Part shown: in pieces, positions 1-64,000 of the stretch
Position numbering within the stretch: the first letter of the stretch is position 1
Layout of the letters: each line of letters opens with the position of its first letter
Assembly: GCA_029224465.1 (NCBI GenBank)
Contig: JAQXUQ010000024.1
Coordinates: 1-64,000 of the forward strand
Source: Bacillota bacterium
GTDB taxonomy: Bacteria > Bacillota > Clostridia > Lachnospirales > Lachnospiraceae
DNA length: 64,000 nucleotides
Reading direction: 5' to 3'
The notes under the pieces: model-generated
Databases searched by the model: none
Seen by the model: the letters and a program-made list of their open reading frames with translations, nothing else
Told to the model about the DNA's origin: nothing
Made by a program: the position numbers and the translations under genes

Positions 1-1
1 G

Positions 2-160
2 GCGTTTCCAGACGGGCAAAGTGCCCTGATGCTGGTCTGCGCCGGACTTCGTTATGTAGCGGCTTCGGATTGGGGAACCAAGCGGTATCTCAACATGGAT
101 CATCTGTTCCAGATGGAACTTATGAACAATACTGAAACGGCAGAGGCGTCTGTCGGTTAA
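2..160 (+). mobile_element. 3' end of an IS256-family (mutator) transposase gene, cut by the window edge
   Basis: The first 159 bases read in one frame to TAA at 158-160. The 52 residues include FPDGQSALMLVCAGLRYVA and a W-G-T-K-R-Y-L-N-M stretch, the conserved C-terminus of IS256/mutator-type DDE transposases. The catalytic domain lies outside the window. The bases after the stop, about 184-215 (a T/A-rich stretch ending CTTGACACTATC), resemble the terminal inverted repeat of this IS family, so the element probably ends near 215 inside the neighbouring MerR gene. The family call rests on remembered family features; the exact element end is inferred. Confidence 0.8.
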
Positions 161-438
161 CTACCAGAAATCCGATGGCTGAAATTGAATTTGCGAAAAA
201 ATCTTGACACTATCGCTTCAGACAGCGTAGTCTCTCCTTTCTGGATTCGCTTAATATCGCCACAAGAAAGGCCACACTTGGTAAAAATAGTAAGTTGTTT
301 CAATGCCATCACATCTTTTTCCGTATAATTAGCCCGATTCCCAACAATCGGTATTTCCGTAGTGAAGACTCCCTCTCGCCTATAATATTTTATTCTTTCT
401 TTATCAATCCCCATATTCTTCAGATCTTTTGCTTTCAT
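157..438 (-). pseudogene. MerR-type transcriptional regulator, 3' end replaced by the IS256-type element
   Basis: The start is ATG at 438, about 10 bases after an AAGGAG ribosome binding site. Residues 8-30 (NMGIDKERIKYYRREGVF) and 35-48 (RANYTEKDVMALKQL) are the winged-helix DNA-binding start of a MerR-family regulator. Native sequence seems to run to about residue 76. The last 17 residues come from the putative IS end and from antisense to the transposase tail. Family members are normally 110-250 residues, so the effector and dimerisation part is missing. It reads toward the IS, which suggests insertional inactivation. No target gene is identifiable. Confidence 0.65.
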
Positions 439-565
439 ATGAATCCAGCTCCTTTCTTTCGATCTGTGATCATCCTAACATATGGAGACTTTGTCCCCGT
501 CAAGACGATTTTTACATTTTTTGAATTATTTTTGCCACAGATGAATTGTCCACAATCTAATTCAC

Positions 566-1027
566 TTAGTTGTGCGGTTTCTCACTTGTGCCCTTTTTCT
601 TCCTCTCCCTATATCTCCTTTGCCGGATCGCCGCTACGCTTTTCTTCTCAAGACCATAAGCCTCGTTCTTAAATGGGAGGTAGCTGTAGACGGAGGCTCG
701 TCCGAGGTGGGTTTGCTGGCAAACTTTGATCACGGCGAATTTTTCTGCTTGGGCAGGACATTCTCCCTTTTTCAAATAGGCAGCTCGCGCCTTGTCATAA
801 AGTTCTTGTACTCTTCTGCTTGTCGCAGTGCTATAAACACCGCCAGAAATGAGCAGTTTTCGCACCTTCACCACAGATATTTCCATCTCTTCTGCAACAG
901 ACCGGAGGCTTGTATGTTCCGGTTTCTGACCGTGTGGCGATAAGAAAAGAGAGGTGGATGATGCTCGATCGTCATACGGTTCACCAAAGAGGGAGCAGGC
1001 TTCAGCTATTAAATCCTCAGTGTTCAT
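566..1027 (-). CDS. Helix-turn-helix protein of unknown function
   Basis: I chose the ATG at 1027 (MNTEDLIAEACSLFGEP) because GAGGA lies six bases upstream; the frame stays open to 1099 without another good site. The 153-residue product has two HTH-like stretches, SLRSVAEEMEISVVKVRKLLI and CQQTHLGRASVYSYLP, and a basic C-terminus (AAIRQRRYRERKKKG). That suggests a small DNA-binding protein. I recall similar proteins in clostridial accessory regions but cannot name the family. It lies downstream of, and in the same orientation as, the broken vanZ-like gene. DNA binding is inference from the fold pattern only. Confidence 0.6.
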   Translation of the reverse strand: MNTEDLIAEACSLFGEPYDDRASSTSLFLSPHGQKPEHTSLRSVAEEMEISVVKVRKLLISGGVYSTATSRRVQELYDKARAAYLKKGECPAQAEKFAVIKVCQQTHLGRASVYSYLPFKNEAYGLEKKSVAAIRQRRYRERKKKGTSEKPHN

Positions 1028-1187
1028 TTTTGTCCTCACTGCTTTTCTTTCGTCCACACATGTGACTACCGCTCTTCCACACAGATGGAATTTGTGCAAA
1101 AAAGAATCGTAACATTCTAATCACAACAATCTAAATAATAATACCCACACCACCTGCATTTCGCCGATTTCCGCCGGGGTGTGCCGA

Positions 1188-1820
1188 TCACGCGACTTCT
1201 CTACGTTTGCTTCTTCGGAAATGTTGCCAAAGCCACACCATCCCAATCCCTATACAGCTTCCGACGGAATTGGCAAAGAGATCATTGATGTCGAACATGC
1301 CGAGCCCACTTATCTACTGCGTTATTTCTATAAGCAACGAGGTTGCCACACAGATAAGAATCGACTTTAGGACGGTATTCGCCAGAGTTCGGCTCTCGCT
1401 CTCCCCTCTTCCCTCTGTGGTTGCCACAGATGTGCTCTTATCATTCACAGCGTATGATAGGGATGAACTTCCACAAATCATCCACAGGAGGCATAAGTAC
1501 CCAAGAGGAACAAAAAGCAGGCAGTTAAGCACGAAGGCTTCTCTATAGTTCCCGGCTAAGTTGCCATTGGGTTGCATACCGAAGATCGCTCGAAGTAACT
1601 GCCAGATCTTCTCTCCTGTGCTTATCGTCACAGATGTATGGCCGCAGTCATCCGCGCTCACATCTACTATAAAACGGACTCGAATCAAGAAAGTGTAAAA
1701 TATCAGCACGAATCCATAGATAAGGGAAGTAAAAGTTCTCCCCTTGATAGAACGCACCGAAATACGAAACCCTAGGATAATGAAGAAGGAGAAAACGAGG
1801 AGACGGAGTGTGAAGATCAT
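1188..1820 (-). pseudogene. VanZ-like membrane protein, copy 1, split by an in-frame amber codon
   Basis: VanZ-family proteins are small multi-helix membrane proteins; in the vanA cluster VanZ gives low-level teicoplanin resistance. From ATG at 1820 the frame gives hydrophobic segments at residues 3-18, 33-48 and 98-115, and ends LLIEITQ at TAG (1314-1316). Reading straight through continues ISGLGMFDINDLFANSVG and a further helix to TGA at 1188-1190. That is the conserved VanZ core ((I/V)E-x-x-Q-x-x-x-G-R/L-G-x-F-D-x-x-D), so the amber looks like a point mutation in a roughly 210-residue protein. The start overlaps the TGA of the decayed gene upstream (ATGA). Copy 2 is at 7580-8000. Confidence 0.75.
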
Positions 1821-2741
1821 AACTCCTCTGCACTCACAAAATAATTTGAATCCATTACTGCATCATCCTGAAGTCGTAAAATAATACAATCTAAATTGGA
1901 GGAATTACACCATTGATCATATAGATGCTTAATAAAACCATTAAGCAATATATTTGTTTTTATTTCTCTTGGACTTTCAATTTTATAGCCATCAATTATA
2001 ATTTTATCAATTGGGACATTATATTCAACACAATAGGCTTGCTGTGTTCAATGTAATCATAGATAAGACCATTATTAAATTTCAATGAATCATCCAAAAC
2101 CGTGATTAACTCAGGGCATCCAATTAAAGAGTTATAATATCCACAGTTCTCCTTTTCCAATAAGTTTCTCACTGCGAATCCGTTTACACAATAATCCCTT
2201 TCAAGACGACTAATCAGATTGGAATTACTTACATTACCAATTGAATCTAAAACCAACTTTCGTTTATGAAAAAACTGATCCAGAGTTCCACTATCATTAA
2301 TTTCAAAATAAATCTGGTGTGTCTTCAAGAAAGCAGAAAACGGATTCTCTGTCACTAATAGTTCCCTTATATTAGTGCATTCCATTATATCACTTCCATC
2401 TAATCTCCGAGTCAAATGATAGAACTGGACTTTATCAAAGGATTCTCCGTTCCAGTATTCGTCTATATAGTTAGAAATAAAAAGCCAAGGTTCCTTATCT
2501 ACCGAATTATAAATATCATCATACAAATGGTAAAAATCAGTTTGATTAATATTTAAAAAATGGCACATCGACTGTTCCATTGTCGTTTTATTATGTGTAT
2601 CTATCTGCAATCGGTATTCACCATTATTATATTATGGTCATGTCTAAATTCATTAAGTATATCAACAATAACAACTACTCTCGGTTATAACTTCCCATAT
2701 CTTCCGCTCCCAGAATTCTCTCTGTTACAGGATATCTGCCC
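1817..2741 (-). pseudogene. Decayed gene of unknown function, frameshifted
   Basis: The longest intact piece runs from about 2610 to 1996 and includes FYHLTRRLDGSDI and a patch rich in Asn, Asp and Glu. Its C-terminus is abrupt, but about 30 bases earlier the next frame opens as YCVEYNVPIDKIIIDGYKI and continues to TGA at 1817-1819, where it overlaps the vanZ-like start by four bases. Upstream of 2610 coding-like sequence also jumps frame: a piece starting MGRYPVTERILGAED at 2741 and a piece VVVIVDILNEFRHDHN. This points to at least one frameshift near 2030 and probably others near 2630 and 2680. I do not recognise the family. AT-rich like the rest of the island. Confidence 0.5.
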
Positions 2742-2808
2742 ATCATTTATAATATAATCCAACTTGAGATTTGCAGTTGCAGCGTTATATATCTTCGACC
2801 AGTAATTG

Positions 2809-4953
2809 TCAATTCCTATGTTCACGTTCAACTTTCTGCCGAACCTTAGCCCTAATCTTATCGGTATCAAATCCACAAAAAATAGTTCTAATAATAAGAT
2901 ATGTTACTATGGTAAGTCCACCACTTACAATATATTTAAAAAAGTCATACATCATCTGTTCTTTTTCAGTTATATTAGTTAAGCTCTTAATCCAATGAAA
3001 GATCAAGTATATGATCAAGCACAAAATGGCGACCAGTAAAATAGTAATAATCCAATTTCTAATAAGAACACCCTTAGTCCTTCGATCAGTTTCATCATCT
3101 ATATACTTATCCTTGGCCTGCTGAACAGCATTTTCTTTTTCTTTTTCTGAATTGTCTTTATATCTTTGTTGATCCGCCTTCAATTCATTAAGAGTAGCCT
3201 CATGCTGATCTTTGAGCTTTCGTAATCCGCGATTATATTCCTCCTTATCAGCTTCATGCTGAAGTTTCGCAATTCTCTGCTCTTCTTTTCTCGCTTCAGA
3301 AACTTTTTGAGAAGTAACGCTTTCTAAGCCTTCTTCAACAATAGCATCTATGTCCTCATATATATCTGCGTCACTTGGATTATTTTGGAGCTTATCCTCT
3401 ATATTGAATAAAATTGAATCTTTAATATCTTGAGGTTCTTGTAAATTAAGGACCTTATTAAGAATTGCCAATTTACTGTTTTCGATACCATCTGGCTTTC
3501 TTTCACCATTTTGAAGGCTGAAATTTAAAAATCTTGTGAAAGCGGTATAATCATCATTTGTATTTCTGCCAGCATATTGAAGAATTATTGAATACCACAC
3601 AGAAGGTAGAACAACAATAGGAACCGCATTTGGAACCTTTTCTCTTCCCCAATCTCCGAAGGCATGATCAGCAGAAATTAAATAATGATGTGTGCTGAAG
3701 AAATCATTAGCATTATTGACCGAATTCATTTTCCTAACAAACAAATAATTGCTAACATCAACTTCTGCAGCATGAATACTGGCATTTCTATTTGATCTTT
3801 GTTTGAATTTAATCAGTGATTCAAGATCATCTCTAAAAACATCATTATCTTTAAAAGAATCACAATTTGCATATTGAATACCATAGCGACTAAGTGTTCT
3901 GTGTGCTTCTTGCTTTAATTCTCTGCCAAAAGAAGCGTAGTTATTATATTGATTGGCTGGATCATTGCACCAATCCCTATAAACTTGATAAAAATCAGGA
4001 TTTACAACAGAGCTGGCATAATATCCAATAGCACGTGTACTTACTGGAATATGTCCACCAATAACTTTCCGTATCCTTTCGACGTTTCGATCAATTGTAT
4101 CATCTATCTCTTTACGTGTGAAATTTGTAACTTTTAGTTTAATATCGACTGCTTTACACTTATTCACAAAAGCGCTGATAACACGTTTCCTATTTTCACG
4201 GTTAATTCCAACTAATCGAAAAATTACATTTGCATCTAAATAAAACACCTTATTATTAAAGATTTTCTGGTAAGTTTTTGAATCTTTCTTTACTGTCATC
4301 ATGCAATAATCAAAACAGCATGATACAAGCTCATATACCATCCTATCTTTTTCTGGGTTTTCCCAATACACAAACTCATTAATTAATTTCTTCTCAGCTG
4401 GATTGAAGTCAGAATCCGAGAGTTTATCTGTGTCATACCTCTGTCCAAGAAAACTTCTGATGTATGAAGCATTCGAATTAAAAAGAGTATAAAAATACTT
4501 ATAGAGTATGTCACGTACTTCATCTGATGAAAATGAATCCGCTTCAAAAGCCTCAGATCCATTGTTTTCTTGATCATCGCTTGCTTTGGTTTTATATCCT
4601 ATAAATTCAGAAATAATCGTTTCTAGAGAATGGTCCTTCACTTTACTATCTATGCGCTGAATTTCCTCAACAGAAATAGTAAATTTCTTAGGTTTCTCTG
4701 AGAGACAAATAAATGCAGATGTTCTGTTATGCTTTATAGCATCAAAAACTTCTGTTTCAGAAAATTCTAATTCATAAGAGTTTCTTAAGTTTTCAATAAT
4801 ATCGACTACTTCATACCCTTTGAACTTACCATTTGAACTCTTTTCAGCATCATAAAGGACGAGAGAAATCATCTTTTCTAGATTTTTCCGCAAAGATGTA
4901 GCTTGGTTATTGTTCAGCATAAATGCCAATCGCAAATATTCATCAACCTGCAT
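2809..4953 (-). CDS. PIN-like domain protein with coiled coil and two C-terminal membrane helices
   Basis: The 714-residue protein starts at ATG 4953, seven bases after GGAAGGAG. Residues 232-250 (FNNKVFYLDANVIFRLVGI) match the first strand of PIN-like nucleases, with D240 and N242; further acidic candidates are E282, D397, D399 and D429 (ISADHAFGDW). Residues 550-625 are a charged coiled coil. Two membrane helices follow at about 629-655 and 672-693, with a basic tail. The likely picture is a membrane-anchored RNase-type protein with its nuclease domain in the cytoplasm. PIN domains are metal-dependent RNases common in toxin and defence contexts; activity here is inference. It is low-GC and sits in an island of broken and mobile genes. 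Confidence 0.6.
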   Translation of the reverse strand: MQVDEYLRLAFMLNNNQATSLRKNLEKMISLVLYDAEKSSNGKFKGYEVVDIIENLRNSYELEFSETEVFDAIKHNRTSAFICLSEKPKKFTISVEEIQRIDSKVKDHSLETIISEFIGYKTKASDDQENNGSEAFEADSFSSDEVRDILYKYFYTLFNSNASYIRSFLGQRYDTDKLSDSDFNPAEKKLINEFVYWENPEKDRMVYELVSCCFDYCMMTVKKDSKTYQKIFNNKVFYLDANVIFRLVGINRENRKRVISAFVNKCKAVDIKLKVTNFTRKEIDDTIDRNVERIRKVIGGHIPVSTRAIGYYASSVVNPDFYQVYRDWCNDPANQYNNYASFGRELKQEAHRTLSRYGIQYANCDSFKDNDVFRDDLESLIKFKQRSNRNASIHAAEVDVSNYLFVRKMNSVNNANDFFSTHHYLISADHAFGDWGREKVPNAVPIVVLPSVWYSIILQYAGRNTNDDYTAFTRFLNFSLQNGERKPDGIENSKLAILNKVLNLQEPQDIKDSILFNIEDKLQNNPSDADIYEDIDAIVEEGLESVTSQKVSEARKEEQRIAKLQHEADKEEYNRGLRKLKDQHEATLNELKADQQRYKDNSEKEKENAVQQAKDKYIDDETDRRTKGVLIRNWIITILLVAILCLIIYLIFHWIKSLTNITEKEQMMYDFFKYIVSGGLTIVTYLIIRTIFCGFDTDKIRAKVRQKVEREHRN

Positions 4954-5175
4954 CTATTTCTCCTTCCTTTAATGCCCTATGTAAGCAATAACTTCAAATT
5001 GATTATTCCGGTCCCTCCGGATCCACCTGTCCGGAATTTGAGAGCCACCATTCCGGAGAATGAGAGCCACTGATTCCGGAGTTTCGGAGCCACTCTGACG
5101 GCTCCTGTATCATACATTCCTTTATACTGTTTGTGCACGCTTCAGCGTGACTACAGATAAAGGAGGGTCACCATT

Positions 5176-6717
5176 ATGACCAAGTATCGTGAGATTCTTC
5201 GGCTCAAGAGCCTGGGATTCAGCGACCGAAACATTGCACGCAGCTGCAGTGTTTCACGCAACACGGTCAGGCGCGTGATCGATAAGGCAAATGAGATGGA
5301 CATCTCATGGCCTCTCGATTTCGGCATGACCGACGGTGCGCTCGAGGAGCTTCTGTTCCCGAGCGACAAGTCGGTGACAGACAGACGTCTTCCCGATTAT
5401 GACTACATCCGCAAAGAACTCTTGCGGAACGGTGTCACCAAAAAGCTTCTGTGGATCGAATACTGCGAGGGATGTCGGCAGGCAGACGAAGAACCTCTCA
5501 TGTATTCCCAGTTCTGCGAATACATCCGCAGAGACGAGCAAAAGCGCCGTGCAACTATGCACATCCCCAGAAAGCCGGGCGAGCAGATCGAGGTTGACTG
5601 GGCGGGAGACCCCGCACACATCATCGATCCGGACACCGGTGAGATCACTGACTGCTGGCTGTTCGTGGGCGTAATGACTTACAGCCAGTACACATTCGTC
5701 GAAGCATTTATGAACGAACGGACAGGGAACTGGATTAAGGCCCATGTCCACATGTTTGAATTCTTCGGCGGCACTGTACCGATGATCGTGGCCGATAACT
5801 GCACAACAGCGGTCGATCATAAAAAGAGTGACTGGTATACACCGGTACTCAATACGACGTATCACGAAATGGCAGAGCACTATAATGTCGCGATTCTGCC
5901 GGCCCGTGTACGCCGTCCCAAGGACAAACCGAATGTAGAAGGTTCCGTAGGCAAGATATCTACCTGGATCACTGCCGCCTTACGGAATGAGCAGTTCTTC
6001 TCGCTGGCGGAATTAAACGCCGCCATCCGGAAGAAGCTCGATGCCTACAACGCCAGACAGTTCCAGAAAAAGGAATGCAGCAGGCGCGGCCTGTTTCTTG
6101 GGGAAGAACAGTCATTACTGGCACCTTTGCCTGCCACACCCTTCGAACTGGCCGAATGGAAAATCGCCACCGTACAGTTCAACTATCACATCGCAGTAGA
6201 TGGTATGTACTACTCAGTGCCTCATCAGTATATCAAAGATAAGGTCGATGTGCGGGTGACAGACACAACAATTGAAGTTTTTTATCATCACGATCGGATC
6301 GCTTCCCATCGCCGTCTTCACGGCAGGAACGGCCAGTATTCCACGGTCACAGAGCACATGCCCGATGATCACCAGAAATATCTGGAGTGGAACGGCGACC
6401 GATTCCGCAGATGGGCGGATCAGATCGGACCAAACACACGAAAGGCGGTTGATGCAATCCTTACCTCCGGCCGGGTCGAACAGCAGTCATACAGGAACTG
6501 TATGGGTCTGCTGAGGCTGGCGGACAAGCATACTTCCCAGCGGCTTGAAAAGGCCTGTGAGCGTGCATTGTCCTACAGTGGAAAACCCAGCTACAAAAGT
6601 ATCAAAAATCTCATCACTGCTATGAAGCAGGAACCGGATGCTTTGCCATCTGATAAAGAAGGAAAACCGCGCGGCATAACCAGAGGCGCCAGATACTACG
6701 GAGGTAACAGATCATGA
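5176..6717 (+). CDS. istA: IS21-family transposase IstA
   Basis: IstA is the DDE transposase of IS21-type elements. The 513-residue product starts with an HTH (LKSLGFSDRNIARSCSVSRNTVRRVI, residues 9-34). The DDE core follows: the first Asp lies in EVDWAGDP, the second in VADNCTTAV, and the Glu in KPNVEGSVG. The length is normal for the family. ATG at 5176 follows AAAGGAGGGTCACCATT, with a good ribosome site. Its stop overlaps the istB start (ATGA), the usual coupling in IS21. The gene looks intact. Confidence 0.93.
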   Translation: MTKYREILRLKSLGFSDRNIARSCSVSRNTVRRVIDKANEMDISWPLDFGMTDGALEELLFPSDKSVTDRRLPDYDYIRKELLRNGVTKKLLWIEYCEGCRQADEEPLMYSQFCEYIRRDEQKRRATMHIPRKPGEQIEVDWAGDPAHIIDPDTGEITDCWLFVGVMTYSQYTFVEAFMNERTGNWIKAHVHMFEFFGGTVPMIVADNCTTAVDHKKSDWYTPVLNTTYHEMAEHYNVAILPARVRRPKDKPNVEGSVGKISTWITAALRNEQFFSLAELNAAIRKKLDAYNARQFQKKECSRRGLFLGEEQSLLAPLPATPFELAEWKIATVQFNYHIAVDGMYYSVPHQYIKDKVDVRVTDTTIEVFYHHDRIASHRRLHGRNGQYSTVTEHMPDDHQKYLEWNGDRFRRWADQIGPNTRKAVDAILTSGRVEQQSYRNCMGLLRLADKHTSQRLEKACERALSYSGKPSYKSIKNLITAMKQEPDALPSDKEGKPRGITRGARYYGGNRS

Positions 6718-7490
6718 CCAACGAAAGCACTATTAACAAGTTGATTGAAATGCGACTCACCGCTATGGCCGACGCGTTCCGCATACAGAAGGACGATTCC
6801 TCTATGAAGGATGTCCCTTTTGATGATCGTTTCGGCATGCTGGTCGATGTTGAATACACCAGCAGGAAAAACAACCGGTTAAAACGCCTGATTCGTAAGG
6901 CAGACTTCGAGCAGCCGGATGCTTCTGTCGCGGCAATCGATTACCATTCCGGCAGGAAGCTCAAAAAATCCCTGATCGAGCGGATGGCGAACTGCGAATT
7001 CATCACAGAGTACCGCAATATCTTCATCACCGGCGCAACCGGAAGCGGTAAAACCTACATGGCCTGTGCTTTCGGTATGGAAGCCTGCAAACAGTATTAC
7101 ACAGTACAGTATGTCCGCCTTCCGGATCTGCTCCTTGACCTGCAGGCGGCACGTGACGCCGGGAACTTTCCGTCCGTCCTGAAGAAATACACCAAGCCGG
7201 TTCTGCTGATCATCGATGAATGGTTGCTTCTGAAACTCACGGAGCCAGAGGCAAGGAACCTATTTGAGCTGATCCATAAACGGCGGAAGAAATCTTCCAC
7301 AATCTTCTGCTCTCAATTCCGGGAGTCAGAATGGTATCAGCAGATCTGTGGCGGCGAGAGCGCTCTTGCCGATGCGATTATGGATCGTATTTCCTACGAC
7401 TCCTATAAGATTGACATCGAGAGTGCTGATCCTACCAAAGACATTTCTATGCGAGAAGTCTACGGATTGGATCCCGCGCAGGCCAAGTAA
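6714..7490 (+). CDS. istB: IS21-family helper ATPase IstB
   Basis: IstB is the AAA+ ATPase (DnaC-like) that assists IstA and helps choose targets. The 258-residue product has Walker A GATGSGKT at about residues 104-111 and Walker B VLLIIDEW at about 163-170. Downstream SQFRESEWYQQI and DRISYDSYKI are typical of the family. It overlaps istA by four bases. No frameshift or missing motif is seen, so the element is potentially active. Confidence 0.93.
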   Translation: MTNESTINKLIEMRLTAMADAFRIQKDDSSMKDVPFDDRFGMLVDVEYTSRKNNRLKRLIRKADFEQPDASVAAIDYHSGRKLKKSLIERMANCEFITEYRNIFITGATGSGKTYMACAFGMEACKQYYTVQYVRLPDLLLDLQAARDAGNFPSVLKKYTKPVLLIIDEWLLLKLTEPEARNLFELIHKRRKKSSTIFCSQFRESEWYQQICGGESALADAIMDRISYDSYKIDIESADPTKDISMREVYGLDPAQAK

Positions 7491-7579
7491 CAACGTAACT
7501 CAAATGGGGTGGCTCCGTCAGCCCGGACAGGTGGCTCTCGCCACACCGGACAGGCGGCTCTGCCGCCCCGCAATATTCA

Positions 7580-8000
7580 GGGATGCATCGCCATCTGTGA
7601 TCACATCTCTTGCTTCCGTTCCTCGCGGTAAAGCAGGGACAGTCGAATCTCCACAAAGTAACCACAGATAAACAAGGAACCCAAGTGGGACGAACAGGTA
7701 GCTATTCAAGATGAATGCTTGCCAATACACGCCTGCCAAATGACCGGAAGAGTCCATACCGAAGATGGCTTGCAGAAGTTTCCAGATCTTCTCCCCTGTG
7801 CTCATCGTCACAGCCGTGTGGCCGTAGTCAGATGCGCTGACATCAACGCTTAACCTGATACAGCACAAGAATGTATAGTACACTAACACACATCCGTAGA
7901 TGAGGGAAATGACCTTACGCAGGTTCCGGCTCCGGACCGAAAACTGGAAACCTAGGAGAATGAGGAAGGAGAAAACGAGGATACGTAATAGGAAAATCAA
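7580..8000 (-). pseudogene. VanZ-like membrane protein, copy 2, 3' end lost at the IS21 element
   Basis: The reading frame begins with TTG at 8000, after AAGGAG about 12 bases upstream. It aligns along its length with copy 1 (1188-1820): both have the VDVSA-D-x-GHT segment followed by a STGEKIW motif. At the nucleotide level the two starts are nearly identical (AGGAGAAAACGAGGA). Native sequence ends at residue 140 (DGDAS); the next bases, TGAATATTGCGG, are the IS21 end. The catalytic-looking C-terminal half, with the E-x-x-Q and G-x-F-D motifs, is gone. It lies 51 bases downstream of the 115-residue gene at 8052-8399. Confidence 0.75.
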
Positions 8001-8051
8001 TTATGTTGTTGTCTCCTTCCCTTCTGTATGGTTATTATTGCATATACTCCT

Positions 8052-8399
8052 TCATCTGTTAAAAGCGTGTGATTTTTCGCTTATGCAAAAGTACCAATTC
8101 AAGTCCGAAACATTCACAGGTGAATACCCCATATTCATCATAGCATCCTTGAACTGATTATTTGTTAAGTAAATGCCCGTATCCCTTTCCAAAATGTGTT
8201 TGATCTGATAACTACTATGTTTCCGATTCGGTGTTTTTATTGGGTCAATATTATCAAGAATCCAATCTTCAACTTGTGTTTGTTTATCTTTTGGAAGATC
8301 AGACATTAAGGCAGCATCTTCACCGCGTAGAGCGGGATCAGCAGAACCAAAGCCGACAGACCACGGATGCCCATCAACAATTTTACTAATTTCATCCAT
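8052..8399 (-). CDS. Small conserved protein of unknown function, last gene of the nuclease-kinase operon
   Basis: I set the start at ATG 8399, which has GGAGGT five bases upstream; the frame is open to 8450 but lacks a better site. The 115-residue product carries TPNRKHSSYQIKHILERDTG and YLTNNQFKDAMMNMGYSPV, a pattern I associate with small hypothetical proteins in clostridial mobile regions, possibly a compact helical DNA-binding fold. No catalytic motif is visible. It lies 69 bases downstream of the barrel gene and just upstream of vanZ copy 2, all on one strand. Confidence 0.6.
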   Translation of the reverse strand: MDEISKIVDGHPWSVGFGSADPALRGEDAALMSDLPKDKQTQVEDWILDNIDPIKTPNRKHSSYQIKHILERDTGIYLTNNQFKDAMMNMGYSPVNVSDLNWYFCISEKSHAFNR

Positions 8400-8467
8400 A
8401 TCATACCTCCGCCAATACCAATTGTTCATCAGTAATATATTATCTGGCAATTATATCTTCCCTAAAG

Positions 8468-9664
8468 CTACATTCTCCCCCATTCAAGGTTCAGTTTCAA
8501 TCCATAATTGTCGTTAATATAATACATTGCAACTCTGTTTGCCTCTACTGCACCTGCAAAATCTCGTTGCCTTCCCGTAAGGCCGTACGCTTTGATTGCT
8601 TTCATCTTTGCATCGGCAGCATCAAGCATAAAATCATACATATCAAAGGTTTCTTTATAAGTACCCTTACTTAAAACATTGCATTGTTCCCGCAAGCAAT
8701 ATAAATAATGTCTAAACGAATCTTTTTCTTTGTAATTTGTACTTGTTGGTGTAGCCCCTCGGAAAAGGACTTCTGAATATTTATTTTTATAATTTGTCTG
8801 AGGTTCAAAATCCGAAAGATAGTTAAACTGATACGCTACATCTAACTGTGGTATTTGATATTCACTAAAAGAATTTGGATTATAATACCACGTACTCTTC
8901 TGCTTCGGTGTATTTTCTCGTGGGGTTTTAAACTTATCTGGCATAAACGATCTCGTATTTAAATAATTGCCAGAAGCAATAGCATCAACTTTAGAAAGAG
9001 CAAACACAAGATTCTGATGATTTGAATAACCAGCTATTACTTTCTTTCCCATAGTCTTTAGGCACGTTACAAGCTTTAAAACACCAGTCATCCACAATTG
9101 ATCCCCCACAATATATTCGCCATTAGGATGTTGTGCAACAACGTAATATCCATCAACATCAATATGTTCAAGTAAATTAATAAGATTCTCAATAAAAGTA
9201 AGATTTCTAACACGTTCAGGATCAAGGCAAAGAGTCGCATATATCGGTTTATCAGTCTTTTTTCTAAAATATTCTGCCGATTTCATCATCCACTTCAAGC
9301 TATGATCAGTATTCAGCTCATTAATCTGATCTCCCGGTAATATAATTGCTTCTGTATCAAGTGACTTATTAATCCTAAATAGCTCCTGATCAATACGCGA
9401 ATATTCTCCACCATTAACAATGGATGCGCCTCTCGTCGGCCAATATGGGTATCTCTGCAGTTTAATATGACCCGCTGACGGGTAGAAAATTTGGGGATCA
9501 AAAAGGACCTCTCCTCCAGCTTTTTTTATGCTTTCGGAAAATCCCTGCAGACTTTTGGGTTCAATATTTACAGGACTAAGTATGACATCTCCTTCGCCCC
9601 ATTCATTTAATAACTCAAGGATCATAGCCTGCATTCCATGTCCCATTTGAAAAAATAATTTCAT
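8468..9664 (-). CDS. Predicted beta/alpha-barrel protein, third gene of a nuclease-kinase operon
   Basis: The 398-residue protein has a regular run of hydrophobic strands: DVILSPVNI, GEVLFDPQIF, EAIILPGDQI, KPIYATLCLD, DGYYVVAQHP, KKVIAGYSN and DAIASGNYLNTRSF, each followed by a helix. That is the pattern of a TIM barrel. The arrangement faintly recalls tRNA-guanine transglycosylase-like proteins, but I see no zinc CxCxxC motif and make no such assignment. The C-terminal 100 residues are helical. It starts four bases after the kinase stop, so it is almost certainly co-translated. Conserved polar patches (DPQIFYP, QHPNGEY, GYSNHQN) may form the active site. Confidence 0.55.
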   Translation of the reverse strand: MKLFFQMGHGMQAMILELLNEWGEGDVILSPVNIEPKSLQGFSESIKKAGGEVLFDPQIFYPSAGHIKLQRYPYWPTRGASIVNGGEYSRIDQELFRINKSLDTEAIILPGDQINELNTDHSLKWMMKSAEYFRKKTDKPIYATLCLDPERVRNLTFIENLINLLEHIDVDGYYVVAQHPNGEYIVGDQLWMTGVLKLVTCLKTMGKKVIAGYSNHQNLVFALSKVDAIASGNYLNTRSFMPDKFKTPRENTPKQKSTWYYNPNSFSEYQIPQLDVAYQFNYLSDFEPQTNYKNKYSEVLFRGATPTSTNYKEKDSFRHYLYCLREQCNVLSKGTYKETFDMYDFMLDAADAKMKAIKAYGLTGRQRDFAGAVEANRVAMYYINDNYGLKLNLEWGRM

Positions 9665-9668
9665 AATT

Positions 9669-10511
9669 TTATTCCAATCTCAATGTTGCTTTTACAGCCA
9701 TATAGTATTCTAACGCACGTTTAGCTGATGAAGGTCTTTCTGAAGCATTCTTTGCCATTAGCATTTCTATAAATTGAGAAAACATTCCATTATTATCACC
9801 TTTAAGGACTAACGGTTTAGGCATATACGTCATAGTGAAGTAGTTGACAAAATCTGCCACACCAGATCCTGCATCTCTAAATGGATTATGCCCCGTACAA
9901 GCCTCATATATAGTTACACCTATTGCAAAAAGATCAACTCTAGCATCTTGATCAAGTTTGATGTTATCAACAAGCTCATGAGGAGCATAGCCCGGAGTAT
10001 GCGGTCCATGAGCATCTGTAACTCTGGTATATGAATCTCCGCCAATTACTTTTGCAATGCCAAAATCCAGAAGATATATCTTTCCTTTGGAAAACATTAT
10101 ATTTTCCGGTTTAATATCTCGATGGATTATCCTGTGGCTCTCTAAGACAACTTCAATATTAAGTAAAACCTCTAGAAGTTCACACGCTTGATTTAAAGAT
10201 AATGTAATTCCCTTATTAAGAATCCCTCGGAGTGTATTCCCATCAATAAATTCTTCAACCACATAAATTTTTTCCTCTGAGATGTCTTCATCAAGCACTT
10301 TACCAGACTCAATAATCTTTGGAACATTATCAAGATCCAGACTTTGAGCAATTTTTATCTCTTGAATAGATCTTTGATCGTCTGGATTTGAAATAATCTT
10401 TAAAGCGTAAACTGTACCATCATTTGTGATGGCCTTGTACACAGTCTTCTGTCCACCCCTACCAATGACTGTGGGGTTTTTATATTTTGCAAACAACTCC
10501 TTAATCGTCAT
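9669..10511 (-). CDS. Ser/Thr protein kinase (Hanks type), no membrane anchor
   Basis: All main kinase motifs are present: Gly-rich loop GRGGQKTVY (17-25), Lys38 in ALKII, Glu51, catalytic HRDIKPEN (130-137), DFG (149-151), an APH-E in place of APE (176-179) and Asp193. At 280 residues it is little more than a catalytic domain; there is no transmembrane helix and no PASTA repeats, unlike the housekeeping PrkC kinase. Its ATG overlaps the nuclease stop by four bases (ATGA), and the barrel gene follows after four bases. Such soluble kinases in accessory islands often act in phage defence or toxin control; here that role is inferred from context. Confidence 0.9.
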   Translation of the reverse strand: MTIKELFAKYKNPTVIGRGGQKTVYKAITNDGTVYALKIISNPDDQRSIQEIKIAQSLDLDNVPKIIESGKVLDEDISEEKIYVVEEFIDGNTLRGILNKGITLSLNQACELLEVLLNIEVVLESHRIIHRDIKPENIMFSKGKIYLLDFGIAKVIGGDSYTRVTDAHGPHTPGYAPHELVDNIKLDQDARVDLFAIGVTIYEACTGHNPFRDAGSGVADFVNYFTMTYMPKPLVLKGDNNGMFSQFIEMLMAKNASERPSSAKRALEYYMAVKATLRLE

Positions 10512-11287
10512 TTCAAAAGAACTACCCCCTCTTCTAAATATATAGCTTTATGAATCCACTCATTAAAAAGCAAAGAACCATACGATATTGGAAATTTTCG
10601 TCGATCACCTTTTAAATGCTTCTCGATTTTTCCATTAACCAGTATTATTCCCAATCCAAGTCTCTGACATTTGTTATAGTTTGTTTCACTAATACTTGTT
10701 TTATTCATTAAAATATACGATTCCGAAGCAAACCATCTATTATTCTCTGCCTGTCGTATTGCTTCTCCCCATTTATCGATTTTTGCTTCAATAGCAATCA
10801 AGTTTGTAATTGTACAATATTTGTCTAAGTGAACTTTTCTTACTTTGTTCTTTGCAATGGATGATTGCATAATTAGTCCACAGGAATTTAAATGTTCTAG
10901 TGAAGTATCTACTTCTTCTTCAGGAAATCCAAGAACATTACTTATTTCCTTCTTTGTTCTTCCACTATTAGATTGGAGATAATAAAGAATTTTTAAATCA
11001 GAACTTGTTATTTTGAATCGTCCATCATTCCAGTTTTCTAATGAAATTCCGCTAGTAGTATCAGCACATCTTTTATCATAATATTCTGCAATGACAATAT
11101 CTGGGTATCTCGACTCAAGCTGCGGTTCAATAAATATAGCAGCATTTTTTTGTTTTAATCTTTTATAATGACTGGTGATATACTCAACATATCGCTTAAC
11201 CATTTCGAGTTCTTTTCCCGCTGTTGTTGTACGGACGTAATACCCAATATCAGGAATTGACTCATTAAACAGCAAAACATTTGACAT
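10508..11287 (-). CDS. PD-(D/E)XK-like nuclease with internal winged helix, first gene of the operon
   Basis: The 259-residue protein has the spacing of a PD-(D/E)XK nuclease: E54 and D63 in FIEPQLESRYPDIVIA, then E167-A-K169 in LIAIEAKIDKWGEAIRQA with Q179. Between these lies a winged-helix segment (about 95-155; KKEISNVLGFPEEEVDTSLEHL), which probably reads DNA or senses a partner. The fold family covers restriction and repair nucleases. No signal peptide or membrane helix is seen. It heads a tight operon with the kinase and barrel genes. No clear Shine-Dalgarno precedes the ATG. Family assignment is from motif spacing only; a search is needed to confirm it. Confidence 0.6.
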   Translation of the reverse strand: MSNVLLFNESIPDIGYYVRTTTAGKELEMVKRYVEYITSHYKRLKQKNAAIFIEPQLESRYPDIVIAEYYDKRCADTTSGISLENWNDGRFKITSSDLKILYYLQSNSGRTKKEISNVLGFPEEEVDTSLEHLNSCGLIMQSSIAKNKVRKVHLDKYCTITNLIAIEAKIDKWGEAIRQAENNRWFASESYILMNKTSISETNYNKCQRLGLGIILVNGKIEKHLKGDRRKFPISYGSLLFNEWIHKAIYLEEGVVLLK

Positions 11288-11547
11288 AATTAAATCTCTA
11301 TACTTCTTATAATCTTTTGTTGGTGATGAGGGTTATTGTATCGTCTCTCCTGATTCATGCACATCACGAATACGCTCTTAGGAGTACCAATCCACCATAT
11401 GGATTGCTACATGTCTGATTTCTGTGTAAACCTTCTAGTCATCAAGTAGTCATGTGAATTCATTATACCCCTGCAAGTATAGCAGAACCCTAATCTTTCG
11501 TATTCAAATTGCTATGATCGGTAACGCTGTCTACCACACTGATATTA
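11288..11547 (-). other. Intergenic stretch upstream of the nuclease-kinase operon
   Basis: I find no gene in these 260 bases. They must hold the promoter of the minus-strand operon, but no convincing -35/-10 pair is visible. A short near-palindrome, AATCCACCATATGGATT, lies at about 11389-11405. The sequence is AT-rich like the operon. Confidence 0.4.
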
Positions 11548-12300
11548 TTACAATTTTCCTTCTTTAATGATCCTCACTGTATGTTCAAATCCAGTTCTTG
11601 CATCAAATAGTCCATTCCATCCTAAACTCATAAGTTTTTCGGAATTCAGGGAACTGTTTTGCATAGGATTAAATGCTTTCTTCTCCTTCGCATCTGGTAC
11701 ATCCATGACTAGCTTCACGCCAGCCCCCTTTGCCAGCAACTCTGCCATGTCTTTGATGCTAGCCACCGATGAAGGATTTGAAATATTATAAGCATTCATA
11801 TTTTGTCCTTTTACAAGAATTGTTAATATTGCAGATGTAGAATCCAAACAATAGCACCACGATCGTATCTGCTCCCCTGTACTTTTCATCACAAGATCTT
11901 TTTCATCTGCCACGTTAAAACTAAATACAGCACTTACATGGCTGTCATTTCTTCTAGCTGTCGGACCATATATATGTCCTGGTCTAACGATTGTTGTCTT
12001 TATTCCTCTCTCATCCGAGAAACATGCGCATAAGGTTTCCGCTGCTCGTTTTGAAGAGGAATATGAAGACCTCGGGGAAAGGATGTCAACCCACCCGTAT
12101 TCATTTTCCGAAAAAGGTTCTATTGATTTCTTACTGCCATAAACTTCAGACGATGAAATATAAAGTGTATTCTTAACATCTTCACAACTTGCATACTCTA
12201 GCAATTCGTATATGCCATTGAAGTTATCAAGCATTGTCTCTATACCATGTGTCGAAATATCTTTAGGTCCAGAGTTTGATGCTTTCAATCCCGCAATTGT
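11548..12300 (-). pseudogene. NAD-dependent epimerase/dehydratase, N-terminus missing
   Basis: This is the C-terminal part of an extended short-chain dehydrogenase of the nucleotide-sugar epimerase type. SSSEVYG gives the catalytic Ser, SPRSSYSSSKRAAE contains the YxxxK pair, and VRPGHIYGP is the usual post-catalytic motif. The Rossmann GxxGxxG that binds NAD is absent. Homology seems to begin near ASNSGPKDI at about 12290; the reading frame beyond runs into the end of the HAD gene and is not native. The break marks the junction between the low-GC island and the core genome. Sugar-nucleotide modification was the likely original role. Confidence 0.75.
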
Positions 12301-12319
12301 AAAAGCGCATCTCCCGCAT

Positions 12320-12940
12320 TTATGCAGGCTCCTCCCCCGCAAGCAGTTTATCAAGCGCTTCCGCCAGCATTGCCCGCCCGGTCACCTGCACCGCGCGGAT
12401 GCCGCATTCGATCGCCGCTTCCACATTTTCCGCGCGGTCATCGAAGAAAATGCATTCCTCCCTGGTCAGGTTGTACCGGCGGACCAGTTCTTCATAGATC
12501 GCGTGATCCGGCTTTACAAGATACACCGTGTAAGACACGATTTTTCCGTCGATATCTTTCATGAAATCCGCATACTGCGTATGTTTGCGGAACAGATCTT
12601 CCGAATAATTGGAAAGCAGATAGATGCCGTATCCCTTCTCTTTGAGCTTATGGACGCGGTCCCAGATTTCGGGCCGTGCGACCGGCATATATTCCCCGTG
12701 GCGCAGAAACCAGGCCATGACTTTTCCGTCTTCTTTGTATTTGTGAAGGTAATCCGCGATGATTTCATCCCGTGTCCTGACGCCAAGGTCCAGCTCGTTC
12801 CAGAGCGGATCGTCCAGCATCAGGCGCCCTACGCGCTCCGCCTCTTTTTCCGAAAGGCCGTAATCCATCAGGACATATTTCCATCTGTACTGCAGCAGAA
12901 CACCGCCCACATCAAAGATCACCGTACGAATTTCACTCAT
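12320..12940 (-). CDS. HAD-superfamily hydrolase, YihX-like sugar phosphatase type
   Basis: The 206-residue protein opens with VIFDVGGVLLQY, where Asp10 is the HAD nucleophile, and continues with LLSNYSED (motif II Ser/Asn), KPDHAIYEELV (motif III Lys) and ECIFFDDRAENVEAA (motif IV Asp pair). The helical cap between residues 15 and 85 is class C1. Layout and length match the subfamily containing E. coli YihX, a glucose-1-phosphate phosphatase; substrate is not determined. ATG at 12940 follows GGAGG with six bases. It is transcribed divergently from galT, which may reflect a shared interest in sugar phosphates. Confidence 0.88.
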   Translation of the reverse strand: MSEIRTVIFDVGGVLLQYRWKYVLMDYGLSEKEAERVGRLMLDDPLWNELDLGVRTRDEIIADYLHKYKEDGKVMAWFLRHGEYMPVARPEIWDRVHKLKEKGYGIYLLSNYSEDLFRKHTQYADFMKDIDGKIVSYTVYLVKPDHAIYEELVRRYNLTREECIFFDDRAENVEAAIECGIRAVQVTGRAMLAEALDKLLAGEEPA

Positions 12941-13054
12941 TGAATGCCTCCATCATTCGTCTTTTCCATTGAAACGTCGTCACTGAAATGTCATTATTAT
13001 AGCATAGCTGAAGCTCAGCCTATGAAAGATACAATAGACAGGGGGAACATGAAA

Positions 13055-14614
13055 ATGAATGAATTTTCCGTCGAAGACAGCGTTCTGCATTTGTGCGGCT
13101 ACGCTTTGTCTAAACAGCTCATCACCGAAGATGATCTTTTTTACGCCGCAAATACGCTCTTTGATATGCTGCAGTTCACGCCTTCTTCTGATTTTCAGCC
13201 GATGCGTGCGGCGCAGCCTTCCTACGCGCAGACACCGCTCGAGGAGATTTTGAGGCAGCTGCTGGATGATGCGGTTTCCAGGGGCGTCATCAGCGACGGC
13301 ATTGCGACCAGAGATCTTTTCGATACGCGTCTTATGAGCGCTCTGACACCGCGGCCGTCCGAAGTAATCCGCGCGTTCCGAAGCAGGTACAGCGAGTCTC
13401 CCGAAGCTGCAACAGACTATTTCTATAAACTTTCCTGCGACAGCGACTATATCCGCACCTACCGCGTCCGCAAAGACCGCAAATGGGTCGCGTCGACGCC
13501 TTACGGAGATCTTGATATCACGATCAATCTTTCAAAGCCGGAGAAAGATCCCCGCGCGATTGCGGCGGCTCTCTCTTCCAGACAGGACAAGTATCCCAAA
13601 TGTCTTCTCTGCCCGGAAAATGAAGGTTACGCAGGCAGGCTCGACCATCCGGCGCGGCAGACGATCCGCCTGATTCCGCTGACACTTGCGGGAGAGCGCT
13701 GGTACATGCAGTATTCTCCGTATGTGTATTATAATGAGCATTGTATTGTTTTATCGGAAAACCATGAGCCGATGAAAATCGAGCCGAAGACTTTCACGCG
13801 TCTTCTGGATTTCATCACGCAGTTCCCGCACTATACAATCGGTTCGAACGCGGATCTTCCGATTGTGGGCGGTTCCATCCTGACGCACCAGCATTTTCAG
13901 GGCGGGCGGTATACGTTTGCAATGGCCCGCGCAGGTGTGAAGGAGGAGCTTGCATTCAAAGGCTTTGCGGATGTGCAGGCAGGCGTCGTTGACTGGCCGC
14001 TGTCTGTGATCCGTCTGGACGGGGATGATCCCGCAAGAATCTGCGAACTCGCGGGTAAGATTCTCTCTGCGTGGCGCGCCTATTCGGACGAGAGCGCGGG
14101 TATTCTCGCGCAGACGGACGGAACGCCGCACAACACGATCACGCCGATCGCGCGTCGACGCGGCTGTAAATATGAGCTTGATCTGGTGCTCCGGAACAAC
14201 CGGACGACAGAGCAGTATCCGCTGGGCATCTTCCATCCGCACGCGGAGCTGCATCATATTAAGAAGGAAAATATCGGGCTGATTGAGGTGATGGGACTTG
14301 CTGTTTTGCCGGCAAGACTGCTCGGAGAAATGGCACAGCTGCGTGACGCGGTGCTGACAGGAAAGAATATCCACGAGATACCGGAACTTGCCTCGCACGC
14401 GGACTGGGCGGATGAGATTGAAAGAAAACACCCGGAAATCGCGGGGCTGCGGGAATCCGGTGCATCAGAAGCCTCCGCCGAAGCAATGGACCAGGTTCTG
14501 CGCGATGAAATCGGACTTGTCTTCTCGAAGGTGCTGGAATGCTGCGGTGTCTTCAAGAATACGCCGGAGGGAATGTCGCAGTTCAGAAAATTCGTGGAAG
14601 CGGTGTCAGAGTGA
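13055..14614 (+). CDS. galT: UDP-glucose--hexose-1-phosphate uridylyltransferase, Firmicutes class
   Basis: GalT exchanges UMP between UDP-glucose and galactose-1-phosphate in the Leloir pathway. The 519-residue length and motif set fit the class II GalT of Firmicutes rather than the shorter E. coli type. CLLCPENEGYAGR lies at 183-195, and THQHFQGGRY at 277-286 contains the nucleophilic His region. FHPHAELHHIKKENIGLIEVMG follows in the C-terminal half. I chose ATG at 13055 rather than 13049 because GGGGG at 13041-13045 would sit only three bases from the first ATG. No galK or galE is adjacent. Confidence 0.92.
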   Translation: MNEFSVEDSVLHLCGYALSKQLITEDDLFYAANTLFDMLQFTPSSDFQPMRAAQPSYAQTPLEEILRQLLDDAVSRGVISDGIATRDLFDTRLMSALTPRPSEVIRAFRSRYSESPEAATDYFYKLSCDSDYIRTYRVRKDRKWVASTPYGDLDITINLSKPEKDPRAIAAALSSRQDKYPKCLLCPENEGYAGRLDHPARQTIRLIPLTLAGERWYMQYSPYVYYNEHCIVLSENHEPMKIEPKTFTRLLDFITQFPHYTIGSNADLPIVGGSILTHQHFQGGRYTFAMARAGVKEELAFKGFADVQAGVVDWPLSVIRLDGDDPARICELAGKILSAWRAYSDESAGILAQTDGTPHNTITPIARRRGCKYELDLVLRNNRTTEQYPLGIFHPHAELHHIKKENIGLIEVMGLAVLPARLLGEMAQLRDAVLTGKNIHEIPELASHADWADEIERKHPEIAGLRESGASEASAEAMDQVLRDEIGLVFSKVLECCGVFKNTPEGMSQFRKFVEAVSE

Positions 14615-14710
14615 TGCGTCGCCGCATGGTGCAGCGCGTGGAATAGCGCGGCGTGCGGCTGGCGCAGCCTATGGGCTGTGCGGCGTCTTATTGACGCAGT
14701 ATTGAGGGCC

Positions 14711-14755
14711 AAAAAGGCTGTCCGGGAAGTGTATCGCCTCCCGGGCAGCCTTCTG
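14711..14755. terminator. Intrinsic terminator between galT and the superoxide reductase gene
   Basis: Arms AAGGCTGTCCGGGAAG (14714-14729) and CCTCCCGGGCAGCCTT (14737-14752) form a stem of about 15 pairs with a short loop. An A-run on the left serves the minus strand as a T-run, so it can end the minus-strand gene as well as galT. Confidence 0.75.
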
Positions 14756-14777
14756 AAGATCTTGTGCATTTGTTTGA

Positions 14778-15155
14778 TCAGATCTCTGCCTTCCAGAGTC
14801 CATGCAGGTTGCAATATTCATATGCAGCCTTCGGCTCTTCGCCTTCCGCAAGCAGGAAAACCGCTTCCGGCTTCATGCCCGGCTTCAGATCCTTCTTCTG
14901 GAAGCCCTGACTGGTCTCGAGAATAATGAACTGAATGAAATGATTCTCCAGCATCGGGTGCTCAACGGAACCGATCTTGACCGTTACCTTGTTTCCTTCA
15001 ACCGAAACAACCGGTACATGCTTCTCGGTCGCGGCATCCGTTGTGTTCGGAATAAGCTCTGTCATTGTCTCGCCGCAGCATTTCGGCGTGCAGGAAGTCT
15101 TCTCTCCGAGAAATGTAATGAAGTTCCCGCAACTCTCACATCTGTAAAATAACAT
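14778..15155 (-). CDS. dfx: Superoxide reductase (desulfoferrodoxin, class I)
   Basis: The enzyme reduces superoxide to peroxide without making oxygen, a hallmark of anaerobes. The 125-residue protein has an N-terminal desulforedoxin-type Fe(Cys)4 site (C6, C9, C26, C27). The catalytic centre is E44-K45-H46, H66, H72, and C115 with H118 in YCNLHG. All expected ligands are present. It faces galT across a terminator and is monocistronic. Electrons usually come from rubredoxin; none is encoded nearby. Confidence 0.93.
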   Translation of the reverse strand: MLFYRCESCGNFITFLGEKTSCTPKCCGETMTELIPNTTDAATEKHVPVVSVEGNKVTVKIGSVEHPMLENHFIQFIILETSQGFQKKDLKPGMKPEAVFLLAEGEEPKAAYEYCNLHGLWKAEI

Positions 15156-15281
15156 GGCAGCTCCTTTCTGTGGCTTCTGCTAGTCATAGGATGTCCCGGT
15201 CGCCAGCCTATTCCGGCGGCCTTTAGAAATATTATACTTGTTTTCGCGGGCGCAGCATAGTTAAAAAAGAATAAAAAAGGC

Positions 15282-15310
15282 TTGCTTTTGCTGTATGGAT
15301 TCCGTATAAT
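15282..15310 (+). promoter_or_regulatory. Sigma-70-type promoter of the tRNA-Pro gene
   Basis: The -35 box TTGCTT (15282-15287) and -10 box TATAAT (15305-15310) are spaced by 17 bases. Transcription would begin near 15317, about 50 bases before the mature tRNA. Confidence 0.75.
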
Positions 15311-15368
15311 AACTCTTGCGCTTGAGAAAACTTGCATCGCACGTTTTTAAAGCGCATGAACAGATCGC

Positions 15369-15442
15369 CGGGGTGTAGCGCAGTTGGCTAGCGCGCCACG
15401 TTAGGGACGTGGAGGCCGCGAGTTCGAGTCTCGCCACTCCGA
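15369..15442 (+). tRNA. tRNA-Pro, anticodon AGG
   Basis: The 74 bases fold as a complete cloverleaf. Acceptor CGGGGTG pairs with CACTCCG, with the C1-G72 pair characteristic of proline tRNAs and discriminator A. D stem GCGC/GCGC, anticodon stem CCACG/CGTGG, loop TTAGGGA giving anticodon AGG, five-base variable loop, and T stem GCGAG/CTCGC around TTCGAGT. No CCA is encoded. Anticodon AGG (inosine at 34 if deaminated) is unusual for bacterial proline tRNAs. Confidence 0.93.
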
Positions 15443-15448
15443 TGGATG

Positions 15449-15481
15449 GAATTCCTGTATAAGCGGGAATTCCTTTTTTAT
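15449..15481 (+). terminator. Intrinsic terminator after tRNA-Pro
   Basis: GGAATTCC and GGGAATTCC form an eight-pair stem with a nine-base loop, followed at once by TTTTTTATT. Confidence 0.85.
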
Positions 15482-15649
15482 TGCAGTTTTTCTCCATAGC
15501 AGGTTTTCTGATCAGCGTTTGTCTCTGCCGACTGATACAGTTGTCCGGTGAAAAACATACTCCGGCTTTAAATAGATTATAATAGTGTCGTAGACACAGC
15601 GCATTTGCTCAAACGCCCTGTTAACCGCGCCAGAAGGGAGATCTCAGAC

Positions 15650-16156
15650 ATGGATATAAATCAAAAAACTGCCGGAAGTGGCTGCGGGAACCGCTCCTTG
15701 CCGCCGGTAACAATCACCTGCCTGATTCGTGCGGCTCTGGACGCCCGCCGCTTTTCCTACGCCCCGTATTCCCGCTACTGCGTAGGCGCCGCGGTTCTTA
15801 CGGAAGACGGCAGCGTATTTAGTGGCTGCAATATTGAAAACGCTAGCTATGGCGCAACCATCTGTGCGGAACGGACGGCCATCTTTGCAGCCGTCAGCAG
15901 AGGACATCGCCGTATAATTGCATTGGCACTCGCAGCCGCCCCCGAAGGAACAGAGCCGGCTGCCACCCGCGACTATCCTTCTCCCTGCGGCATCTGCCGA
16001 CAGGTGATGCGTGAATTTGCAGATCCGAAAGAATTTCCAGTGATCATGGCGAAAAGCCCCGAAGACTACCGCATCCAGTCGCTTGAGGAGCTTCTGCCGG
16101 AAAGCTTCGGACCTTCTTACCTGCAGGAGAAAACAAACACCGCCACGGAACAATAA
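15650..16156 (+). CDS. cdd: Cytidine deaminase
   Basis: Hydrolyses cytidine or deoxycytidine to uridine in pyrimidine salvage. The 168-residue protein has the zinc motif C72-A-E74 (ICAERTAIFA) and P-C113-G-I-C116 (SPCGICRQVM), plus the substrate segment SGCNIENASYG. ATG at 15650 follows GGGAG by nine bases. The N-terminus is about 20 residues longer than in the usual 130-residue enzymes and the C-terminus also carries an extension. The gene stands alone between two terminators. Confidence 0.93.
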   Translation: MDINQKTAGSGCGNRSLPPVTITCLIRAALDARRFSYAPYSRYCVGAAVLTEDGSVFSGCNIENASYGATICAERTAIFAAVSRGHRRIIALALAAAPEGTEPAATRDYPSPCGICRQVMREFADPKEFPVIMAKSPEDYRIQSLEELLPESFGPSYLQEKTNTATEQ

Positions 16157-16169
16157 TCCCTCGCGAGCC

Positions 16170-16205
16170 TGTCACCGACGAACCGAACTTGTCACCGGCG
16201 AACCG
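16170..16205. repeat. Two tandem copies of a 16-base REP-like unit
   Basis: TGTCACCGACGAACCG (16170-16185) and TGTCACCGGCGAACCG (16190-16205) are 20 bases apart and differ at one position; TCCC follows the second. The wording resembles the repeats mobilised by REP-associated (IS200-like) transposases in Firmicutes. That link is from memory and unverified. Confidence 0.5.
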
Positions 16206-16227
16206 TCCCATCTTCCGGGAATATACG

Positions 16228-16273
16228 AAGGCTTCCTCTGCCGCCCGATACTGTCGGCGGAAGGAAGCCTTCG
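16228..16273. terminator. Strong bidirectional hairpin between cdd and the cytidylate-kinase-like gene
   Basis: GAAGGCTTCCTCTGCCGCC pairs with GGCGGAAGGAAGCCTTC over a ten-base loop. It sits between convergent genes. No clear T-run follows, so termination strength is uncertain. Confidence 0.6.
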
Positions 16274-16284
16274 ATCCCTGTTAT

Positions 16285-16884
16285 TTATAATCCAAATCTT
16301 GCCCGCGCCATCGCTGCAATCAGAGCCGCGGTTCCTTCCACACCGAAAGCGGAGCTGTCCATAATGATATCGCGGTCCGTGAATTCGTCTTTCAACTCGG
16401 GCACATACCGCTCACGGTAGCGTTCTCTCGCAAGATCGACATCGTGGATCATGCGTTCCGCTGTCGAATAATCCATTTCCAGACTTTCGATACAGTTACG
16501 CAGCCGCGCTTCATAGGGAGCGCGGATATAGATTGAAAGCCGTCTCGTCCTGTTCCGGAGAACCGACTCCGCACATCTGCCGACAATTATACAGTCCCTG
16601 CTGGCAGCGGTGTCCTGTATGATATTACTCTGCACCTGAAAAATTTCATCTTCCAGCGTCTTCGGCGCGCGCCCCAGCGGGAATTTCCTGTAAAGGAAAC
16701 GGTTGTTGACCCGCTCCTCGGTTTCCCCGATATCCGAAACCGGCAGCCCCATGCGCTTTGCGGTTTCTTCAACAATATCGCGGTCCATGTAGTAGATTCC
16801 AAGTTCTTTCGCGGTCAGCTGCGCGACAGACCTGCCGAGGCTGGCAAACTCTCTTGAAATTGTGATGACGTAGTGATTATCCAT
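16285..16884 (-). CDS. Cytidylate kinase-like protein
   Basis: The 199-residue protein belongs to the cytidylate-kinase-like P-loop family. ITISREFASLGRSVAQLTAKELG carries the modified P-loop, YYMDRDIVEETAKRM follows, and IIVGRCAESVL with an Arg-rich lid region (LARERYRERYVPELKDEF) completes the core. Proteins of this family are common in Firmicutes beside transporters, and their true substrate is unclear; it is not the housekeeping Cmk. The ATG overlaps the end of the upstream permease gene, so it is the last gene of the amino-acid ABC operon. Confidence 0.85.
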   Translation of the reverse strand: MDNHYVITISREFASLGRSVAQLTAKELGIYYMDRDIVEETAKRMGLPVSDIGETEERVNNRFLYRKFPLGRAPKTLEDEIFQVQSNIIQDTAASRDCIIVGRCAESVLRNRTRRLSIYIRAPYEARLRNCIESLEMDYSTAERMIHDVDLARERYRERYVPELKDEFTDRDIIMDSSAFGVEGTAALIAAMARARFGL

Positions 16885-17620
16885 GGCTGTTTTTCCTGAT
16901 TCTGCGGACGACAAGCGACAGCGCGAAGTTAATAATGAAATAAATGGCAAAGGCAAACCCGAACAGTACAAAAACATCACTGACATTCACCTGCCCGGTC
17001 CCGTTATACTGGTAGGCTGCGGACAGCACCTGTCTGGTTCTTGCCATCAGTTCGATAACCGCAATGTTCGCAAGGTACGAACTGTCTTTGATTGTCGTGA
17101 TCACCTGCGACAGGAGCGTCGGCACGATATGTCGGAACGCCTGCGGCAGAATGATTAACCGCATTGTCTGCACTGTGCCGAATCCCTGCGAATGCGCGGC
17201 CTCAAACTGGCCTTTGGGGATGGCATTCAGTCCGCCTCTTACAATCTCCGCGATGATGGACGAAGTGAACAGAATCAGGGCCACTGCTCCTTTAAACAGC
17301 AGTCCGGTCTCAACGGAAGTCAGGCCGAACAGCTTCTTTTTAAAGACCGGCGGCACCGGAATCAGAACAAGAGCAACAAAGATCCATAAAAGGAGCGGCG
17401 TATTGCGGAATACCTCGATGTAGACGGACGCCAGGGTACCGAGAATTTTGTTTTGCGGGCTTATGCAGTAATTTCGCAGCAGCGCAAGAAGCGACCCGAA
17501 CGCGATGCCGATCAGCACGGCCACGGCAGAGATAATCAGCGTAAAAACAAGTCCCTTAAGAAGATATCCCAGCACACTTGGATTCGATATAATCTGAAAA
17601 CTTCCTTGTAACTGTGTCAT
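16877..17620 (-). CDS. Polar amino-acid ABC transporter permease 2
   Basis: Integral membrane subunit of the HisM/GlnP family. I placed the start at 17620 (MTQLQGSFQII), with GGGGAG six bases upstream. The 247-residue protein has five to six helices and the cytoplasmic coupling loop EIVRGGLNAIPKGQFEAAHS, the EAA motif that contacts the ATPase. It forms a heterodimer with the permease encoded directly upstream (17638-18345). Its end overlaps the cytidylate-kinase-like start. Confidence 0.93.
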   Translation of the reverse strand: MTQLQGSFQIISNPSVLGYLLKGLVFTLIISAVAVLIGIAFGSLLALLRNYCISPQNKILGTLASVYIEVFRNTPLLLWIFVALVLIPVPPVFKKKLFGLTSVETGLLFKGAVALILFTSSIIAEIVRGGLNAIPKGQFEAAHSQGFGTVQTMRLIILPQAFRHIVPTLLSQVITTIKDSSYLANIAVIELMARTRQVLSAAYQYNGTGQVNVSDVFVLFGFAFAIYFIINFALSLVVRRIRKNSHG

Positions 17621-17637
17621 TTTGTTCTCCCCGGCGG

Positions 17638-18345
17638 TTACTTTGTTCTTACGGCTGCCGTCATGGCTTCTCTTCTCTTGAGCTGCTTCTCCCACGAGCC
17701 CGCGAGTCTGGAGAGCGGATAGCACATGAGGAAAAACAGTGCGCCGCAGACCAGATATGCCGGGGCGTAAGCGCCGCCGGTTGTGGCTCCGGTCACAAAA
17801 CTATAGGTGAGCGAGATCAGGTCCGAACCGCCGATCAGGTAGAGACAGGAGGTGTTTTTCATTAGATTCACAATTTGATTGACCATTGGAGGCAATATAA
17901 TCTTGATCGTCTGCGGCAGGATGATGTACCACATTTCTTCAAAATAGGTGAATCCCTGCGATCTTGCCGCCTCGAACTGTCCCTTCGGCACTGCTTCAAT
18001 ACCTGCGCGGAAAACTTCGGACATATACGCGCCGTGATAGATGCCCAGTGCGATGATACCGGTCGGGATGATGCCGATCGAATGACCGGAAAACGCGAGT
18101 GCATAATAGATAAAACACAGCTGCAGCAGAACCGGTGTGTTCTGGATGAATTCCACATAGACTCTCGCCACGGCGCGCAGTACCGGCTTATCTCCCGCCG
18201 CCATCAACCCGAAGACCGCTCCGAGCGCCAGCGCCAGCAGAATTCCCAGTGCTGCAGTCAGTAATGTGTTGCCAAATCCCAGCAGAAATGTGGATCTGTA
18301 TTTCCAGACGGTCTCCCATGACGCCGCGCTAAAAAGTCCGCTCAT
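17638..18345 (-). CDS. Polar amino-acid ABC transporter permease 1
   Basis: Same family as its downstream partner. ATG at 18345 (MSGLFSAASW) lies eight bases after GGAGG; the frame continues upstream but without a signal. The 235-residue protein shows RVYVEFIQNTPVLLQL in the first half and the EAA loop EVFRAGIEAVPKGQFEAARS. It lies 17 bases from the second permease. Substrate is most likely an acidic or neutral polar amino acid, which sequence alone does not settle. Confidence 0.93.
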   Translation of the reverse strand: MSGLFSAASWETVWKYRSTFLLGFGNTLLTAALGILLALALGAVFGLMAAGDKPVLRAVARVYVEFIQNTPVLLQLCFIYYALAFSGHSIGIIPTGIIALGIYHGAYMSEVFRAGIEAVPKGQFEAARSQGFTYFEEMWYIILPQTIKIILPPMVNQIVNLMKNTSCLYLIGGSDLISLTYSFVTGATTGGAYAPAYLVCGALFFLMCYPLSRLAGSWEKQLKRREAMTAAVRTK

Positions 18346-18382
18346 CCGTGTTCCTCCTTGATGCCGCAAAGCCATAAATTAC

Positions 18383-18417
18383 GCAGCCAGCCTCTGCGGC
18401 GGGCTTGGGCCGGCTGC
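18383..18417 (-). terminator. Stem-loop between the binding-protein and permease genes
   Basis: GCAGCCGGCC and GGCTGGCTGC (minus strand) form a stem of about ten pairs with one mismatch. There is no T-run. Intercistronic stems after binding-protein genes commonly raise binding-protein mRNA over permease mRNA. Confidence 0.45.
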
Positions 18418-18451
18418 CTTGATCCATCAGACTCTGCTGCGTTTCTTTTGC

Positions 18452-19411
18452 TTACTCAAGTCCGTTTTCTTTGATAAAGCCTTCGATCGTTCCGTCACCG
18501 AGCATCTTCTCGACTTCCGACTCGCAGTATGTGGAGAAATCAGATCCCTTCTTCGTTGCGATGCCATAATCCTGCGGTGCGAACTCATCTGAAATATATT
18601 CGCGGCCATCGGTGTGATAGATTGCAAGGATAGACTTATCTACAGAGAAAGCGTCCACTTCACCGGCTGAAAGTGCTGTGGAAATTGCAGGATAATCTTC
18701 GTACTGCTGGAAGGTTACGCCCTCTTTCCATGTCGCCGGATCGAAAGTATCCGCATTGTAGTCCTTACCGGTAATAATTCCCTTGTCAATCATGGCCTCA
18801 ACGACGGACTTGGCCGAAGTCGATCCGGAGGATACGCCGATCTTCTTTCCGACAAGTCCGCTCAGGTCCTTAATTCCGGAATCTTTGTTGACCAGAACGG
18901 TTACATGATCTGTATAATACGGTGTCGTGAAATCCCAGCTCTTTTTCCGTTCATCGGTAATTGTGAAAGTCGCGAGAACGCAGTCGATATCGCCCGCATC
19001 CAGAAGTTCTGTTCTGGTTGCCGCCGTAACCGTTGTGAATTCAACGTCAACGCCAAGGTCTTCCGCAATCTTCTTTGCGATGGAAATCTCCATGCCGGAG
19101 TATTCTCCGGTCAGGGTATCCTGGAAGCCGAAGCCCTTCACGGCATTTTTAACGCCGACGCGAAGCACGCCTCTGTCTTTGATTGCCTGTGTGTCAGGGC
19201 CGATTTCCGCTTCCGCGGCCGCGGCTGCTGTCGTCGCCGCTGCTGCTTCCGTGGTCGCTGCCGCCGCTTCGGTGGCAGCCGGTGCTGCAGATGACGCCGC
19301 GGATGACGCGGCTGATGATGCCGCAGGTGTCGAAGATGATCCGCAGGCCGCAAGTCCGACAATCATGGCCGCCGCTGCAATTACACTCAGTGCCTTGTGA
19401 AGTTTTTTCAT
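18452..19411 (-). CDS. Amino-acid ABC transporter substrate-binding lipoprotein
   Basis: A 319-residue periplasmic-binding-protein-type lipoprotein tethered to the outer face of the membrane. The signal peptide ends in the lipobox GLAAC (Cys23). Residues 24-68 form a low-complexity Ala/Ser/Thr/Glu spacer. The bilobed domain begins GVLRVGVKNAVKGFGF and contains the family motifs IAKKIAEDLGVDVEF and ELLDAGDIDCVLATFTITDER. This is SBP family 3 (polar amino acids). The gene follows the ATPase gene by 43 bases and precedes the two permeases. Confidence 0.93.
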   Translation of the reverse strand: MKKLHKALSVIAAAAMIVGLAACGSSSTPAASSAASSAASSAAPAATEAAAATTEAAAATTAAAAAEAEIGPDTQAIKDRGVLRVGVKNAVKGFGFQDTLTGEYSGMEISIAKKIAEDLGVDVEFTTVTAATRTELLDAGDIDCVLATFTITDERKKSWDFTTPYYTDHVTVLVNKDSGIKDLSGLVGKKIGVSSGSTSAKSVVEAMIDKGIITGKDYNADTFDPATWKEGVTFQQYEDYPAISTALSAGEVDAFSVDKSILAIYHTDGREYISDEFAPQDYGIATKKGSDFSTYCESEVEKMLGDGTIEGFIKENGLE

Positions 19412-19454
19412 AACATGTCCTCCTCTTCTCCAGCCTTCCGGCTGATCTATGCGG

Positions 19455-20186
19455 TCATCGAATGATCTTCCCCAGAAATTCTTTCACTCTGGGGCTGTCC
19501 GGCGACGTGAAGAAATGTTCCGGCGTCCCCTCTTCGATGATTCTGCCATCCTCCATAAAAACGATTCTGTCCGCGACCTGTCTCGCAAACCCCATTTCAT
19601 GTGTGACGACTACCATGGTGATATTGTTTTCATGCGCCAGCCGCACCATAACGTCCAGAACTTCCTGAATCGTCTCGGGGTCCAGCGCTGACGTCGGCTC
19701 GTCAAACAGGATGATCGGCGTCTTGCAGCAAAGCGCCCGCGCGATCGCGATTCTCTGCTGCTGTCCGCCGGAAAGCGCCGGCGGATATACATGCGCCTTG
19801 TCCCGCAGACCTACGACATCCAGATAGTGGTAAGCCAGATCTTCCGCTTCCTGCTCCGACATTCCGTGAAGCTTCGTCGGCGCCAGTGTCAGATTTCGCA
19901 GCACGGTCAGGTGCGGATACAGGTTGAACTGCTGGAAGACCATCGAGATTTTCTCCCGTACAATCCTTCTCTGGTTCTTTTCGGTCATCTCCTGACCATC
20001 AATCAGGACCCTGCCGCTGGTCGGTACTTCCAGAAAGTTCATGCACCTTACCGTTGTGGATTTGCCGGAGCCGGAAGGACCGATAATGACGAGTTTTTCA
20101 CCTTCCTGCACTTCCAGATTCACGTTCTTGAGAACATGCAGATCACCGAAATTCTTGTTGATATTCTCAAGTTTGATCATTGCCAT
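19455..20186 (-). CDS. Polar amino-acid ABC transporter ATPase
   Basis: Energises the importer encoded downstream. The 243-residue GlnQ/HisP-type ATPase has Walker [10 protein letters not shown] (36-44), the Q-loop in [15 protein letters not shown], signature [15 protein letters not shown], Walker B with [10 protein letters not shown], and the His switch in [13 protein letters not shown]. The start MAMIKLENI is preceded by GCAGGAGG at seven bases. It is the first gene of the operon ATPase, binding protein, permease, permease, cytidylate-kinase-like. Confidence 0.95.
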
Positions 20187-20211
20187 TGGTTTGCCTCCTG
20201 CGGACGAATAA

Positions 20212-20247
20212 CAAAAAGAGCGCCATAGATTTCTCTACGACGCCCTT
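20212..20247 (-). terminator. Intrinsic terminator after the MarR gene
   Basis: On the minus strand AGGGCGTCGTAGA and TCTATGGCGCTCT form a 13-pair stem (three G-U pairs) around GAAA, followed by TTTTTG. It separates the MarR gene from the ABC operon. Confidence 0.85.
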
Positions 20248-20296
20248 GTCATGTATTCGTGTATACATTTTATAGAGGACATTCTAACATGGAATT

Positions 20297-20782
20297 TCAA
20301 GAATGCAAGTCTTTTTTTGCAAAATCACTGCCGTCCATTGCAGCATACAATGCATCCCGCACATATGGGCGGTACTGCGGCGGTATCTTCTGAAGATGCT
20401 CGAACATCGGGGAAAAATGCCAGGCACAGATCTTATCCGAATACGCGTTGTAAAGAGCTCTGCCGGTTTCGTTAACTGTGACAGTCATTGATTTCCGGTT
20501 CCCGGACAGAAACTTTTTCTCTACCAGCCCCTTCTCTTCGAGACGCTTTACAATCTTGGTAAAATTACTTCTGGTAATTCCGAGGCGCTTCGCGATTGCC
20601 GTCATATTCTCTCTTCGCTCTTCGTTTTCCAGCAGGTATTCCACGACCTGAATCTGCGCGTAGGAATAGGTTATTCCCTCATATTCCAATTTTTCGGTTT
20701 TATAGACTGCCGCGTAAATATTGCAGTAGTGGATCAGCGCCTCAACAATATCGCGGTATTCTCCCATCCATTTCAGCTGCAT
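20297..20782 (-). CDS. MarR-family transcriptional regulator
   Basis: A 161-residue winged-helix regulator. SYAQIQVVEYLLENEE, NMTAIAKRLGITRSNFTKIVKRLEEKGLVEK and the wing FLSGNRKSMTVTVNETG are diagnostic. Such proteins usually repress a transporter or detoxification gene and release DNA on ligand binding. It is divergent from the membrane hydrolase gene (21082), so that gene is the likeliest target; the palindrome at 20940-20960 is a candidate operator. Confidence 0.9.
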   Translation of the reverse strand: MQLKWMGEYRDIVEALIHYCNIYAAVYKTEKLEYEGITYSYAQIQVVEYLLENEERRENMTAIAKRLGITRSNFTKIVKRLEEKGLVEKKFLSGNRKSMTVTVNETGRALYNAYSDKICAWHFSPMFEHLQKIPPQYRPYVRDALYAAMDGSDFAKKDLHS

Positions 20783-20904
20783 CTTCTGTTCTTCTTTCTT
20801 TCATCTAAAAATTGCTTTGAGTATAACATAGCAGATATACAGGGAAGCTGTCTTCTCGAAAATATTTCATAATAATTGCTGTCAGAAATTGTCAGTTTTT
20901 AGAA

Positions 20905-20933
20905 TTGTTTTTGTTTTATCAGACAAGTATACT
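20905..20933 (+). promoter_or_regulatory. Promoter of the membrane hydrolase gene
   Basis: TTGTTT (20905-20910) and TATACT (20928-20933) are spaced by 17 bases. The predicted start, near 20940, coincides with a perfect palindrome. Confidence 0.6.
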
Positions 20934-20939
20934 TTAGTT

Positions 20940-20960
20940 ATTGTTTCCAGTGGAAACAAT
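20940..20960. promoter_or_regulatory. Perfect 21-base palindrome, likely repressor operator
   Basis: ATTGTTTCCA G TGGAAACAAT has two exact ten-base arms around one central base. It begins at the predicted transcription start of the hydrolase gene, so a bound dimer would block transcription. The neighbouring divergent MarR regulator is the obvious candidate protein. Confidence 0.6.
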
Positions 20961-21081
20961 AATGTTCCAGATCCTGCTTCCTGCGGCCGGAGAAACAGGA
21001 ACACAGGCTCACAATCCGGAGATAGAGGGGCGGGAACCGGCGGCCGGAGTTCCCGTAAGATTTATTATGGAGGGGTTTTGT

Positions 21082-23121
21082 ATGAAACATGCAAGACGCA
21101 GGCTCATGACTTTGCTGATCGCAATCATCATGATACTGACAGGCAGCATTGGCGCGCATTTCGTCAACACATCCGGCGGCACGGTGAAGGTCTCGCGCAT
21201 TGCTTTTGACACTGATAAGGGAAAACTCAGCGCTCTGCTGTATCTTCCCAAAGGCGCATCAGAGAGCAGTCCGCGACCGGCTGTTGTTCTGACACACGGA
21301 TATCTGAATTCAGCGGAAATGCAGGATGCCAATGCAATCGAGCTCTCACGGAGAGGGTATGTCGTACTCGATATCGATATGTATGACCACGGACATTCCA
21401 AGATCAACCGCGACAAGTATTCGGGTACGGATTTCTTCAGCCTGTGGAGTGCGTTCTGGACAAATTCGATCTATGATGCCGTGCAGTATATCTATGATCA
21501 GCCGTATGTTTTGAAAGACGCGGACGGCAACGGTATCATCGGTGTGACAGGGCATTCGATGGGCGGCTTTTCGACAACCGTCGCTATTGCGAAGGACGAA
21601 GCCGACTATGCATCGAATGGATTTAGAAAGATCAGCTGCGGTCTGTCCGAAGGCTCTGATTTCTCGTATTCCGGGATCGTCGGTGTAACTGCGGAAGCGG
21701 CGGACAAGGCAGGCGGCGGCCGGATTATGGGCAAGGTTGCGGCAAGATATGATGAATTTTTCTTCAATGATCCCGAGACGACGGGCGGCACGGTACGCCG
21801 TAAAGACTATGTGGCGACACCGGACGCCAAAACTTTCCTTGAGCAGGCGTCCCCGGCGGCGGATACCTGGTATGACACAAGCGACGGCGGAAAGAGAATA
21901 ATCTTTGAGCCTTCGCAGACGCATCCCTGGAATCATTTCTCCAGAACAACGACAGCCGATGCCATTGACTTCTACCAGACAGCCTTTTCCAGTTATACGG
22001 ATGGCATCTTAAACATTCCGTCCGCTTCCCAGCACTGGATGTGGAAGGAAGCGCTGGAATGTCTTGCACTGATCGGATTTGTTCTTCTGATTGTTCCGCT
22101 CGCAGGTCTTGTACTGAAGCTGCCTTTCTTCTCGAAGTCTGTAACGGGTGAACCCGTTCCGCAGCGGCAGGAAGCGGGAACCGGCGCGAAATTTGCGGGA
22201 TTTGCTTCTCTGGTATTCATGATTCTTCTTCCGGCGCTGTTTTTCACATCTCTCTGGGATGCAGAAAAAACCGAAACCGGCATGAACATACTCTTCTTTG
22301 CCGGCATTGTTCTCTGTATCAGCGGCATCTACGCGGTCATATTATCCCGCAAAGAAACGGCGCATCAGAAGAATTTCCGGACCGGCGGAATCTTTGTTGC
22401 CGTTTCCGGCGCCGCGCTTTCACTGGTAATCCGGACGCCGATGTATCAGGATCTGACAAAGTGGACGGCTCCCGCTGTAAATAATATTGCGTACTGGACC
22501 ATCGCCTGCGCGCTCATTTCTCTGCTTGGGATGAGTGTGATCTATGTCAGCAGCAAGGCGCAAAACGGTGCCGGATTCGATACCTATGGGATTACTTTCC
22601 GCCCGGCCGTGATCGTTTCCTCGTTTGCGGCAGCGCTTCTGACCGTAGTGGTCAGCTATGCGGTTCTGTTCCTTGTAGACAAGCTCCTTCTTACGGATTT
22701 CCGTATCTGGACTTTTGCCTTCAAAACCTTTGACGCGAATATTCTGCGCGCGGTGTTCAGGTACTGGCCGACTTTCTTTGTATACTATCTGATCTCCGGC
22801 GCCGCCATCTTCGTGAATACGAATAGAGAACAGCTGGAAGGTATCAAAGGATATCTGCTCGCGGTGATTCTGAATGCCGGCGGTATCTTCCTTTGGCTGA
22901 TCCGTCAGTACGGAACCCTGTTCGCGACCGGCACAGCAGCGCATCCGGACGCTTCTCTCTCCGGCATTGTGCTGATTGCCATGGTGCCTACGCTTTCGAT
23001 CGCGGCGTGCTTCAGCAGGGCACTTTACAAGAGAAGCGGTAATGTCTGGATGCCTGCATTCCTGAATTCAATGCTCATGACGATAATGACAATCGCTAAT
23101 ACAACGGTTTATTTCCGGTAA
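21082..23121 (+). CDS. Alpha/beta hydrolase fused to a multi-helix membrane domain
   Basis: ATG at 21082 lies seven bases after GGAGGGG; the frame is open upstream but has no signal. The 679-residue protein starts with a membrane anchor (10-28). An extracytoplasmic alpha/beta hydrolase domain follows, with the oxyanion segment THGYLNSAE (71-79) and nucleophile elbow GHSMGG (Ser159). From about residue 345 to the end there are eight or so hydrophobic helices. Substrate is unknown; the fold suits an esterase or peptidase acting at the membrane. It is probably controlled by the palindrome at its start site. The catalytic His lies likely in the HPWNHFS segment. Confidence 0.8.
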   Translation: MKHARRRLMTLLIAIIMILTGSIGAHFVNTSGGTVKVSRIAFDTDKGKLSALLYLPKGASESSPRPAVVLTHGYLNSAEMQDANAIELSRRGYVVLDIDMYDHGHSKINRDKYSGTDFFSLWSAFWTNSIYDAVQYIYDQPYVLKDADGNGIIGVTGHSMGGFSTTVAIAKDEADYASNGFRKISCGLSEGSDFSYSGIVGVTAEAADKAGGGRIMGKVAARYDEFFFNDPETTGGTVRRKDYVATPDAKTFLEQASPAADTWYDTSDGGKRIIFEPSQTHPWNHFSRTTTADAIDFYQTAFSSYTDGILNIPSASQHWMWKEALECLALIGFVLLIVPLAGLVLKLPFFSKSVTGEPVPQRQEAGTGAKFAGFASLVFMILLPALFFTSLWDAEKTETGMNILFFAGIVLCISGIYAVILSRKETAHQKNFRTGGIFVAVSGAALSLVIRTPMYQDLTKWTAPAVNNIAYWTIACALISLLGMSVIYVSSKAQNGAGFDTYGITFRPAVIVSSFAAALLTVVVSYAVLFLVDKLLLTDFRIWTFAFKTFDANILRAVFRYWPTFFVYYLISGAAIFVNTNREQLEGIKGYLLAVILNAGGIFLWLIRQYGTLFATGTAAHPDASLSGIVLIAMVPTLSIAACFSRALYKRSGNVWMPAFLNSMLMTIMTIANTTVYFR

Positions 23122-23189
23122 AACAATTTCTTCCGCGGTCTTGATTTTTTATCCCGATGAGACTATTCTCTTTCATAAAAATATGCGGT

Positions 23190-23257
23190 CAAGCCGCATC
23201 ATTCATTCGCGGAAGCAAGGGCGTTTCGGTAATGCATTTTACCGGAGCGCCTTTTTC
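23190..23257 (+). terminator. Leader hairpin and terminator before the acetolactate-synthase-like gene
   Basis: ATGCGG-TCAAG-CCGCAT forms a small hairpin at about 23183-23199. It is followed by GGCGTTTCGGTA (23220-23231) pairing with TACCGGAGCGCC over an eight-base loop and then TTTTT. This ends the hydrolase transcript or, being about 65 bases before the next ATG, may attenuate the following gene. Confidence 0.65.
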
Positions 23258-23320
23258 ATTTGGCAGCGTCTGTTTTGCAGCTGCCGCAGTCACCGCTGCC
23301 GCCGGGGAGGAAGGAACATC

Positions 23321-24970
23321 ATGAATACAGCAGAATTACTTGTAAAGTGTCTGGAAAACGAAGGCGTCCGTTTTGTCTTCGGAATTCCGGGAGAAGAAAA
23401 TCTGGAAATCATAAAAGCACTGCACCACTCGAAGATCCGTTTCATCACAACAAGGCATGAGCAGGGCGCGGCTTTTATGGCGGATGTTTACGGGCGGCTG
23501 ACCGGCAAAGCAGGTGTCTGTCTGTCCACCCTCGGCCCCGGCGCCACCAATCTGGTGACCGGCGTTGCCGATGCGAACAGTGATGGCGCGCCGCTGATCG
23601 CCATTACCGGTCAGGTCGGGACGGAACGGATGCATCTGACCAGTCACCAGTATCTGGATCTTGTAGACATGTTCGAACCGATCACAAAAAGAAGCAAACA
23701 GATTGTCCGGCCGGATACGACAAACGAAATCGTCCGGATCGCCTTCAAGTACGCGGAGTCGGAAAAGCCGGGCGCCAGTTACATCGATCTCCCCTGTGAC
23801 GTTGCCGCCATGGAAGTGCCGGAAGGCCCCGGCCGGTTGATGCTGACGCATCACCGCGCAGCGGTTGAACTGCCGGACCTTGATTCTGTAAGACAGGCGG
23901 TTTCCATGATTGAAGAGGCGCAGCATCCCGTTGTTCTGGCCGGACATTCCGCTGTCCGCAATAATGCCTCGCAAGCCCTGCGCGAATTTGCAAAGCAGCT
24001 CTCCCTTCCTGTCATCACCACGATGATGGCAAAAGGCGTGATCCCCGATTCCGAAAAGAACTGCATCGGCACCATCGGAATCCCGGAAACGGATTATCCG
24101 GACACCGCGCTTTCGCAGGCGGATCTGGTCATTGCGGTCGGCTACGATATCGTCGAGTTTGCGCCGCGCAAGTGGAATGCCTCTTCGAATCACCGGATTG
24201 TCCATATTGATGAGCGTGTGGCGCATATCAACAAGCTGTATCAGCCGGAAGTGGAAGTTGTCGGCGACATCAGCGCCTGCCTCTCCCGTATTGCCGAAAA
24301 GTGCCGTCCCTGCCAGACACCTGACTGGGCTTACCGTATCCGGCAGGAACGGACCTCGGACGCGGAACAGTACGCGGATGATTTTTCCTACCCTGTAAAG
24401 CCTCAGAAAGTGATTTCCGATATCCGGAGCGTGCTTTCGGATGAGGATATTCTGCTGTGCGATGTAGGCGCGCATAAAATGTGGATTGCCCGTAACTATC
24501 CCTGCGAACAGCCGAAAACCTGCATCATCTCCAACGGATTTGCGACAATGGGCATTGCGGTTCCCGGCGCAGTCGCGGCAAAGCTGATCTATCCGGACAA
24601 AAAGGTGCTTGCGGTCACCGGCGACGGCGGTTTCCTGATGAACTGTCAGGAGCTCGAGACCGCCGTGCGGATCGGTACCGGTTTTGTCACTCTGATTTTC
24701 CATGACGACAGCTACGGCCTCATCAAGTGGAAACAGGAAAACCGCTACCATGAAAGCTACGATGTTGATTTCGGCAATCCTGATTTCGTAAAGCTTGCGG
24801 AGAGTTTCGGCTGCAAAGGATACCGGATCAGCCGGACACAGGATCTTCTGCCGGTGCTGGCAGATGCCTTCCGGCAGAGGGTGCCTTCCATCATCGATTG
24901 TCCGGTGGATTACCGGGAGAATCTGAAACTATCCGGGCAGCTGCAGGCTCTTGCAGCCTCTTCGCGGTAA
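23321..24970 (+). CDS. Acetolactate synthase-like thiamine-diphosphate enzyme
   Basis: ATG at 23321 (MNTAELLVKCLENEG) follows GGGGAGGAAGGAAC. The 549-residue protein has the three-domain plan of the POX/AHAS family. The catalytic Glu47 is in TTRHEQGAAFMADVYGR, followed by STLGPGATNLVTGVADA; VTGDGGFLMNCQELETA with HDDSYG in the C-terminal part binds ThDP and Mg. Acetolactate synthase (two pyruvate to 2-acetolactate) is the likely reaction. No ilvN small subunit or alsD is adjacent, so a catabolic or side role is as possible as branched-chain synthesis. Confidence 0.85.
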   Translation: MNTAELLVKCLENEGVRFVFGIPGEENLEIIKALHHSKIRFITTRHEQGAAFMADVYGRLTGKAGVCLSTLGPGATNLVTGVADANSDGAPLIAITGQVGTERMHLTSHQYLDLVDMFEPITKRSKQIVRPDTTNEIVRIAFKYAESEKPGASYIDLPCDVAAMEVPEGPGRLMLTHHRAAVELPDLDSVRQAVSMIEEAQHPVVLAGHSAVRNNASQALREFAKQLSLPVITTMMAKGVIPDSEKNCIGTIGIPETDYPDTALSQADLVIAVGYDIVEFAPRKWNASSNHRIVHIDERVAHINKLYQPEVEVVGDISACLSRIAEKCRPCQTPDWAYRIRQERTSDAEQYADDFSYPVKPQKVISDIRSVLSDEDILLCDVGAHKMWIARNYPCEQPKTCIISNGFATMGIAVPGAVAAKLIYPDKKVLAVTGDGGFLMNCQELETAVRIGTGFVTLIFHDDSYGLIKWKQENRYHESYDVDFGNPDFVKLAESFGCKGYRISRTQDLLPVLADAFRQRVPSIIDCPVDYRENLKLSGQLQALAASSR

Positions 24971-25034
24971 TTCTCCGGCAAAAACAGACACACCATCCCT
25001 TTTGTGAATTCCTGATAATTATGTGATAATAAGA

Positions 25035-25073
25035 TTGTCCGTTGCAGAGAGGATACTGCCACGGACAATTTTT
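25035..25073 (+). terminator. Intrinsic terminator after the acetolactate-synthase-like gene
   Basis: TTGTCCGT (25035-25042) and ACGGACAA (25061-25068) pair exactly, followed by TTTTT. It lies just before the MATE gene. Confidence 0.8.
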
Positions 25074-25099
25074 CATCACTATTTATGAAGGATACATTC

Positions 25100-26458
25100 A
25101 TGCACGCACTCTCCAAAACCGCCACAAAAAACATGACTTCCGGACCGATTGCAAAGCAGCTTCTTTTGTTTGCGCTGCCATTAATGGTCGGCAACATATT
25201 CCAGATGCTCTACAATACGGTCGACTCGGTGATTGTCGGCCAGTTTGTCGGAACGCAGGCCCTGGCCGCCGTCGGATCAACGACAATGATCATCAATATG
25301 GCCGTCTTTTTCTTCAACGGCTTCTCGGTCGGCGCCGGCGTCGTCATCAGTCAGTTCTTCGGAGCCGGCGACAGGAAAAACCTGCACCGCGCGGTGGAAA
25401 CGACGATGGCTGCGACGTTTGTGCTCTGCGGTGTTTTTACGGTGCTGTTCCTTCTGCTGGTACCGGGTATGCTGCGCTTCATGGCAACGCCGGACGATGT
25501 CTTCGCGCCGGCGTCCGTCTATCTGCGGATTTACTTCGCGGGTATCACCGGTCTTCTGATTTATAATATGGGCAGCGGCATCCTGCGGGCGGTCGGCGAT
25601 ACGACGCGGCCGTTGTTTTTCCTGATTCTGACGAGCATCATGAATATCGTTCTGGACCTTGTTTTTGTCATTCCGCTGCACATGGGCATTGCCGGCGCGG
25701 CGCTTGCGACAATTCTCTCGCAGGGGATTTCCGCGCTGCTGATTCTGCTGCTTCTGATCCGCAGCGATGATCTGTATCGCCTGACCTTCCGGGACCTTGG
25801 GTTCGACCGTAAGATTCTCGGGCAGATTTTCGCAATCGGGCTGCCGAACGCGATCCAGAGCGTTATTACCTCGTTTTCGAACGTCTTTGTACAGTCGTAT
25901 ATCAATTTCTTCGGCTCCCAGTGCATGGCGGGCTGGGCATGCTATAACAAAATCAATGATTTCATCATGCTGCCGATGAGCAGCATGGCCATGGCGTCAA
26001 CGACTTTTGTCAGTCAGAACTATGGCGCCGGCAAAACAGACCGCACGAACAAAGGCACCATCTGCTCCGTAGCCTTAACGCTTGTGATCACCGGCGCGAT
26101 CGCCACACTGATCTTTCTGTTTGCAGGCGCAGCAATCGCTCTGTTTACTTCGGATACTGCGGTGATTCATTTCGGCGTCAGATTTCTCCGGGTCAATGTG
26201 TATTTTCTGCTGTTCAACTGCATCAACCATGTACTGGCCGGTGCTCTGCGCGGCCGCGGCGATTCGACCGCTCCGATGCTGATCATGCTCCTGTCGTTTG
26301 TCGGTGTCCGGCAGATCTATCTGTATATCATCACGCGTTTTGTCGCGAACACAACGCTCCTTGTCGGCCTCGGATATCCGGTCGGCTGGACCGTCTGCGC
26401 GGTTATTGAAACTTCCTACTTCTTCCTGCGCTGGAACCGGAAAACGGAAGCGGGCTGA
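25100..26458 (+). CDS. MATE-family efflux transporter
   Basis: A cation-coupled multidrug or toxin exporter with 12 predicted helices in two halves. KQLLLFALPLMVGNIFQMLYNTVDSVIVGQF is the typical start, and SQFFGAGDRKNLHRAV and SQNYGAGKTDRTNKG are the matching loops of the two halves. I preferred ATG at 25100 (MHALSKTATKN) because AAGGA lies seven bases ahead, over 25085. The 452-residue length is normal. Substrate unknown. Confidence 0.92.
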   Translation: MHALSKTATKNMTSGPIAKQLLLFALPLMVGNIFQMLYNTVDSVIVGQFVGTQALAAVGSTTMIINMAVFFFNGFSVGAGVVISQFFGAGDRKNLHRAVETTMAATFVLCGVFTVLFLLLVPGMLRFMATPDDVFAPASVYLRIYFAGITGLLIYNMGSGILRAVGDTTRPLFFLILTSIMNIVLDLVFVIPLHMGIAGAALATILSQGISALLILLLLIRSDDLYRLTFRDLGFDRKILGQIFAIGLPNAIQSVITSFSNVFVQSYINFFGSQCMAGWACYNKINDFIMLPMSSMAMASTTFVSQNYGAGKTDRTNKGTICSVALTLVITGAIATLIFLFAGAAIALFTSDTAVIHFGVRFLRVNVYFLLFNCINHVLAGALRGRGDSTAPMLIMLLSFVGVRQIYLYIITRFVANTTLLVGLGYPVGWTVCAVIETSYFFLRWNRKTEAG

Positions 26459-26491
26459 TGCGAGCGCATACTGCCCGTGCCGGCAGCGCAC

Positions 26492-26513
26492 ATCTTTATA
26501 CAATCTTAACATC
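26492..26513 (+). promoter_or_regulatory. Candidate KdpE box before trkH
   Basis: ATCTTTATACA and ATCTTAACATC are 11-base direct repeats, the arrangement bound by OmpR/PhoB-type regulators. A -10 box TACAAT lies at 26553-26558, which puts the site about 62 bases before the start of transcription. A matching site lies at 30903-30924. KdpE is encoded in the same cluster. The link to KdpE is inference. Confidence 0.5.
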
Positions 26514-26582
26514 GCAGCATGGATAGCCTGTTTCCTTTTTATCGCAATAAGGTACAATATCAGGATGGAAGGGAGCCATTCT

Positions 26583-27911
26583 ATGTTCAGACATAAATAT
26601 TTGTACCGGTTATCCACGTTCCGGATTATTCTGCTATCCTTTGCGGGGGCTATTCTGACCGGCGCGCTTCTTCTGTGCCTTCCGTTCGCAAGAAGAGGTG
26701 CTCCTGTCAGTTTTCTCGACGCTTTATTTACCGCGACAAGCGCGGTCTGTGTAACCGGCCTTGTCGTCCGCGACACTTACCTCGGCTGGAGTATCTTCGG
26801 CCGTATCGTCATCATTTCTCTGATCCAGGTCGGCGGCATGGGCGTTGTGACCATTGCCATTCTGCTGGCGATTGTATCCGGCAAAAAGATTTCTCTGCGC
26901 CAGCGCACGCTCCTGAAAGACGCGATTTCGGAAGACCGCGTCGGCGGAATCTTACGGCTGACGTCGTTTATTCTGCGGTTTACGCTGTTTTGCGAGCTGG
27001 CAGGGACGCTTCTGATGCTGCCCGTCTTCAGCGGGACTTACGGCATCCGGCGGGGGCTGGGCTACGCTGTTTTCCATTCCATCTCCGCATTCTGCAACGC
27101 CGGCTTTGACCTGTCGGGCGGCAGAAGTCCTTACTCGTCTCTCACATGGTATGTGTCGAATCCTTTGATGAACCTGACCATCATGGGACTGATCGTGACC
27201 GGCGGGCTTGGTTTTGGCGTCATCGCGGATATCGGGCACCAGAAGCTGAAGATGCACCGTTACCGCCTGCAGACGAAGGTGGTCCTTTTTCAGACTGCGG
27301 TTCTGATTCTTCTACCTGCGCTCTACTTCTTCCTGTTTGAATGCAAAACAGGCCCTGTCGGCACCAGACTCCTGGAATCCTTCTTCCAGTCTGTGACGAC
27401 GAGAACCGCCGGCTTCAACACAATCGATCTGACGAAGCTCAGCGATTCCGGCATTATGCTCATGATCATTCTGATGCTGATCGGCGGCGCGCCGGGTTCC
27501 ACGGCAGGCGGCATGAAAACAACGACGTTCTTCGTCCTTCTCGCCTCGACATTCGCGGTATTCGGTTCGAAGCGGTCCGCTTCGGTTTTTCACCGGCGCA
27601 TTTCCGCGGAGACGATCCGGAAGGCAGCCGCTCTGTTCATGACATATATCACGTTGTTTTTACTTGCGGCGATGGTCATCAGCAGGCTCGAAGGGCTGCC
27701 GCTTCTTACCTGCATGTTTGAAACCGCGTCCGCGATCGGCACGGTCGGCCTGACGCTCGGCATCACGCCGCAGCTGGGCGCCGTGTCACATCTGATTCTG
27801 ATCTTCCTGATGTTTTTCGGAAGGGTCGGATGTCTTACGCTGATATTCGCGGCGATCCGCGGGCATCAGGAAACCGGTTTATATCCCGAGGAAGATCTTG
27901 CCATCGGTTAA
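26583..27911 (+). CDS. trkH: TrkH/KtrB-type potassium uptake membrane subunit
   Basis: Forms the K+ (or Na+-coupled K+) translocation pore with the cytoplasmic TrkA subunit encoded next. The 442-residue protein has the four pore-loop repeats; filter-like segments are SAVCVTGLVV, SAFCNAGFDL, TTRTAGFNTID and SAIGTVGLTLG. GGAPGSTAGGMKTTT is the family's conserved loop after the third repeat. ATG at 26583 follows AGGGAG by seven bases. It heads the cluster trkH, trkA, kdpD-like, kdpE. Confidence 0.94.
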   Translation: MFRHKYLYRLSTFRIILLSFAGAILTGALLLCLPFARRGAPVSFLDALFTATSAVCVTGLVVRDTYLGWSIFGRIVIISLIQVGGMGVVTIAILLAIVSGKKISLRQRTLLKDAISEDRVGGILRLTSFILRFTLFCELAGTLLMLPVFSGTYGIRRGLGYAVFHSISAFCNAGFDLSGGRSPYSSLTWYVSNPLMNLTIMGLIVTGGLGFGVIADIGHQKLKMHRYRLQTKVVLFQTAVLILLPALYFFLFECKTGPVGTRLLESFFQSVTTRTAGFNTIDLTKLSDSGIMLMIILMLIGGAPGSTAGGMKTTTFFVLLASTFAVFGSKRSASVFHRRISAETIRKAAALFMTYITLFLLAAMVISRLEGLPLLTCMFETASAIGTVGLTLGITPQLGAVSHLILIFLMFFGRVGCLTLIFAAIRGHQETGLYPEEDLAIG

Positions 27912-27948
27912 TGTTAACGTATAACTTCTGCCATCGGTTGAAGTAACG
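27900..27948 (+). repeat. Short direct repeat at the trkH/trkA junction
   Basis: GCCATCGGTTAATGTTAACG (27900-27919) recurs as GCCATCGGTTGAAGTAACG (27930-27948) with a 30-base period. It spans the trkH stop and looks like a small tandem duplication. Confidence 0.6.
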
Positions 27949-27967
27949 CAAAATGGAGGTATCTGTT

Positions 27968-28615
27968 ATGAAATCAATTCTGCTGATCGGTCTCGGCCGT
28001 TTCGGCCGCCATACGGCAATGAAGCTGCAGTCGCTCGGCCATGAAGTCATGGCTGTCGACAAGCAGGAAGGGCGCGTGTCCGCCATCCTGCCTTTTGTGA
28101 CAAACGCGCTCATCGGCGACAGCACAAGGCAGGACTTTCTGGCGTCGCTGGGTGTGCGCGACTATGATCTTTGCATCGTCGCGATCGGTGACGACTTTCA
28201 GAGCTCTCTCGAGACAACCTCTCTGTTAAAGGAACTGGGCGCAAAGAAGGTCGTCTCCCGCGCTTCCCGCGACGTTCACGCAAAGTTTCTTCTGCGCAAC
28301 GGCGCGGACGAGGTTGTCTACCCGGAGAAGCAGGTCGCGGAGTGGACTGCTCTGCGCTACAGCTCGGATCATCTGTTTGATTACTTCTCGATGGGTGACG
28401 GGTACGCGGTCATGGAGATCGAGGTACCGCTTGCATGGATCGGCAAAACGATCGGCGAGCTGGACATCCGCAACCACTTCCGCATTAATATCATGGCGGC
28501 CAAAACAGACGGTAAGATCGACATGCAGATCACAAACAATACGGAATTCACCGGCAGAGAAAAGCTGCTTGTACTCGGAAAGGATGCGGACATTCAGAAA
28601 TGTTTTCACGACTGA
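27968..28615 (+). CDS. trkA: TrkA/KtrA-type potassium channel regulatory subunit
   Basis: Cytoplasmic RCK protein that gates the TrkH pore in response to nucleotides. The 215-residue product has one Rossmann domain, SILLIGLGRFGRHTA with GxGxxG and the acidic AVDKQE at the end of the second strand, and one C-terminal RCK-C domain (EVPLAWIGKTIGELDI). ATG at 27968 follows GGAGG. A single-RCK layout matches KtrA/TrkA of Gram-positives rather than the double TrkA of E. coli. It overlaps the next gene by 16 bases. Confidence 0.93.
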   Translation: MKSILLIGLGRFGRHTAMKLQSLGHEVMAVDKQEGRVSAILPFVTNALIGDSTRQDFLASLGVRDYDLCIVAIGDDFQSSLETTSLLKELGAKKVVSRASRDVHAKFLLRNGADEVVYPEKQVAEWTALRYSSDHLFDYFSMGDGYAVMEIEVPLAWIGKTIGELDIRNHFRINIMAAKTDGKIDMQITNNTEFTGREKLLVLGKDADIQKCFHD

Positions 28616-30186
28616 CCACGTGGCTTCTCGGAAACGCGCTGCATCCGGAAAACGCTCCGGAACAGGCGCGCTTCAAATATAAAGACGCGTTTTCGATCGC
28701 CGGCATTATCGGTGCTGTTACCCTGCTCGGTCTTCTGATCCATTATCTCGGCTTTTCCGATGTTTCGGTGATTACGCTGTACATTCTGGCTGTGCAGATC
28801 ATCGCGGTCCGGGTCAGCGGCCGGATCAGCAATGCGGTCGTTTCTCTTCTGTGCGTTGCGATTTACAACTTTTTCTTTACGGATCCCAAGTATACGCTCC
28901 TTGCTTACGATCCCGATTATCCGATGACATTTGTCATCATGTTTATCGTTTCTTTCCTTGCCGGCTCCCTCGCGGACAAGCTCAAGCGCATGGCAGGACA
29001 ATCCGAGCGCAACCGCTACCGCACGCAGATTCTGTATGACACCAGTCAGCTGTTAAACAAAGCTCTGGTGTCGCAGGAGGCAGCCGAAGTACTGGGCGTA
29101 CAGCTGCACAAGCTCCTCGACAGGGACACGGTGGTGGCCTGTATGGATGAAGAAGGAAAGATTACCTGCCGCTATTATCCGGACACCTGCCGCTCGACCT
29201 TTGACGGGCAGGCGGATCAGGACGCGCTGGTCTGGTCCATCAAAAGCCGCTCAAAATCCGGTTCGGAGACGTCCGTCTATCCCGGCGCCCGCTGCACCTA
29301 CGCACCGCTATATCAGGGAAGTCATACGTATGGGGCTGTCGGTGTTTTGCCGGGCGACGCAGGACTCGATGAGTTCCAGGAAAGCATCATGAGCGCGATC
29401 ATCAGTCAGTGCGAGCTTGCGATGGAAAACATCCGCTCCGTCAAGGAAAAGGAAGACGCGGCAATGAAAGCGCAGAATGAGAAGCTCCGCGCCGATCTTC
29501 TGCGTTCGATTTCGCATGATCTGCGGACGCCGCTGACTTCGATTTCCGGAAACGCGAGCATGCTGATGAATTCGGAGCAGACTTTTGATGCGGCTACGCG
29601 CCGGCAGCTCTATACCGACATTTACGACGATTCGATCTGGCTGGTCAATCTGGTCGAAAACCTGCTTGCCATCAGCCGTGTGCAAAACGGCACCATGCAG
29701 CTGCGGACGACGACGGAAGTGCTGGATGATGTGATCGACGAAGCGCTGCGCCATATTGACCGGCACGTGCAGGAGCATAAGCTGACGGTCCGGAAAAGTT
29801 CCGAAATCATTCTGGCGAAGATGGATGTCCATCTGATTGTGCAGGTCATCATCAATATCGTGAACAACGCGGTCAAATATACGCCGGCTGGCTCGGAGAT
29901 CATCGTATCCACAAGCCGGAAACAAAACATGGCCTACATCACCATTCAGGACAACGGCGGGGGAATTCCGGAGGAAGAGCGGCCACATCTGTTCGAAATG
30001 TTTTACAATGGAACCAAGGAAGTAGCGGACGCGAGAAAGAGTATGGGGCTGGGGCTCGCGCTCTGCAAATCCATTGTGGAAGCACATGGCGGCAGCATCT
30101 TTGAAAAGAATGTGGTGCCGCATGGGGCGGCGTTTGTTTTCACGCTTCCTACGGAGGAAATACCGGATGGCGAACAGAAAGTGTAA
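28600..30186 (+). CDS. kdpD: KdpD-like sensor histidine kinase lacking the N-terminal KdpD domain
   Basis: The 528-residue protein matches the C-terminal half of KdpD: four membrane helices between residues 32 and 122 (DUF4118), a GAF-like domain (150-285), then HisKA with His306 in SISHDLRTPLTS, an N box INIVNNAVKYT, and G boxes DNGGGIPEE and GLGLALCKSI. The usual KdpD/Usp N-terminal domains are absent. In E. coli KdpD senses K+ limitation and phosphorylates KdpE. Here it is linked to Trk/Ktr genes, not to kdpFABC. Start overlaps trkA; stop overlaps kdpE. Confidence 0.9.
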   Translation: MFSRLTTWLLGNALHPENAPEQARFKYKDAFSIAGIIGAVTLLGLLIHYLGFSDVSVITLYILAVQIIAVRVSGRISNAVVSLLCVAIYNFFFTDPKYTLLAYDPDYPMTFVIMFIVSFLAGSLADKLKRMAGQSERNRYRTQILYDTSQLLNKALVSQEAAEVLGVQLHKLLDRDTVVACMDEEGKITCRYYPDTCRSTFDGQADQDALVWSIKSRSKSGSETSVYPGARCTYAPLYQGSHTYGAVGVLPGDAGLDEFQESIMSAIISQCELAMENIRSVKEKEDAAMKAQNEKLRADLLRSISHDLRTPLTSISGNASMLMNSEQTFDAATRRQLYTDIYDDSIWLVNLVENLLAISRVQNGTMQLRTTTEVLDDVIDEALRHIDRHVQEHKLTVRKSSEIILAKMDVHLIVQVIINIVNNAVKYTPAGSEIIVSTSRKQNMAYITIQDNGGGIPEEERPHLFEMFYNGTKEVADARKSMGLGLALCKSIVEAHGGSIFEKNVVPHGAAFVFTLPTEEIPDGEQKV

Positions 30187-30874
30187 CATACTTGTCATAG
30201 AAGATGATCCGCAGATCCGAAAGCTGATGGCGACGTCTCTGACTGCGGAGGGGTACGGCGTCGAAACGGCGTACAACGGGACGCACGGGCTGCAGTCGCT
30301 GCGCCAGAACCACGTCGATATCTGTCTGCTGGATCTTGGACTTCCGGATATGGACGGGGTTTCGATCATCACCAAAGTACGCAGCTTCAGCAATCTGCCG
30401 ATCATCGTCGTCAGCGCGCGGAGCGAGGATTCGGACAAAATCGGCGCGCTGGACGCCGGCGCGGACGATTATCTGACGAAACCTTTTTCCGTGGAAGAGC
30501 TGATGGCGCGGATCCGGGTCGCGCAGCGCAGGATTGCCGCGCAGCTGCAGTCTGATGGGAATGAGGAAAACGCAGTCTTCCATAATGGTGACCTGACGAT
30601 TGACTATGTTTCGGGCTGCGTCTATCTTGCGGGGAAGGAACTGCAGCTGACGCCGATCGAATACAGGCTTTTGTGTCTCCTCGCGAGGAACGAGGGGCGC
30701 GTGCTGACGCACACTTACATCACCGATCATATCTGGGGCAATTCTCTGGATTCGGATGTGGCTTCGCTCCGGGTCTTCATGGCTTCTCTTCGCAAGAAAA
30801 TCGAGAAGGACACCTCCCATCCCCGCTATATTCAGACACATGTCGGGATCGGGTACAGGATGATCAAGCAGTAG
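30167..30874 (+). CDS. kdpE: KdpE-type response regulator
   Basis: A 235-residue OmpR/PhoB-family regulator. The receiver has the acidic pair E12-D13-D14, phospho-acceptor Asp56 (CLLDLGLPD) and the conserved Lys in YLTKPFS. The C-terminal winged helix ends VFMASLRKKIEKDTSHPRYI and TH-V-GIGYRM, close to KdpE. ATG at 30167 follows GGAGG by nine bases and overlaps the kinase. Probable targets are the two direct-repeat sites at 26492 and 30903. Confidence 0.92.
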   Translation: MANRKCNILVIEDDPQIRKLMATSLTAEGYGVETAYNGTHGLQSLRQNHVDICLLDLGLPDMDGVSIITKVRSFSNLPIIVVSARSEDSDKIGALDAGADDYLTKPFSVEELMARIRVAQRRIAAQLQSDGNEENAVFHNGDLTIDYVSGCVYLAGKELQLTPIEYRLLCLLARNEGRVLTHTYITDHIWGNSLDSDVASLRVFMASLRKKIEKDTSHPRYIQTHVGIGYRMIKQ

Positions 30875-30902
30875 GGCGACGGCTCGTCCGCGCGGCGCGG
30901 GC

Positions 30903-30924
30903 ATCTTTGCGAAATCTTAATACT
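30903..30924 (+). promoter_or_regulatory. Candidate KdpE box before the 26-residue peptide gene
   Basis: ATCTTTGCGAA and ATCTTAATACT repeat with an 11-base period, as at 26492. The -10 box TATACT lies at 30940-30945, so the repeats take the place of a -35 box, as in PhoB-type activated promoters. Confidence 0.5.
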
Positions 30925-30995
30925 GCCGGATTCAATCCTTATACTGGATTTATCTCCTCTGTGTGACAATGTAATCATAAGAGGAGGAAACAGTA

Positions 30996-31076
30996 ATGGG
31001 TAACGTTGTATTATTCGTTATGGTTGTTGCATGCGGGATCTGGATGTATTCGGTTGTAGCACGCATTTTTCATTGA
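30996..31076 (+). CDS. 26-residue single-helix membrane peptide, KdpF-like in size
   Basis: ATG at 30996 has a strong GAGGAGG seven bases upstream. The peptide begins MGNVVLFVMVVACGIW and ends VVARIFH: one hydrophobic helix and a basic end. KdpF, the small stabilising subunit of the Kdp ATPase, is about 29 residues with a similar form, but no kdpA, kdpB or kdpC follows. It has its own candidate KdpE-controlled promoter and may be a regulatory micropeptide for the potassium transporter. Role is inference. Confidence 0.55.
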   Translation: MGNVVLFVMVVACGIWMYSVVARIFH

Positions 31077-31321
31077 ATGAAAATTTTAGCGTCACGAGGA
31101 AATCGCTGTTAGGGCAGTCGCACGAGCAATGTCACGCTCCCTCCGTATCGACATCCCTCCTGATAAATGGATATTTCATAGGCACAGGAATTCTTCCGCC
31201 GATCGCCTCACGATAAATGTTCTATTGAAATCCAAAGGTCGTATTTTAATACTTTTGCATATTACTCCCGAAAAACCTATAATATCAGTAATTACATTTT
31301 TCTTTTTGGGGGGAATATACA
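31077..31321 (+). other. Non-coding stretch with a promoter
   Basis: I see no gene in these 245 bases. A clear promoter, TTGCAT (31255-31260), 17-base spacer, TATAAT (31278-31283), reads into the next gene. Confidence 0.6.
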
Positions 31322-31716
31322 ATGAAAAAAATCAGGCTGTTCCGGTTTCTGCTGCAAGTGTCACGCAGGCAGTTTCTGCTTCTTCCCTGACTCCTGCTCA
31401 GGCAGTACAGCAGGCATTTGCTCACTATGTTCAGGCGGGTTTGGATCAGAATACGGCACTTGCAAAAGTGCAGCAGAATCAGGCCAGAATAATCACTCTT
31501 TCCGATGACGCTTCTATTGCAGCTTTTGTTCAGAGTGACTTGGGATCAAAAGTTGCTGTACCTGCTTCCAGTGTTGCCACCGCTTCTTCTCTCACACCGG
31601 AGGCAGTCGTTCAGCAGGCTTACGCGCAGCTCATCCGGCAGGGGATGACTTCTGACCAAGCTATGGCAGCTATTAATGCCAATCTGCCGGCACTGCTCAA
31701 AAATGCAGGTCTGTAA
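31322..31716 (+). CDS. Ala/Gln-rich two-repeat protein with a frame break in an A7 tract after the start
   Basis: A strong promoter and GGGGGGA eight bases ahead point to ATG 31322, but that frame stops after 22 codons. The long open frame is one base away and would be joined if the seven-A run at 31325-31331 held eight, giving MKKNQAVPVSAASVTQAV. The product, about 130 residues, has two repeats beginning SSLTPAQAVQQAFAHYVQAG and SSLTPEAVVQQAYAQLIRQG. No family recognised. Slippage, phase variation, mutation or a sequence error could each explain it. The double hairpin that follows closes the unit. Confidence 0.5.
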
Positions 31717-31734
31717 AAATAAAAAAATATATTC

Positions 31735-31797
31735 TCCGCCTCCCGGGGTATTTCGGGAGGCGGCATGTATTCAGGAGCTGGCTGCCAGCTCTTTTTT
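31735..31797 (+). terminator. Double hairpin terminator
   Basis: CCGCCTCCCG/CGGGAGGCGG forms a first stem; GAGCTGG (31775-31781) and CCAGCTC (31785-31791) form the second, followed by TTTTTT. This is a textbook intrinsic terminator. Confidence 0.85.
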
Positions 31798-31961
31798 ATT
31801 TTGTCTCTCTGTGCTGGAAATATTACTGATTTAGGAGGAAATCTTTGTCGGAGGCAAATGTCTCGCTCCATCGATTTTGCTATTTCACTTGACAGATGGA
31901 ATCCTGTATAATATCTCCGATATGTTGTTACGAAAAGAATCGAAAAGGAGACAAATAATAA

Positions 31962-32897
31962 ATGAGAATCGCAGTACCCTATGAGGACGGCCGGATCTTC
32001 CGGCATTTCGGAAGGACGCAGCAGTTCAAGATCTATGATACAGACGACAGCACTGTCCTCCATGCAGAAGTCATGGGAACTGATGGCGTGAGCCATGAGG
32101 CATTGGCGGTTGTTCTGGCAGGAAATGGAGTTGATGTGCTGATCTGCGGCGGCCTCGGTGATGGCGCAATGTCCGCGCTGCAGGAAGCCGGAATCCGGGT
32201 TGTATCCGGTGCATCCGGAGATGCTGATGCGGCTGTAGCTGCATTTCTTGATGGCAGCCTGAGAAGTGAAGGTGTCAATTGCAGTCACGACGAGGATGAC
32301 GCGGAAGAATCCCGCGGCTGCTCCGATGATAAGTCCTGCGGCTGCGACGGCTGCTCCGATGAGGACTCCTGCGGCTGCGGCGGCTGCTCCGGCGAAGACT
32401 CCTGCGGCTGCGGCGATGACTGCGAGAGCGGCTGCTGCGGCAGCTGCGGGCACTATGAGCCGGACTTCGATGGCCCGAACATCGGCAAAACAGTCCGCGT
32501 CCACTACGAGGGCACTCTGGATGACGGCACCTGTTTTGACTCCTCGTATGAGAGAAACGAGCCCCTGTCTTTCGTCTGCGGAAGCGGCAGAATGATCCAC
32601 GGATTTGATAAGGCTGTCGCGCTCATGCATGCAGGCGATGTCATCAACATTCATCTCACACCGGAGGAAGCTTACGGAGAAGCGGATCCTGCCGCAATAA
32701 TCACAATGCCGATCGCAAATCTGCCCGGCTCGGAAGAGATCGGGATCGGTGAGCATGTGTATCTTTCCGCGCCGGACGGGCAGAGCTTTCCTGTAACTGT
32801 TGTCGCAAAAGACGAAACAAATATCACTTTCGACGCGAACCATGAGCTTGCCGGAAAAGCTTTAAACTTCAAAATTGAGCTGCTGGACGTCGAGTGA
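31962..32897 (+). CDS. Fusion of a NifX/NifB-type domain, a Cys-rich metal-binding linker and a SlyD-like prolyl isomerase
   Basis: Residues 1-100 are a dinitrogenase-cofactor-biosynthesis domain (MRIAVPYEDGRIFRHFG, then VDVLICGGLGDGA), the family that binds iron-sulfur clusters or Fe-Mo precursors. Residues 107-162 hold 14 cysteines in three copies of an 11-residue unit, C-S-x-x-x-S-C-G-C-x-G. Residues 172-311 are an FKBP of the SlyD type, with KTVRVHYEGTLDDG, FVCGSGRMIHGFDKA and the insert-in-flap region. SlyD handles metals for hydrogenase in other bacteria, so a metallochaperone with folding activity is a reasonable inference. ATG at 31962 follows AAGGAG. Stands alone. Confidence 0.85.
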   Translation: MRIAVPYEDGRIFRHFGRTQQFKIYDTDDSTVLHAEVMGTDGVSHEALAVVLAGNGVDVLICGGLGDGAMSALQEAGIRVVSGASGDADAAVAAFLDGSLRSEGVNCSHDEDDAEESRGCSDDKSCGCDGCSDEDSCGCGGCSGEDSCGCGDDCESGCCGSCGHYEPDFDGPNIGKTVRVHYEGTLDDGTCFDSSYERNEPLSFVCGSGRMIHGFDKAVALMHAGDVINIHLTPEEAYGEADPAAIITMPIANLPGSEEIGIGEHVYLSAPDGQSFPVTVVAKDETNITFDANHELAGKALNFKIELLDVE

Positions 32898-33004
32898 TAC
32901 GCAAGACGCCAAATCCAACTGCCGGCAGAAAGCACCGGAGCCGAATGCGGGCGAAAGATGCCGGAGCTGAATAACGGCGAACGTATCGTCAAATAATTTA
33001 TAGT

Positions 33005-33024
33005 GCGGGGCAGCGCTGCCCCGC
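33005..33024. terminator. Perfect 20-base palindrome between convergent genes
   Basis: GCGGGGCAGCGCTGCCCCGC is self-complementary and lies between the fusion gene and the LUD gene. It is followed by GTTTATTT on the plus strand. Likely a bidirectional terminator. Confidence 0.75.
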
Positions 33025-33031
33025 GTTTATT

Positions 33032-33682
33032 TCAAAACCCCAGCGTTTCGCCAATCAGGATAACCTTAATCCTTCCGTTCTTCGAGTCATTTCTTGTTAT
33101 GACGATATTATTACAGATAGAATCCGGGCTGTTGCAGTTGCCGCACATGCCGGTTACTTTGCAGGGCGTATGAATGTCAAATCTCTGCGCATTGATCGGC
33201 GCGGCTGTATGTCTTGCCCGTGCAACTGCGTCTTCCAGCGTAGCCGCTGCTTTGTCCATGGACGCAAGCACAATTACGCTCTTCGGTCCATACAGCAGTG
33301 CCGCGAGCCGGTTTCCGTTGCCATCGATGTTCACAAGCTGTCCGTCTTCACTGAAAGCGTTTGTCCCCATAATGTAAACGTCTGTGTCAAAAGCCTGCAG
33401 ATAAGCTGCTCTCCGCTCCTGTGGCGTAACAGCCCTGGATCTGTCGATAAATGTTACTTCGCCGCGCTTCTCTCTTTCCCGCAAAGCATCAAACACGCCG
33501 ATCTGCGCCGCCGTCATGGTGCCTCCATTTGCCACTTTTGCGCCGTCCGGGATCAGCTCCATGACTTTTGCGAGCGCCTGCCTGCCGTCCTTGGCATAGA
33601 AAGCCTGCATGTGCCGGCGTTCGAATGCTTTGATGAGGGAGGCTGCGTATTTTTCATTTCTTGTTTCCGTAAATTCGTTCAT
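33032..33682 (-). CDS. LUD-domain protein (LutC/YkgG-like)
   Basis: The 216-residue protein has the LUD layout: KVANGGTMTAAQIG near residue 53, ALREREKRGEVTFIDR, then TDVYIMGTNAFSEDGQLVNIDGNGNR, the family's central signature, and LASMDKAA. Four cysteines near the end (C-x5-C-x2-C-x7-C in TPCKVTGMCGNCNSPDSIC) may bind a metal or cluster. LUD proteins take part in L-lactate oxidation with LutA and LutB, but neither is present here. Stand-alone LUD proteins of this kind are frequent in clostridia and uncharacterised. Confidence 0.85.
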   Translation of the reverse strand: MNEFTETRNEKYAASLIKAFERRHMQAFYAKDGRQALAKVMELIPDGAKVANGGTMTAAQIGVFDALREREKRGEVTFIDRSRAVTPQERRAAYLQAFDTDVYIMGTNAFSEDGQLVNIDGNGNRLAALLYGPKSVIVLASMDKAAATLEDAVARARHTAAPINAQRFDIHTPCKVTGMCGNCNSPDSICNNIVITRNDSKNGRIKVILIGETLGF

Positions 33683-33804
33683 GCTGAAGAATACTCCTTT
33701 GCAGATACCTGTGTAATTTCAATTGCGATCATTTATCCTATTATAAACCCAAAGCTGTTCTATAATATAAGTATCTGCATGTCATTCAAACCGGAGGTGA
33801 TCCT

Positions 33805-35307
33805 ATGTCCATCGTCGGAAGTATTATCGTTCCGCACCCTCCCCTGATAATTCCCGAAGTCGGGAGAGGGGAAGAAAAGTCAATTGCGCAGACAACAGCC
33901 GCCTATGAGGAAGCGGCTTCCTTCGCGGCTTCGCTGCAGCCCGAAACGCTCATCATCTCATCCCCGCACAGCACAATGTACCGGGATTATTTCCACATTT
34001 CCAAAGGACCGTCCGCCCGAGGAAATCTTTCGGCTTTCGGCGCGCCGGACGTTTGTTTTTACGAAGAATATGACACCGAATTAGTGCAGGAAATCTGCCG
34101 TCTCGCGGATCAGGAGAGCTTTCCCGCGGGCATCCTCGGCGAACGCGATCCTCTTCTGGATCACGGCACAATGGTCCCTCTTTATTTTCTGCACCGGCAG
34201 TGGGCATCCGGCAGACAGCAGTCCTCTGACTGCGGCAAAACATCCCGCACCGATACCACCGCAAACATCAAGAGCGCAAATCGCAGGCCGCCTTTCCGGA
34301 TCATCCGCATCGGACTTTCCGGACTTTCCCTCGAAGACCACTATCACTTCGGCATGCTGATCCGGAAAGCTGTGGAAAATCTGGGCCGGCGCGCCGTATA
34401 TGTCGCAAGCGGAGATCTCTCCCACAAGCTCAAGTCGTACGGTCCGTATGGCTACGCAAAGGAGGGCCCTGCCTACGATGAGCAGGTTATGAAGGTGTGC
34501 GGTGGGGGTTGTTTTGGCGGGCTGTTTGACTTTGCGCCTGCATTCCTTGAAAAAGCAGCAGAATGCGGCCACCGGAGCTTCGTCATCATGGCAGGCGCAC
34601 TCGACGGCCGCAGTGTCGAGGCGAAGGTGCTTTCCCATCAGGATGTCACCGGCGTCGGATACGGTGTCTGCACGTTCAAAGACTGCGGAGAGGACAGTTC
34701 GCGGCGCTTTCTTGATATCCGGCTGCAGTCGGAGCACGCGCGTACAGAAAGCGCGCGCAAAGAGGAAAATCCATGGACGTCGCTCGCGCGCTTTACCATC
34801 GAAAGCTTTGTGCGGGAAGGGATCATTCCAGCCGTGTCAGGGGACGCGGCCATTTGCGGAGCCGCGAAACATCCCCTTTCCGGCGCGCTTCTTTCAGACA
34901 GCGCCGGTGTATTTGTTTCGATCCATGAACACGGCGAACTGCGCGGCTGTATCGGAACAATTCTTCCTACGCGGGGAAATATCGCCGAAGAAATCATTCA
35001 GAATGCGGTCAGCGCCTGCTCGGAAGATCCGCGCTTTTCCCCGGTAACGCGGCGCGAGCTCCCGTATCTTGAACTGTCGGTAGATGTTCTTGGAAAACCA
35101 GAAAACATTGACGGACCGGAGAAACTGGATGTGCACCGCTACGGCGTCATTGTCAGCAAAGGTGCCCGGCGCGGTCTCCTGCTTCCGGATCTGGACGGTG
35201 TTGACTCAGTTGATCAGCAGATCCGCATTGCAAAGCAAAAGGCAGGCATAAATCCTTCCGAAAAGGATGTGACATTGCAGCGGTTCGAAGTCATCCGCCA
35301 TCATTAA
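33805..35307 (+). CDS. AmmeMemoRadiSam system protein: MEMO-like domain fused to AMMECR1 domain
   Basis: Residues 1-290 form a MEMO/LigB-type domain (SIIVPHPPLIIPEVGRG, ISSPHSTMYRDYFH, LDHGTMVPLYF, VASGDLSHKL), related to extradiol dioxygenases. Residues 320-500 are the AMMECR1 domain, with GVFVSIHEHGELRGCIGTI, including the invariant LRGCIG, and ELSVDVLGKPE. The fusion with the next gene, a radical SAM enzyme, defines the conserved AmmeMemoRadiSam system, whose reaction is unknown. ATG at 33805 follows GGAGG by seven bases. Confidence 0.93.
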   Translation: MSIVGSIIVPHPPLIIPEVGRGEEKSIAQTTAAYEEAASFAASLQPETLIISSPHSTMYRDYFHISKGPSARGNLSAFGAPDVCFYEEYDTELVQEICRLADQESFPAGILGERDPLLDHGTMVPLYFLHRQWASGRQQSSDCGKTSRTDTTANIKSANRRPPFRIIRIGLSGLSLEDHYHFGMLIRKAVENLGRRAVYVASGDLSHKLKSYGPYGYAKEGPAYDEQVMKVCGGGCFGGLFDFAPAFLEKAAECGHRSFVIMAGALDGRSVEAKVLSHQDVTGVGYGVCTFKDCGEDSSRRFLDIRLQSEHARTESARKEENPWTSLARFTIESFVREGIIPAVSGDAAICGAAKHPLSGALLSDSAGVFVSIHEHGELRGCIGTILPTRGNIAEEIIQNAVSACSEDPRFSPVTRRELPYLELSVDVLGKPENIDGPEKLDVHRYGVIVSKGARRGLLLPDLDGVDSVDQQIRIAKQKAGINPSEKDVTLQRFEVIRHH

Positions 35308-35391
35308 AGGATGTGCCGCCGCGGCGCTGCAAAGCGATCTGCCGCCGCCATGCGCGAGGCGGCTCACCTAAGAACCGGGAAGGAGCAATTC

Positions 35392-36222
35392 ATGAAATGT
35401 CAGGTTTGTTTTCACGGATGTGAACTTGAAGAAGGCCAAACCGGGATGTGCCGTGCAAGGACGAACATCGGTGGCCGGATCGTATGCACCAATTACGGGA
35501 AGGTGACTTCGCTTGCGCTCGATCCCGTCAGCAAAAAGCCGCTGGCGCAGTTTCATCCGGGAATGCATGTGCTGTCGGTCGGAAGCTTCGGCTGCAACCT
35601 CTCCTGCCCGTTCTGCCAGAATCACGAGATATCCATGGCGGACGAATCCTTCCCGGCGAAACAGACTTCGCCCGAGGAACTGGCAGCACTCGCAAAGCAC
35701 CTCGTTCCGCAGCAGAATATCGGCATTGCCTTCACGTATAACGAGCCTCTGATCGGCTGGGAATTTGTGCGCGACACGGCAGCTCTGATTCATAAAGAAG
35801 GCCTGCTGAACGTTCTTGTAACGAACGGAACCGCCTCGCCGCAGGTGCTGGAACAAATTCTGCCTTACATCGACGCGATGAATATAGATCTGAAAACTTT
35901 TGATGAAACGATCTACCACCGTGTTCTCGGCGGCAATCTGCAGATGACACTCGAGTTTATCCGGCGGTCCGCAGCAGTATGCCATGTGGAACTGACGACT
36001 CTGATCGTGCCCGGCATCAGTGACAGTATGGAACAAATGCGCAGGGAAGCTGCCTGGATTCACGATCTGGAAATTTCGCTTGGCAAAACAATTCCGCTCC
36101 ATGTCACCCGCTATTTCCCGGCATTCCGGATGAAAGAGGAAGCGCTGCCGGTTCGTACGATCCGGCAGCTCGCTGCTGCCGCGCGGGAACAGTTATCTGC
36201 TGTGTATCTGGGCAATTGTTGA
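35392..36222 (+). CDS. AmmeMemoRadiSam system radical SAM enzyme
   Basis: ATG at 35392 has AAGGAG seven bases upstream. The 276-residue protein opens MKCQVCFHGCELEEGQTGMC, the N-terminal Cys cluster of this subgroup. The radical SAM motif CNLSCPFCQN (CxxxCxxC) and GSFGCN lead the barrel. FTYNEPLIGWEFVRDTA and VTNGTASPQVLEQILPYIDAMNIDLK are typical of PflA-like activases. It follows the MEMO-AMMECR1 gene by 84 bases. Its target is presumably a product of the same system. Confidence 0.93.
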   Translation: MKCQVCFHGCELEEGQTGMCRARTNIGGRIVCTNYGKVTSLALDPVSKKPLAQFHPGMHVLSVGSFGCNLSCPFCQNHEISMADESFPAKQTSPEELAALAKHLVPQQNIGIAFTYNEPLIGWEFVRDTAALIHKEGLLNVLVTNGTASPQVLEQILPYIDAMNIDLKTFDETIYHRVLGGNLQMTLEFIRRSAAVCHVELTTLIVPGISDSMEQMRREAAWIHDLEISLGKTIPLHVTRYFPAFRMKEEALPVRTIRQLAAAAREQLSAVYLGNC

Positions 36223-36226
36223 TTGC

Positions 36227-36330
36227 CTCCCATATCGAGCCGACGGCTTCGATATGGAGGGCTGCCTGCCTCCCGTTTCGTGCGAGCAGCTGCGAAGCGG
36301 AGGGCTACTTGTCTCCCGTAAAGAAACGGG
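36227..36330. repeat. Tandem imperfect palindromes after the radical SAM gene
   Basis: Two hairpins share the same frame: TGCCTCCC...GGAGGGCT. The first is CCATATCGA-GCCGACGGC-TTCGATATGG; the second encloses GTTTCG...CGAAGC. A third TGTCTCCC starts a partial copy, CCCGTAAAGAAACGGG. They probably stop transcription in this convergent gap. Confidence 0.6.
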
Positions 36331-36378
36331 CCGCCGCACGCACCTGCGACAGCCCGCCTCCGCTTTCTCAATATTAAA

Positions 36379-37320
36379 TTACAGTACCATCTTGACCGCG
36401 CCATACATTCCCGCGTCATTGCCAAGCTCCGCAAGCTTGATGACACAGGTTCTGCACGCGTGAAACGCGTTCGGCTTGTAATATCTGGACACCACGTCCG
36501 TTACAATTTCACCTGCCTTGGAAACACCGCCGCCGATGACAATCGCCTCAGTGTCCGTGACCGCCGTGATATTGGCAAGCGCCCTGCCGAGGATCTCTCC
36601 GAACTCTTCGACAATTTCCTTCGCGACCTCGTCGCCTTCTTTCGCGGCGTCAAAGATCTTCTTCGCGCTCAGGTCCTCGTTGTTGACCAGTATGGTTGAC
36701 TTCTTTGTCTTTTCGAGCCTTTTGCGCCCGATTCTGACAATCCCCGTTGCCGAGCAATACTGTTCCAGACAGCCCTTCTTGCCGCAGCCGCAGGTCTCTT
36801 CTTCATGCGGATTCACCGGCATATGTCCGATTTCCGCGCCTGCGCCATGCGAACCGTTTACAATCTTCCCGTTAATGATGAGGCCGCCGCCGACGCCGGT
36901 TCCGAGCGTCACCATCAGCATGCTCCTGAATCCGCGGCCGCCGCCTTTCCACTGCTCCCCGAGCGCCGCCGCGTTCGCGTCGTTGACCGCTTCCACCTTA
37001 ATGCCTCCCAGCATGCCGGAAAGCTCCTGCGGCACATTGACGACACCCCAGCCGAGATTGACGCAGTTATTGACGATTCCGCCGTCCAGAACAGGTCCCG
37101 GCACATCGATGCCGATTCCCAGAATGTCCGAAGGATTCAGCTTCTTCTCTTTGATCTTATCCTTGAGAGACTTTGCAATATCCGGCAGAATATTCTTGCC
37201 GTTTTCCTCCGTTCTCGTAGGGATCTCCCATTTCTCGAGAACCTCTCCCTTTTCATTAAAAAGACCTTCCTTGACTGTCGTACCGCCAAGGTCGATGCCG
37301 AACGCATATTTCCCCGCCAT
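36379..37320 (-). CDS. glcK: ROK-family glucokinase
   Basis: Phosphorylates glucose to glucose-6-phosphate in the cytoplasm. The 313-residue protein begins with ATP site AFGIDLGGTTVKEGL. Catalytic Asp is in AVNDANAAALGEQWKG; the ROK signature GAGAEIGHMPVN is followed by the zinc motif CGCGKKGCLEQY. Length and motifs are standard for Gram-positive GlcK. It follows the amino-acid ABC operon on the same strand after 155 bases and may be separately transcribed. ATG at 37320 follows GGAGG by nine bases. Confidence 0.93.
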   Translation of the reverse strand: MAGKYAFGIDLGGTTVKEGLFNEKGEVLEKWEIPTRTEENGKNILPDIAKSLKDKIKEKKLNPSDILGIGIDVPGPVLDGGIVNNCVNLGWGVVNVPQELSGMLGGIKVEAVNDANAAALGEQWKGGGRGFRSMLMVTLGTGVGGGLIINGKIVNGSHGAGAEIGHMPVNPHEEETCGCGKKGCLEQYCSATGIVRIGRKRLEKTKKSTILVNNEDLSAKKIFDAAKEGDEVAKEIVEEFGEILGRALANITAVTDTEAIVIGGGVSKAGEIVTDVVSRYYKPNAFHACRTCVIKLAELGNDAGMYGAVKMVL

Positions 37321-37474
37321 AGCTGTAATCCTCCGCTGCTCAATAATAGTTACACGGGCCGGTATGCATCTATCCGTGTCTTGCGGATCGAGAGGCCACG
37401 TGTTTTGACGTAATTAGAATACCGTTTTGGCGGCAGGAAATCAATGCCGCAGGCACCCGATCGCTGCCCGCCAT

Positions 37475-38254
37475 TCATACGCCGCTGCAGCTGGCAAGGA
37501 ACTGCTTCGTCCGCTCGTTTCTGGGATTCCCGAAGACTTCCCCGGGCGTTCCCTGCTCCGCGATGACGCCGTCGTCCATAAAGATAACCTGGTCCGAAAC
37601 GTCCCGCGCGAAGGTCATTTCGTGCGTGACAATGATCATCGTTGTGCGGTTATGCGCGAGCGAACGAATCACCTTGAGCACCTCTCCCGTAAGTTCCGGG
37701 TCCAGTGCGGACGTCGGCTCGTCAAAACATAAGATATCCGGATGCAGCGCTAACGCCCTCGCAATCGCGACCCGCTGCTGCTGTCCGCCCGAAAGCTGGT
37801 GCGGATAATTCTGCATGCGGTTGGCGAGCCCCATCTGATCGAGCAGTTCCTCGGCATGCTTTCTGATCGCGGAAAGGTCGGCGCTGCCGCGAGCCTTCGC
37901 GGCGACCGACGGCGCGAGCATGACATTCTCGAGAGCCGTATACTGCGGAAACAGGTTGAACTGCTGGAAGACCATGCCGAAATGCAGGCGCTTTCTGCGG
38001 ATCTCCTCCTCCGAATCTTTCTCCTGCCGCGCAGCGTCAAAGATCGTCTCCCCTTTGATCAGAAACGAGCCGGCATCCGGCGTTTCCAGGAAGTTCAGGC
38101 ATCGCAGGAGCGTTGTTTTGCCGCTGCCGGAGGAGCCGATGATCGAAAGCGCGGTCCCCTCCTGCATCGTAAACGAGATGCCCTTGAGCACCTGCGTATC
38201 CTCAAAATTCTTTCTGATATCTCTGACTTCCAGTATCGGTGTGCTTGCTGTCAT
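37475..38254 (-). CDS. Polar amino-acid ABC transporter ATPase (second operon)
   Basis: The start at 38254 ([10 protein letters not shown]) has AAGGA six bases upstream. The 259-residue ATPase has Walker [25 protein letters not shown], signature [15 protein letters not shown] and Walker B with [10 protein letters not shown]. It pairs with the single permease and binding protein encoded upstream, in the order binding protein, permease, ATPase, which differs from the first operon. Confidence 0.94.
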
Positions 38255-38282
38255 GTAAAGTCCTTCATTCGTATTGTGTCTA

Positions 38283-38939
38283 TCAGCGGAAGTAATCCAG
38301 TCTCTTTTCAATGTAACCGAACAGCAGGGTCAGGAGTCCGCTGAATACAAGATAAAACGCGCCTGTGTAAAACAGCGGCCAGATGATGCCCGCGCTCTTG
38401 ATGAACGACTGTCCGTTCCAGATAATTTCATAGACCGCGATTACGCGCGCGAGCGACGTGTCTTTTACAAGTGTGATGATCTCGTTGGACATCGGCGGGA
38501 CAATGCGTTTGATCACCTGCAGCAATACGATTTTGCGGAAAATCTGGCCCTTCGTGAGGCCAAGGACCTGTCCGGCTTCATACTGTCCGACCGGAATCGA
38601 CTGAATGCCTCCGCGGTAAATTTCCGCGAAATAGCACGCGTAGTTAATCACAAAAGAAACGAGCGCCGCGATAAAGCGCCCGTTGTCCCCGGATCCCCAT
38701 ACATTTGATTTCAGCAGGATGCCCGGCCCGTAATAGATGACGAGCAGCTGCAGCAGAAGCGGCGTGCCGCGGATGATCCAGATGATGAATTTAATGGGAT
38801 AGCGCAGGACACGCGCCCTGCTCATCGAACCCAGACTGATCAAAAGTCCGAGAGGAAGAGCGAAGACGAGTGTCAGCGCGAACAGCTTGAAAGTTCCGAG
38901 GAACCCTTCAAGCAAAGATAATGTAACTGTCCAGAACAT
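38283..38939 (-). CDS. Polar amino-acid ABC transporter permease (second operon)
   Basis: A 218-residue HisM-type permease with about five helices. [17 protein letters not shown] is the characteristic first cytoplasmic segment and [22 protein letters not shown] is the EAA coupling loop. Only one permease is present, so it probably works as a homodimer. ATG at 38939 has GGAGAG five bases upstream. Confidence 0.93.
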
Positions 38940-38966
38940 GTATCTCTCCAGGTGTCTTGCGGCGTC

Positions 38967-39767
38967 TTACTTCTGTTCTACCAGCGCGTCCTGCACGCCG
39001 TACTTTTCCGCGATCTTCTGCATGGTTCCGTCCGCGTAATACTTCTTGAACGCATCGTTGATATAGGCGGCAAGATCCGAGCCCTTGCGGCAGCCGACGC
39101 CGTACTCCTCGGTTGTCAGTTCCAGTGTATGGGTGAGATCCGGGTAATCGGTTCCATCGCCGATCATGGCGCCCGCCATTAACAGATCGATGATCGAAGC
39201 ATCCGATGTTCCGGCGCTGATTTCCATCAGCGTATCCGCCTGCGCGGTCAGCGCCGTATAATCAAAGCCGTTGGCTTTGGCGGCATCCTCACCGGCTGAT
39301 CCGGCTTCCACCGCGAAGTGCAGGCTCTTCATGCTCTCCGCGTCCTTGTACTGATCCGCCTTATCCTTTGGCAGTACGACAACCTGTGCGTTGTTGCAGT
39401 AGGGATTCGTGCACTCCATTGACTTTTTAACTTCATCGACCAGCGTCATGCCGTTCCAGACAATGTCAATGCTCTTGTTGTTGAGCTCAAGGATCTTGTT
39501 GTCCCAGTCGATCTCGACAAACTGCGCTTCAACGCCCAGATCTTCGGCGACCTTCTTCGCCATATCCGCGTCAAAACCGATCCAGTTGCCGGCATCATCC
39601 TTATAATCCATCGGGGCAAAATCCGTGATCCCCACAATCAGCGTCTTCTTCCCCTTAATGTAATCCACATCACTGTCCGCCGGCGCGGATCCTGATTTCG
39701 CGCCGCACCCTGCCAGCGCCGCGCCAAGGAGAACAGCCATAAGTCCTGCCAGAATTTGTTTTTTCAT
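38967..39767 (-). CDS. Amino-acid ABC transporter substrate-binding lipoprotein (second operon)
   Basis: I chose ATG 39767 (MKKQILAGL), seven bases from GAGGAG, over 39770. The lipobox LAGC places the lipidated Cys at 21. The mature part is an SBP family 3 domain: KTLIVGITDFAPMDYKD, FDADMAKKVAEDLGVEAQF and ELNNKSIDIVWNGMTL. It would deliver a polar amino acid to the permease encoded 28 bases downstream. A palindrome at 39818-39840 lies in its promoter region. Confidence 0.93.
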   Translation of the reverse strand: MKKQILAGLMAVLLGAALAGCGAKSGSAPADSDVDYIKGKKTLIVGITDFAPMDYKDDAGNWIGFDADMAKKVAEDLGVEAQFVEIDWDNKILELNNKSIDIVWNGMTLVDEVKKSMECTNPYCNNAQVVVLPKDKADQYKDAESMKSLHFAVEAGSAGEDAAKANGFDYTALTAQADTLMEISAGTSDASIIDLLMAGAMIGDGTDYPDLTHTLELTTEEYGVGCRKGSDLAAYINDAFKKYYADGTMQKIAEKYGVQDALVEQK

Positions 39768-39817
39768 CATGATGCTCCTCACTGCATTTGTTTAGTTGTT
39801 TATCACTGTACCACAAT

Positions 39818-39840
39818 AAACTGTTTCTGTAAAACAGTTT
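39818..39840. promoter_or_regulatory. 23-base palindrome upstream of the second ABC operon, candidate operator
   Basis: AAACTGTTT and AAACAGTTT are exact complements around CTGTA. On the minus strand it lies about 50 bases before the binding-protein start, suited to repressor binding. It could instead act as a weak terminator, since TTTT continues on the plus strand. Confidence 0.45.
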
Positions 39841-39876
39841 TTCTCCGGCAGGCAGTGCTTTCTCCATCTCACGGCG

Positions 39877-39914
39877 CAAAAAAAGACAGAGCACGCCCGA
39901 AAGCACTACTCTGC
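39877..39914 (-). terminator. Terminator of the infC-rpmI-rplT operon
   Basis: On the minus strand GGCAGAGTAGTGC and GGCGTGCTCTGTC form an imperfect stem around TTTCG, followed by seven T. Confidence 0.75.
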
Positions 39915-39945
39915 CTTTACTCTGTATTCTTTACCGGTGAAACGA

Positions 39946-40302
39946 TCAGGCAAGCGCCTTCTTCGCTGTCTCGGCAAGTGCCGCGAAATCAGCCGCGTTG
40001 TTAACAGCCATCTCGGCCAGCATCTTTCTGTTGATGTCAATGCCGGCAACCTTGAGGCCATGCATCAGCTGGCTGTAGGAAAGTCCGCTCAGTCTTGCAG
40101 CCGCGTTGATACGGGAAATCCAGAGAGATCTCATATCTCTCTTTCTGAGCTTTCTGCCTGCGAACGCGGAGTTCTGCGCACGCATAACGGACTGCTTGGC
40201 AACTCTGTAATGTCTGCTTCTTGCCTCTCTGTAACCCTTGGCAAGCTTCAGAACTCTGTTATGTTTCTTCTTGGCATTTAATGCGCCTTTAATTCTAGCC
40301 AT
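39946..40302 (-). CDS. rplT: 50S ribosomal protein L20
   Basis: The 118-residue protein, [20 protein letters not shown] onward, is a full-length bL20, a primary 23S rRNA binding and assembly protein. The basic N-terminal arm and the globular domain [20 protein letters not shown] are both intact. L20 also represses its own operon by binding the leader in many bacteria. Third gene of infC-rpmI-rplT. Confidence 0.98.
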
Positions 40303-40350
40303 TTCAAATCTCCTTCAATTCTCTAAACGTCCCGAATCTGTGCCATCCGG

Positions 40351-40548
40351 TCAAAGATAAGGCATGATCTTCTTCATCGTCTTTACATTCGTCGCATCCG
40401 TTACAGCGGGCTTTCTGAGATTTCTCTTTCTCTTTGTTGTCTTCTTCGTAAGGATGTGGCTCTTATTCGCTTTATTTCTGATGAGCTTTCCATTACCGCT
40501 GAGCTTGAAACGCTTTGCAGCTGATCTGTTGGTTTTCATACTAGGCAT
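40351..40548 (-). CDS. rpmI: 50S ribosomal protein L35
   Basis: A 65-residue bL35 with the standard start [20 protein letters not shown] and a run of basic residues ([12 protein letters not shown]). It sits between infC and rplT in the universal order and is read with them. Confidence 0.98.
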
Positions 40549-40618
40549 AACATTGACCTCCTGAGATATTTTCGGCTTCTGCCTTTTCGTGCCGGTCTGT
40601 CAAAACAAGCCCTGCGGC

Positions 40619-41143
40619 TTACTTCTTCTGGACCAGAAACATGGACATGCTTCTTCCCTCAACCTTCGGTGCCTTATCCACTACTGCTACGTCTGCAAGG
40701 GCATTCGCGAAGTCTGTCAGGATATGAACGCTGGCTCCCATATGCGCCATCTCGCGTCCGCGGAAACGGAGCGTAATCTTGACGCGGTCTCCTCTTGTCA
40801 GGAACTTCCTGGCGTTGTTGACCTTGGTTGTCATATCGTTCGAATCGATATTCGGTGACAGACGGATTTCCTTGATTTCGACAACATGCTGCTTCTTCTT
40901 CGCCTCTTTCTCGCGGCGGAGCTGCTCGTATCTGAATTTGCCGTAATCAATGATCCTGCAGACCGGCGGATTGGCCGCCGCGGCGATCAGAACCAGATCC
41001 AGCCCCGCTTCTTCGGCTCTTCTCAAAGCTTCCGCGGTGTCCATGACACCGAGCTGGGTCCCGTCTTCCGCGACAACGCGCACTTCTTTGTCCCGGATCT
41101 GATTGTTTATCGGAACTTCGTGTCTGCTGCTTCTCGTATTAAT
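40619..41143 (-). CDS. infC: Translation initiation factor IF-3, AUU start codon
   Basis: IF-3 checks start codons on the 30S subunit. I set the start at ATT 41143 (protein INTRSSRHEVPINNQ), which has GGGAGGG seven bases upstream; the in-frame ATG at 41197 lacks a ribosome site. AUU starts are the known autoregulatory device of infC: IF-3 discriminates against them. The 174-residue length fits. N-domain INNQIRDKEVRVVAEDGTQLG, C-domain KEIRLSPNIDSNDMTTKV. Confidence 0.96.
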   Translation of the reverse strand: MNTRSSRHEVPINNQIRDKEVRVVAEDGTQLGVMDTAEALRRAEEAGLDLVLIAAAANPPVCRIIDYGKFRYEQLRREKEAKKKQHVVEIKEIRLSPNIDSNDMTTKVNNARKFLTRGDRVKITLRFRGREMAHMGASVHILTDFANALADVAVVDKAPKVEGRSMSMFLVQKK

Positions 41144-41445
41144 GGTATTGCCCTCCCGTAATGGCCGGACAGGACACCGCCCGTCCGTCTTGCGCACTTC
41201 GCAGGACCTCTGGCCTGCTGCAAGCGCATAAAAAAATTGACCGCAGCCATCGCAGCCACTGTCAATTCAAACTCTTCCCTGCATCGCCGGTTAATAAGCT
41301 CAGCGGGCCGGAAGCAAGTAATGAACTCTGGAAGCGAACTTAAAACCGTGCCGCCAGGTGAGAGTGGAAACTCTGCTTGATGTCTTATGCAAGGACGCGC
41401 CTCACATACGATAATAAACTATCATAGATGCATTTCTCTGTCAAG
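41144..41445 (-). promoter_or_regulatory. infC-operon leader with attenuator hairpin
   Basis: These 300 bases hold no gene. On the minus strand a TTGACA -35 box lies at 41444-41439; the -10 box is not obvious. The leader contains CAGAGTTTCCACTCTC and CCTGGCGGCACGG segments able to fold on each other. An attenuator-like stem TTGACAGTGGCTGC-GATG-GCTGCGGTCAA (41274-41238) is followed by TTTTTTTAT. That is the expected layout for an L20-controlled leader, with premature termination when L20 is in excess. Confidence 0.65.
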
Positions 41446-41473
41446 GGTTTTTTCGGGCGCGCAGGAGCTGCTG

Positions 41474-42532
41474 TCACCTTGTCTGCAGAAATTCATATTC
41501 ACGTCTGGCGGCGTTGTCGCCCGGATATGTTTTGACGTAATCCGCCATCAGGACCGACGCACGCTGGAAGTTCCCGAGATACTCGTTCGCCACGATTTCG
41601 TTGAATGCGAGGCTCTGCTTCATCGTCTCGTCGTTCAGCGTCTGCCCCTGCCGGAAAGACTGCAGCGCGTCCTGATACTTCCCCTGCTGCAGCTGGCAAA
41701 GCCCCAGCTGGTTGTATACCTGCGCGTGCGATGTATCCTTTTTCAGATACGTCTCATAGACGCTGGTCGCGTAATTATAGTCTCCAAGGGCTTCGTACGT
41801 CTGGCCGAGCAGGATCGTCACGTTCCAGTTGTTCTTGTCCGGAATCTTTTCCAGACAGGTTTTCGCCGTATCATAGTCTCCGGCATAGAAAGACAGGCGG
41901 CCTTTATCGTAGTCGCTCATCGAACTCCCGCGTGCCTTGAGCGCTTCCTCAATCAGTTCCTTCCCCTGTTTGTCATAACCGTTCTCCGCAAGCTTCCGGT
42001 AGATCTGCACCAGGCGGTCATAGTTTTCCGGATCCGCTTCCATGGACTTCTTATAATCCGCCATCATCCCGTCCGTATCTTTCTGCGCCATCAGAATCGT
42101 GCCGCGCATTGAAAGAGCGTCCGGATCTCTCGGGCGCAGGCCTATGATCGCGTCGTAAACGGTTTTCGCGTCATCCAGTTTTCCGAGTTTGTAAAAACAA
42201 GACCCGAGATAATAGTTAATATCATATTCCATAGGGCCCGGGATGGCCGGCGCGTATTCGAGCGCCTTCTCGAGCGCGTCCGCCGCCTTTTCATAATCTC
42301 CCTGACCCATGTACGCGATGCCAAGCCCTCTGTATCCGCCTTCTACATCAAGGCCGGCCGAGATCTGCGTCTGATAATTCGAGACAGCGCTCTCATAATT
42401 GCCGGCTTTCAGCGCCTGCTGTGCAGTTCTTGCCGCGGCGGCAGGTGTTCCCGAAACCGCGGGTTCCTCGGCACAGCCGGCAAGAAGCAGGCAGCTGATG
42501 GTCAGTGTGCAGATGACTTTGCGTACGTTCAT
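41474..42532 (-). CDS. TPR-repeat lipoprotein
   Basis: A 352-residue lipoprotein with lipobox LLAGC (Cys20). At least seven tetratricopeptide repeats follow, for example GGYRGLGIAYMGQGDYEKAADALEKAL and VTILLGQTYEALGDYNYATSVYETYL. TPR superhelices are protein-binding scaffolds; the partner is unknown, though the MBOAT/SGNH and TPR zinc-ribbon proteins nearby act at the same surface. ATG overlaps the EamA stop by four bases. Confidence 0.9.
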   Translation of the reverse strand: MNVRKVICTLTISCLLLAGCAEEPAVSGTPAAAARTAQQALKAGNYESAVSNYQTQISAGLDVEGGYRGLGIAYMGQGDYEKAADALEKALEYAPAIPGPMEYDINYYLGSCFYKLGKLDDAKTVYDAIIGLRPRDPDALSMRGTILMAQKDTDGMMADYKKSMEADPENYDRLVQIYRKLAENGYDKQGKELIEEALKARGSSMSDYDKGRLSFYAGDYDTAKTCLEKIPDKNNWNVTILLGQTYEALGDYNYATSVYETYLKKDTSHAQVYNQLGLCQLQQGKYQDALQSFRQGQTLNDETMKQSLAFNEIVANEYLGNFQRASVLMADYVKTYPGDNAARREYEFLQTR

Positions 42533-43539
42533 GAATGTTTCTCCTCCGGTACCTGCAGCTTCCCGCGGGCGGGAAGCTGCACCAGAACAATCGCCGCGAA
42601 CATTAACGCGCAGCCGAAGACTTCTCTTCCGGTCAGGACCTGATGCAGCAGCACAAAGCCCGAAACCGCGCTGATTACGGATTCCAGCGAAAGAATCAGG
42701 GAAGCGATCGCGGGATCAGCTCCCTTTTGCCCCAGAATCTGAAATGTATATGCGGCGCCGCTTGAAAAGACACCCGCGTAAAGCAGGGAAAGCCACCCCG
42801 CCATTCCAAACGAAGACAGTACGGGCTTTTCCGCGATTAGACTGATCAGGGTTCCGGCAAGTCCGCTGACAAGAAACTGGATACAGGATAATTCTACCGC
42901 ATCCGTGCCTTTTGAGAAATGGTCAATGCAGAGGATGTGCATCGAATAGGCAAAGGCGCAGCCGAGCAGCATCAGATCCGCCGGCGCAAAGCCTTCCGCA
43001 GATGAAAAGCTCAGGAAATACAGGCCTGCGGCGGCAAGTCCGGCGGCAGTGAAAACACGGACGCTTCCGCGTCCGGTCATAAAGAAGGAAAGGACCGGTA
43101 CAATAATGATGTACAGCGCCGTCATAAACCCGGCTTTACCGACGTCCACCTGCATGATGCCGATCTGCTGGAGCGTGGAAGCGGCAAGCAGGATCAGACC
43201 GACAAAAATGCCGCCCTTTACGGTTCTATTAAAGCTGTAGGGTTCCAGATTGCGGTCTCCTGCCTGTTCCCGCTCTTTCCTTGCCTTTTTGCGAAGCAGT
43301 ACGAGCGGCAGCAGCACGAAAAATGCCAGAAGCCCCCGGAAGCCGTTCATGGTGAACGGCCCCATGTATTCTCCGCCGACTCTCTGCGCGACGAACGCGG
43401 TGCCCCAGATGAAGGCCGCCATAAAGCAGAAGAATGCGTTCCTTGCAGGAATTCCGGCGCTCCCACGGCGGATTCCCGCGATTCCCTGATCGTATTGTCC
43501 GTTCCGGTTGTCCTGTGTATTCATTGAATGCTCACTCAT
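42529..43539 (-). CDS. EamA/DMT-family transporter
   Basis: A ten-helix drug/metabolite transporter made of two EamA repeats. AAFIWGTAFVAQRVGGEYMGPFTMNGFRGLLAF is the first-repeat signature; the second ends SLESVISAVSGFVLLHQVLTGREVFGCALM. I placed the start at 43539 (MSEHSMNTQD), where ATG overlaps the upstream stop; 43524 is possible. Substrate unknown. Coupled to the lipoprotein gene behind it. Confidence 0.88.
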   Translation of the reverse strand: MSEHSMNTQDNRNGQYDQGIAGIRRGSAGIPARNAFFCFMAAFIWGTAFVAQRVGGEYMGPFTMNGFRGLLAFFVLLPLVLLRKKARKEREQAGDRNLEPYSFNRTVKGGIFVGLILLAASTLQQIGIMQVDVGKAGFMTALYIIIVPVLSFFMTGRGSVRVFTAAGLAAAGLYFLSFSSAEGFAPADLMLLGCAFAYSMHILCIDHFSKGTDAVELSCIQFLVSGLAGTLISLIAEKPVLSSFGMAGWLSLLYAGVFSSGAAYTFQILGQKGADPAIASLILSLESVISAVSGFVLLHQVLTGREVFGCALMFAAIVLVQLPARGKLQVPEEKHS

Positions 43540-43762
43540 CAAATTCCGCGAGGACATAGTATCCCCGGTCTGTATGCTCAATCTTCTTCACAACACCTTC
43601 CCTTGCAAGCATTCTCTGATTAAACGGAACATTGCCGCTCATCGCAAGGGACGGATCAATTGTATAATAATAGTTGCTGGGCAGCACACCCTCGGAGACC
43701 GTGACCTTGTCTCCTTCATGCAGAAGGCCCGGCCGTTCCATCTTGAATTCCATTTCCCGCAT
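43532..43762 (-). CDS. Small conserved protein of unknown function
   Basis: The 76-residue product has MERPGLLHEGDKVTVSEG, SNYYYTIDPSLAMSGN and REGVVKKIEHTDRGYYVLAEF, a compact beta-rich pattern without a signal peptide or Cys. I do not recognise a family with a known role. It lies 9 bases after the SGNH gene and overlaps the EamA gene, so it is co-translated with both. Confidence 0.75.
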   Translation of the reverse strand: MREMEFKMERPGLLHEGDKVTVSEGVLPSNYYYTIDPSLAMSGNVPFNQRMLAREGVVKKIEHTDRGYYVLAEFDE

Positions 43763-43771
43763 TTCTTCTCC

Positions 43772-44941
43772 TCACTGCTCGTTTTCCGCGTCTTTCCAGT
43801 CGTCTGCATTTCGCACGATCGCGTTCTGCAGAAGGAACTGGTGCCAGAGTTCATACGAGCTTGCGGTCAGATGCACGCCGTCGTTGGAGAGCTCCGGGCG
43901 GACGTTTCCGTTTTCATCGCAGACCGCGCTGTTCATATCAATATAAAAGATATCACGGCCGTTCGCCAGTGTAGATACCGCTGTGTTCCTCTCCACGATA
44001 TTCGTGTTATTGAATACGCTGCTGCTCTTTGCGTACTTTTCGGTCACATGCATCATACCTTCAATGTAGATGATCGAATCCGGCTGGAGCTTGCGCACAA
44101 CCTCGAGCAGCTCCTTGTACTTGTTATAATATTCGACCGTAGTCGGCATGCCAAGCTCATTTACGCCGATGCAGATGTAGATCTTGCGGTATTGTTTTTC
44201 TCCGAGCACATCCAGAAGCTTCGCGCTTCTCGTCTGCCCGTCCGGCGTATGAAACGGTATCTCCAGATCGAAGACCTTGAAGACCGAGAGCGCGTCTTTG
44301 GCGAAAAATGTTGTTTTGCCGCTCATGTTGCCGTAAGTGTACAGCCCGTCGGTTCTGGAATCGCCGATGAACAAAGCGTCCGAGAAATACGAATCATCGA
44401 CCTGCTGCAGCTTGTAATAGGTACCGTCCGGCGCGAAGATTCCCTCTGTCTGCGCCGGAAAAACTGTCCCCTCCGGAGCCAGAAACCGCCTGTCCATATT
44501 GCCGTAGTCTTCGGCCTGCACAACCGGATTGTTGACGCCGTCCGGAATGGTAAGATCGCCGGCCGCGTTCGCGGTTTCCTCCTGCGCCTTTTCCGGTGTC
44601 TGTTCCTCCTGCGTGCCGCCTTCCTGCGGTTCTTCCTTTGCAGCAGAAGCCTCTTGCTGCTCTGTCGCCGCCATGGCAGACTCTTCTTCGTTCTGCCTGC
44701 CGAGAATCGCTTCCACATCTTTGGAGGAAGCGGAGGTATGCTGCCTTCTAAGAAGCGCGTCCACCGGTGTCACCCCGTCATGGAGTCCCCGAAAGACAAG
44801 CGAGAGCTCCGGCTCTTTTTTTAGATCGTGATCATACTGCGAATAAGCCGTTGTCCGCCCCACGGCAGCGATGACCGTAAATACGATGGCGCCAAGAAGC
44901 AGTACAAAAGCAAGCGGCGCCTTTTTGATAAAGTTCCACAT
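43772..44941 (-). CDS. Membrane-anchored SGNH/GDSL-type hydrolase or acyltransferase
   Basis: The 389-residue protein has one N-terminal membrane helix (8-30), a Glu/Gln/Ala-rich spacer (65-130) and an outer SGNH domain. Catalytic motifs are FIGDSRTDG (Ser195), GVNELG (Asn261) and NDGVHLT (Asp354, His357). Such proteins act with MBOAT partners to move acyl groups onto wall polymers, as DltD or PatB do. The MBOAT gene lies 48 bases upstream on the same strand, which supports that pairing. Confidence 0.85.
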   Translation of the reverse strand: MWNFIKKAPLAFVLLLGAIVFTVIAAVGRTTAYSQYDHDLKKEPELSLVFRGLHDGVTPVDALLRRQHTSASSKDVEAILGRQNEEESAMAATEQQEASAAKEEPQEGGTQEEQTPEKAQEETANAAGDLTIPDGVNNPVVQAEDYGNMDRRFLAPEGTVFPAQTEGIFAPDGTYYKLQQVDDSYFSDALFIGDSRTDGLYTYGNMSGKTTFFAKDALSVFKVFDLEIPFHTPDGQTRSAKLLDVLGEKQYRKIYICIGVNELGMPTTVEYYNKYKELLEVVRKLQPDSIIYIEGMMHVTEKYAKSSSVFNNTNIVERNTAVSTLANGRDIFYIDMNSAVCDENGNVRPELSNDGVHLTASSYELWHQFLLQNAIVRNADDWKDAENEQ

Positions 44942-44989
44942 CTTCTATATTTTCCAGATGGCAGAGCCATTTCCTTTCCGAGAAAGCAC

Positions 44990-46384
44990 TCAGAACGAGA
45001 AATACATGAACGTATTTCCGCCCGAGGTCACCATAAAATACACACAATACCAGAATGCCGCGCCAAGAAGCAGCACGACCGGCACTGATTTTCTGAAACG
45101 TACAATCGCATCAAAAACAGCAGGGACGCACAGCACAACTGCCGCGGCGAACAAAGGCGCGTAAACCGGGAACAGCCGCAGAAAATCCGCGGGATTTCCG
45201 GCGCCCGCCCCGAAGAACGGAAAAAGCCGCGTAAAATACGCAGCGAGCTTTGGAAGATCCGGGATCGCGAAAATCACCCAGGTCAGAGGGATGATAACAA
45301 GTACCGGAATTCTTCCGAGAAAAGGCGCCTTCTCCCGCAGTTTCTTCAGTGGAAATTTTTCGAGGATAATCATCAGTCCCAGCACAAGACCCCAGATGAC
45401 GAAGTTGAACGTTCCGCCGTGCCAGAGCCCGGTAATCAGCCATACAATCAGAAGATTCCGGATCGTGCCGGCCGTTCCGCACCTCGAGCCGCCAAGCGGA
45501 ATATAAATGTAGTCCCGGAACCACGCCCCCAGAGTCGCATGCCAGCGGCGGTAGAAATCGCCGATCCCTGTCGCCGCGTACGGGTGGTGAAAGTTTTCGA
45601 TGAAATCAAAGCCCAGCAGCATCGCGGAGCCTGCCGCAATCAGTGAATATCCCCAGAAGTCGTAGTACAGCCGGAAGGTGTACCCGTAAGCGCCCAGCCA
45701 TGCGAGGGGCGTCGAGATGCTCTCGTACCCGATCTTGTCAATCTCGTTCCAGAGGATCCCGATTCTGTCCGCAAGCAGCACCTTCATGCAAAGGCCGAGC
45801 GTAATGTAGACAAGCCCGTCTTCAAAGCTTTCAAGCCGCGGTTTCCGCAGAAGGCCCTTTCTCCGGAAGCCGTCATTGTAGCGCATGATCGGTCCCTGCG
45901 TAAGCTGCGGAAACATCGTGAAGTATGCCGCGGCTGCGGAAAACGGCGGCCGCTGGCGGATACGCGCCGTGTACATGTCCGCCTGGTAGGAAATCATTTT
46001 GAAAATGTAAAACGAAATGCCAAGCGGGAGCCATGACGCGCCTTCTGCCAGTGCGAGGACCTTGAAGGCCGTAAGTACGCCCGCGTCAAGAAGAACCGCA
46101 AGGATCAGACTGACTTTCTTCTTTCTGTCCGTCGAATCATCGCTTTCCCCGCAGACGGTAAGATAATTGCATGTGAACATCTGATTGCCGAGCAGATAAT
46201 TGAGCAGCGTTAAAACAAGAAGCACCGCCGTAAATTTCAATGTCCCCGCCGCGTAGAAAAGGATGCTCTCGAGAAAAAGCACCATATTCCTGTATTTTAC
46301 GGGCGTCAGCAGATAAACCACTGCCGCTGCCGGAAGAAAACGGAAAATAAACTCCGTGCTGGAAAGTAAAACAATGTTCTGCAT
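44990..46384 (-). CDS. MBOAT-family membrane O-acyltransferase (AlgI/DltB-like), copy 1
   Basis: A 464-residue protein with about ten helices that exports acyl groups across the membrane. The conserved block is LGISFYIFKMISYQADMY, FPQLTQGPIMRY, then DFYRRWHATLGAWFRDY and the catalytic His322 in TGLWHGGTFNFVIWG. I used ATG at 46384; a TTG 21 bases earlier is possible. It is followed by an SGNH partner. This AlgI-like version is a separate lineage from copy 2 at 57417. Confidence 0.92.
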   Translation of the reverse strand: MQNIVLLSSTEFIFRFLPAAAVVYLLTPVKYRNMVLFLESILFYAAGTLKFTAVLLVLTLLNYLLGNQMFTCNYLTVCGESDDSTDRKKKVSLILAVLLDAGVLTAFKVLALAEGASWLPLGISFYIFKMISYQADMYTARIRQRPPFSAAAAYFTMFPQLTQGPIMRYNDGFRRKGLLRKPRLESFEDGLVYITLGLCMKVLLADRIGILWNEIDKIGYESISTPLAWLGAYGYTFRLYYDFWGYSLIAAGSAMLLGFDFIENFHHPYAATGIGDFYRRWHATLGAWFRDYIYIPLGGSRCGTAGTIRNLLIVWLITGLWHGGTFNFVIWGLVLGLMIILEKFPLKKLREKAPFLGRIPVLVIIPLTWVIFAIPDLPKLAAYFTRLFPFFGAGAGNPADFLRLFPVYAPLFAAAVVLCVPAVFDAIVRFRKSVPVVLLLGAAFWYCVYFMVTSGGNTFMYFSF

Positions 46385-46406
46385 ATTGCTGCCTGTCACC
46401 TGCAAA

Positions 46407-46444
46407 GCGAGCGGATAGTTTCTCTTTGTTCCCTATCCGCTCGC
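46407..46444. terminator. Hairpin between the TPR/zinc-ribbon gene and the MBOAT gene
   Basis: GCGAGCGGATA and TATCCGCTCGC are exact 11-base complements around a 16-base loop. No strong T-run follows, so it may pause or stabilise mRNA rather than terminate. Confidence 0.55.
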
Positions 46445-46586
46445 CTCATAAATCTATTATATTCCGGGAAGCCAGTGCCTTCCGCGTCCGCGATGCATCC
46501 CCGCTAGGCCGCGTCTTTGCTTCAGCATGCCCCTGTCGTGCCCTGCACCTGCTGCGCAGTTATACCGCAGCTTCATTACACTTTCC

Positions 46587-48521
46587 TCACTGACCGCCCT
46601 GCGCTGCCTGCTGCTGCGCCGCTGCTGCGGCCTGCTGTTGTGCCGCCACTGCCGCCTGTGCTGCCGCTGCCTGTTGTGCCGCTGCCTGCTGCTGCGCTGC
46701 CGCTGCTGCCTGCTGCTGCGCTGCCGCTGCTGCTGCCTGCTGCGCCGCTGCTGCTGCGGTCTGATCCTGCGCTGCGGTGTTCTGATTCTGCGCTGCCGCG
46801 GTCTGATCCGCACCGTTTGCGGCTGCCGCATTATCAGCAGCATTGTTTTGTCCCGCATCCGCTGTCGTCTGCGATGCAGTGTTCTGTCCCGCGCTTGTAC
46901 TCGATCTGGCTGTTCCAGACACCTCGGGCGACGCCGCGCTCTCTCTTGCCTTTTCCGAAGTATCTTCTTCCACATCCGTTGAAGCGAAGATCTTCGCCGC
47001 GGTTACGGTTTCCGGAATCTGCGCCAGTGTCTTCTCCGCGTCCGCAGCGTAATCGGACTTCGGATAGTCGTGTACGAGCTTCTCGAGATATGCCTTCGCG
47101 TTCGAAAGGTAGTCTTTCATCTCGCCGCTCTTTGTCTTCTCATCCGCCGCCTCATAACTCTTATAATACGACTGGCCGAGATAAGCGAGCATCTGCGGGT
47201 ACGATTTGCTCGGATTATTCTGATCATCAAACTTCACGGCAAGCGTAAGATTTTTGATTGCCGCGGCATAGTCCGGCTCATCCGCCTCATAAGCCTTCGC
47301 GCCTGCCAGATAGTACTGGTCCAGCAGAATATCCTTGATGTTCGGGTAAAGCGCATTATACAGCGCCGTATACTCCGTCGACATACCTTCGGTAGCCGTG
47401 GAAGGATCCGTATCCGCGAAGGCGGCCGCGATGGTCTCGCTGTCCTTGGGGTCCTTCAGATACGCGGCGGCTGTATTCAGCAGCGCGTTGATTTTCGTCT
47501 GCTGCTCCTTCGTAATATCCGCCGTATTCCCGCCGGCTGATTTATTCAGTTTATCGACCTGCGCCTGCAGCTTCTCGGCGGCCGCCTTCTGCTTGTCCAG
47601 CTCTTCGCTGACTGTCTGCATCTGCGTCGTGCTCTGCTGCCGCACGGTCTCGACTCTGGCCGGCATGACCAGAAAAGCGACTGCCGCCGCGCCGATAATC
47701 AGGCCGATAATGCCGCCTGTCAGTGCCGAAGGAAAACGGAAGCCGTCCACGCCGGGCGTTCTGGTCCCGATCGGCTGGATGATCGTCTCGTTATCCTCTT
47801 CATATTTGACAATGCCGGCTGCTTTGTTGATCTCCTTCTTTGTCCTGCCTTCATTTTTACGGTCCGGCAGATTTTTCCCCTGCTGCTCCGGTGAAAGCTT
47901 CGCCTCCACCTCTTTCATATAGCGGAGCGTCGTCGTGTTGTTCGCGTCAAGGAGCTTACACTTGCGAAGCTCCTTCTCCGCCCGGCTCCACTGGTGATTC
48001 TCAATATACAAAAGCGCAAGCAGCTGCCGCGCGCGCAGATAATGCGTATTGAGCTGCAGCACCTTCTTGAGCTGGAGAATTGCGACATCCAGATTGTCGG
48101 TGTAGCAGCATTCAAGCGCATGGTTATAGCGCCTGATTGCCGCCGTGATGTTCGCAACCATCTGTGAGCCTTCATCGAACATCCGCAGATAAGTGTCTGC
48201 GAGGTTATCCTTTTCGTGCAGGCGTTTGTCATTGATGCTCTTGCTGATGACCCACTCGCTGAAAGCCGCGACGCTTTCCCCGATTTCAAAATAGCACAGT
48301 CCCAGCAGATTTCTCGCCTGCAGATTGTCCTTGTTGAACCACAGGCTCTGTTTCAACGCTTCAATCGCGCCGGAAAGGTCACGGACCTGCGCTCTTTCCA
48401 GGCCCGTGTTATACATGTAGTTGGAAGTATATATAATTTTCTTGTACTGCGTTACGTCTATCCCACAGTTCGGACAATGATTCGACTTCGTAAGCTCGCA
48501 GCCGCATTTATAACAATACAT
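46587..48521 (-). CDS. Zinc-ribbon TPR membrane protein with a long Ala/Gln tail
   Basis: The 644-residue protein starts with a zinc ribbon (CYKCGCEL...HCPNCG, residues 3-19). Cytoplasmic TPR units fill 30-200, one membrane helix lies near 268-290, a coiled coil follows, then outer TPR-like helices (350-505). From residue 555 to the end the sequence is almost only Ala, Gln, Asn and Thr, with runs such as AAAAAQQQAAAAAQQQAAA. The layout suggests a scaffold or sensor spanning the membrane. No enzyme motif. Starts after GAGGATTCCT. Confidence 0.85.
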   Translation of the reverse strand: MYCYKCGCELTKSNHCPNCGIDVTQYKKIIYTSNYMYNTGLERAQVRDLSGAIEALKQSLWFNKDNLQARNLLGLCYFEIGESVAAFSEWVISKSINDKRLHEKDNLADTYLRMFDEGSQMVANITAAIRRYNHALECCYTDNLDVAILQLKKVLQLNTHYLRARQLLALLYIENHQWSRAEKELRKCKLLDANNTTTLRYMKEVEAKLSPEQQGKNLPDRKNEGRTKKEINKAAGIVKYEEDNETIIQPIGTRTPGVDGFRFPSALTGGIIGLIIGAAAVAFLVMPARVETVRQQSTTQMQTVSEELDKQKAAAEKLQAQVDKLNKSAGGNTADITKEQQTKINALLNTAAAYLKDPKDSETIAAAFADTDPSTATEGMSTEYTALYNALYPNIKDILLDQYYLAGAKAYEADEPDYAAAIKNLTLAVKFDDQNNPSKSYPQMLAYLGQSYYKSYEAADEKTKSGEMKDYLSNAKAYLEKLVHDYPKSDYAADAEKTLAQIPETVTAAKIFASTDVEEDTSEKARESAASPEVSGTARSSTSAGQNTASQTTADAGQNNAADNAAAANGADQTAAAQNQNTAAQDQTAAAAAQQAAAAAAQQQAAAAAQQQAAAQQAAAAQAAVAAQQQAAAAAQQQAAQGGQ

Positions 48522-48591
48522 AGGAATCCTCTGTCAGAATATTCAACTGCGCCGGCAAGATCCGGCGCGACGCCCGGTCCGCCGAAGGTCG

Positions 48592-48753
48592 TCAATGCTG
48601 CTTGGAGCTCTCCGTCCCGAATGCGCCGTCCTTGGTCATTTTGAGCATGACATCTACCATGTCTTTCATATCCTGATTGTAAATCGCCTGTTCCGCGTCT
48701 TCGAGCTCGAGGCTCGGATGATATTTCTTCAGTTCTTCGTCAAAATTGATCAC
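48592..48753 (-). CDS. 53-residue conserved small protein, GTG start
   Basis: GTG at 48753 has AAGGAG seven bases upstream and lies inside the last codons of folC (14-base overlap). The product begins MINFDEELKKYHPSLELEDA, then a run of Met and Asp (DMKDMVDVMLKMTKDG), and is strongly acidic and helical. It has no motif I recognise. Tight packing, good ribosome site and protein-like composition support a real gene. Confidence 0.65.
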   Translation of the reverse strand: MINFDEELKKYHPSLELEDAEQAIYNQDMKDMVDVMLKMTKDGAFGTESSKQH

Positions 48754-50179
48754 GGTAATGCTCCTTTATATACTTTCTGAACGAACCGGCAAGATAAAGC
48801 GAGCCGGTTACGACAACTTGCTCATGCTCATGCAGCAGACGCAGGACCTGCGCCGCCGCGTCTTCAACACCGTCTGTCAGCCGCAGCTGCTCTGGCAGGC
48901 CGCTTTCCAGAGCCGCCTCTTTCGCGGCAGTAAGCAGCTCTCCTGCAGGAAGTGCGCGGCCACCTTCCATCGGGCACAGAAGAACTCCCTTTACCGCGGG
49001 ACTCTTCAGAATGTCCTCCAGTTCTCCGCGGTAATCCTTGTCTTTCATAGCGGAGAAAACAAGATAGCTCCCCGGTCCTCCCGTTTCGCCTTCCGTGGCA
49101 GTGCTAAGACTGCGCAGCAGCTGCCGGATGCCGTCCCGGTTGTTCGCGCCGTCCAGCGTAAGTCCCGGCAGAATCTGCTCCATCCTGCAAGGAAGCTGTC
49201 CGTCGGAAAGTCCGCGCGTAATGCTCTCCGGTTCTATCCGGAAACGTCCGCCGGAAAGCTCCTCCACGGCAAGGCATGCCATAACCGCAAGAGCCGCGTT
49301 CTGCGCCTGATAGAGCGCTCCGGTCCGCAGCTTCGCGCGGACCTCAAACGGCTGATTTCCGTTCCGGTTCTCAATTTCCGGTGTTATAAATTCCGCGGGG
49401 TCCTTCCTGTTCTGCAAAGTCTCCGGCTGACCGTTACCATGATAACGGCAAGTGTACGAAAAATCAATGCCCCCGGGGAAGTCTCTCCGGGCCTGTATAT
49501 CCTCCGGAAACACACGGAAAACCGCGCAGTTTTTACGTTTTGCCTCTTTCATGATAACCGGAAAAGTCTTTGTTTTTCCGGCTGCGCAGACGCATGCCCC
49601 TCCTTCACGGAGAATTCCCGCTTTCTGCGCGGCGATTTCTTCGATTGTTCTGCCGAGAAACTGCTGATGATCTTCGCTGATACTTGTAATCACAGACAGG
49701 TCTGTGACCGGCAGCGCGTTTGTCGCGTCCTGCAGGCCGCCCATTCCCGCTTCAACAATTAAAAATTCCGGTTTCATCTTCTGAAACCAGAAAAGACCGA
49801 GCAGAAACAGGAACTCAAAATACGAAGGATGAAGCTGCTTCCATCTTTCACACAGCTTCCGCGTTTTATCAAAACATGCTGCGAACGCCGCTTCGGAAAT
49901 CATCTGCCCGTCAAACGTCATGCGCTCGCGCGGTGTAATCAGATGCGGCGATGTGAAAACGCCGGTATGATACCCCTGCTCCCTTAAAATCTGCGCAATA
50001 TAGTTGCAGGTGCTGCCCTTTCCGTTTGTCCCCGCGACATGAATTACGAACGGTTTGTTATCCCATAAGGAAAGAAGTCCCGCGCTCCGAAGATATTCCC
50101 GGACCACAGGGACAGTATGCTTCCTCGTGAAGGAAGGAATTGTTTCGATGTATTGAACGGCTTCTTCGTACGCAGTCAT
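48740..50179 (-). CDS. folC: Folylpolyglutamate synthase / dihydrofolate synthase
   Basis: Adds glutamate to folates. The 479-residue Mur-ligase-type protein has the P-loop GTNGKGST (residues 50-57), SPHLITPRERM and the catalytic region EAGMGGLQDATNAL, with the second domain ending in DGANNRDGIRQLL. Length is slightly above the usual 430. It follows valS on the same strand by about 100 bases. Confidence 0.93.
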   Translation of the reverse strand: MTAYEEAVQYIETIPSFTRKHTVPVVREYLRSAGLLSLWDNKPFVIHVAGTNGKGSTCNYIAQILREQGYHTGVFTSPHLITPRERMTFDGQMISEAAFAACFDKTRKLCERWKQLHPSYFEFLFLLGLFWFQKMKPEFLIVEAGMGGLQDATNALPVTDLSVITSISEDHQQFLGRTIEEIAAQKAGILREGGACVCAAGKTKTFPVIMKEAKRKNCAVFRVFPEDIQARRDFPGGIDFSYTCRYHGNGQPETLQNRKDPAEFITPEIENRNGNQPFEVRAKLRTGALYQAQNAALAVMACLAVEELSGGRFRIEPESITRGLSDGQLPCRMEQILPGLTLDGANNRDGIRQLLRSLSTATEGETGGPGSYLVFSAMKDKDYRGELEDILKSPAVKGVLLCPMEGGRALPAGELLTAAKEAALESGLPEQLRLTDGVEDAAAQVLRLLHEHEQVVVTGSLYLAGSFRKYIKEHYRDQF

Positions 50180-50184
50180 GCTTA

Positions 50185-50262
50185 TAAAAGTACCGGATGC
50201 AGCAGCTCCGCACCCGGTACATCATTTCCTTCGATTCCGGCGGACGGCATTTATGCCGTGTC
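50185..50262 (-). terminator. Paired hairpins between valS and folC
   Basis: GTACCGG...CCGGTAC and ACGGCAT-AA-ATGCCGT form two stems. They fill the roughly 100-base valS/folC gap and lack T-runs, so their termination is uncertain. Confidence 0.4.
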
Positions 50263-50278
50263 TGCCGCTCTTTTCATG

Positions 50279-52954
50279 TTACTGCAGCTTCTTCATCTGC
50301 TCCAGCATATCCGCGGTCGCCTGCCGCTGCTGGCGGTAATTCTGCTGCTTCATGGTTTCCTCTTCGATCTTGGCCTTCGGAGCCTTGGCAAGGAATCTTT
50401 CATTGCCAAGCATCTTTTCGCTTCTTGCAAGCTCCGCGTCGAGGCGCTGCAGCTCCTTTTCAAGGCGCGCGATCTCGGCGGAAACGTCCATCAGATCCTG
50501 CAAAGGCAGGAAGAAGGTCGCGAACGGAAGAATGACCGATACCGCTCCTTCCGGCACTCCTTCCGCGTTCTCCTGCAGGACAACGTCTGACGCGCCCGCG
50601 AGACGCTCAAAGAACAGCCGGTCCTCATCGAAGATTCTTCTGATCTCCGCATCCTGTGAAACGAGGTAAACCTTTGCTTTTCTGGAAGGAGCAACTCCCC
50701 GCTCCGTACGCATCTTGCGGATTTCGGTAACCGCGTCCTTCATCAGGCCGACTGCCTTTTCCTCTTCCGGATAGTTGAAATCTTCTCTCCACTCCGGCCA
50801 CTTCGAAATCATGATCGACTCTTCGCGGCTCTGAAGATTGCAGAAGATTTCCTCCGTAATAAAAGGCATATACGGATGCAGAAGCTTTAAGCTGCCGATC
50901 AGCACCGTCTGCAGGGTCCAGAGTGCAGCGTCCTTCGATGCCCTGTCATCCGTCAGATAGAGTCTGGGCTTCACCATCTCGATGTACCAGTCGCAGAACT
51001 CACCCCAGATAAAGTCATAGACTTTCTGGACTGCGATGCCGAGCTGATACTCTTCCATGTTGGAAGTAACCGAGCGGACAACATCGTTGAAGCTTGACAG
51101 AATCCACTTATCTTCCGGCGCGAGCGAAGGCGGAAGAACCTGCGGATCTGCCTCATCCCCGTCTTCCATGTTCATCATGATGAAGCGGGAAGCATTCCAT
51201 ACCTTGTTTGCGAAGTTCCGGTTTGCTTCTACACGTTCCGGATAGTAGCGCATGTCATTGCCGGGCGCGTTCCCGGTTATTAACGTCATACGAAGCGCGT
51301 CCGCGCCGTACTCGTCGATGACCTTTAATGGATCAATGCCGTTGCCAAGCGACTTCGACATCTTTCTTCCCTGAGAATCCCGGACAAGGCCGTGGAACAG
51401 AACTGTCTTGAACGGACGCTCGCCCATCTGCTCGTAGCCGGAGAAAATCATCCGGATAACCCAGAAGAAAATAATATCATAGCCGGTGACCAGAACATCG
51501 GTCGGATAAAAGTACTTCAGGTCTTCGGTCTGTTCTGGCCAGCCCAGCGTTTCGAACGGCCAGAGCGCCGAGGAAAACCAGGTGTCCAGTGTGTCCGGGT
51601 CCTGATGCAGCTTCGTGCTGCCGCATTTCGGGCAGACGTGCGGCGCCTGTCTCGCGACAATTGTCTCACCGCAGTCATCGCAGTACCAGGCGGGTATTCT
51701 GTGGCCCCACCAGAGCTGTCTGGAGATACACCAGTCCTTGATATTGTTCGTCCAGTTGAAGTAGGTCTTCTTCATGGAGTCCGGAATCAGCGTGATCTCG
51801 CCGTCCTCGACCGCCTTGACCGCGGGCTTTATCAGCTCGTCCATCTTCACGAACCACTGTTCCTTTACCATCGGTTCCACCGTGGTACCGCAGCGGTCAT
51901 GCGTTCCGACATTGTGCGTCAGGTCTTCGATACCGACGAGCAGTCCCATCTCATCGAGTTCGCGGACGATGGCTTCTCTTGCCTCATACCGGTCCATACC
52001 CTGATATTTGCCGCCGTTCTCATTGATGGTTGCGTCATCATTCAGGATGTTGATGACCGGCAGGTTGTGCCGTTTGCCGACTTCAAAGTCGTTCGGGTCA
52101 TGCGCCGGCGTAATCTTTACAACGCCGGTTCCCTCTTCCATGTCCGCGTGCTCGTCGCCGACAATCGGAATCGGGCGGTTCATAATCGGCAGCATTGCCT
52201 TTCTGCCGATCAGGTCCTTGTAACGCGGGTCTTCGGGGTTGACCGCAAGTGCGGTATCGCCGAGCATGGTTTCCGGACGGGTTGTTGCGAACTCGAGGAA
52301 CTGCGTCGTGCTGACGGTCCCGTCCTCTTCAATCAGTGGATATTTGATATGCCAGAAATGGCTTGCCTGTTCCTTGTATTCCACTTCCGCGTCGGAAATC
52401 GAAGTATGGCAGACAGGGCACCAGTTGACGATACGGTTTCCCTTGTAAATCCATCCTTTTTCATGCATCCGCACAAACGTTTCGGTGACGGCGCGGTTGC
52501 ATCCCTCATCCATTGTGAAACGCTCGCGGTCCCAGTCGCAGGAAGATCCGAGCTTTTTGAGCTGCGTCACGATTCTGTGGCCGTACTCTTCCCGCCATTC
52601 CCAGCACTTCTTAAGGAAGCCTTCTCTTCCAAGGTCCGCCTTGGTAATGCCCTGCTCCTTCAGCGCATTAATGACCTTGACTTCTGTCGCGATGGACGCG
52701 TGGTCCGTTCCCGGCTGCCAGAGCGCGTTATATCCCTGCATTCTCTTGAAGCGGATGATAATATCCTGCATGGTCTCGTCCAGCGCGTGTCCCATATGCA
52801 GCTGACCGGTGATATTCGGCGGCGGAATGACAATGGTGAACGGCTGTTTGCTGTGATCCACCTCGGCGTGGAAATATTTCTTTTCTTCCCACTTCTTATA
52901 CAGACGGTCCTCAATCTGTCCGGGATCGTATGTCTTGGACAATTCCTTTTTCAT
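50279..52954 (-). CDS. valS: Valyl-tRNA synthetase
   Basis: Charges tRNA-Val. The 891-residue class I synthetase has the HIGH-type motif PPNITGQLHMGHALDE near residue 45 and KMSKS in GRKMSKSLGNG. The editing domain, zinc region and C-terminal coiled coil (AEIARLEKELQRLDAEL) are complete. It follows the carrier-protein gene by 35 bases, an unusual neighbour, and has no room for its own T-box leader, so it is read with the dlt-like operon. Confidence 0.97.
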   Translation of the reverse strand: MKKELSKTYDPGQIEDRLYKKWEEKKYFHAEVDHSKQPFTIVIPPPNITGQLHMGHALDETMQDIIIRFKRMQGYNALWQPGTDHASIATEVKVINALKEQGITKADLGREGFLKKCWEWREEYGHRIVTQLKKLGSSCDWDRERFTMDEGCNRAVTETFVRMHEKGWIYKGNRIVNWCPVCHTSISDAEVEYKEQASHFWHIKYPLIEEDGTVSTTQFLEFATTRPETMLGDTALAVNPEDPRYKDLIGRKAMLPIMNRPIPIVGDEHADMEEGTGVVKITPAHDPNDFEVGKRHNLPVINILNDDATINENGGKYQGMDRYEAREAIVRELDEMGLLVGIEDLTHNVGTHDRCGTTVEPMVKEQWFVKMDELIKPAVKAVEDGEITLIPDSMKKTYFNWTNNIKDWCISRQLWWGHRIPAWYCDDCGETIVARQAPHVCPKCGSTKLHQDPDTLDTWFSSALWPFETLGWPEQTEDLKYFYPTDVLVTGYDIIFFWVIRMIFSGYEQMGERPFKTVLFHGLVRDSQGRKMSKSLGNGIDPLKVIDEYGADALRMTLITGNAPGNDMRYYPERVEANRNFANKVWNASRFIMMNMEDGDEADPQVLPPSLAPEDKWILSSFNDVVRSVTSNMEEYQLGIAVQKVYDFIWGEFCDWYIEMVKPRLYLTDDRASKDAALWTLQTVLIGSLKLLHPYMPFITEEIFCNLQSREESIMISKWPEWREDFNYPEEEKAVGLMKDAVTEIRKMRTERGVAPSRKAKVYLVSQDAEIRRIFDEDRLFFERLAGASDVVLQENAEGVPEGAVSVILPFATFFLPLQDLMDVSAEIARLEKELQRLDAELARSEKMLGNERFLAKAPKAKIEEETMKQQNYRQQRQATADMLEQMKKLQ

Positions 52955-52988
52955 AACGTTTCCTCAATGCGTGTCTTTATGCCTGTTC

Positions 52989-53216
52989 TCAGTCTTCCTG
53001 CAGCCGCTGCACCATGGCGTAGAGCGCCGATGCGCTGTTGAAATTCTTCGGCACGATTTCAGACGCGGGAATCGAAATGTCATAGGCGTCATTCAGAGCG
53101 CTGATGATCTGCAGAATGTCGAAGGAATTGAGAATTCCGTCGTCAATTAACGTCGTGCAGTTCTTAAAGTCCACATCGTCCTTGATGTCCTGAAGGATTG
53201 AAATCAGTTCTTCCAT
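52989..53216 (-). CDS. Acyl/aminoacyl carrier protein, DltC-like
   Basis: ATG at 53216 has AAGGAG ten bases upstream; the frame extends upstream only in non-coding-like sequence. The 75-residue helical protein carries the phosphopantetheine Ser31 in DDGILNSFDILQI; the canonical DSL is NSF here. Size and context match DltC, which holds the activated amino acid as a thioester. Its loader would be the adenylation enzyme encoded at 54509-56062. Confidence 0.85.
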   Translation of the reverse strand: MEELISILQDIKDDVDFKNCTTLIDDGILNSFDILQIISALNDAYDISIPASEIVPKNFNSASALYAMVQRLQED

Positions 53217-53301
53217 AATAGTAATGCTCCTTAACTTTTTTTCGTCAAAACAGCGCGGTCCCGTTTCCCCCGCGCCCCTTTGTTCCAGTATCAGGTCCGG
53301 C

Positions 53302-54519
53302 TTAACTGTGAATTGTATTGAGCGGACTCGTTTCCACGAAATCACGCGCAAGACGCGGACTCGAATTCTTATTATATAACACAATTCGCGGCATTGTTCT
53401 AGAAAGGAACAGATAAATTCCCTCTGTCACCGAGTACGCGCCGATGTTCGTAAACGCGAGTACATCTCCTGTCGCAAGTCCCCGCATCTCCACGGACCGT
53501 ACCAGGTCATCATTGGTCGTACACAAAGAGCCGCAGATGGCAAAGGTCTTTGTATCTTCGCGGAGAGCTTCGCTCCCGCTCTTCTCCGGCTCCTCTTTCA
53601 GATGACGGATGACCGGCACTTTCATACCCATGATCTGACCAAGATAATTCACATGGTTGATGCCGCCGTCCGTGATCGCGTAGTTCTTTCCGTCCGCACT
53701 CTTTTGATCCACAACCTTTGTCAGGTAATATCCGCATTCGGTTGCAAGGAAACGGCCCATCTCAACCGTCAGCTCCGCCCACGAGCAGACGCTCTGCAGG
53801 ACCGGTGCAAGCGCTCTTGCGGGCGCCAGCGTATCCGAGAAGTCATCCCCTTCAAAAAGCGGCACTGGAAGCCCCGGCCCGTACTCGAGCTTTCGCAGCG
53901 GGAAGCCCAGATCCCGCCACACTTCCTCAAAAAGGCTGCGGAGCATTTCCAGCTCTTCGATCTGCTTGTGCAGGCCTTTGTTTTTCCGCTGCGTGCCGAC
54001 GAAATAATGTACGCCCTCCAGCTGCACATGCGGATACGACGCCCGGTTCGAAATCAGATCCAGCAGGTCCTCTTTCGACATACCGAACTGCGCGCCGCTG
54101 CTAAGACGCAGCAGAACCGGAATTGTCACATTCTGTTTGCGGGCGGCATCCTCCAGAAACTGCAGCTGTCCCGCGGACTCCGCCGTGTAGATGCCGGCTC
54201 CGGTTTCCTGATACCCGACCGCCTCATCGCAGTTGGCAGGCGATTTATACACGCCGGAATATACAATATCCGCACCGGGCACACCCAGTGCCTTGCAGAT
54301 ATCCAGTTCGCCGGGACTGCACACTTCCAGACGGTCCAGCTTTTCAAGCGCCGCCGGGATCAGAAAAGGATTCGCCTTGATGGAATAGCACAGACGGATA
54401 TCGGCGCCGAAAATCTCACGGACCGCGGCAATCCGCTCTTCCAGCGCGGATTCATCAAAAACGTACGTCGGCGTACCATACTGCCGCGCAAGTTCTCCCA
54501 GTAAAACATCATTTAGCAC
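53302..54519 (-). CDS. Fold-III PLP enzyme (diaminopimelate/ornithine decarboxylase or racemase-like) within the dlt-like operon
   Basis: The 405-residue protein has the alanine-racemase-type barrel with Lys48 in LCYSIKANPF as the PLP ligand. The beta domain has AICGSLCTTNDDLV, the site of the decarboxylase Cys, and AFTNIGAYSVTEG, close to the GAY motif of LysA-type enzymes. Start is GTG 54519, nine bases after GGAGG, inside the end of the adenylation gene. It probably makes the amino acid or amine that the adenylation enzyme loads. Racemase versus decarboxylase cannot be settled here. Confidence 0.8.
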   Translation of the reverse strand: MLNDVLLGELARQYGTPTYVFDESALEERIAAVREIFGADIRLCYSIKANPFLIPAALEKLDRLEVCSPGELDICKALGVPGADIVYSGVYKSPANCDEAVGYQETGAGIYTAESAGQLQFLEDAARKQNVTIPVLLRLSSGAQFGMSKEDLLDLISNRASYPHVQLEGVHYFVGTQRKNKGLHKQIEELEMLRSLFEEVWRDLGFPLRKLEYGPGLPVPLFEGDDFSDTLAPARALAPVLQSVCSWAELTVEMGRFLATECGYYLTKVVDQKSADGKNYAITDGGINHVNYLGQIMGMKVPVIRHLKEEPEKSGSEALREDTKTFAICGSLCTTNDDLVRSVEMRGLATGDVLAFTNIGAYSVTEGIYLFLSRTMPRIVLYNKNSSPRLARDFVETSPLNTIHS

Positions 54520-56062
54520 GATAAATATCCTCCAGCGCGTGGCGGTCGATTTTGCCGTTCTTGTTCAGAGGCATTTCTTCGAGCGCGATGACCTTGTTCG
54601 GAAGCATGAACGGCGGAAGGATGCCGTGCAGTTCCTCTTCAAGTTCCTTTCTGTCTCTTTCTCCGGTATAAAACAGAATCAGCTTTTTCCTGTCGCTGTC
54701 ATAAATGCAGCAGGCGCGGCTGACGCCGTCTCTGGCCATTGTATCCGCCTCAATTTCACCAAGCTCGATGCGGTGCCCCAGATGCTTGATCTGAAAATCT
54801 TTGCGAGATACATAAATCAGATTTCCGTCCGCATCATAGCGGCCGATGTCGCCGGTCCGGTACATCATTTCCGGATAATCCTTCTGCAGCGGATTCGGCA
54901 GAAAGACCTGTTCTGTCCGCAGCGGGTCTTTGTAATATCCGAGGGCAAGGCAGGTACCGGCAACACAGATTTCTCCCTCGGTTCCGTTCGCGGCGCTCTC
55001 CTCTTTCGTCACTTCATGGTTTTCCTCGTCCAGAAGGAAAACCTTCTCATTCGGGAATGCGCGCCCCGCGGGAATGATATCCGTCAGCGCATATTCCTTC
55101 TTTCCGTCCAGCACATAGTAAGTGCAGTTGCAGGTGATTTCGGTCGGACCGTAAAGATTCACATAGACGGCGTCCGGAAGATACTGCTTCCACTTATTGA
55201 GCTGCTTGACCGGCATGACTTCTCCACTGAACATCACAAGGCGCACCGTCTCCGGCGTTTTATAGTCCAGCGCGTTCATGATGGAGACAAAGCACATCGC
55301 GCTGACCGCCCAGATCAGCACGCTTGCCTTCTTTTCGCAGAGATAATCCATCAGCGTTGTCGGCGCGCTGAAATATTCTCTCGGAATAATCTGCACTTTC
55401 GCGCCGGTCATCAGGCCGCTGTAAATGTCCTTGACCGATACATCGAAATCAAACGGCGCCTGATTGGCAAGCACGTCGCTCTCGCGGATGCCGAAGATCT
55501 GCGTCAGATAGGTAATAAAATCGAGGACGCTCCGGTGTCCGACCGCCACGCCCTTGGGGGTTCCGGTCGAGCCGCTCGTGAAGTTCACATACAGAGGATC
55601 AAGGTCCGTTGCCTGCGCCCGGATCTTTGAAAGCATTGCTTCATCCGGCTGCGTTTCCTCAAGCTCCTGCATAAAATCTTCAACGCAGATCAGCCTGCCT
55701 GTAAAGGAAAGGCTCTTCGCTTTTTCATATTCCGAACGGTCCGTGATCATGACTGCCGGAGCCAGTACATCCACCGTCTTCTGCGCTCTCGCCACAGGCT
55801 GGCGCACATCAATGAAGCTGTAGAAACCGCCGGCATAGACGGCGCCGAACATGGCGCACACCGCGGGCACACTCTTTTCCATATAGAATGCCACCGGCTT
55901 CCGCGGAAGGACGCCCAGTCCCGCAAGTCTGGTTCCTGCCTTTTTTGCCGCCAGAAGCAGCTCGCCAAAACTGATGTCCTGCACGGGATCTCCGAACGCC
56001 GGACTGTCCCCGCGCCTTGCGGCTTCCTTTTCCAGAAGCTCGAGTACATTAGTATAATACAT
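54509..56062 (-). CDS. DltA-like amino-acid adenylation enzyme
   Basis: Stand-alone 517-residue adenylation domain that activates an amino acid with ATP and loads a carrier protein. Core motifs: YVNFTSGSTGTPKGVAVGH (P-loop 162-171), NLYGPTEITCNC, YRTGDIGRYDADGNL, and the C-terminal Lys in PLNKNGKIDR. NQAPFDFDVSVKDIY aligns with the DltA pocket Asp that holds the D-alanine amine. It lies between the PPK2 gene (11 bases) and the PLP enzyme (overlap). Substrate specificity is not certain. Confidence 0.88.
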   Translation of the reverse strand: MYYTNVLELLEKEAARRGDSPAFGDPVQDISFGELLLAAKKAGTRLAGLGVLPRKPVAFYMEKSVPAVCAMFGAVYAGGFYSFIDVRQPVARAQKTVDVLAPAVMITDRSEYEKAKSLSFTGRLICVEDFMQELEETQPDEAMLSKIRAQATDLDPLYVNFTSGSTGTPKGVAVGHRSVLDFITYLTQIFGIRESDVLANQAPFDFDVSVKDIYSGLMTGAKVQIIPREYFSAPTTLMDYLCEKKASVLIWAVSAMCFVSIMNALDYKTPETVRLVMFSGEVMPVKQLNKWKQYLPDAVYVNLYGPTEITCNCTYYVLDGKKEYALTDIIPAGRAFPNEKVFLLDEENHEVTKEESAANGTEGEICVAGTCLALGYYKDPLRTEQVFLPNPLQKDYPEMMYRTGDIGRYDADGNLIYVSRKDFQIKHLGHRIELGEIEADTMARDGVSRACCIYDSDRKKLILFYTGERDRKELEEELHGILPPFMLPNKVIALEEMPLNKNGKIDRHALEDIYRAK

Positions 56063-56072
56063 AACTTACCTG

Positions 56073-57191
56073 TCAGTCGATGTCGGCGATCTTCTCGTAT
56101 CCGCCGGCAGCATCTTTCCCTTTCCTGTCCTTTTTGTCTTTCCTGTGCTTCTTGTCTTTTTTCTTCTGCTTTGCCGTCTTCGCAGGAGTCTTCGGGCATC
56201 CGTCCTCGGTATAATCGTTGCGGCCGTTTTTATTCAGATCGATATACTTTGCCGGATCCGGCTTGCCTGTACCGCTGATCTTCGTAGCTTCTTCCTTTTC
56301 GACAAGATCCGGAGAGATGCCCTTTTCGGACAACAGTGTTGTTTTGCACTGCATCAGCTTTTCCTTCTCCTGCGCCGGCATCTCCGGATACGAGGGCTTC
56401 GTTTCCCTCATGACATTCAGCAGAATTTCCGTCAGCAGATATCTCGTGTACCACTTGTCATCCGCGGGGATCGCATACCAAGGTGCCTCTTTTGAAGCCG
56501 TCTTCGAAATGACTTCGTCGAACGTCTTCATATATTCATCGAACTTCTCGCGGGTGTCGAGGTCGCCGGACTCGAACTTCCAGTTCTTGTCTTCCCGGTC
56601 GATTCGCTCGAGAAAACGTTCCCTTTGCTCATCTTTCGAAACATGCAGGAAGACCTTGACGACACGGTAGCTGTTCTCGTACAGATACTGCTCGTAATTC
56701 CTGACCTGCCGGATTCTACGGTCAATGAAGTCCTCTTCGGACTGTGAAAGTATCCGCTCCGACATCTGATAGGTATCTTTCAGATGCAGCACTTTTGCCG
56801 TGATGACATCTTCATAATAGCTGCGGTTAAAAACAGCGATCTCCCCGCGCGCCGGCAGCGCTTTGTTTACGCGCCAGAGGTAGTCATGCGCCAGCTCCTC
56901 CTCCGAAGGGCGCTTGAAGCAGGTGACCCGCACTCCCTGCGGATTCATGCCGCTTACGGCATGGCGGATCAGCGAGTCCTTGCCCGCCGCGTCCAGAGCC
57001 TGCAGCACGAGAATGACGCCTTCCTTTTTGCAGGCATAGAACCTGTTCTGCAGCTCGCTCATTTCCGCAAGATTCTTCTCAAACTTCTCCAGAATCTCCG
57101 CTTTGGTTACGCCATCCCTGCTGCTGTCTGTCGGGAGTTCTTCCAAATGGCATTTCTTTGTTCCATCGATCCGGTATTTATCCGCTTTCAT
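56073..57191 (-). CDS. Polyphosphate kinase 2 family protein with EF-hand-like and Lys-rich tail
   Basis: PPK2 uses polyphosphate to phosphorylate nucleotides. Walker A LQALDAAGKDSLIRH (64-78) and Walker B IAVFNRSYYEDV are present, as is the lid KVFLHVSKDEQRERFLERI. ATG at 57191 follows GGAGG. Beyond the roughly 280-residue core, residues 318-329 read DLNKNGRNDYTE, a complete EF-hand-like loop, and 333-361 are Lys-rich. Both additions are unusual. It heads the operon with the adenylation gene. Confidence 0.9.
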   Translation of the reverse strand: MKADKYRIDGTKKCHLEELPTDSSRDGVTKAEILEKFEKNLAEMSELQNRFYACKKEGVILVLQALDAAGKDSLIRHAVSGMNPQGVRVTCFKRPSEEELAHDYLWRVNKALPARGEIAVFNRSYYEDVITAKVLHLKDTYQMSERILSQSEEDFIDRRIRQVRNYEQYLYENSYRVVKVFLHVSKDEQRERFLERIDREDKNWKFESGDLDTREKFDEYMKTFDEVISKTASKEAPWYAIPADDKWYTRYLLTEILLNVMRETKPSYPEMPAQEKEKLMQCKTTLLSEKGISPDLVEKEEATKISGTGKPDPAKYIDLNKNGRNDYTEDGCPKTPAKTAKQKKKDKKHRKDKKDRKGKDAAGGYEKIADID

Positions 57192-57416
57192 TTTCTCCTC
57201 CGCTGCTGCGCGATGCTCTCCGGCGGTGGGAAGCCGGCGCCTGCTGCCGCGCAGACATTATAATCAGTATAATATCATACGTGCCATGTAATCTGACAAT
57301 TCTAAACAGGATTTAAGTTTTTACTTCGATGTCCGCCGCATTTGCCTTCCGATTTTATGCTCTTCCTGTGTTAATATAGGTGAAGCAACAGACCGATTAC
57401 AAACTGTGAGGTAAGT

Positions 57417-59009
57417 ATGGACCTTCTGTCCCTTCAATATATTCTTTTTACCGGTGCGCTGCTGGCGGCCTTTTACGGACTGCCTGCGTGCAGGGAGAGC
57501 CTTCGCCACTTTCAGTGGATTCTGCTGCTGGCGGCCAGTCTTCTCATGTACTGGATCTGCGGCGGTATCCATATCCTGTTCATCCTGCTGACATCTTTCA
57601 CAATTTATGTCTGCGGGCTTTTGCTGTCTGTCACCAACGCAAGAATGAAAGCGCTGCGGAAAGACAAAGCTCTCTCAAAGGAAGTAAAACATCTCCGCCG
57701 CGCAAAGCTGCTCCGATGCAAACGCCTGATTCTGACAGCGGGTCTTCTGATCAACTTCGGCATACTCGCGTATCTGAAATACTGGAATGCGCTGTTTCCG
57801 TCCGGGACCGGCGCCGGCGCTCTGATTCTGCCTTTGGGTATTTCTTTCTATACGTTCCAGTCCGTATCTTACCTGATTGATATCTACGGGGGAAAATACG
57901 CGGCAGAGCAAAACTACGCGCACTTCCTTTTGTTTGTATCCTGGTTTCCGCAGCTTCTGCAGGGGCCGATCGGCCGCTATGACAGGCTGCGTGACCAGCT
58001 GCTTGGAGAGCATCGCCCGGACAGAGAAAAAGCAGACCGGGCGATTTATCTGATCCTGTTCGGACTGATGAAAAAATACGCGATTGCCGACATGCTCTCT
58101 GCCCCGGTTTCTTCGATCCTGGACGGAGATATGCAGACCGTGCCGGGAAGCCTTGTCGTCTTCGGCATCCTGTTATATTCAGCGCAGCAATATGCCGACT
58201 TTTCAGGCGGCATCGATGTTATCCGCGGCGTTTCCGCACTTTTCGGCATCGAGCTGGATCTGAATTTCCGGCAGCCGTACTTCAGCGTTTCCCTTGGGGA
58301 TTTCTGGCGCCGCTGGCATATCTCCCTCGGCGCGTGGATGAGAGATTATCTCTTCTACCCCTTCGCGCTTACAAAACCGATGCAGAGCTTCGGCAAATGG
58401 TGCCAGAAGCACTTCGGCCGCCATTTCGGGCGGGTGCTGCCTGCCGGCATCGCCAATATTCTTGTGTTCTTTGTTGTCGGTATCTGGCACGGTGCGCAGC
58501 TGCACTACGTTTTCTGGGGGCTGTATAACGGTATTGTCATTGCCCTTTCGGATCTCACCTCCCCTTTCTGGAAGGGACTTGGTAACAGACTTGGCGTAAA
58601 AGAAACTTCCCGGGGCTTCCATGTATTCCGGATCCTGCGGACATTTCTAATCGTCAATATCGGCTGGTATTTTGACAGGATTTATACAGCGGCGAATGAA
58701 TTGCAGGCTTTCCGCGCAACATTCCTGCGCTTTGGTGCCGGCCGCTTCGCGCAGGCTTTCCATGATAGGATCGTCACACCGGGCGGCGGAAGTTTTGCCG
58801 CCCTCGGCGGTTTTGTAATCGCGGCCGCAGCGCTGGTCCTTCTGTTTCTGGACAGTATCATCCGTGAGCGCGGCGGTGATCCGTTCATTCTGCTGCAGCA
58901 AAGGGGCGTTCTCCTTCGTCCTGTTTTATGCTATGCGGTCATCATGCTGATCTTCAGTTCGTTTGTATTTACCGCGAGTGCAGGAGGTTTTCTGTATGCG
59001 AATTTCTGA
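57417..59009 (+). CDS. MBOAT-family D-alanyl transferase-like protein (DltB-like), copy 2
   Basis: The 530-residue membrane protein has LPLGISFYTFQSVSYLIDIY, SWFPQLLQGPIGRYDRL, GDFWRRWHISLGAWMRDYLFYP and catalytic His358 in GIWHGAQLHYVFWG, the DltB signature. It is divergent from the PPK2-adenylation-carrier operon, so together they make a full DltA, B, C, D-type set. The first helices and the C-terminus are complete. The start ATG at 57417 is preceded by GTGAGGTAAGT. Confidence 0.93.
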   Translation: MDLLSLQYILFTGALLAAFYGLPACRESLRHFQWILLLAASLLMYWICGGIHILFILLTSFTIYVCGLLLSVTNARMKALRKDKALSKEVKHLRRAKLLRCKRLILTAGLLINFGILAYLKYWNALFPSGTGAGALILPLGISFYTFQSVSYLIDIYGGKYAAEQNYAHFLLFVSWFPQLLQGPIGRYDRLRDQLLGEHRPDREKADRAIYLILFGLMKKYAIADMLSAPVSSILDGDMQTVPGSLVVFGILLYSAQQYADFSGGIDVIRGVSALFGIELDLNFRQPYFSVSLGDFWRRWHISLGAWMRDYLFYPFALTKPMQSFGKWCQKHFGRHFGRVLPAGIANILVFFVVGIWHGAQLHYVFWGLYNGIVIALSDLTSPFWKGLGNRLGVKETSRGFHVFRILRTFLIVNIGWYFDRIYTAANELQAFRATFLRFGAGRFAQAFHDRIVTPGGGSFAALGGFVIAAAALVLLFLDSIIRERGGDPFILLQQRGVLLRPVLCYAVIMLIFSSFVFTASAGGFLYANF

Positions 59010-60078
59010 AACAAATACTTCCCTGCCCCCGGAACGCGGGCGTGCGCGGCGAAAAAGCCTAACGTTTCTGCTGCTTCTTGCCGCCCTGATTACAACCAAC
59101 TGTCTTCTTTGTTTTCTGGTAGAGCCGTATCGAAGCTCCTCGGAAGAAATGTGGCGGGGCTATGCCGCATTCGGCGATATGGACACCGTCTACGCGGGTA
59201 CGAGTCAGGCGCTTTCCGGCATCATTCCGGAAGACGTGGATGAGACTTCCGGGAGCCGTTCTTACAATATGGGCACCAACATGCAGTCTCTGCATGACTC
59301 AAAAATCGCAATTCAGAAAGCGTACAGCGACCATAAAATCAGGAGAGCCGTCCTTGTCATCGACCTTGAGGTCCTTGGAACAGAACGCTCCGCAAATTTC
59401 CGGGCGGACGAAAGCTTCTATCATGCAAAAGGGAAAATGGAAGCTTTCCCGCAGCGGGCGGCCGATGCCTTCTCATTTATAACCTCGGACGCATTTTTCG
59501 GCAAACCGGCTTCCCTGACATACTTCATGCCCTGGATTTATAACCGCAGCACGGATGTCCGGCTGAATGTCCGGGAAAAGATGCAGAGGAAAGTTCTGAA
59601 TCCGGAAGGACACAGAACCGCTACCGGCTTTGAGCCCTCAAAAGAAGTGGTAAACCAGTCCATTCATTTTGTCAGCTGGGAAGAAGCAGATTCGTGGGAC
59701 CAGACTGCAACCGCATTCCACTCGCTGACGCTCACGCAGGATAACCGGGAAGAGCTGCTGGAAATCTGCAGGTTCTGTAAGGATCATCAAATTGATCTGG
59801 TACCGGTTGTTCTTCCGTCGCTGAACTTTCTGAACATCTATCGCGCGAAAGACTATCTTGCAATGAAAGATACACTGACACAGTTGTTCCGGGCGGAAGG
59901 CTTTGACTACTATGACTTCAACTGTATTGACGCATCACTCCTGTCTGTTGCATCCACGCAGTACAAAGATGTCGGCCATATGAATACGGAGGGTGCCGCC
60001 GTATTCTCAAAGTTTCTCGGAAAATTTCTTCTCAAGCGGGAAAGCGGCACGGATCTTGCAGGTTATTTTGTCCGTTAA
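58996..60078 (+). CDS. DltD-like SGNH protein
   Basis: ATG at 58996 follows AGGAGG by seven bases and overlaps the MBOAT end by 14 bases. The 360-residue protein has an N-terminal membrane anchor (20-42) and an SGNH fold with VYAGTSQALSG (Ser70) and DVGHMNTEG, giving the Asp/His pair. DltD passes the aminoacyl group from the MBOAT exporter to the teichoic acid. The fused reading frame with copy 2 MBOAT makes them a unit. Confidence 0.88.
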   Translation: MRISETNTSLPPERGRARRKSLTFLLLLAALITTNCLLCFLVEPYRSSSEEMWRGYAAFGDMDTVYAGTSQALSGIIPEDVDETSGSRSYNMGTNMQSLHDSKIAIQKAYSDHKIRRAVLVIDLEVLGTERSANFRADESFYHAKGKMEAFPQRAADAFSFITSDAFFGKPASLTYFMPWIYNRSTDVRLNVREKMQRKVLNPEGHRTATGFEPSKEVVNQSIHFVSWEEADSWDQTATAFHSLTLTQDNREELLEICRFCKDHQIDLVPVVLPSLNFLNIYRAKDYLAMKDTLTQLFRAEGFDYYDFNCIDASLLSVASTQYKDVGHMNTEGAAVFSKFLGKFLLKRESGTDLAGYFVR

Positions 60079-60090
60079 AGATCTGCCTTC

Positions 60091-60120
60091 GCGGCTCCCG
60101 GAAAACTGGTTTTCAGCCGC
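60091..60120. terminator. Hairpin between the DltD-like and panE genes
   Basis: GCGGCT...AGCCGC encloses GAAAAC-TG-GTTTTC, a long near-perfect stem between convergent genes. Confidence 0.7.
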
Positions 60121-60125
60121 CCTCT

Positions 60126-61043
60126 CTATTCGGGCAGCCGTGCTTCCATAGCATGGATCATCCGGGCGTACTTCCCGTTCACCGGTGTCGGTATCCTGTA
60201 TTTCTTTCCTAGCCGGATTACCGTTCCCGCGAACATTTCGACTTCGGTCTTTCTACCGGCCACCATATCCTGCCGCATGGACGGATAGCTCTCCGGGCAG
60301 AGCGTCTTCTCAAGCCGGATACATTCGGAAAGATCTTCCTCTGTCAGCTGCACGCCCTGCGCCTTTGCCAGCCGCAGAACCTCCCGCATTGCTTCTTCCA
60401 TTTCGTGAAGGATCGGCCCTTCCGCTGTCACATGACCATAGTCGGTCTCATAAGCGGTGCACGCCTGATTGACGCCGACGTTGAGCATAAATTTGTTCCA
60501 CATCGCGCGGCGGATATCGGTTACTTCACATGCAATTCCGCTTCGCTGTAAAACTTCCGCGGTTCTGCGCACCAGCTCTTCCTGTCCTTCTTCCAGCGCA
60601 CCGATCTGGAGTCTTCCGGCTTTTGTATAATGAAGACTGGTGCCTTCCCGCATCGCGTCCATTCCGATCGCGACGCACCCGATGATCTGGCGGCGCGGGA
60701 ATTTTTCCGCCATCTCCTCTTCGCTGGTAATCCCGTTCATAACCGACATCAGAATGCTGTTCCCGCCGACTGCCGGTGCCATTTCACGGAGAGCCTCCTG
60801 CAGTGCCGGATATTTCACCGCAAGAATCACCAGATCCTGCGGCCCGGCAAGCGCCGCGTCCTCCATGGTAAAGCTGACCGCAGTCCCATTCACCGTATAA
60901 GTATCGCTGCTATGTCTTTTCAGACGCCCGCTGTCCATCAGAAACTTTACATTGTCCCTGCCTAGCGTCGTCATCAGCCGGCTGCCGTACAGCATGCCGA
61001 GCGCACCCATGCCGATCACCGCTGCATTCTCTATTTCCTTCAT
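60126..61043 (-). CDS. panE: 2-dehydropantoate 2-reductase (PanE-like)
   Basis: NADPH-dependent ketopantoate reduction in pantothenate synthesis. The 305-residue protein has NADP motif AVIGMGALGMLYG, the catalytic Lys region AMWNKFMLNVGVNQACTA and C-terminal PSMRQDMVAGRKTEVEMFAG, all typical. It is last in the operon with the patatin and Uma2 genes; panB, panC and panD are not here, so a related reductase role is possible. Confidence 0.85.
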   Translation of the reverse strand: MKEIENAAVIGMGALGMLYGSRLMTTLGRDNVKFLMDSGRLKRHSSDTYTVNGTAVSFTMEDAALAGPQDLVILAVKYPALQEALREMAPAVGGNSILMSVMNGITSEEEMAEKFPRRQIIGCVAIGMDAMREGTSLHYTKAGRLQIGALEEGQEELVRRTAEVLQRSGIACEVTDIRRAMWNKFMLNVGVNQACTAYETDYGHVTAEGPILHEMEEAMREVLRLAKAQGVQLTEEDLSECIRLEKTLCPESYPSMRQDMVAGRKTEVEMFAGTVIRLGKKYRIPTPVNGKYARMIHAMEARLPE

Positions 61044-61054
61044 ATGAGCATCCT

Positions 61055-61975
61055 TTACTTTTCCAGATAAGCCTTCAGTTCGTCGAAATGCGCCTGCATG
61101 TCATGATAACCAAGCCAGTAGATCTTTCCGAGGATTTCCATGTCCGATTCGAATCTGCCGATGTCCAGAGGCCGGGACGGTGCAAGAACAAAGACCTCTC
61201 TCTTTTCCTCCAGCTCGCCGAGGCAGCGCAGCTCATCGTTGTATCGTCTGCCGCTGTTCTCCAGCTGTTCACAGATCTTCGGATACTGCCGGTAGAAAAT
61301 TTCGTTCAGCTTCCTGTGCTCCTTCGGTTCCTTGGAAAAGCTCCGGTCCCTCGTTCTGATCACAACGATTTTCCGGAATCCGCCGTTTCTTGCGAATGCA
61401 AAAGGAATGTTGCAGGCAATGCCGCCGTCCAGATACGGGACGCCGTCGATCATGACCGGCAGCGAAACATAGGGGACCGTAGCCGAAGCCTGCACCATTT
61501 TCGCGAGCCGCTCGTAGTTTCTGGATGTGAAGTAATGTGCCTCTCCGGTCCTGCAGTCTGTTGCGACAACCGTTAAGAGCCGCCCCGGGTCACAGATTCT
61601 TTCCTTATCGAGTCCGTACTTATCCGCGGCATCCTGAAAAACAAACGAAAATCCCGTGATCCCGCGGTCCCGTTTCATTGCGCCAAAGCCGCAGTAATCC
61701 TGATCTCTGCGGAAACTCAGGTTGAATCTCGCAGCCCAGCCGATCTGGCCGGACATGTAAGTCATGCCGCTCATGGCGCCGGCTGAAACACCGATAACGG
61801 ATTTAAAATTGATGTCCTGCTGCAGAAGATAGTCCAGCGCGCCTTCCGTATAGATGCCGCGCCATGCGCCGCCTTCCAGCACAAGACAGCCTTCCGTGAC
61901 CTTTGTCGAAGATGTGCCGGAAGGTATGTCCGCAAGTCCGGAATATGTCCTGATGATTTTAGAAACTGTTCTCAT
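61055..61975 (-). CDS. Patatin-like phospholipase
   Basis: The 306-residue protein has the patatin Ser-Asp dyad: oxyanion LEGGAWRGIYTEGALD, nucleophile GVSAG (Ser in GxSxG), and catalytic Asp in YLDGGIACNIPF. It resembles the RssA/YjjU-type cytoplasmic lipases of Firmicutes. No signal peptide is seen. ATG overlaps the Uma2 stop by four bases, and the panE-like gene follows after 11 bases. Confidence 0.9.
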   Translation of the reverse strand: MRTVSKIIRTYSGLADIPSGTSSTKVTEGCLVLEGGAWRGIYTEGALDYLLQQDINFKSVIGVSAGAMSGMTYMSGQIGWAARFNLSFRRDQDYCGFGAMKRDRGITGFSFVFQDAADKYGLDKERICDPGRLLTVVATDCRTGEAHYFTSRNYERLAKMVQASATVPYVSLPVMIDGVPYLDGGIACNIPFAFARNGGFRKIVVIRTRDRSFSKEPKEHRKLNEIFYRQYPKICEQLENSGRRYNDELRCLGELEEKREVFVLAPSRPLDIGRFESDMEILGKIYWLGYHDMQAHFDELKAYLEK

Positions 61976-62841
61976 TCCGCATTTCTGCCTTTCTCGTTTA
62001 GTGCCGCTACTCTTTGTTTTATCTCACGAAAGCTGATCACGCAATTCCCTTCTGAAATTCCAACGGGTATATCATCATCAAAACTGTATAAATGCATCTC
62101 GTCATCCTTATCAAAGGAGTACACAATAACTTCCATCCGCTCCGTTTCGATCAGCCAGTATTCGCGGACACCGGCATTCTTATACTTCAGATATTTGATG
62201 AAGCGGTCCCTTTGCCTTGACGACGGAGAAACCACTTCTGCCAGAAAATCCGGGGCGCCGAAAATGCGCCCGCCGGAATCTTGCTCTTCATGGCAGCAGA
62301 TGATCACATCCGGCTGCACCATCGTACGGTTATCTTTGTCCAGCTGCACATCCAGCGGCGCTATGTACGGCCGGCACTGCGCATGCGATTTCTCCGCGCA
62401 GCTCATCAGCTGGTAATACAGGTAACCTGCAATCAGCTGGTGCACAACAAGCGGGCTTGCCATATCATAAAAAACACCGTCAATCAGTTCGCACCGCCGT
62501 TCTTCCGGCAGTGCGAGATAGTCATCAATCGTATACCTGCCCTGTTCTATGTCTTCACCCGTATAGGGAATTTCACGGGCAGCAGCGGCGTATGCGGGCT
62601 TGTTCTCATACACTTTGGAAGCGGCATATTCCGTTCCTTTTCCGTATTTTACATCTCCGCCGGAACTCCGCCGGTCTTGCAGAACAGCCGTGAGCCGTTC
62701 CATGGTTTCTCTTCTGGGGCTCCTCGTCTGCCCGCTGAAGATCTTCCGCAGCGTGCTGAGCGGCACATCCGAAAGGGTTGCCAGGTATTCCAGGGAATAT
62801 CCGTGTTCCTTTTTCTTCTCACGCATTTCTTCAAGGGTCAT
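61972..62841 (-). CDS. XRE-type HTH fused to a Uma2-family nuclease-like domain
   Basis: I used ATG 62841 (MTLEEMREKKKEHG), nine bases after GGAGGA. Residues 1-55 form an XRE-type HTH (SLEYLATLSDVPLSTLRKIFSG). Residues 100-289 are a Uma2 (DUF820) domain, PD-(D/E)XK superfamily: QGRYTIDDYLALPEERR, VQPDVIICC and FLAEVVSPSSRQRDRFIKY, then VREYWLIETERMEV. Uma2 proteins are abundant in cyanobacteria and of unknown role. Its promoter overlaps direct repeats that the HTH may bind. Confidence 0.85.
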   Translation of the reverse strand: MTLEEMREKKKEHGYSLEYLATLSDVPLSTLRKIFSGQTRSPRRETMERLTAVLQDRRSSGGDVKYGKGTEYAASKVYENKPAYAAAAREIPYTGEDIEQGRYTIDDYLALPEERRCELIDGVFYDMASPLVVHQLIAGYLYYQLMSCAEKSHAQCRPYIAPLDVQLDKDNRTMVQPDVIICCHEEQDSGGRIFGAPDFLAEVVSPSSRQRDRFIKYLKYKNAGVREYWLIETERMEVIVYSFDKDDEMHLYSFDDDIPVGISEGNCVISFREIKQRVAALNEKGRNAE

Positions 62842-62874
62842 GGTCACTGGTCCTCCTGTCATTTTTATGCCGTA

Positions 62875-62904
62875 ATAATACCATTTGTTCCATATTTGTA
62901 CCAA
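62875..62904 (-). promoter_or_regulatory. Promoter and possible operator of the XRE-Uma2 operon
   Basis: On the minus strand TTGGTA (62904-62899), 18-base spacer and TATTAT (62880-62875). The spacer holds ACAAATATGG and ACAAATGG, a direct repeat that could bind the encoded XRE protein. Confidence 0.5.
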
Positions 62905-63290
62905 GTAGAAATATTGGCGGTGTTTTTGTGGATATTTTATGGTCCTTCCAGCTTTTGTTTTTCATAAAAACGGGAGCGGAAAAAACCGGCTGTCCCCTCT
63001 CACTTCACAAGAGCAAACGTAGCGGTCCGGAACGCGGCGCTGCGTGTTCCGAGATGAAAGCCCGCTTCATACAATACGCAGCCGCTGACTCATCCGGCAT
63101 GAAATTTTCAAGACATTTCTATCACTCGGAGCTGTATTGCATAGATTTGGCTCAAGTTTATGCAATATGCTCCGCGTCTTTCAAAACGTCTTTGATTATC
63201 TATGCAAATCCGAAAGAGACGGCGGTATTGCATTGGATCAACCTGAATTTTTCTATAAGAGAGGATGTGAGACTCCTTGAGGTTGTTTCC

Positions 63291-63319
63291 TTGAGTTTAT
63301 GCAAGTTCATTTGTATAAT
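63291..63319 (+). promoter_or_regulatory. Promoter of the DUF4160 gene pair
   Basis: TTGAGT (63291-63296), 17-base spacer and a perfect TATAAT (63314-63319). Start would be near 63326, 40 bases before the first ATG. AGTTTATGCAA overlaps the -35 box. Confidence 0.75.
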
Positions 63320-63364
63320 CAGGGCAAAACAATAATATCTGAAGGACAACTTGAGGTGATTACT

Positions 63365-63637
63365 ATGATGTATCCATTCTTAACTTTAGACGATGGAACC
63401 GAAATCGTTCATTCACAAATGCTTGAGCAAGGTAAAGTGAAAGTATACATCGAAAAAGCAGACGCCAAAGATGGTTTTCATCACGCGACCTGTATCTTGC
63501 CGGAATATCGGTGGGAAGATATCTTTGGATTTACACAGGAGGATATTGCCGGCTACCAGAAAATAATTGAAAATTCGGCTAATCTGATTATCGAATTTGC
63601 AAAAGACGGAGGATTTCAGAATGCCTCCGGTTTTTAA
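63365..63637 (+). CDS. Small protein of unknown function upstream of a DUF4160 gene
   Basis: The 90-residue product begins MMYPFLTLDDGTEIVHSQML, then EYRWEDIFGFTQEDIAGYQK. It is acidic and may be an antitoxin-like partner, although I cannot assign a family. GAGGTG lies about eight bases upstream. It overlaps the DUF4160 gene by 17 bases, which implies translational coupling and a working pair. Low-GC, unlike the adjacent operon. Confidence 0.65.
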   Translation: MMYPFLTLDDGTEIVHSQMLEQGKVKVYIEKADAKDGFHHATCILPEYRWEDIFGFTQEDIAGYQKIIENSANLIIEFAKDGGFQNASGF

Positions 63638-63878
63638 AATCGGATCGTATTGGGTTTATTTTTGGACAAATGAAAATGATCCACTTGAGCCGGTACACGT
63701 TCATGTTGCAGAGGGAAGCCCGCAGCCAAATGCAACAAAGATCTGGATTACCCGATCAGGCAAGTGCCTTCTGGCTAACAATAATTCAAATATTCCGACT
63801 AAGACTCTGAGAAATATCCATGCGCATCATAGAATCGCAGCATCAGATTGTATTACAAAAGTTGATGCAATATTTTGA
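63621..63878 (+). CDS. DUF4160-family protein
   Basis: ATG at 63621 follows GGAG by nine bases. The 85-residue product reads MPPVFKIGSYWVYFWTNEND, then EPVHVHVAEG and an acidic/His segment RNIHAHHRIAA. This is the DUF4160 signature, a small protein usually paired with DUF2442 in toxin-antitoxin-like modules. The partner here lies upstream rather than downstream. Function is unproven. The last 120 bases of the window contain no gene. Confidence 0.75.
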   Translation: MPPVFKIGSYWVYFWTNENDPLEPVHVHVAEGSPQPNATKIWITRSGKCLLANNNSNIPTKTLRNIHAHHRIAASDCITKVDAIF

Positions 63879-64000
63879 TCAAATTCAATTCTACTACTGA
63901 TGGAACTTTTCAGTTTTATTGCTAATTGATCTTGACAACAAGTTTTCCCTCCTCTTTCCTGGCCGTCACATGTAAAAAAGATATGCATTTCCTCCGGGCA

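What the first reader, a model, noticed from the sequence alone, without database searches (positions are those of the whole stretch)
8468..11287. Compact nuclease - kinase - barrel operon, a possible undescribed defence system
Three genes overlap or abut (ATGA, then four bases): a PD-(D/E)XK-like nuclease with an embedded winged helix, a soluble Ser/Thr kinase with all catalytic motifs, and a predicted TIM-barrel protein I cannot assign. A kinase that could switch a nuclease, plus an unknown enzyme, in a low-GC island full of IS elements and broken genes is the classic setting for anti-phage systems. I know of no named system with this composition. Motifs are seen; the function is inference.
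Basis: partly seen in the sequence, partly recalled or inferred. Interest (0 to 1): 0.82.

Follow-up and report, generated by a model that had tools for sequence, protein, structure and literature searches.

The report
Nuclease-kinase-barrel gene trio, likely anti-phage
Three neighbouring genes - a likely DNA-cutting enzyme, a protein kinase and a barrel protein shaped like a tRNA-editing enzyme but apparently lacking its key residue - travel together between very distant microbes and on virus contigs, so they look like an undescribed antiviral system.

Summary
C-family matches occur in 0.5-3% of genomes in the surveys, and in none of 60 other genomes of the window's genus. The barrel matches no Pfam, NCBIfam or PADLOC family. 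Its predicted fold (pTM 0.85) best matches tRNA-guanine transglycosylases (TGT), but the position expected to carry the TGT nucleophile is never Asp in 17 sequences. Sister lineages keep nuclease plus barrel, with a TGT-like Cys/His motif, and have a SIR2-like or a hydrophobic protein instead of the kinase. I read A+C as the core and the kinase slot as a swappable effector or transducer, a common grammar of anti-phage systems. Defence is not shown: no assay, few links to known defence genes. Ten open-access full-text searches listed no paper on this trio.

The parts
10508..11287 (-). Gene A: PD-(D/E)XK nuclease-like protein, 259 aa, winged helix inserted in the nuclease core
   Evidence: E54, D63, E167, K169, Q179 invariant in 8 of 8 homologues; winged helix at residues ~92-151 (Pfam TrmB 4.9e-5, just under its cut-off; Foldseek MarR-like); helical insert between D63 and E167 in the model; short relatives align with NucS around its D..ExK at E 0.1
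9669..10511 (-). Gene B: soluble Ser/Thr protein kinase, 280 aa, all catalytic motifs
   Evidence: Pfam PF00069 E 3.3e-35; best PADLOC models MAD6 1.9e-41 and PD-T4-6 1.7e-38, read as generic kinase similarity; catalytic residues invariant in 12 of 12
8468..9664 (-). Gene C: TGT-fold TIM barrel, 398 aa, family without Pfam/PADLOC/NCBIfam model
   Evidence: no family at E 1; AlphaFold2 pTM 0.85; 46 of the 50 best PDB matches listed are tRNA-guanine transglycosylases, best E 5.4e-5; D56, P110, Y174, G232 invariant in 17 of 17
10508..10511 (-). ATGA overlap of A stop and B start (possible translational coupling)
   Evidence: sequence
8166..11309 (-). Segment shared with L002 at 84% identity, from 22 bases before A to 302 bases after C: the conserved cassette
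   Evidence: blastn (window 8001-11600 compared)
8052..8450 (-). Small ORF after C (132 aa from TTG; a later in-frame ATG follows a GGAGG-like site, by eye); its first part is also in L002, where the frame ends early. Not counted as core
   Evidence: no Pfam, NCBIfam or PADLOC family; no systematic search for it in other loci

Best explanation
The three genes are a mobile, co-inherited conflict module, most likely an anti-phage system (shown: conservation, linkage, patchy spread, motifs, predicted fold; inferred: defence). A and C form the core. C is a TGT-fold barrel without the expected TGT nucleophile and so most likely binds rather than exchanges a base: it would recognise a nucleotide, a modified base in phage DNA, or tRNA. 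A is the nuclease, mostly in a longer form that in the window carries a winged helix. B fills a swappable third slot, held by a SIR2-like protein or a putative membrane protein in sister lineages. On recognition the A-C complex would cut DNA and trigger the kinase, which phosphorylates host or phage targets and stops the infection.
For: A, B and C together in 18 loci with the window; B and C on the same strand in 18 of 18 with gaps of -52 to +46 bases; A next to B or C in 18 of 18; 14 of 18 in order A-B-C on one strand. Patchy: C-family matches in 1 of 99 relatives, 2 of 392 in the order, 2 of 391 in the class, 11 of 398 in the phylum, own genome counted each time. Mobile settings: next to phage terminase genes in L032 and, for A plus a kinase fragment, L041; plasmids; an integrase-like ORF in L104 (by eye). 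Defence neighbours: HmaB and HmaC in L013, type IIG/DrmMI-like enzyme in L004. Third slot: SIR2_2 in L046 and L053; hydrophobic protein in L049/L059 overlapping A. TGT fold; no Asp at residues 230-232 in 17 of 17.
Against: No phage assay is known to me for any member. Selected neighbours of 5 of the 18 trio loci (window, L002, L004, L013, L018) were scanned with PADLOC and 2 of the 5 gave known defence genes; L018's two scanned neighbours look like housekeeping genes and L015's like signalling or metabolic genes. Sequence profiles do not link C to TGT directly (hhalign probability 0.1). TM-scores are moderate (0.37-0.53 by query for the TGT rows) with rmsd 6-12 A, and the viral library gives mixed TIM barrels. 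The nucleophile loss rests on matching strand order, not on a superposition. Foldseek did not find the nuclease fold as a whole: the winged helix dominates. Pfam sees no winged helix in A of L004 or L013. L016 has B and C without an A in its 4.7-kb contig, L005 has C without A or B.
Confidence: 0.5

Rival explanations
1. One reading: the kinase is a dedicated regulator that phosphorylates the nuclease (or its winged helix) to release DNA cleavage; the barrel is a separate enzyme.
For: A and B overlap (ATGA) in the window and are adjacent in 14 of 18 trios; kinase and nuclease catalytic residues are invariant in the homologues aligned.
Against: In 4 of 18 trios B adjoins C and A lies beyond C, 3 times on the other strand. 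Nuclease+barrel pairs without a detected kinase exist: with SIR2 (L046, L053) or a hydrophobic protein (L049, L059). The short A of L017, L018, L035 and L093 has no room for a winged helix.
Confidence: 0.15
2. Restriction-modification-like: C inserts a modified base into host DNA (as DpdA does) and A cuts DNA lacking it; the kinase tunes the response.
For: TGT fold; TGT homologues mark DNA in Dpd systems, as stated in PMC12839542 (passages read); nuclease next to it.
Against: The position expected to carry the TGT nucleophile holds no Asp in 17 of 17, and the Cys motif seen in the sister barrels is not seen in C of the window. No preQ0-synthesis gene was noticed beside the trio, though none was searched for.
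Confidence: 0.1
3. Toxin-antitoxin or plasmid/prophage maintenance module: kinase, SIR2 or membrane protein is a toxin held in check by A+C; phage defence is secondary.
For: Swappable third gene; Panacea-type antitoxin-like ORF two genes from A in L059 (Pfam E 0.0064, below cut-off), similar-looking ORFs beside A in L053 and L046; plasmid and viral-contig carriage.
Against: No antitoxin-like gene was noticed beside the kinase trios (not searched systematically); A and C are larger and more enzyme-like than ordinary antitoxins; no toxicity data.
Confidence: 0.15
4. Housekeeping or metabolic operon unrelated to conflict.
For: No assay; the scanned neighbours in L015 and L018 are metabolic, signalling or housekeeping genes.
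Against: C has no match in the 60 other same-genus genomes searched, is very patchy, occurs on plasmids and viral contigs and in bacteria and an archaeon, and comes with a nuclease.
Confidence: 0.1

Closest known systems
tRNA-guanine transglycosylase superfamily (TGT, archaeosine TGT, DpdA)
   Same: Predicted fold of C (46 of the 50 best PDB matches listed); an Asp at the end of the third strand (D56 'FDPQ' against 'TDSGGFQ'); sister barrels keep a CxCxxC..H motif like TGT
   Different: No Asp at the expected nucleophile position in 17 of 17; no Cys motif seen in C of the window; no Pfam TGT match; no direct profile link
Dpd system (DpdA, DpdB, DpdC ...)
   Same: TGT-fold protein linked to a DNA-cutting enzyme
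   Different: Nucleophile apparently missing, a kinase present; DpdB/DpdC not noticed but not searched for; system as described in PMC12839542 (passages read)
PD-T4-6, Stk2 and MAD6 defence kinases
   Same: Ser/Thr kinase; MAD6 and PD-T4-6 are the best PADLOC hits of B; Stk2 is named from recall
   Different: Those are stand-alone kinases or part of a larger methylation-linked system (recalled); B is 280 aa, far below NCBIfam's MAD6 cut-off (102 against 460 bits), with partners A and C
PglW of type-2 BREX and DndF-like nuclease-kinase fusions
   Same: Restriction-type nuclease domain together with Ser/Thr kinase (PMC12839542, passages)
   Different: One large fused protein in a multi-gene system; no barrel mentioned in the passages; here three small genes
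KKP (kinase-kinase-phosphatase) prophage module
   Same: Phage-borne Ser/Thr kinases with anti-phage effect (PMC11341870, start of abstract in search listing)
   Different: Kinases plus phosphatase; no nuclease or barrel in the part of the abstract seen
Hma / DUF499-centred BREX-related system
   Same: Neighbour of the trio in L013: HmaB 1104 bits, HmaC 1092 bits
   Different: Unrelated proteins; neighbourhood only

Membership tests
PD-(D/E)XK nucleases (gene A) | E ... D ... ExK ... Q catalytic motif | tested here: met
   E54, D63, E167, K169, Q179 invariant in 8 of 8; in 12 short relatives D41, E53, K55, Q65 invariant, E32 nearly so
PD-(D/E)XK nucleases (gene A) | Restriction-endonuclease fold | tested here: inconclusive
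   Secondary structure fits, but Foldseek is dominated by the winged helix, with Card1 and Ecl18kI only as weak hits, E 0.01-0.03; NucS E 0.1; 12 short relatives touch 13 Pfam families weakly, the three best of them restriction-type, most of the rest unrelated
Eukaryote-like Ser/Thr kinases (gene B) | Catalytic Lys/Glu, HRD and DFG motifs | tested here: met
   K38, E51, H130, D132, K134, N137, D149, G151 invariant in 12 of 12
PD-T4-6 | Stand-alone kinase system | tested here: not met
   B adjoins C in 18 of 18 tabulated trios; stand-alone nature of PD-T4-6 is recalled
MADS (MAD6) | NCBIfam MAD6 equivalog score | tested here: not met
   102 bits against cut-off 460
TGT superfamily (gene C) | TGT-type TIM-barrel fold | tested here: met
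   pTM 0.85; 62 PDB matches at E 0.001 or better, 46 of the 50 listed are TGT; but predicted model, TM-scores 0.37-0.53, rmsd 6-12 A, and the viral library is mixed
TGT superfamily (gene C) | Nucleophilic Asp after strand 8 | tested here: not met
   No Asp at residues 230-232 in 17 of 17; register by strand order, not superposition; role of the TGT Asp recalled
TGT superfamily (gene C) | Zinc site CxCxxC..H | tested here: not met
   Not in the window's C (sequence); present in 4 of 4 sister barrels aligned, L053, L046, L049, L100, whose profile matches C's at hhalign probability 97.5
Dpd system | DpdB and DpdC partners | not tested
   None noticed in the flanks read; no search made
PADLOC-DB systems of 2023 | A named model for C or for the nuclease domain of A | tested here: not met
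   None for C; matches of A are to its winged-helix region
Anti-phage defence systems in general | Protection from phage in an assay | not testable with these tools
   needs the experiments named in the next steps

The most novel reading that the evidence does not exclude
An undescribed family of bacterial and archaeal immune systems built on a repurposed TGT fold: a barrel that lost base exchange and became a sensor (of modified bases, nucleotides or tRNA), regularly paired with a PD-(D/E)XK nuclease and fitted with interchangeable effectors (Ser/Thr kinase, SIR2-like protein, membrane protein).
Probability: 0.4. Interest if true: 0.87.

Novelty: new variant of a known kind. Interest (0 to 1): 0.72.

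Why it matters
If right, it adds a new sensor fold to microbial immunity: the tRNA-modifying TGT barrel turned into a recognition module, with a kinase, a SIR2-like protein or a membrane protein exchanged behind it. That would be a direct test case for how phage DNA modification with 7-deazaguanines or tRNA changes are sensed, and would give a protein that matches no model in Pfam, NCBIfam or PADLOC a predicted role. It would also offer a kinase-based effector whose substrates can be sought by phosphoproteomics.

Tried and rejected
Direct profile link of C to genuine TGTs: none; kept the TGT assignment on structure and on the sister barrels only. Profile searches of PDB sequences with C and with the sister barrels: nothing useful. 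Named phage records: no C homologue for three queries. Plasmids: the window's C, L035's and L024's found only Natribaculum and Polaromonas, L076's and L051's nothing. E. coli genomes: none by DNA for one C gene. Viral scans with the window C alone and the haloarchaeal C: none; with alignment A3, 1 of 86 candidate stretches; with the FDPQ pattern, 3 of 8 stretches hold C. Considered and dropped: C as an ordinary metabolic TIM barrel (TGT matches dominate the PDB search, genomic pattern wrong); the small ORF after C as a fourth gene (frame ends early in L002). Promoter and terminator scan uninformative (12 promoter-like sites against 15.6 expected).

Counts and what was dropped: the 18-trio table, compiled by hand, includes L018, whose C ORF is only 147 aa, L052, whose C is cut by the end of the locus, and L076 and L098, where one ORF reaches the locus end. 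It leaves out L016 (B+C; no A found; contig ends 154 bases after C), L104 (kinase split over two ORFs, found later), L029, L041, L068, L069, L078 (A with kinase or kinase fragment, no C in the stretch), L044 and L050/L023 (A+C, stretch ends), L005 (C with AAA_14, no A). Of the 11 phylum hits, G529 and G559 are weak; no C-family ORF was found in the DNA fetched around them. The nuclease pattern gave 54 stretches, 52 of them new loci; 25 of the 52 hold an A-family ORF: 13 with a C-type barrel (in L042 only a 95-aa piece), 5 with kinase but no barrel, 7 A alone, of which some end at the stretch's edge. L055 repeats the contig of L020, L050 that of L023. ORF starts are mostly those of the longest ORF, so overlaps are upper estimates.
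Full report
What is there. On the minus strand, three intact genes form a compact operon: A 11287..10508, B 10511..9669, C 9664..8468, with a 4-base A/B overlap and a 4-base B/C gap. GC is 0.32-0.36 against 0.507 for the window. To the left lie an IS21-like pair (by eye) and VanZ-like ORFs, to the right an epimerase lacking its N-terminal part and a HAD hydrolase. C occurs once in the genome. Against the nearest copy (L002, ONBW01000048.1, an uncultured Lachnospiraceae) codon changes are mostly synonymous in B (80:32) and C (127:37); A evolves faster (58:50). The two share 84% DNA identity from 22 bases before A to 302 bases after C and no further within the stretch compared (window 8001-11600), so the cassette appears to move as a unit.

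Gene A. Pfam sees only the winged helix, below its cut-offs. The alignment shows E54, D63, E167, K169 and Q179 invariant in 8 of 8, the PD-(D/E)XK signature. In the model (5 sequences, pLDDT 67.9) the winged helix lies between D63 and E167. A of L017, L018, L035 and L093 is short and lacks it; the other 14 of 18 are of the longer form, but Pfam sees no winged helix in A of L004 or L013. Twelve short forms, from kinase trios, sister systems and A-only loci, touch 13 Pfam families weakly: the three best are restriction-type (MTES_1575, HSDR_N, Mrr_cat_2), HSDR_N_2 and NucS_C are also among them, the rest look unrelated. NucS of the PDB aligns at E 0.1 with its D and ExK in register. The nuclease fold is therefore supported by motif, not proven by fold search.

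Gene B. A complete protein kinase; catalytic residues invariant in 12 of 12. The best PADLOC models are MAD6 and PD-T4-6, but it falls far below NCBIfam's MAD6 cut-off; I read this as generic kinase similarity.

Gene C. No Pfam, NCBIfam or PADLOC match at E 1; one PHROGs match at E 0.15, not significant. AlphaFold2 on 12 sequences (three partial) from the window, L002 and viral contigs gives a confident TIM barrel with a C-terminal helical part (pLDDT 78.5, pTM 0.85). Against PDB, 62 matches reach E 0.001; of the 50 listed, 46 are tRNA-guanine transglycosylases (archaeal, mammalian, bacterial; many entries are the same bacterial enzyme), best E 5.4e-5, TM-scores by query 0.37-0.53, rmsd 6-12 A. 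Against viral models the best matches are mixed TIM barrels, with a queuine tRNA-ribosyltransferase eighth. Strand by strand, D56 ('FDPQ', invariant) falls where TGT has 'TDSGGFQ'; 'DGYY' falls where TGT has 'DGYA'; 'ASGNYLNTR' falls where TGT has 'FDCVLPARNGR'. At that last place no Asp occurs at residues 230-232 in 17 of 17 sequences (TGT consensus; the roles of the TGT residues are recalled). So the base-exchange nucleophile appears lost, with the caveat that no superposition was possible.

Sister barrels. L053, L046, L049 and L100 carry barrels whose profile matches C's (hhalign probability 97.5), keep the 'DP' motif, and have an invariant CxCxxC plus His in 4 of 4, as in TGT. Compared with genuine TGTs they reach probability 39.7; C itself reaches 0.1. 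Each lies with an A-type nuclease. The third partner is a SIR2_2 protein in L046 and L053, and in L049/L059, two near-identical loci, a 202-aa ORF overlapping A, hydrophobic in L049 where I read it (membrane nature by eye). L100 shows no third partner in the short stretch held. In L005 a C homologue stands beside an AAA_14 ATPase of PADLOC type PDC-S01, without A.

Distribution. A, B and C together: the window plus L002, L004 (Natribaculum breve plasmid, an archaeon), L013, L014, L015, L017, L018 (C ORF short), L020, L024, L027, L032, L035, L051, L052 (C cut by the locus end), L076, L093 (Polaromonas naphthalenivorans plasmid pPNAP03, annotated only as kinase and hypothetical protein; A there is unannotated) and L098. 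Order A-B-C on one strand in 14 of 18; B-C-A in 4, with A on the other strand in 3. B and C are on one strand in 18 of 18. Frequency of C-family matches, own genome counted: 1 of 99 relatives, 2 of 392 in the order and 8 of 398 in the phylum with the single protein; 11 of 398 in the phylum and 2 of 391 in the class with the profile; 2 of the 11 are weak and unconfirmed. None of the 60 other same-genus genomes searched has a match. This is the pattern of horizontally moving accessory genes.

Setting. L032 places the trio, and L041 an A with a kinase fragment, beside phage terminase. L104 places A, a kinase split over two ORFs, and C beside integrase- and relaxase-like ORFs (labels by eye). L013 has HmaB and HmaC directly upstream, a system that PMC12839542 classes as a DUF499-centred BREX relative (passages read); its helicase was not seen in the stretch held. 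L004 has a type IIG/DrmMI-like enzyme upstream, two ORFs away. Neighbour scans were selective: 2 of the 5 trio loci scanned with PADLOC showed known defence genes. L015 and L018 show metabolic, signalling or housekeeping neighbours.

How it may work. The recurring pair is nuclease plus barrel; the third place varies. SIR2-type and membrane proteins are common suicide effectors of anti-phage systems (general knowledge), and a kinase in the same place suggests an effector or transducer. A TGT barrel without nucleophile would be a ready-made pocket for guanine-like bases or tRNA, hence the sensor proposal. Shown: conservation, linkage, motifs, predicted fold. Inferred: defence, sensing, order of events.

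Literature. Ten full-text searches of open-access PMC showed no title or abstract start describing a kinase, nuclease and TGT-like barrel together; one search listed only 20 of 43 papers. I read passages of PMC12839542 (BREX-related systems, with TGTs beside HerA and PglZ), PMC12137116 (GrwAB, where escapers map to DpdA) and PMC13092281 (DefensePredictor; the words barrel and transglycosylase do not occur in its main text). Most subscription papers, supplements and bioRxiv were not searchable, so the system may have been listed elsewhere as a candidate.

Verdict. Observation confirmed, interpretation partly supported. A real, widespread, apparently undescribed three-gene module, most likely antiviral; the mechanism is open.

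Noticed in passing
L046 6572-9755; L053 5706-8899: Related module on viral contigs: zinc-type TGT-like barrel, SIR2_2 protein and short PD-(D/E)XK nuclease; no kinase detected beside it.
   Followed up: partly
L049 7051-9414; L059 8455-10818: Barrel and nuclease preceded by a 202-aa ORF (hydrophobic in L049) that overlaps the nuclease gene; possible membrane effector.
   Followed up: partly
L059 10815-11462; L053 8901-9488; L046 9757-10140: Panacea (SocA-like) antitoxin-type ORFs near the nuclease gene: Pfam E 0.0064 for L059 (below cut-off); L053's matches PADLOC PDC-M19A at 1.9e-7; the Panacea look of L053 and L046 is by eye.
   Followed up: no
L005 8278-10879: C homologue (31% identity) paired with an AAA_14 ATPase (PADLOC PDC-S01) and no A-type nuclease.
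   Followed up: partly
L105 10669-10929 and 11938-14331: Next to a trio lies a second, short A-type nuclease ORF and an SMC-like ATPase (by eye).
   Followed up: no
L104 9156-9997: In one genome the kinase reading frame is split over two ORFs while A and C are open; beside integrase- and relaxase-like ORFs.
   Followed up: no
L004 6420-7109; L017 8122-8526: A-type nucleases match phrog_22231, a phage protein family of unknown function (E 9.2e-12 and 1e-4), so viruses carry this nuclease family too.
   Followed up: no
window 2809-4953: 714-aa protein that by eye has a PIN-like first half and a coiled-coil, membrane-spanning end; no PADLOC match and only weak Pfam matches.
   Followed up: partly
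window 1314-1820 and 7518-8000: Two similar VanZ-like ORFs, one on each side of the IS21-like element (Pfam VanZ 2.8e-6, just below cut-off, for the first only).
   Followed up: no
L016 801-1472: HEPN-like protein (Pfam RiboL-PSP-HEPN, E 0.0015, below cut-off) upstream of a kinase-barrel pair.
   Followed up: no
L056 3627-4733; L062 2055-3546; L080 11973-13309: A-type nucleases without a detected barrel on viral contigs, near a C5 DNA methylase, an IstB-like ATPase and a DUF1828 protein respectively.
   Followed up: no
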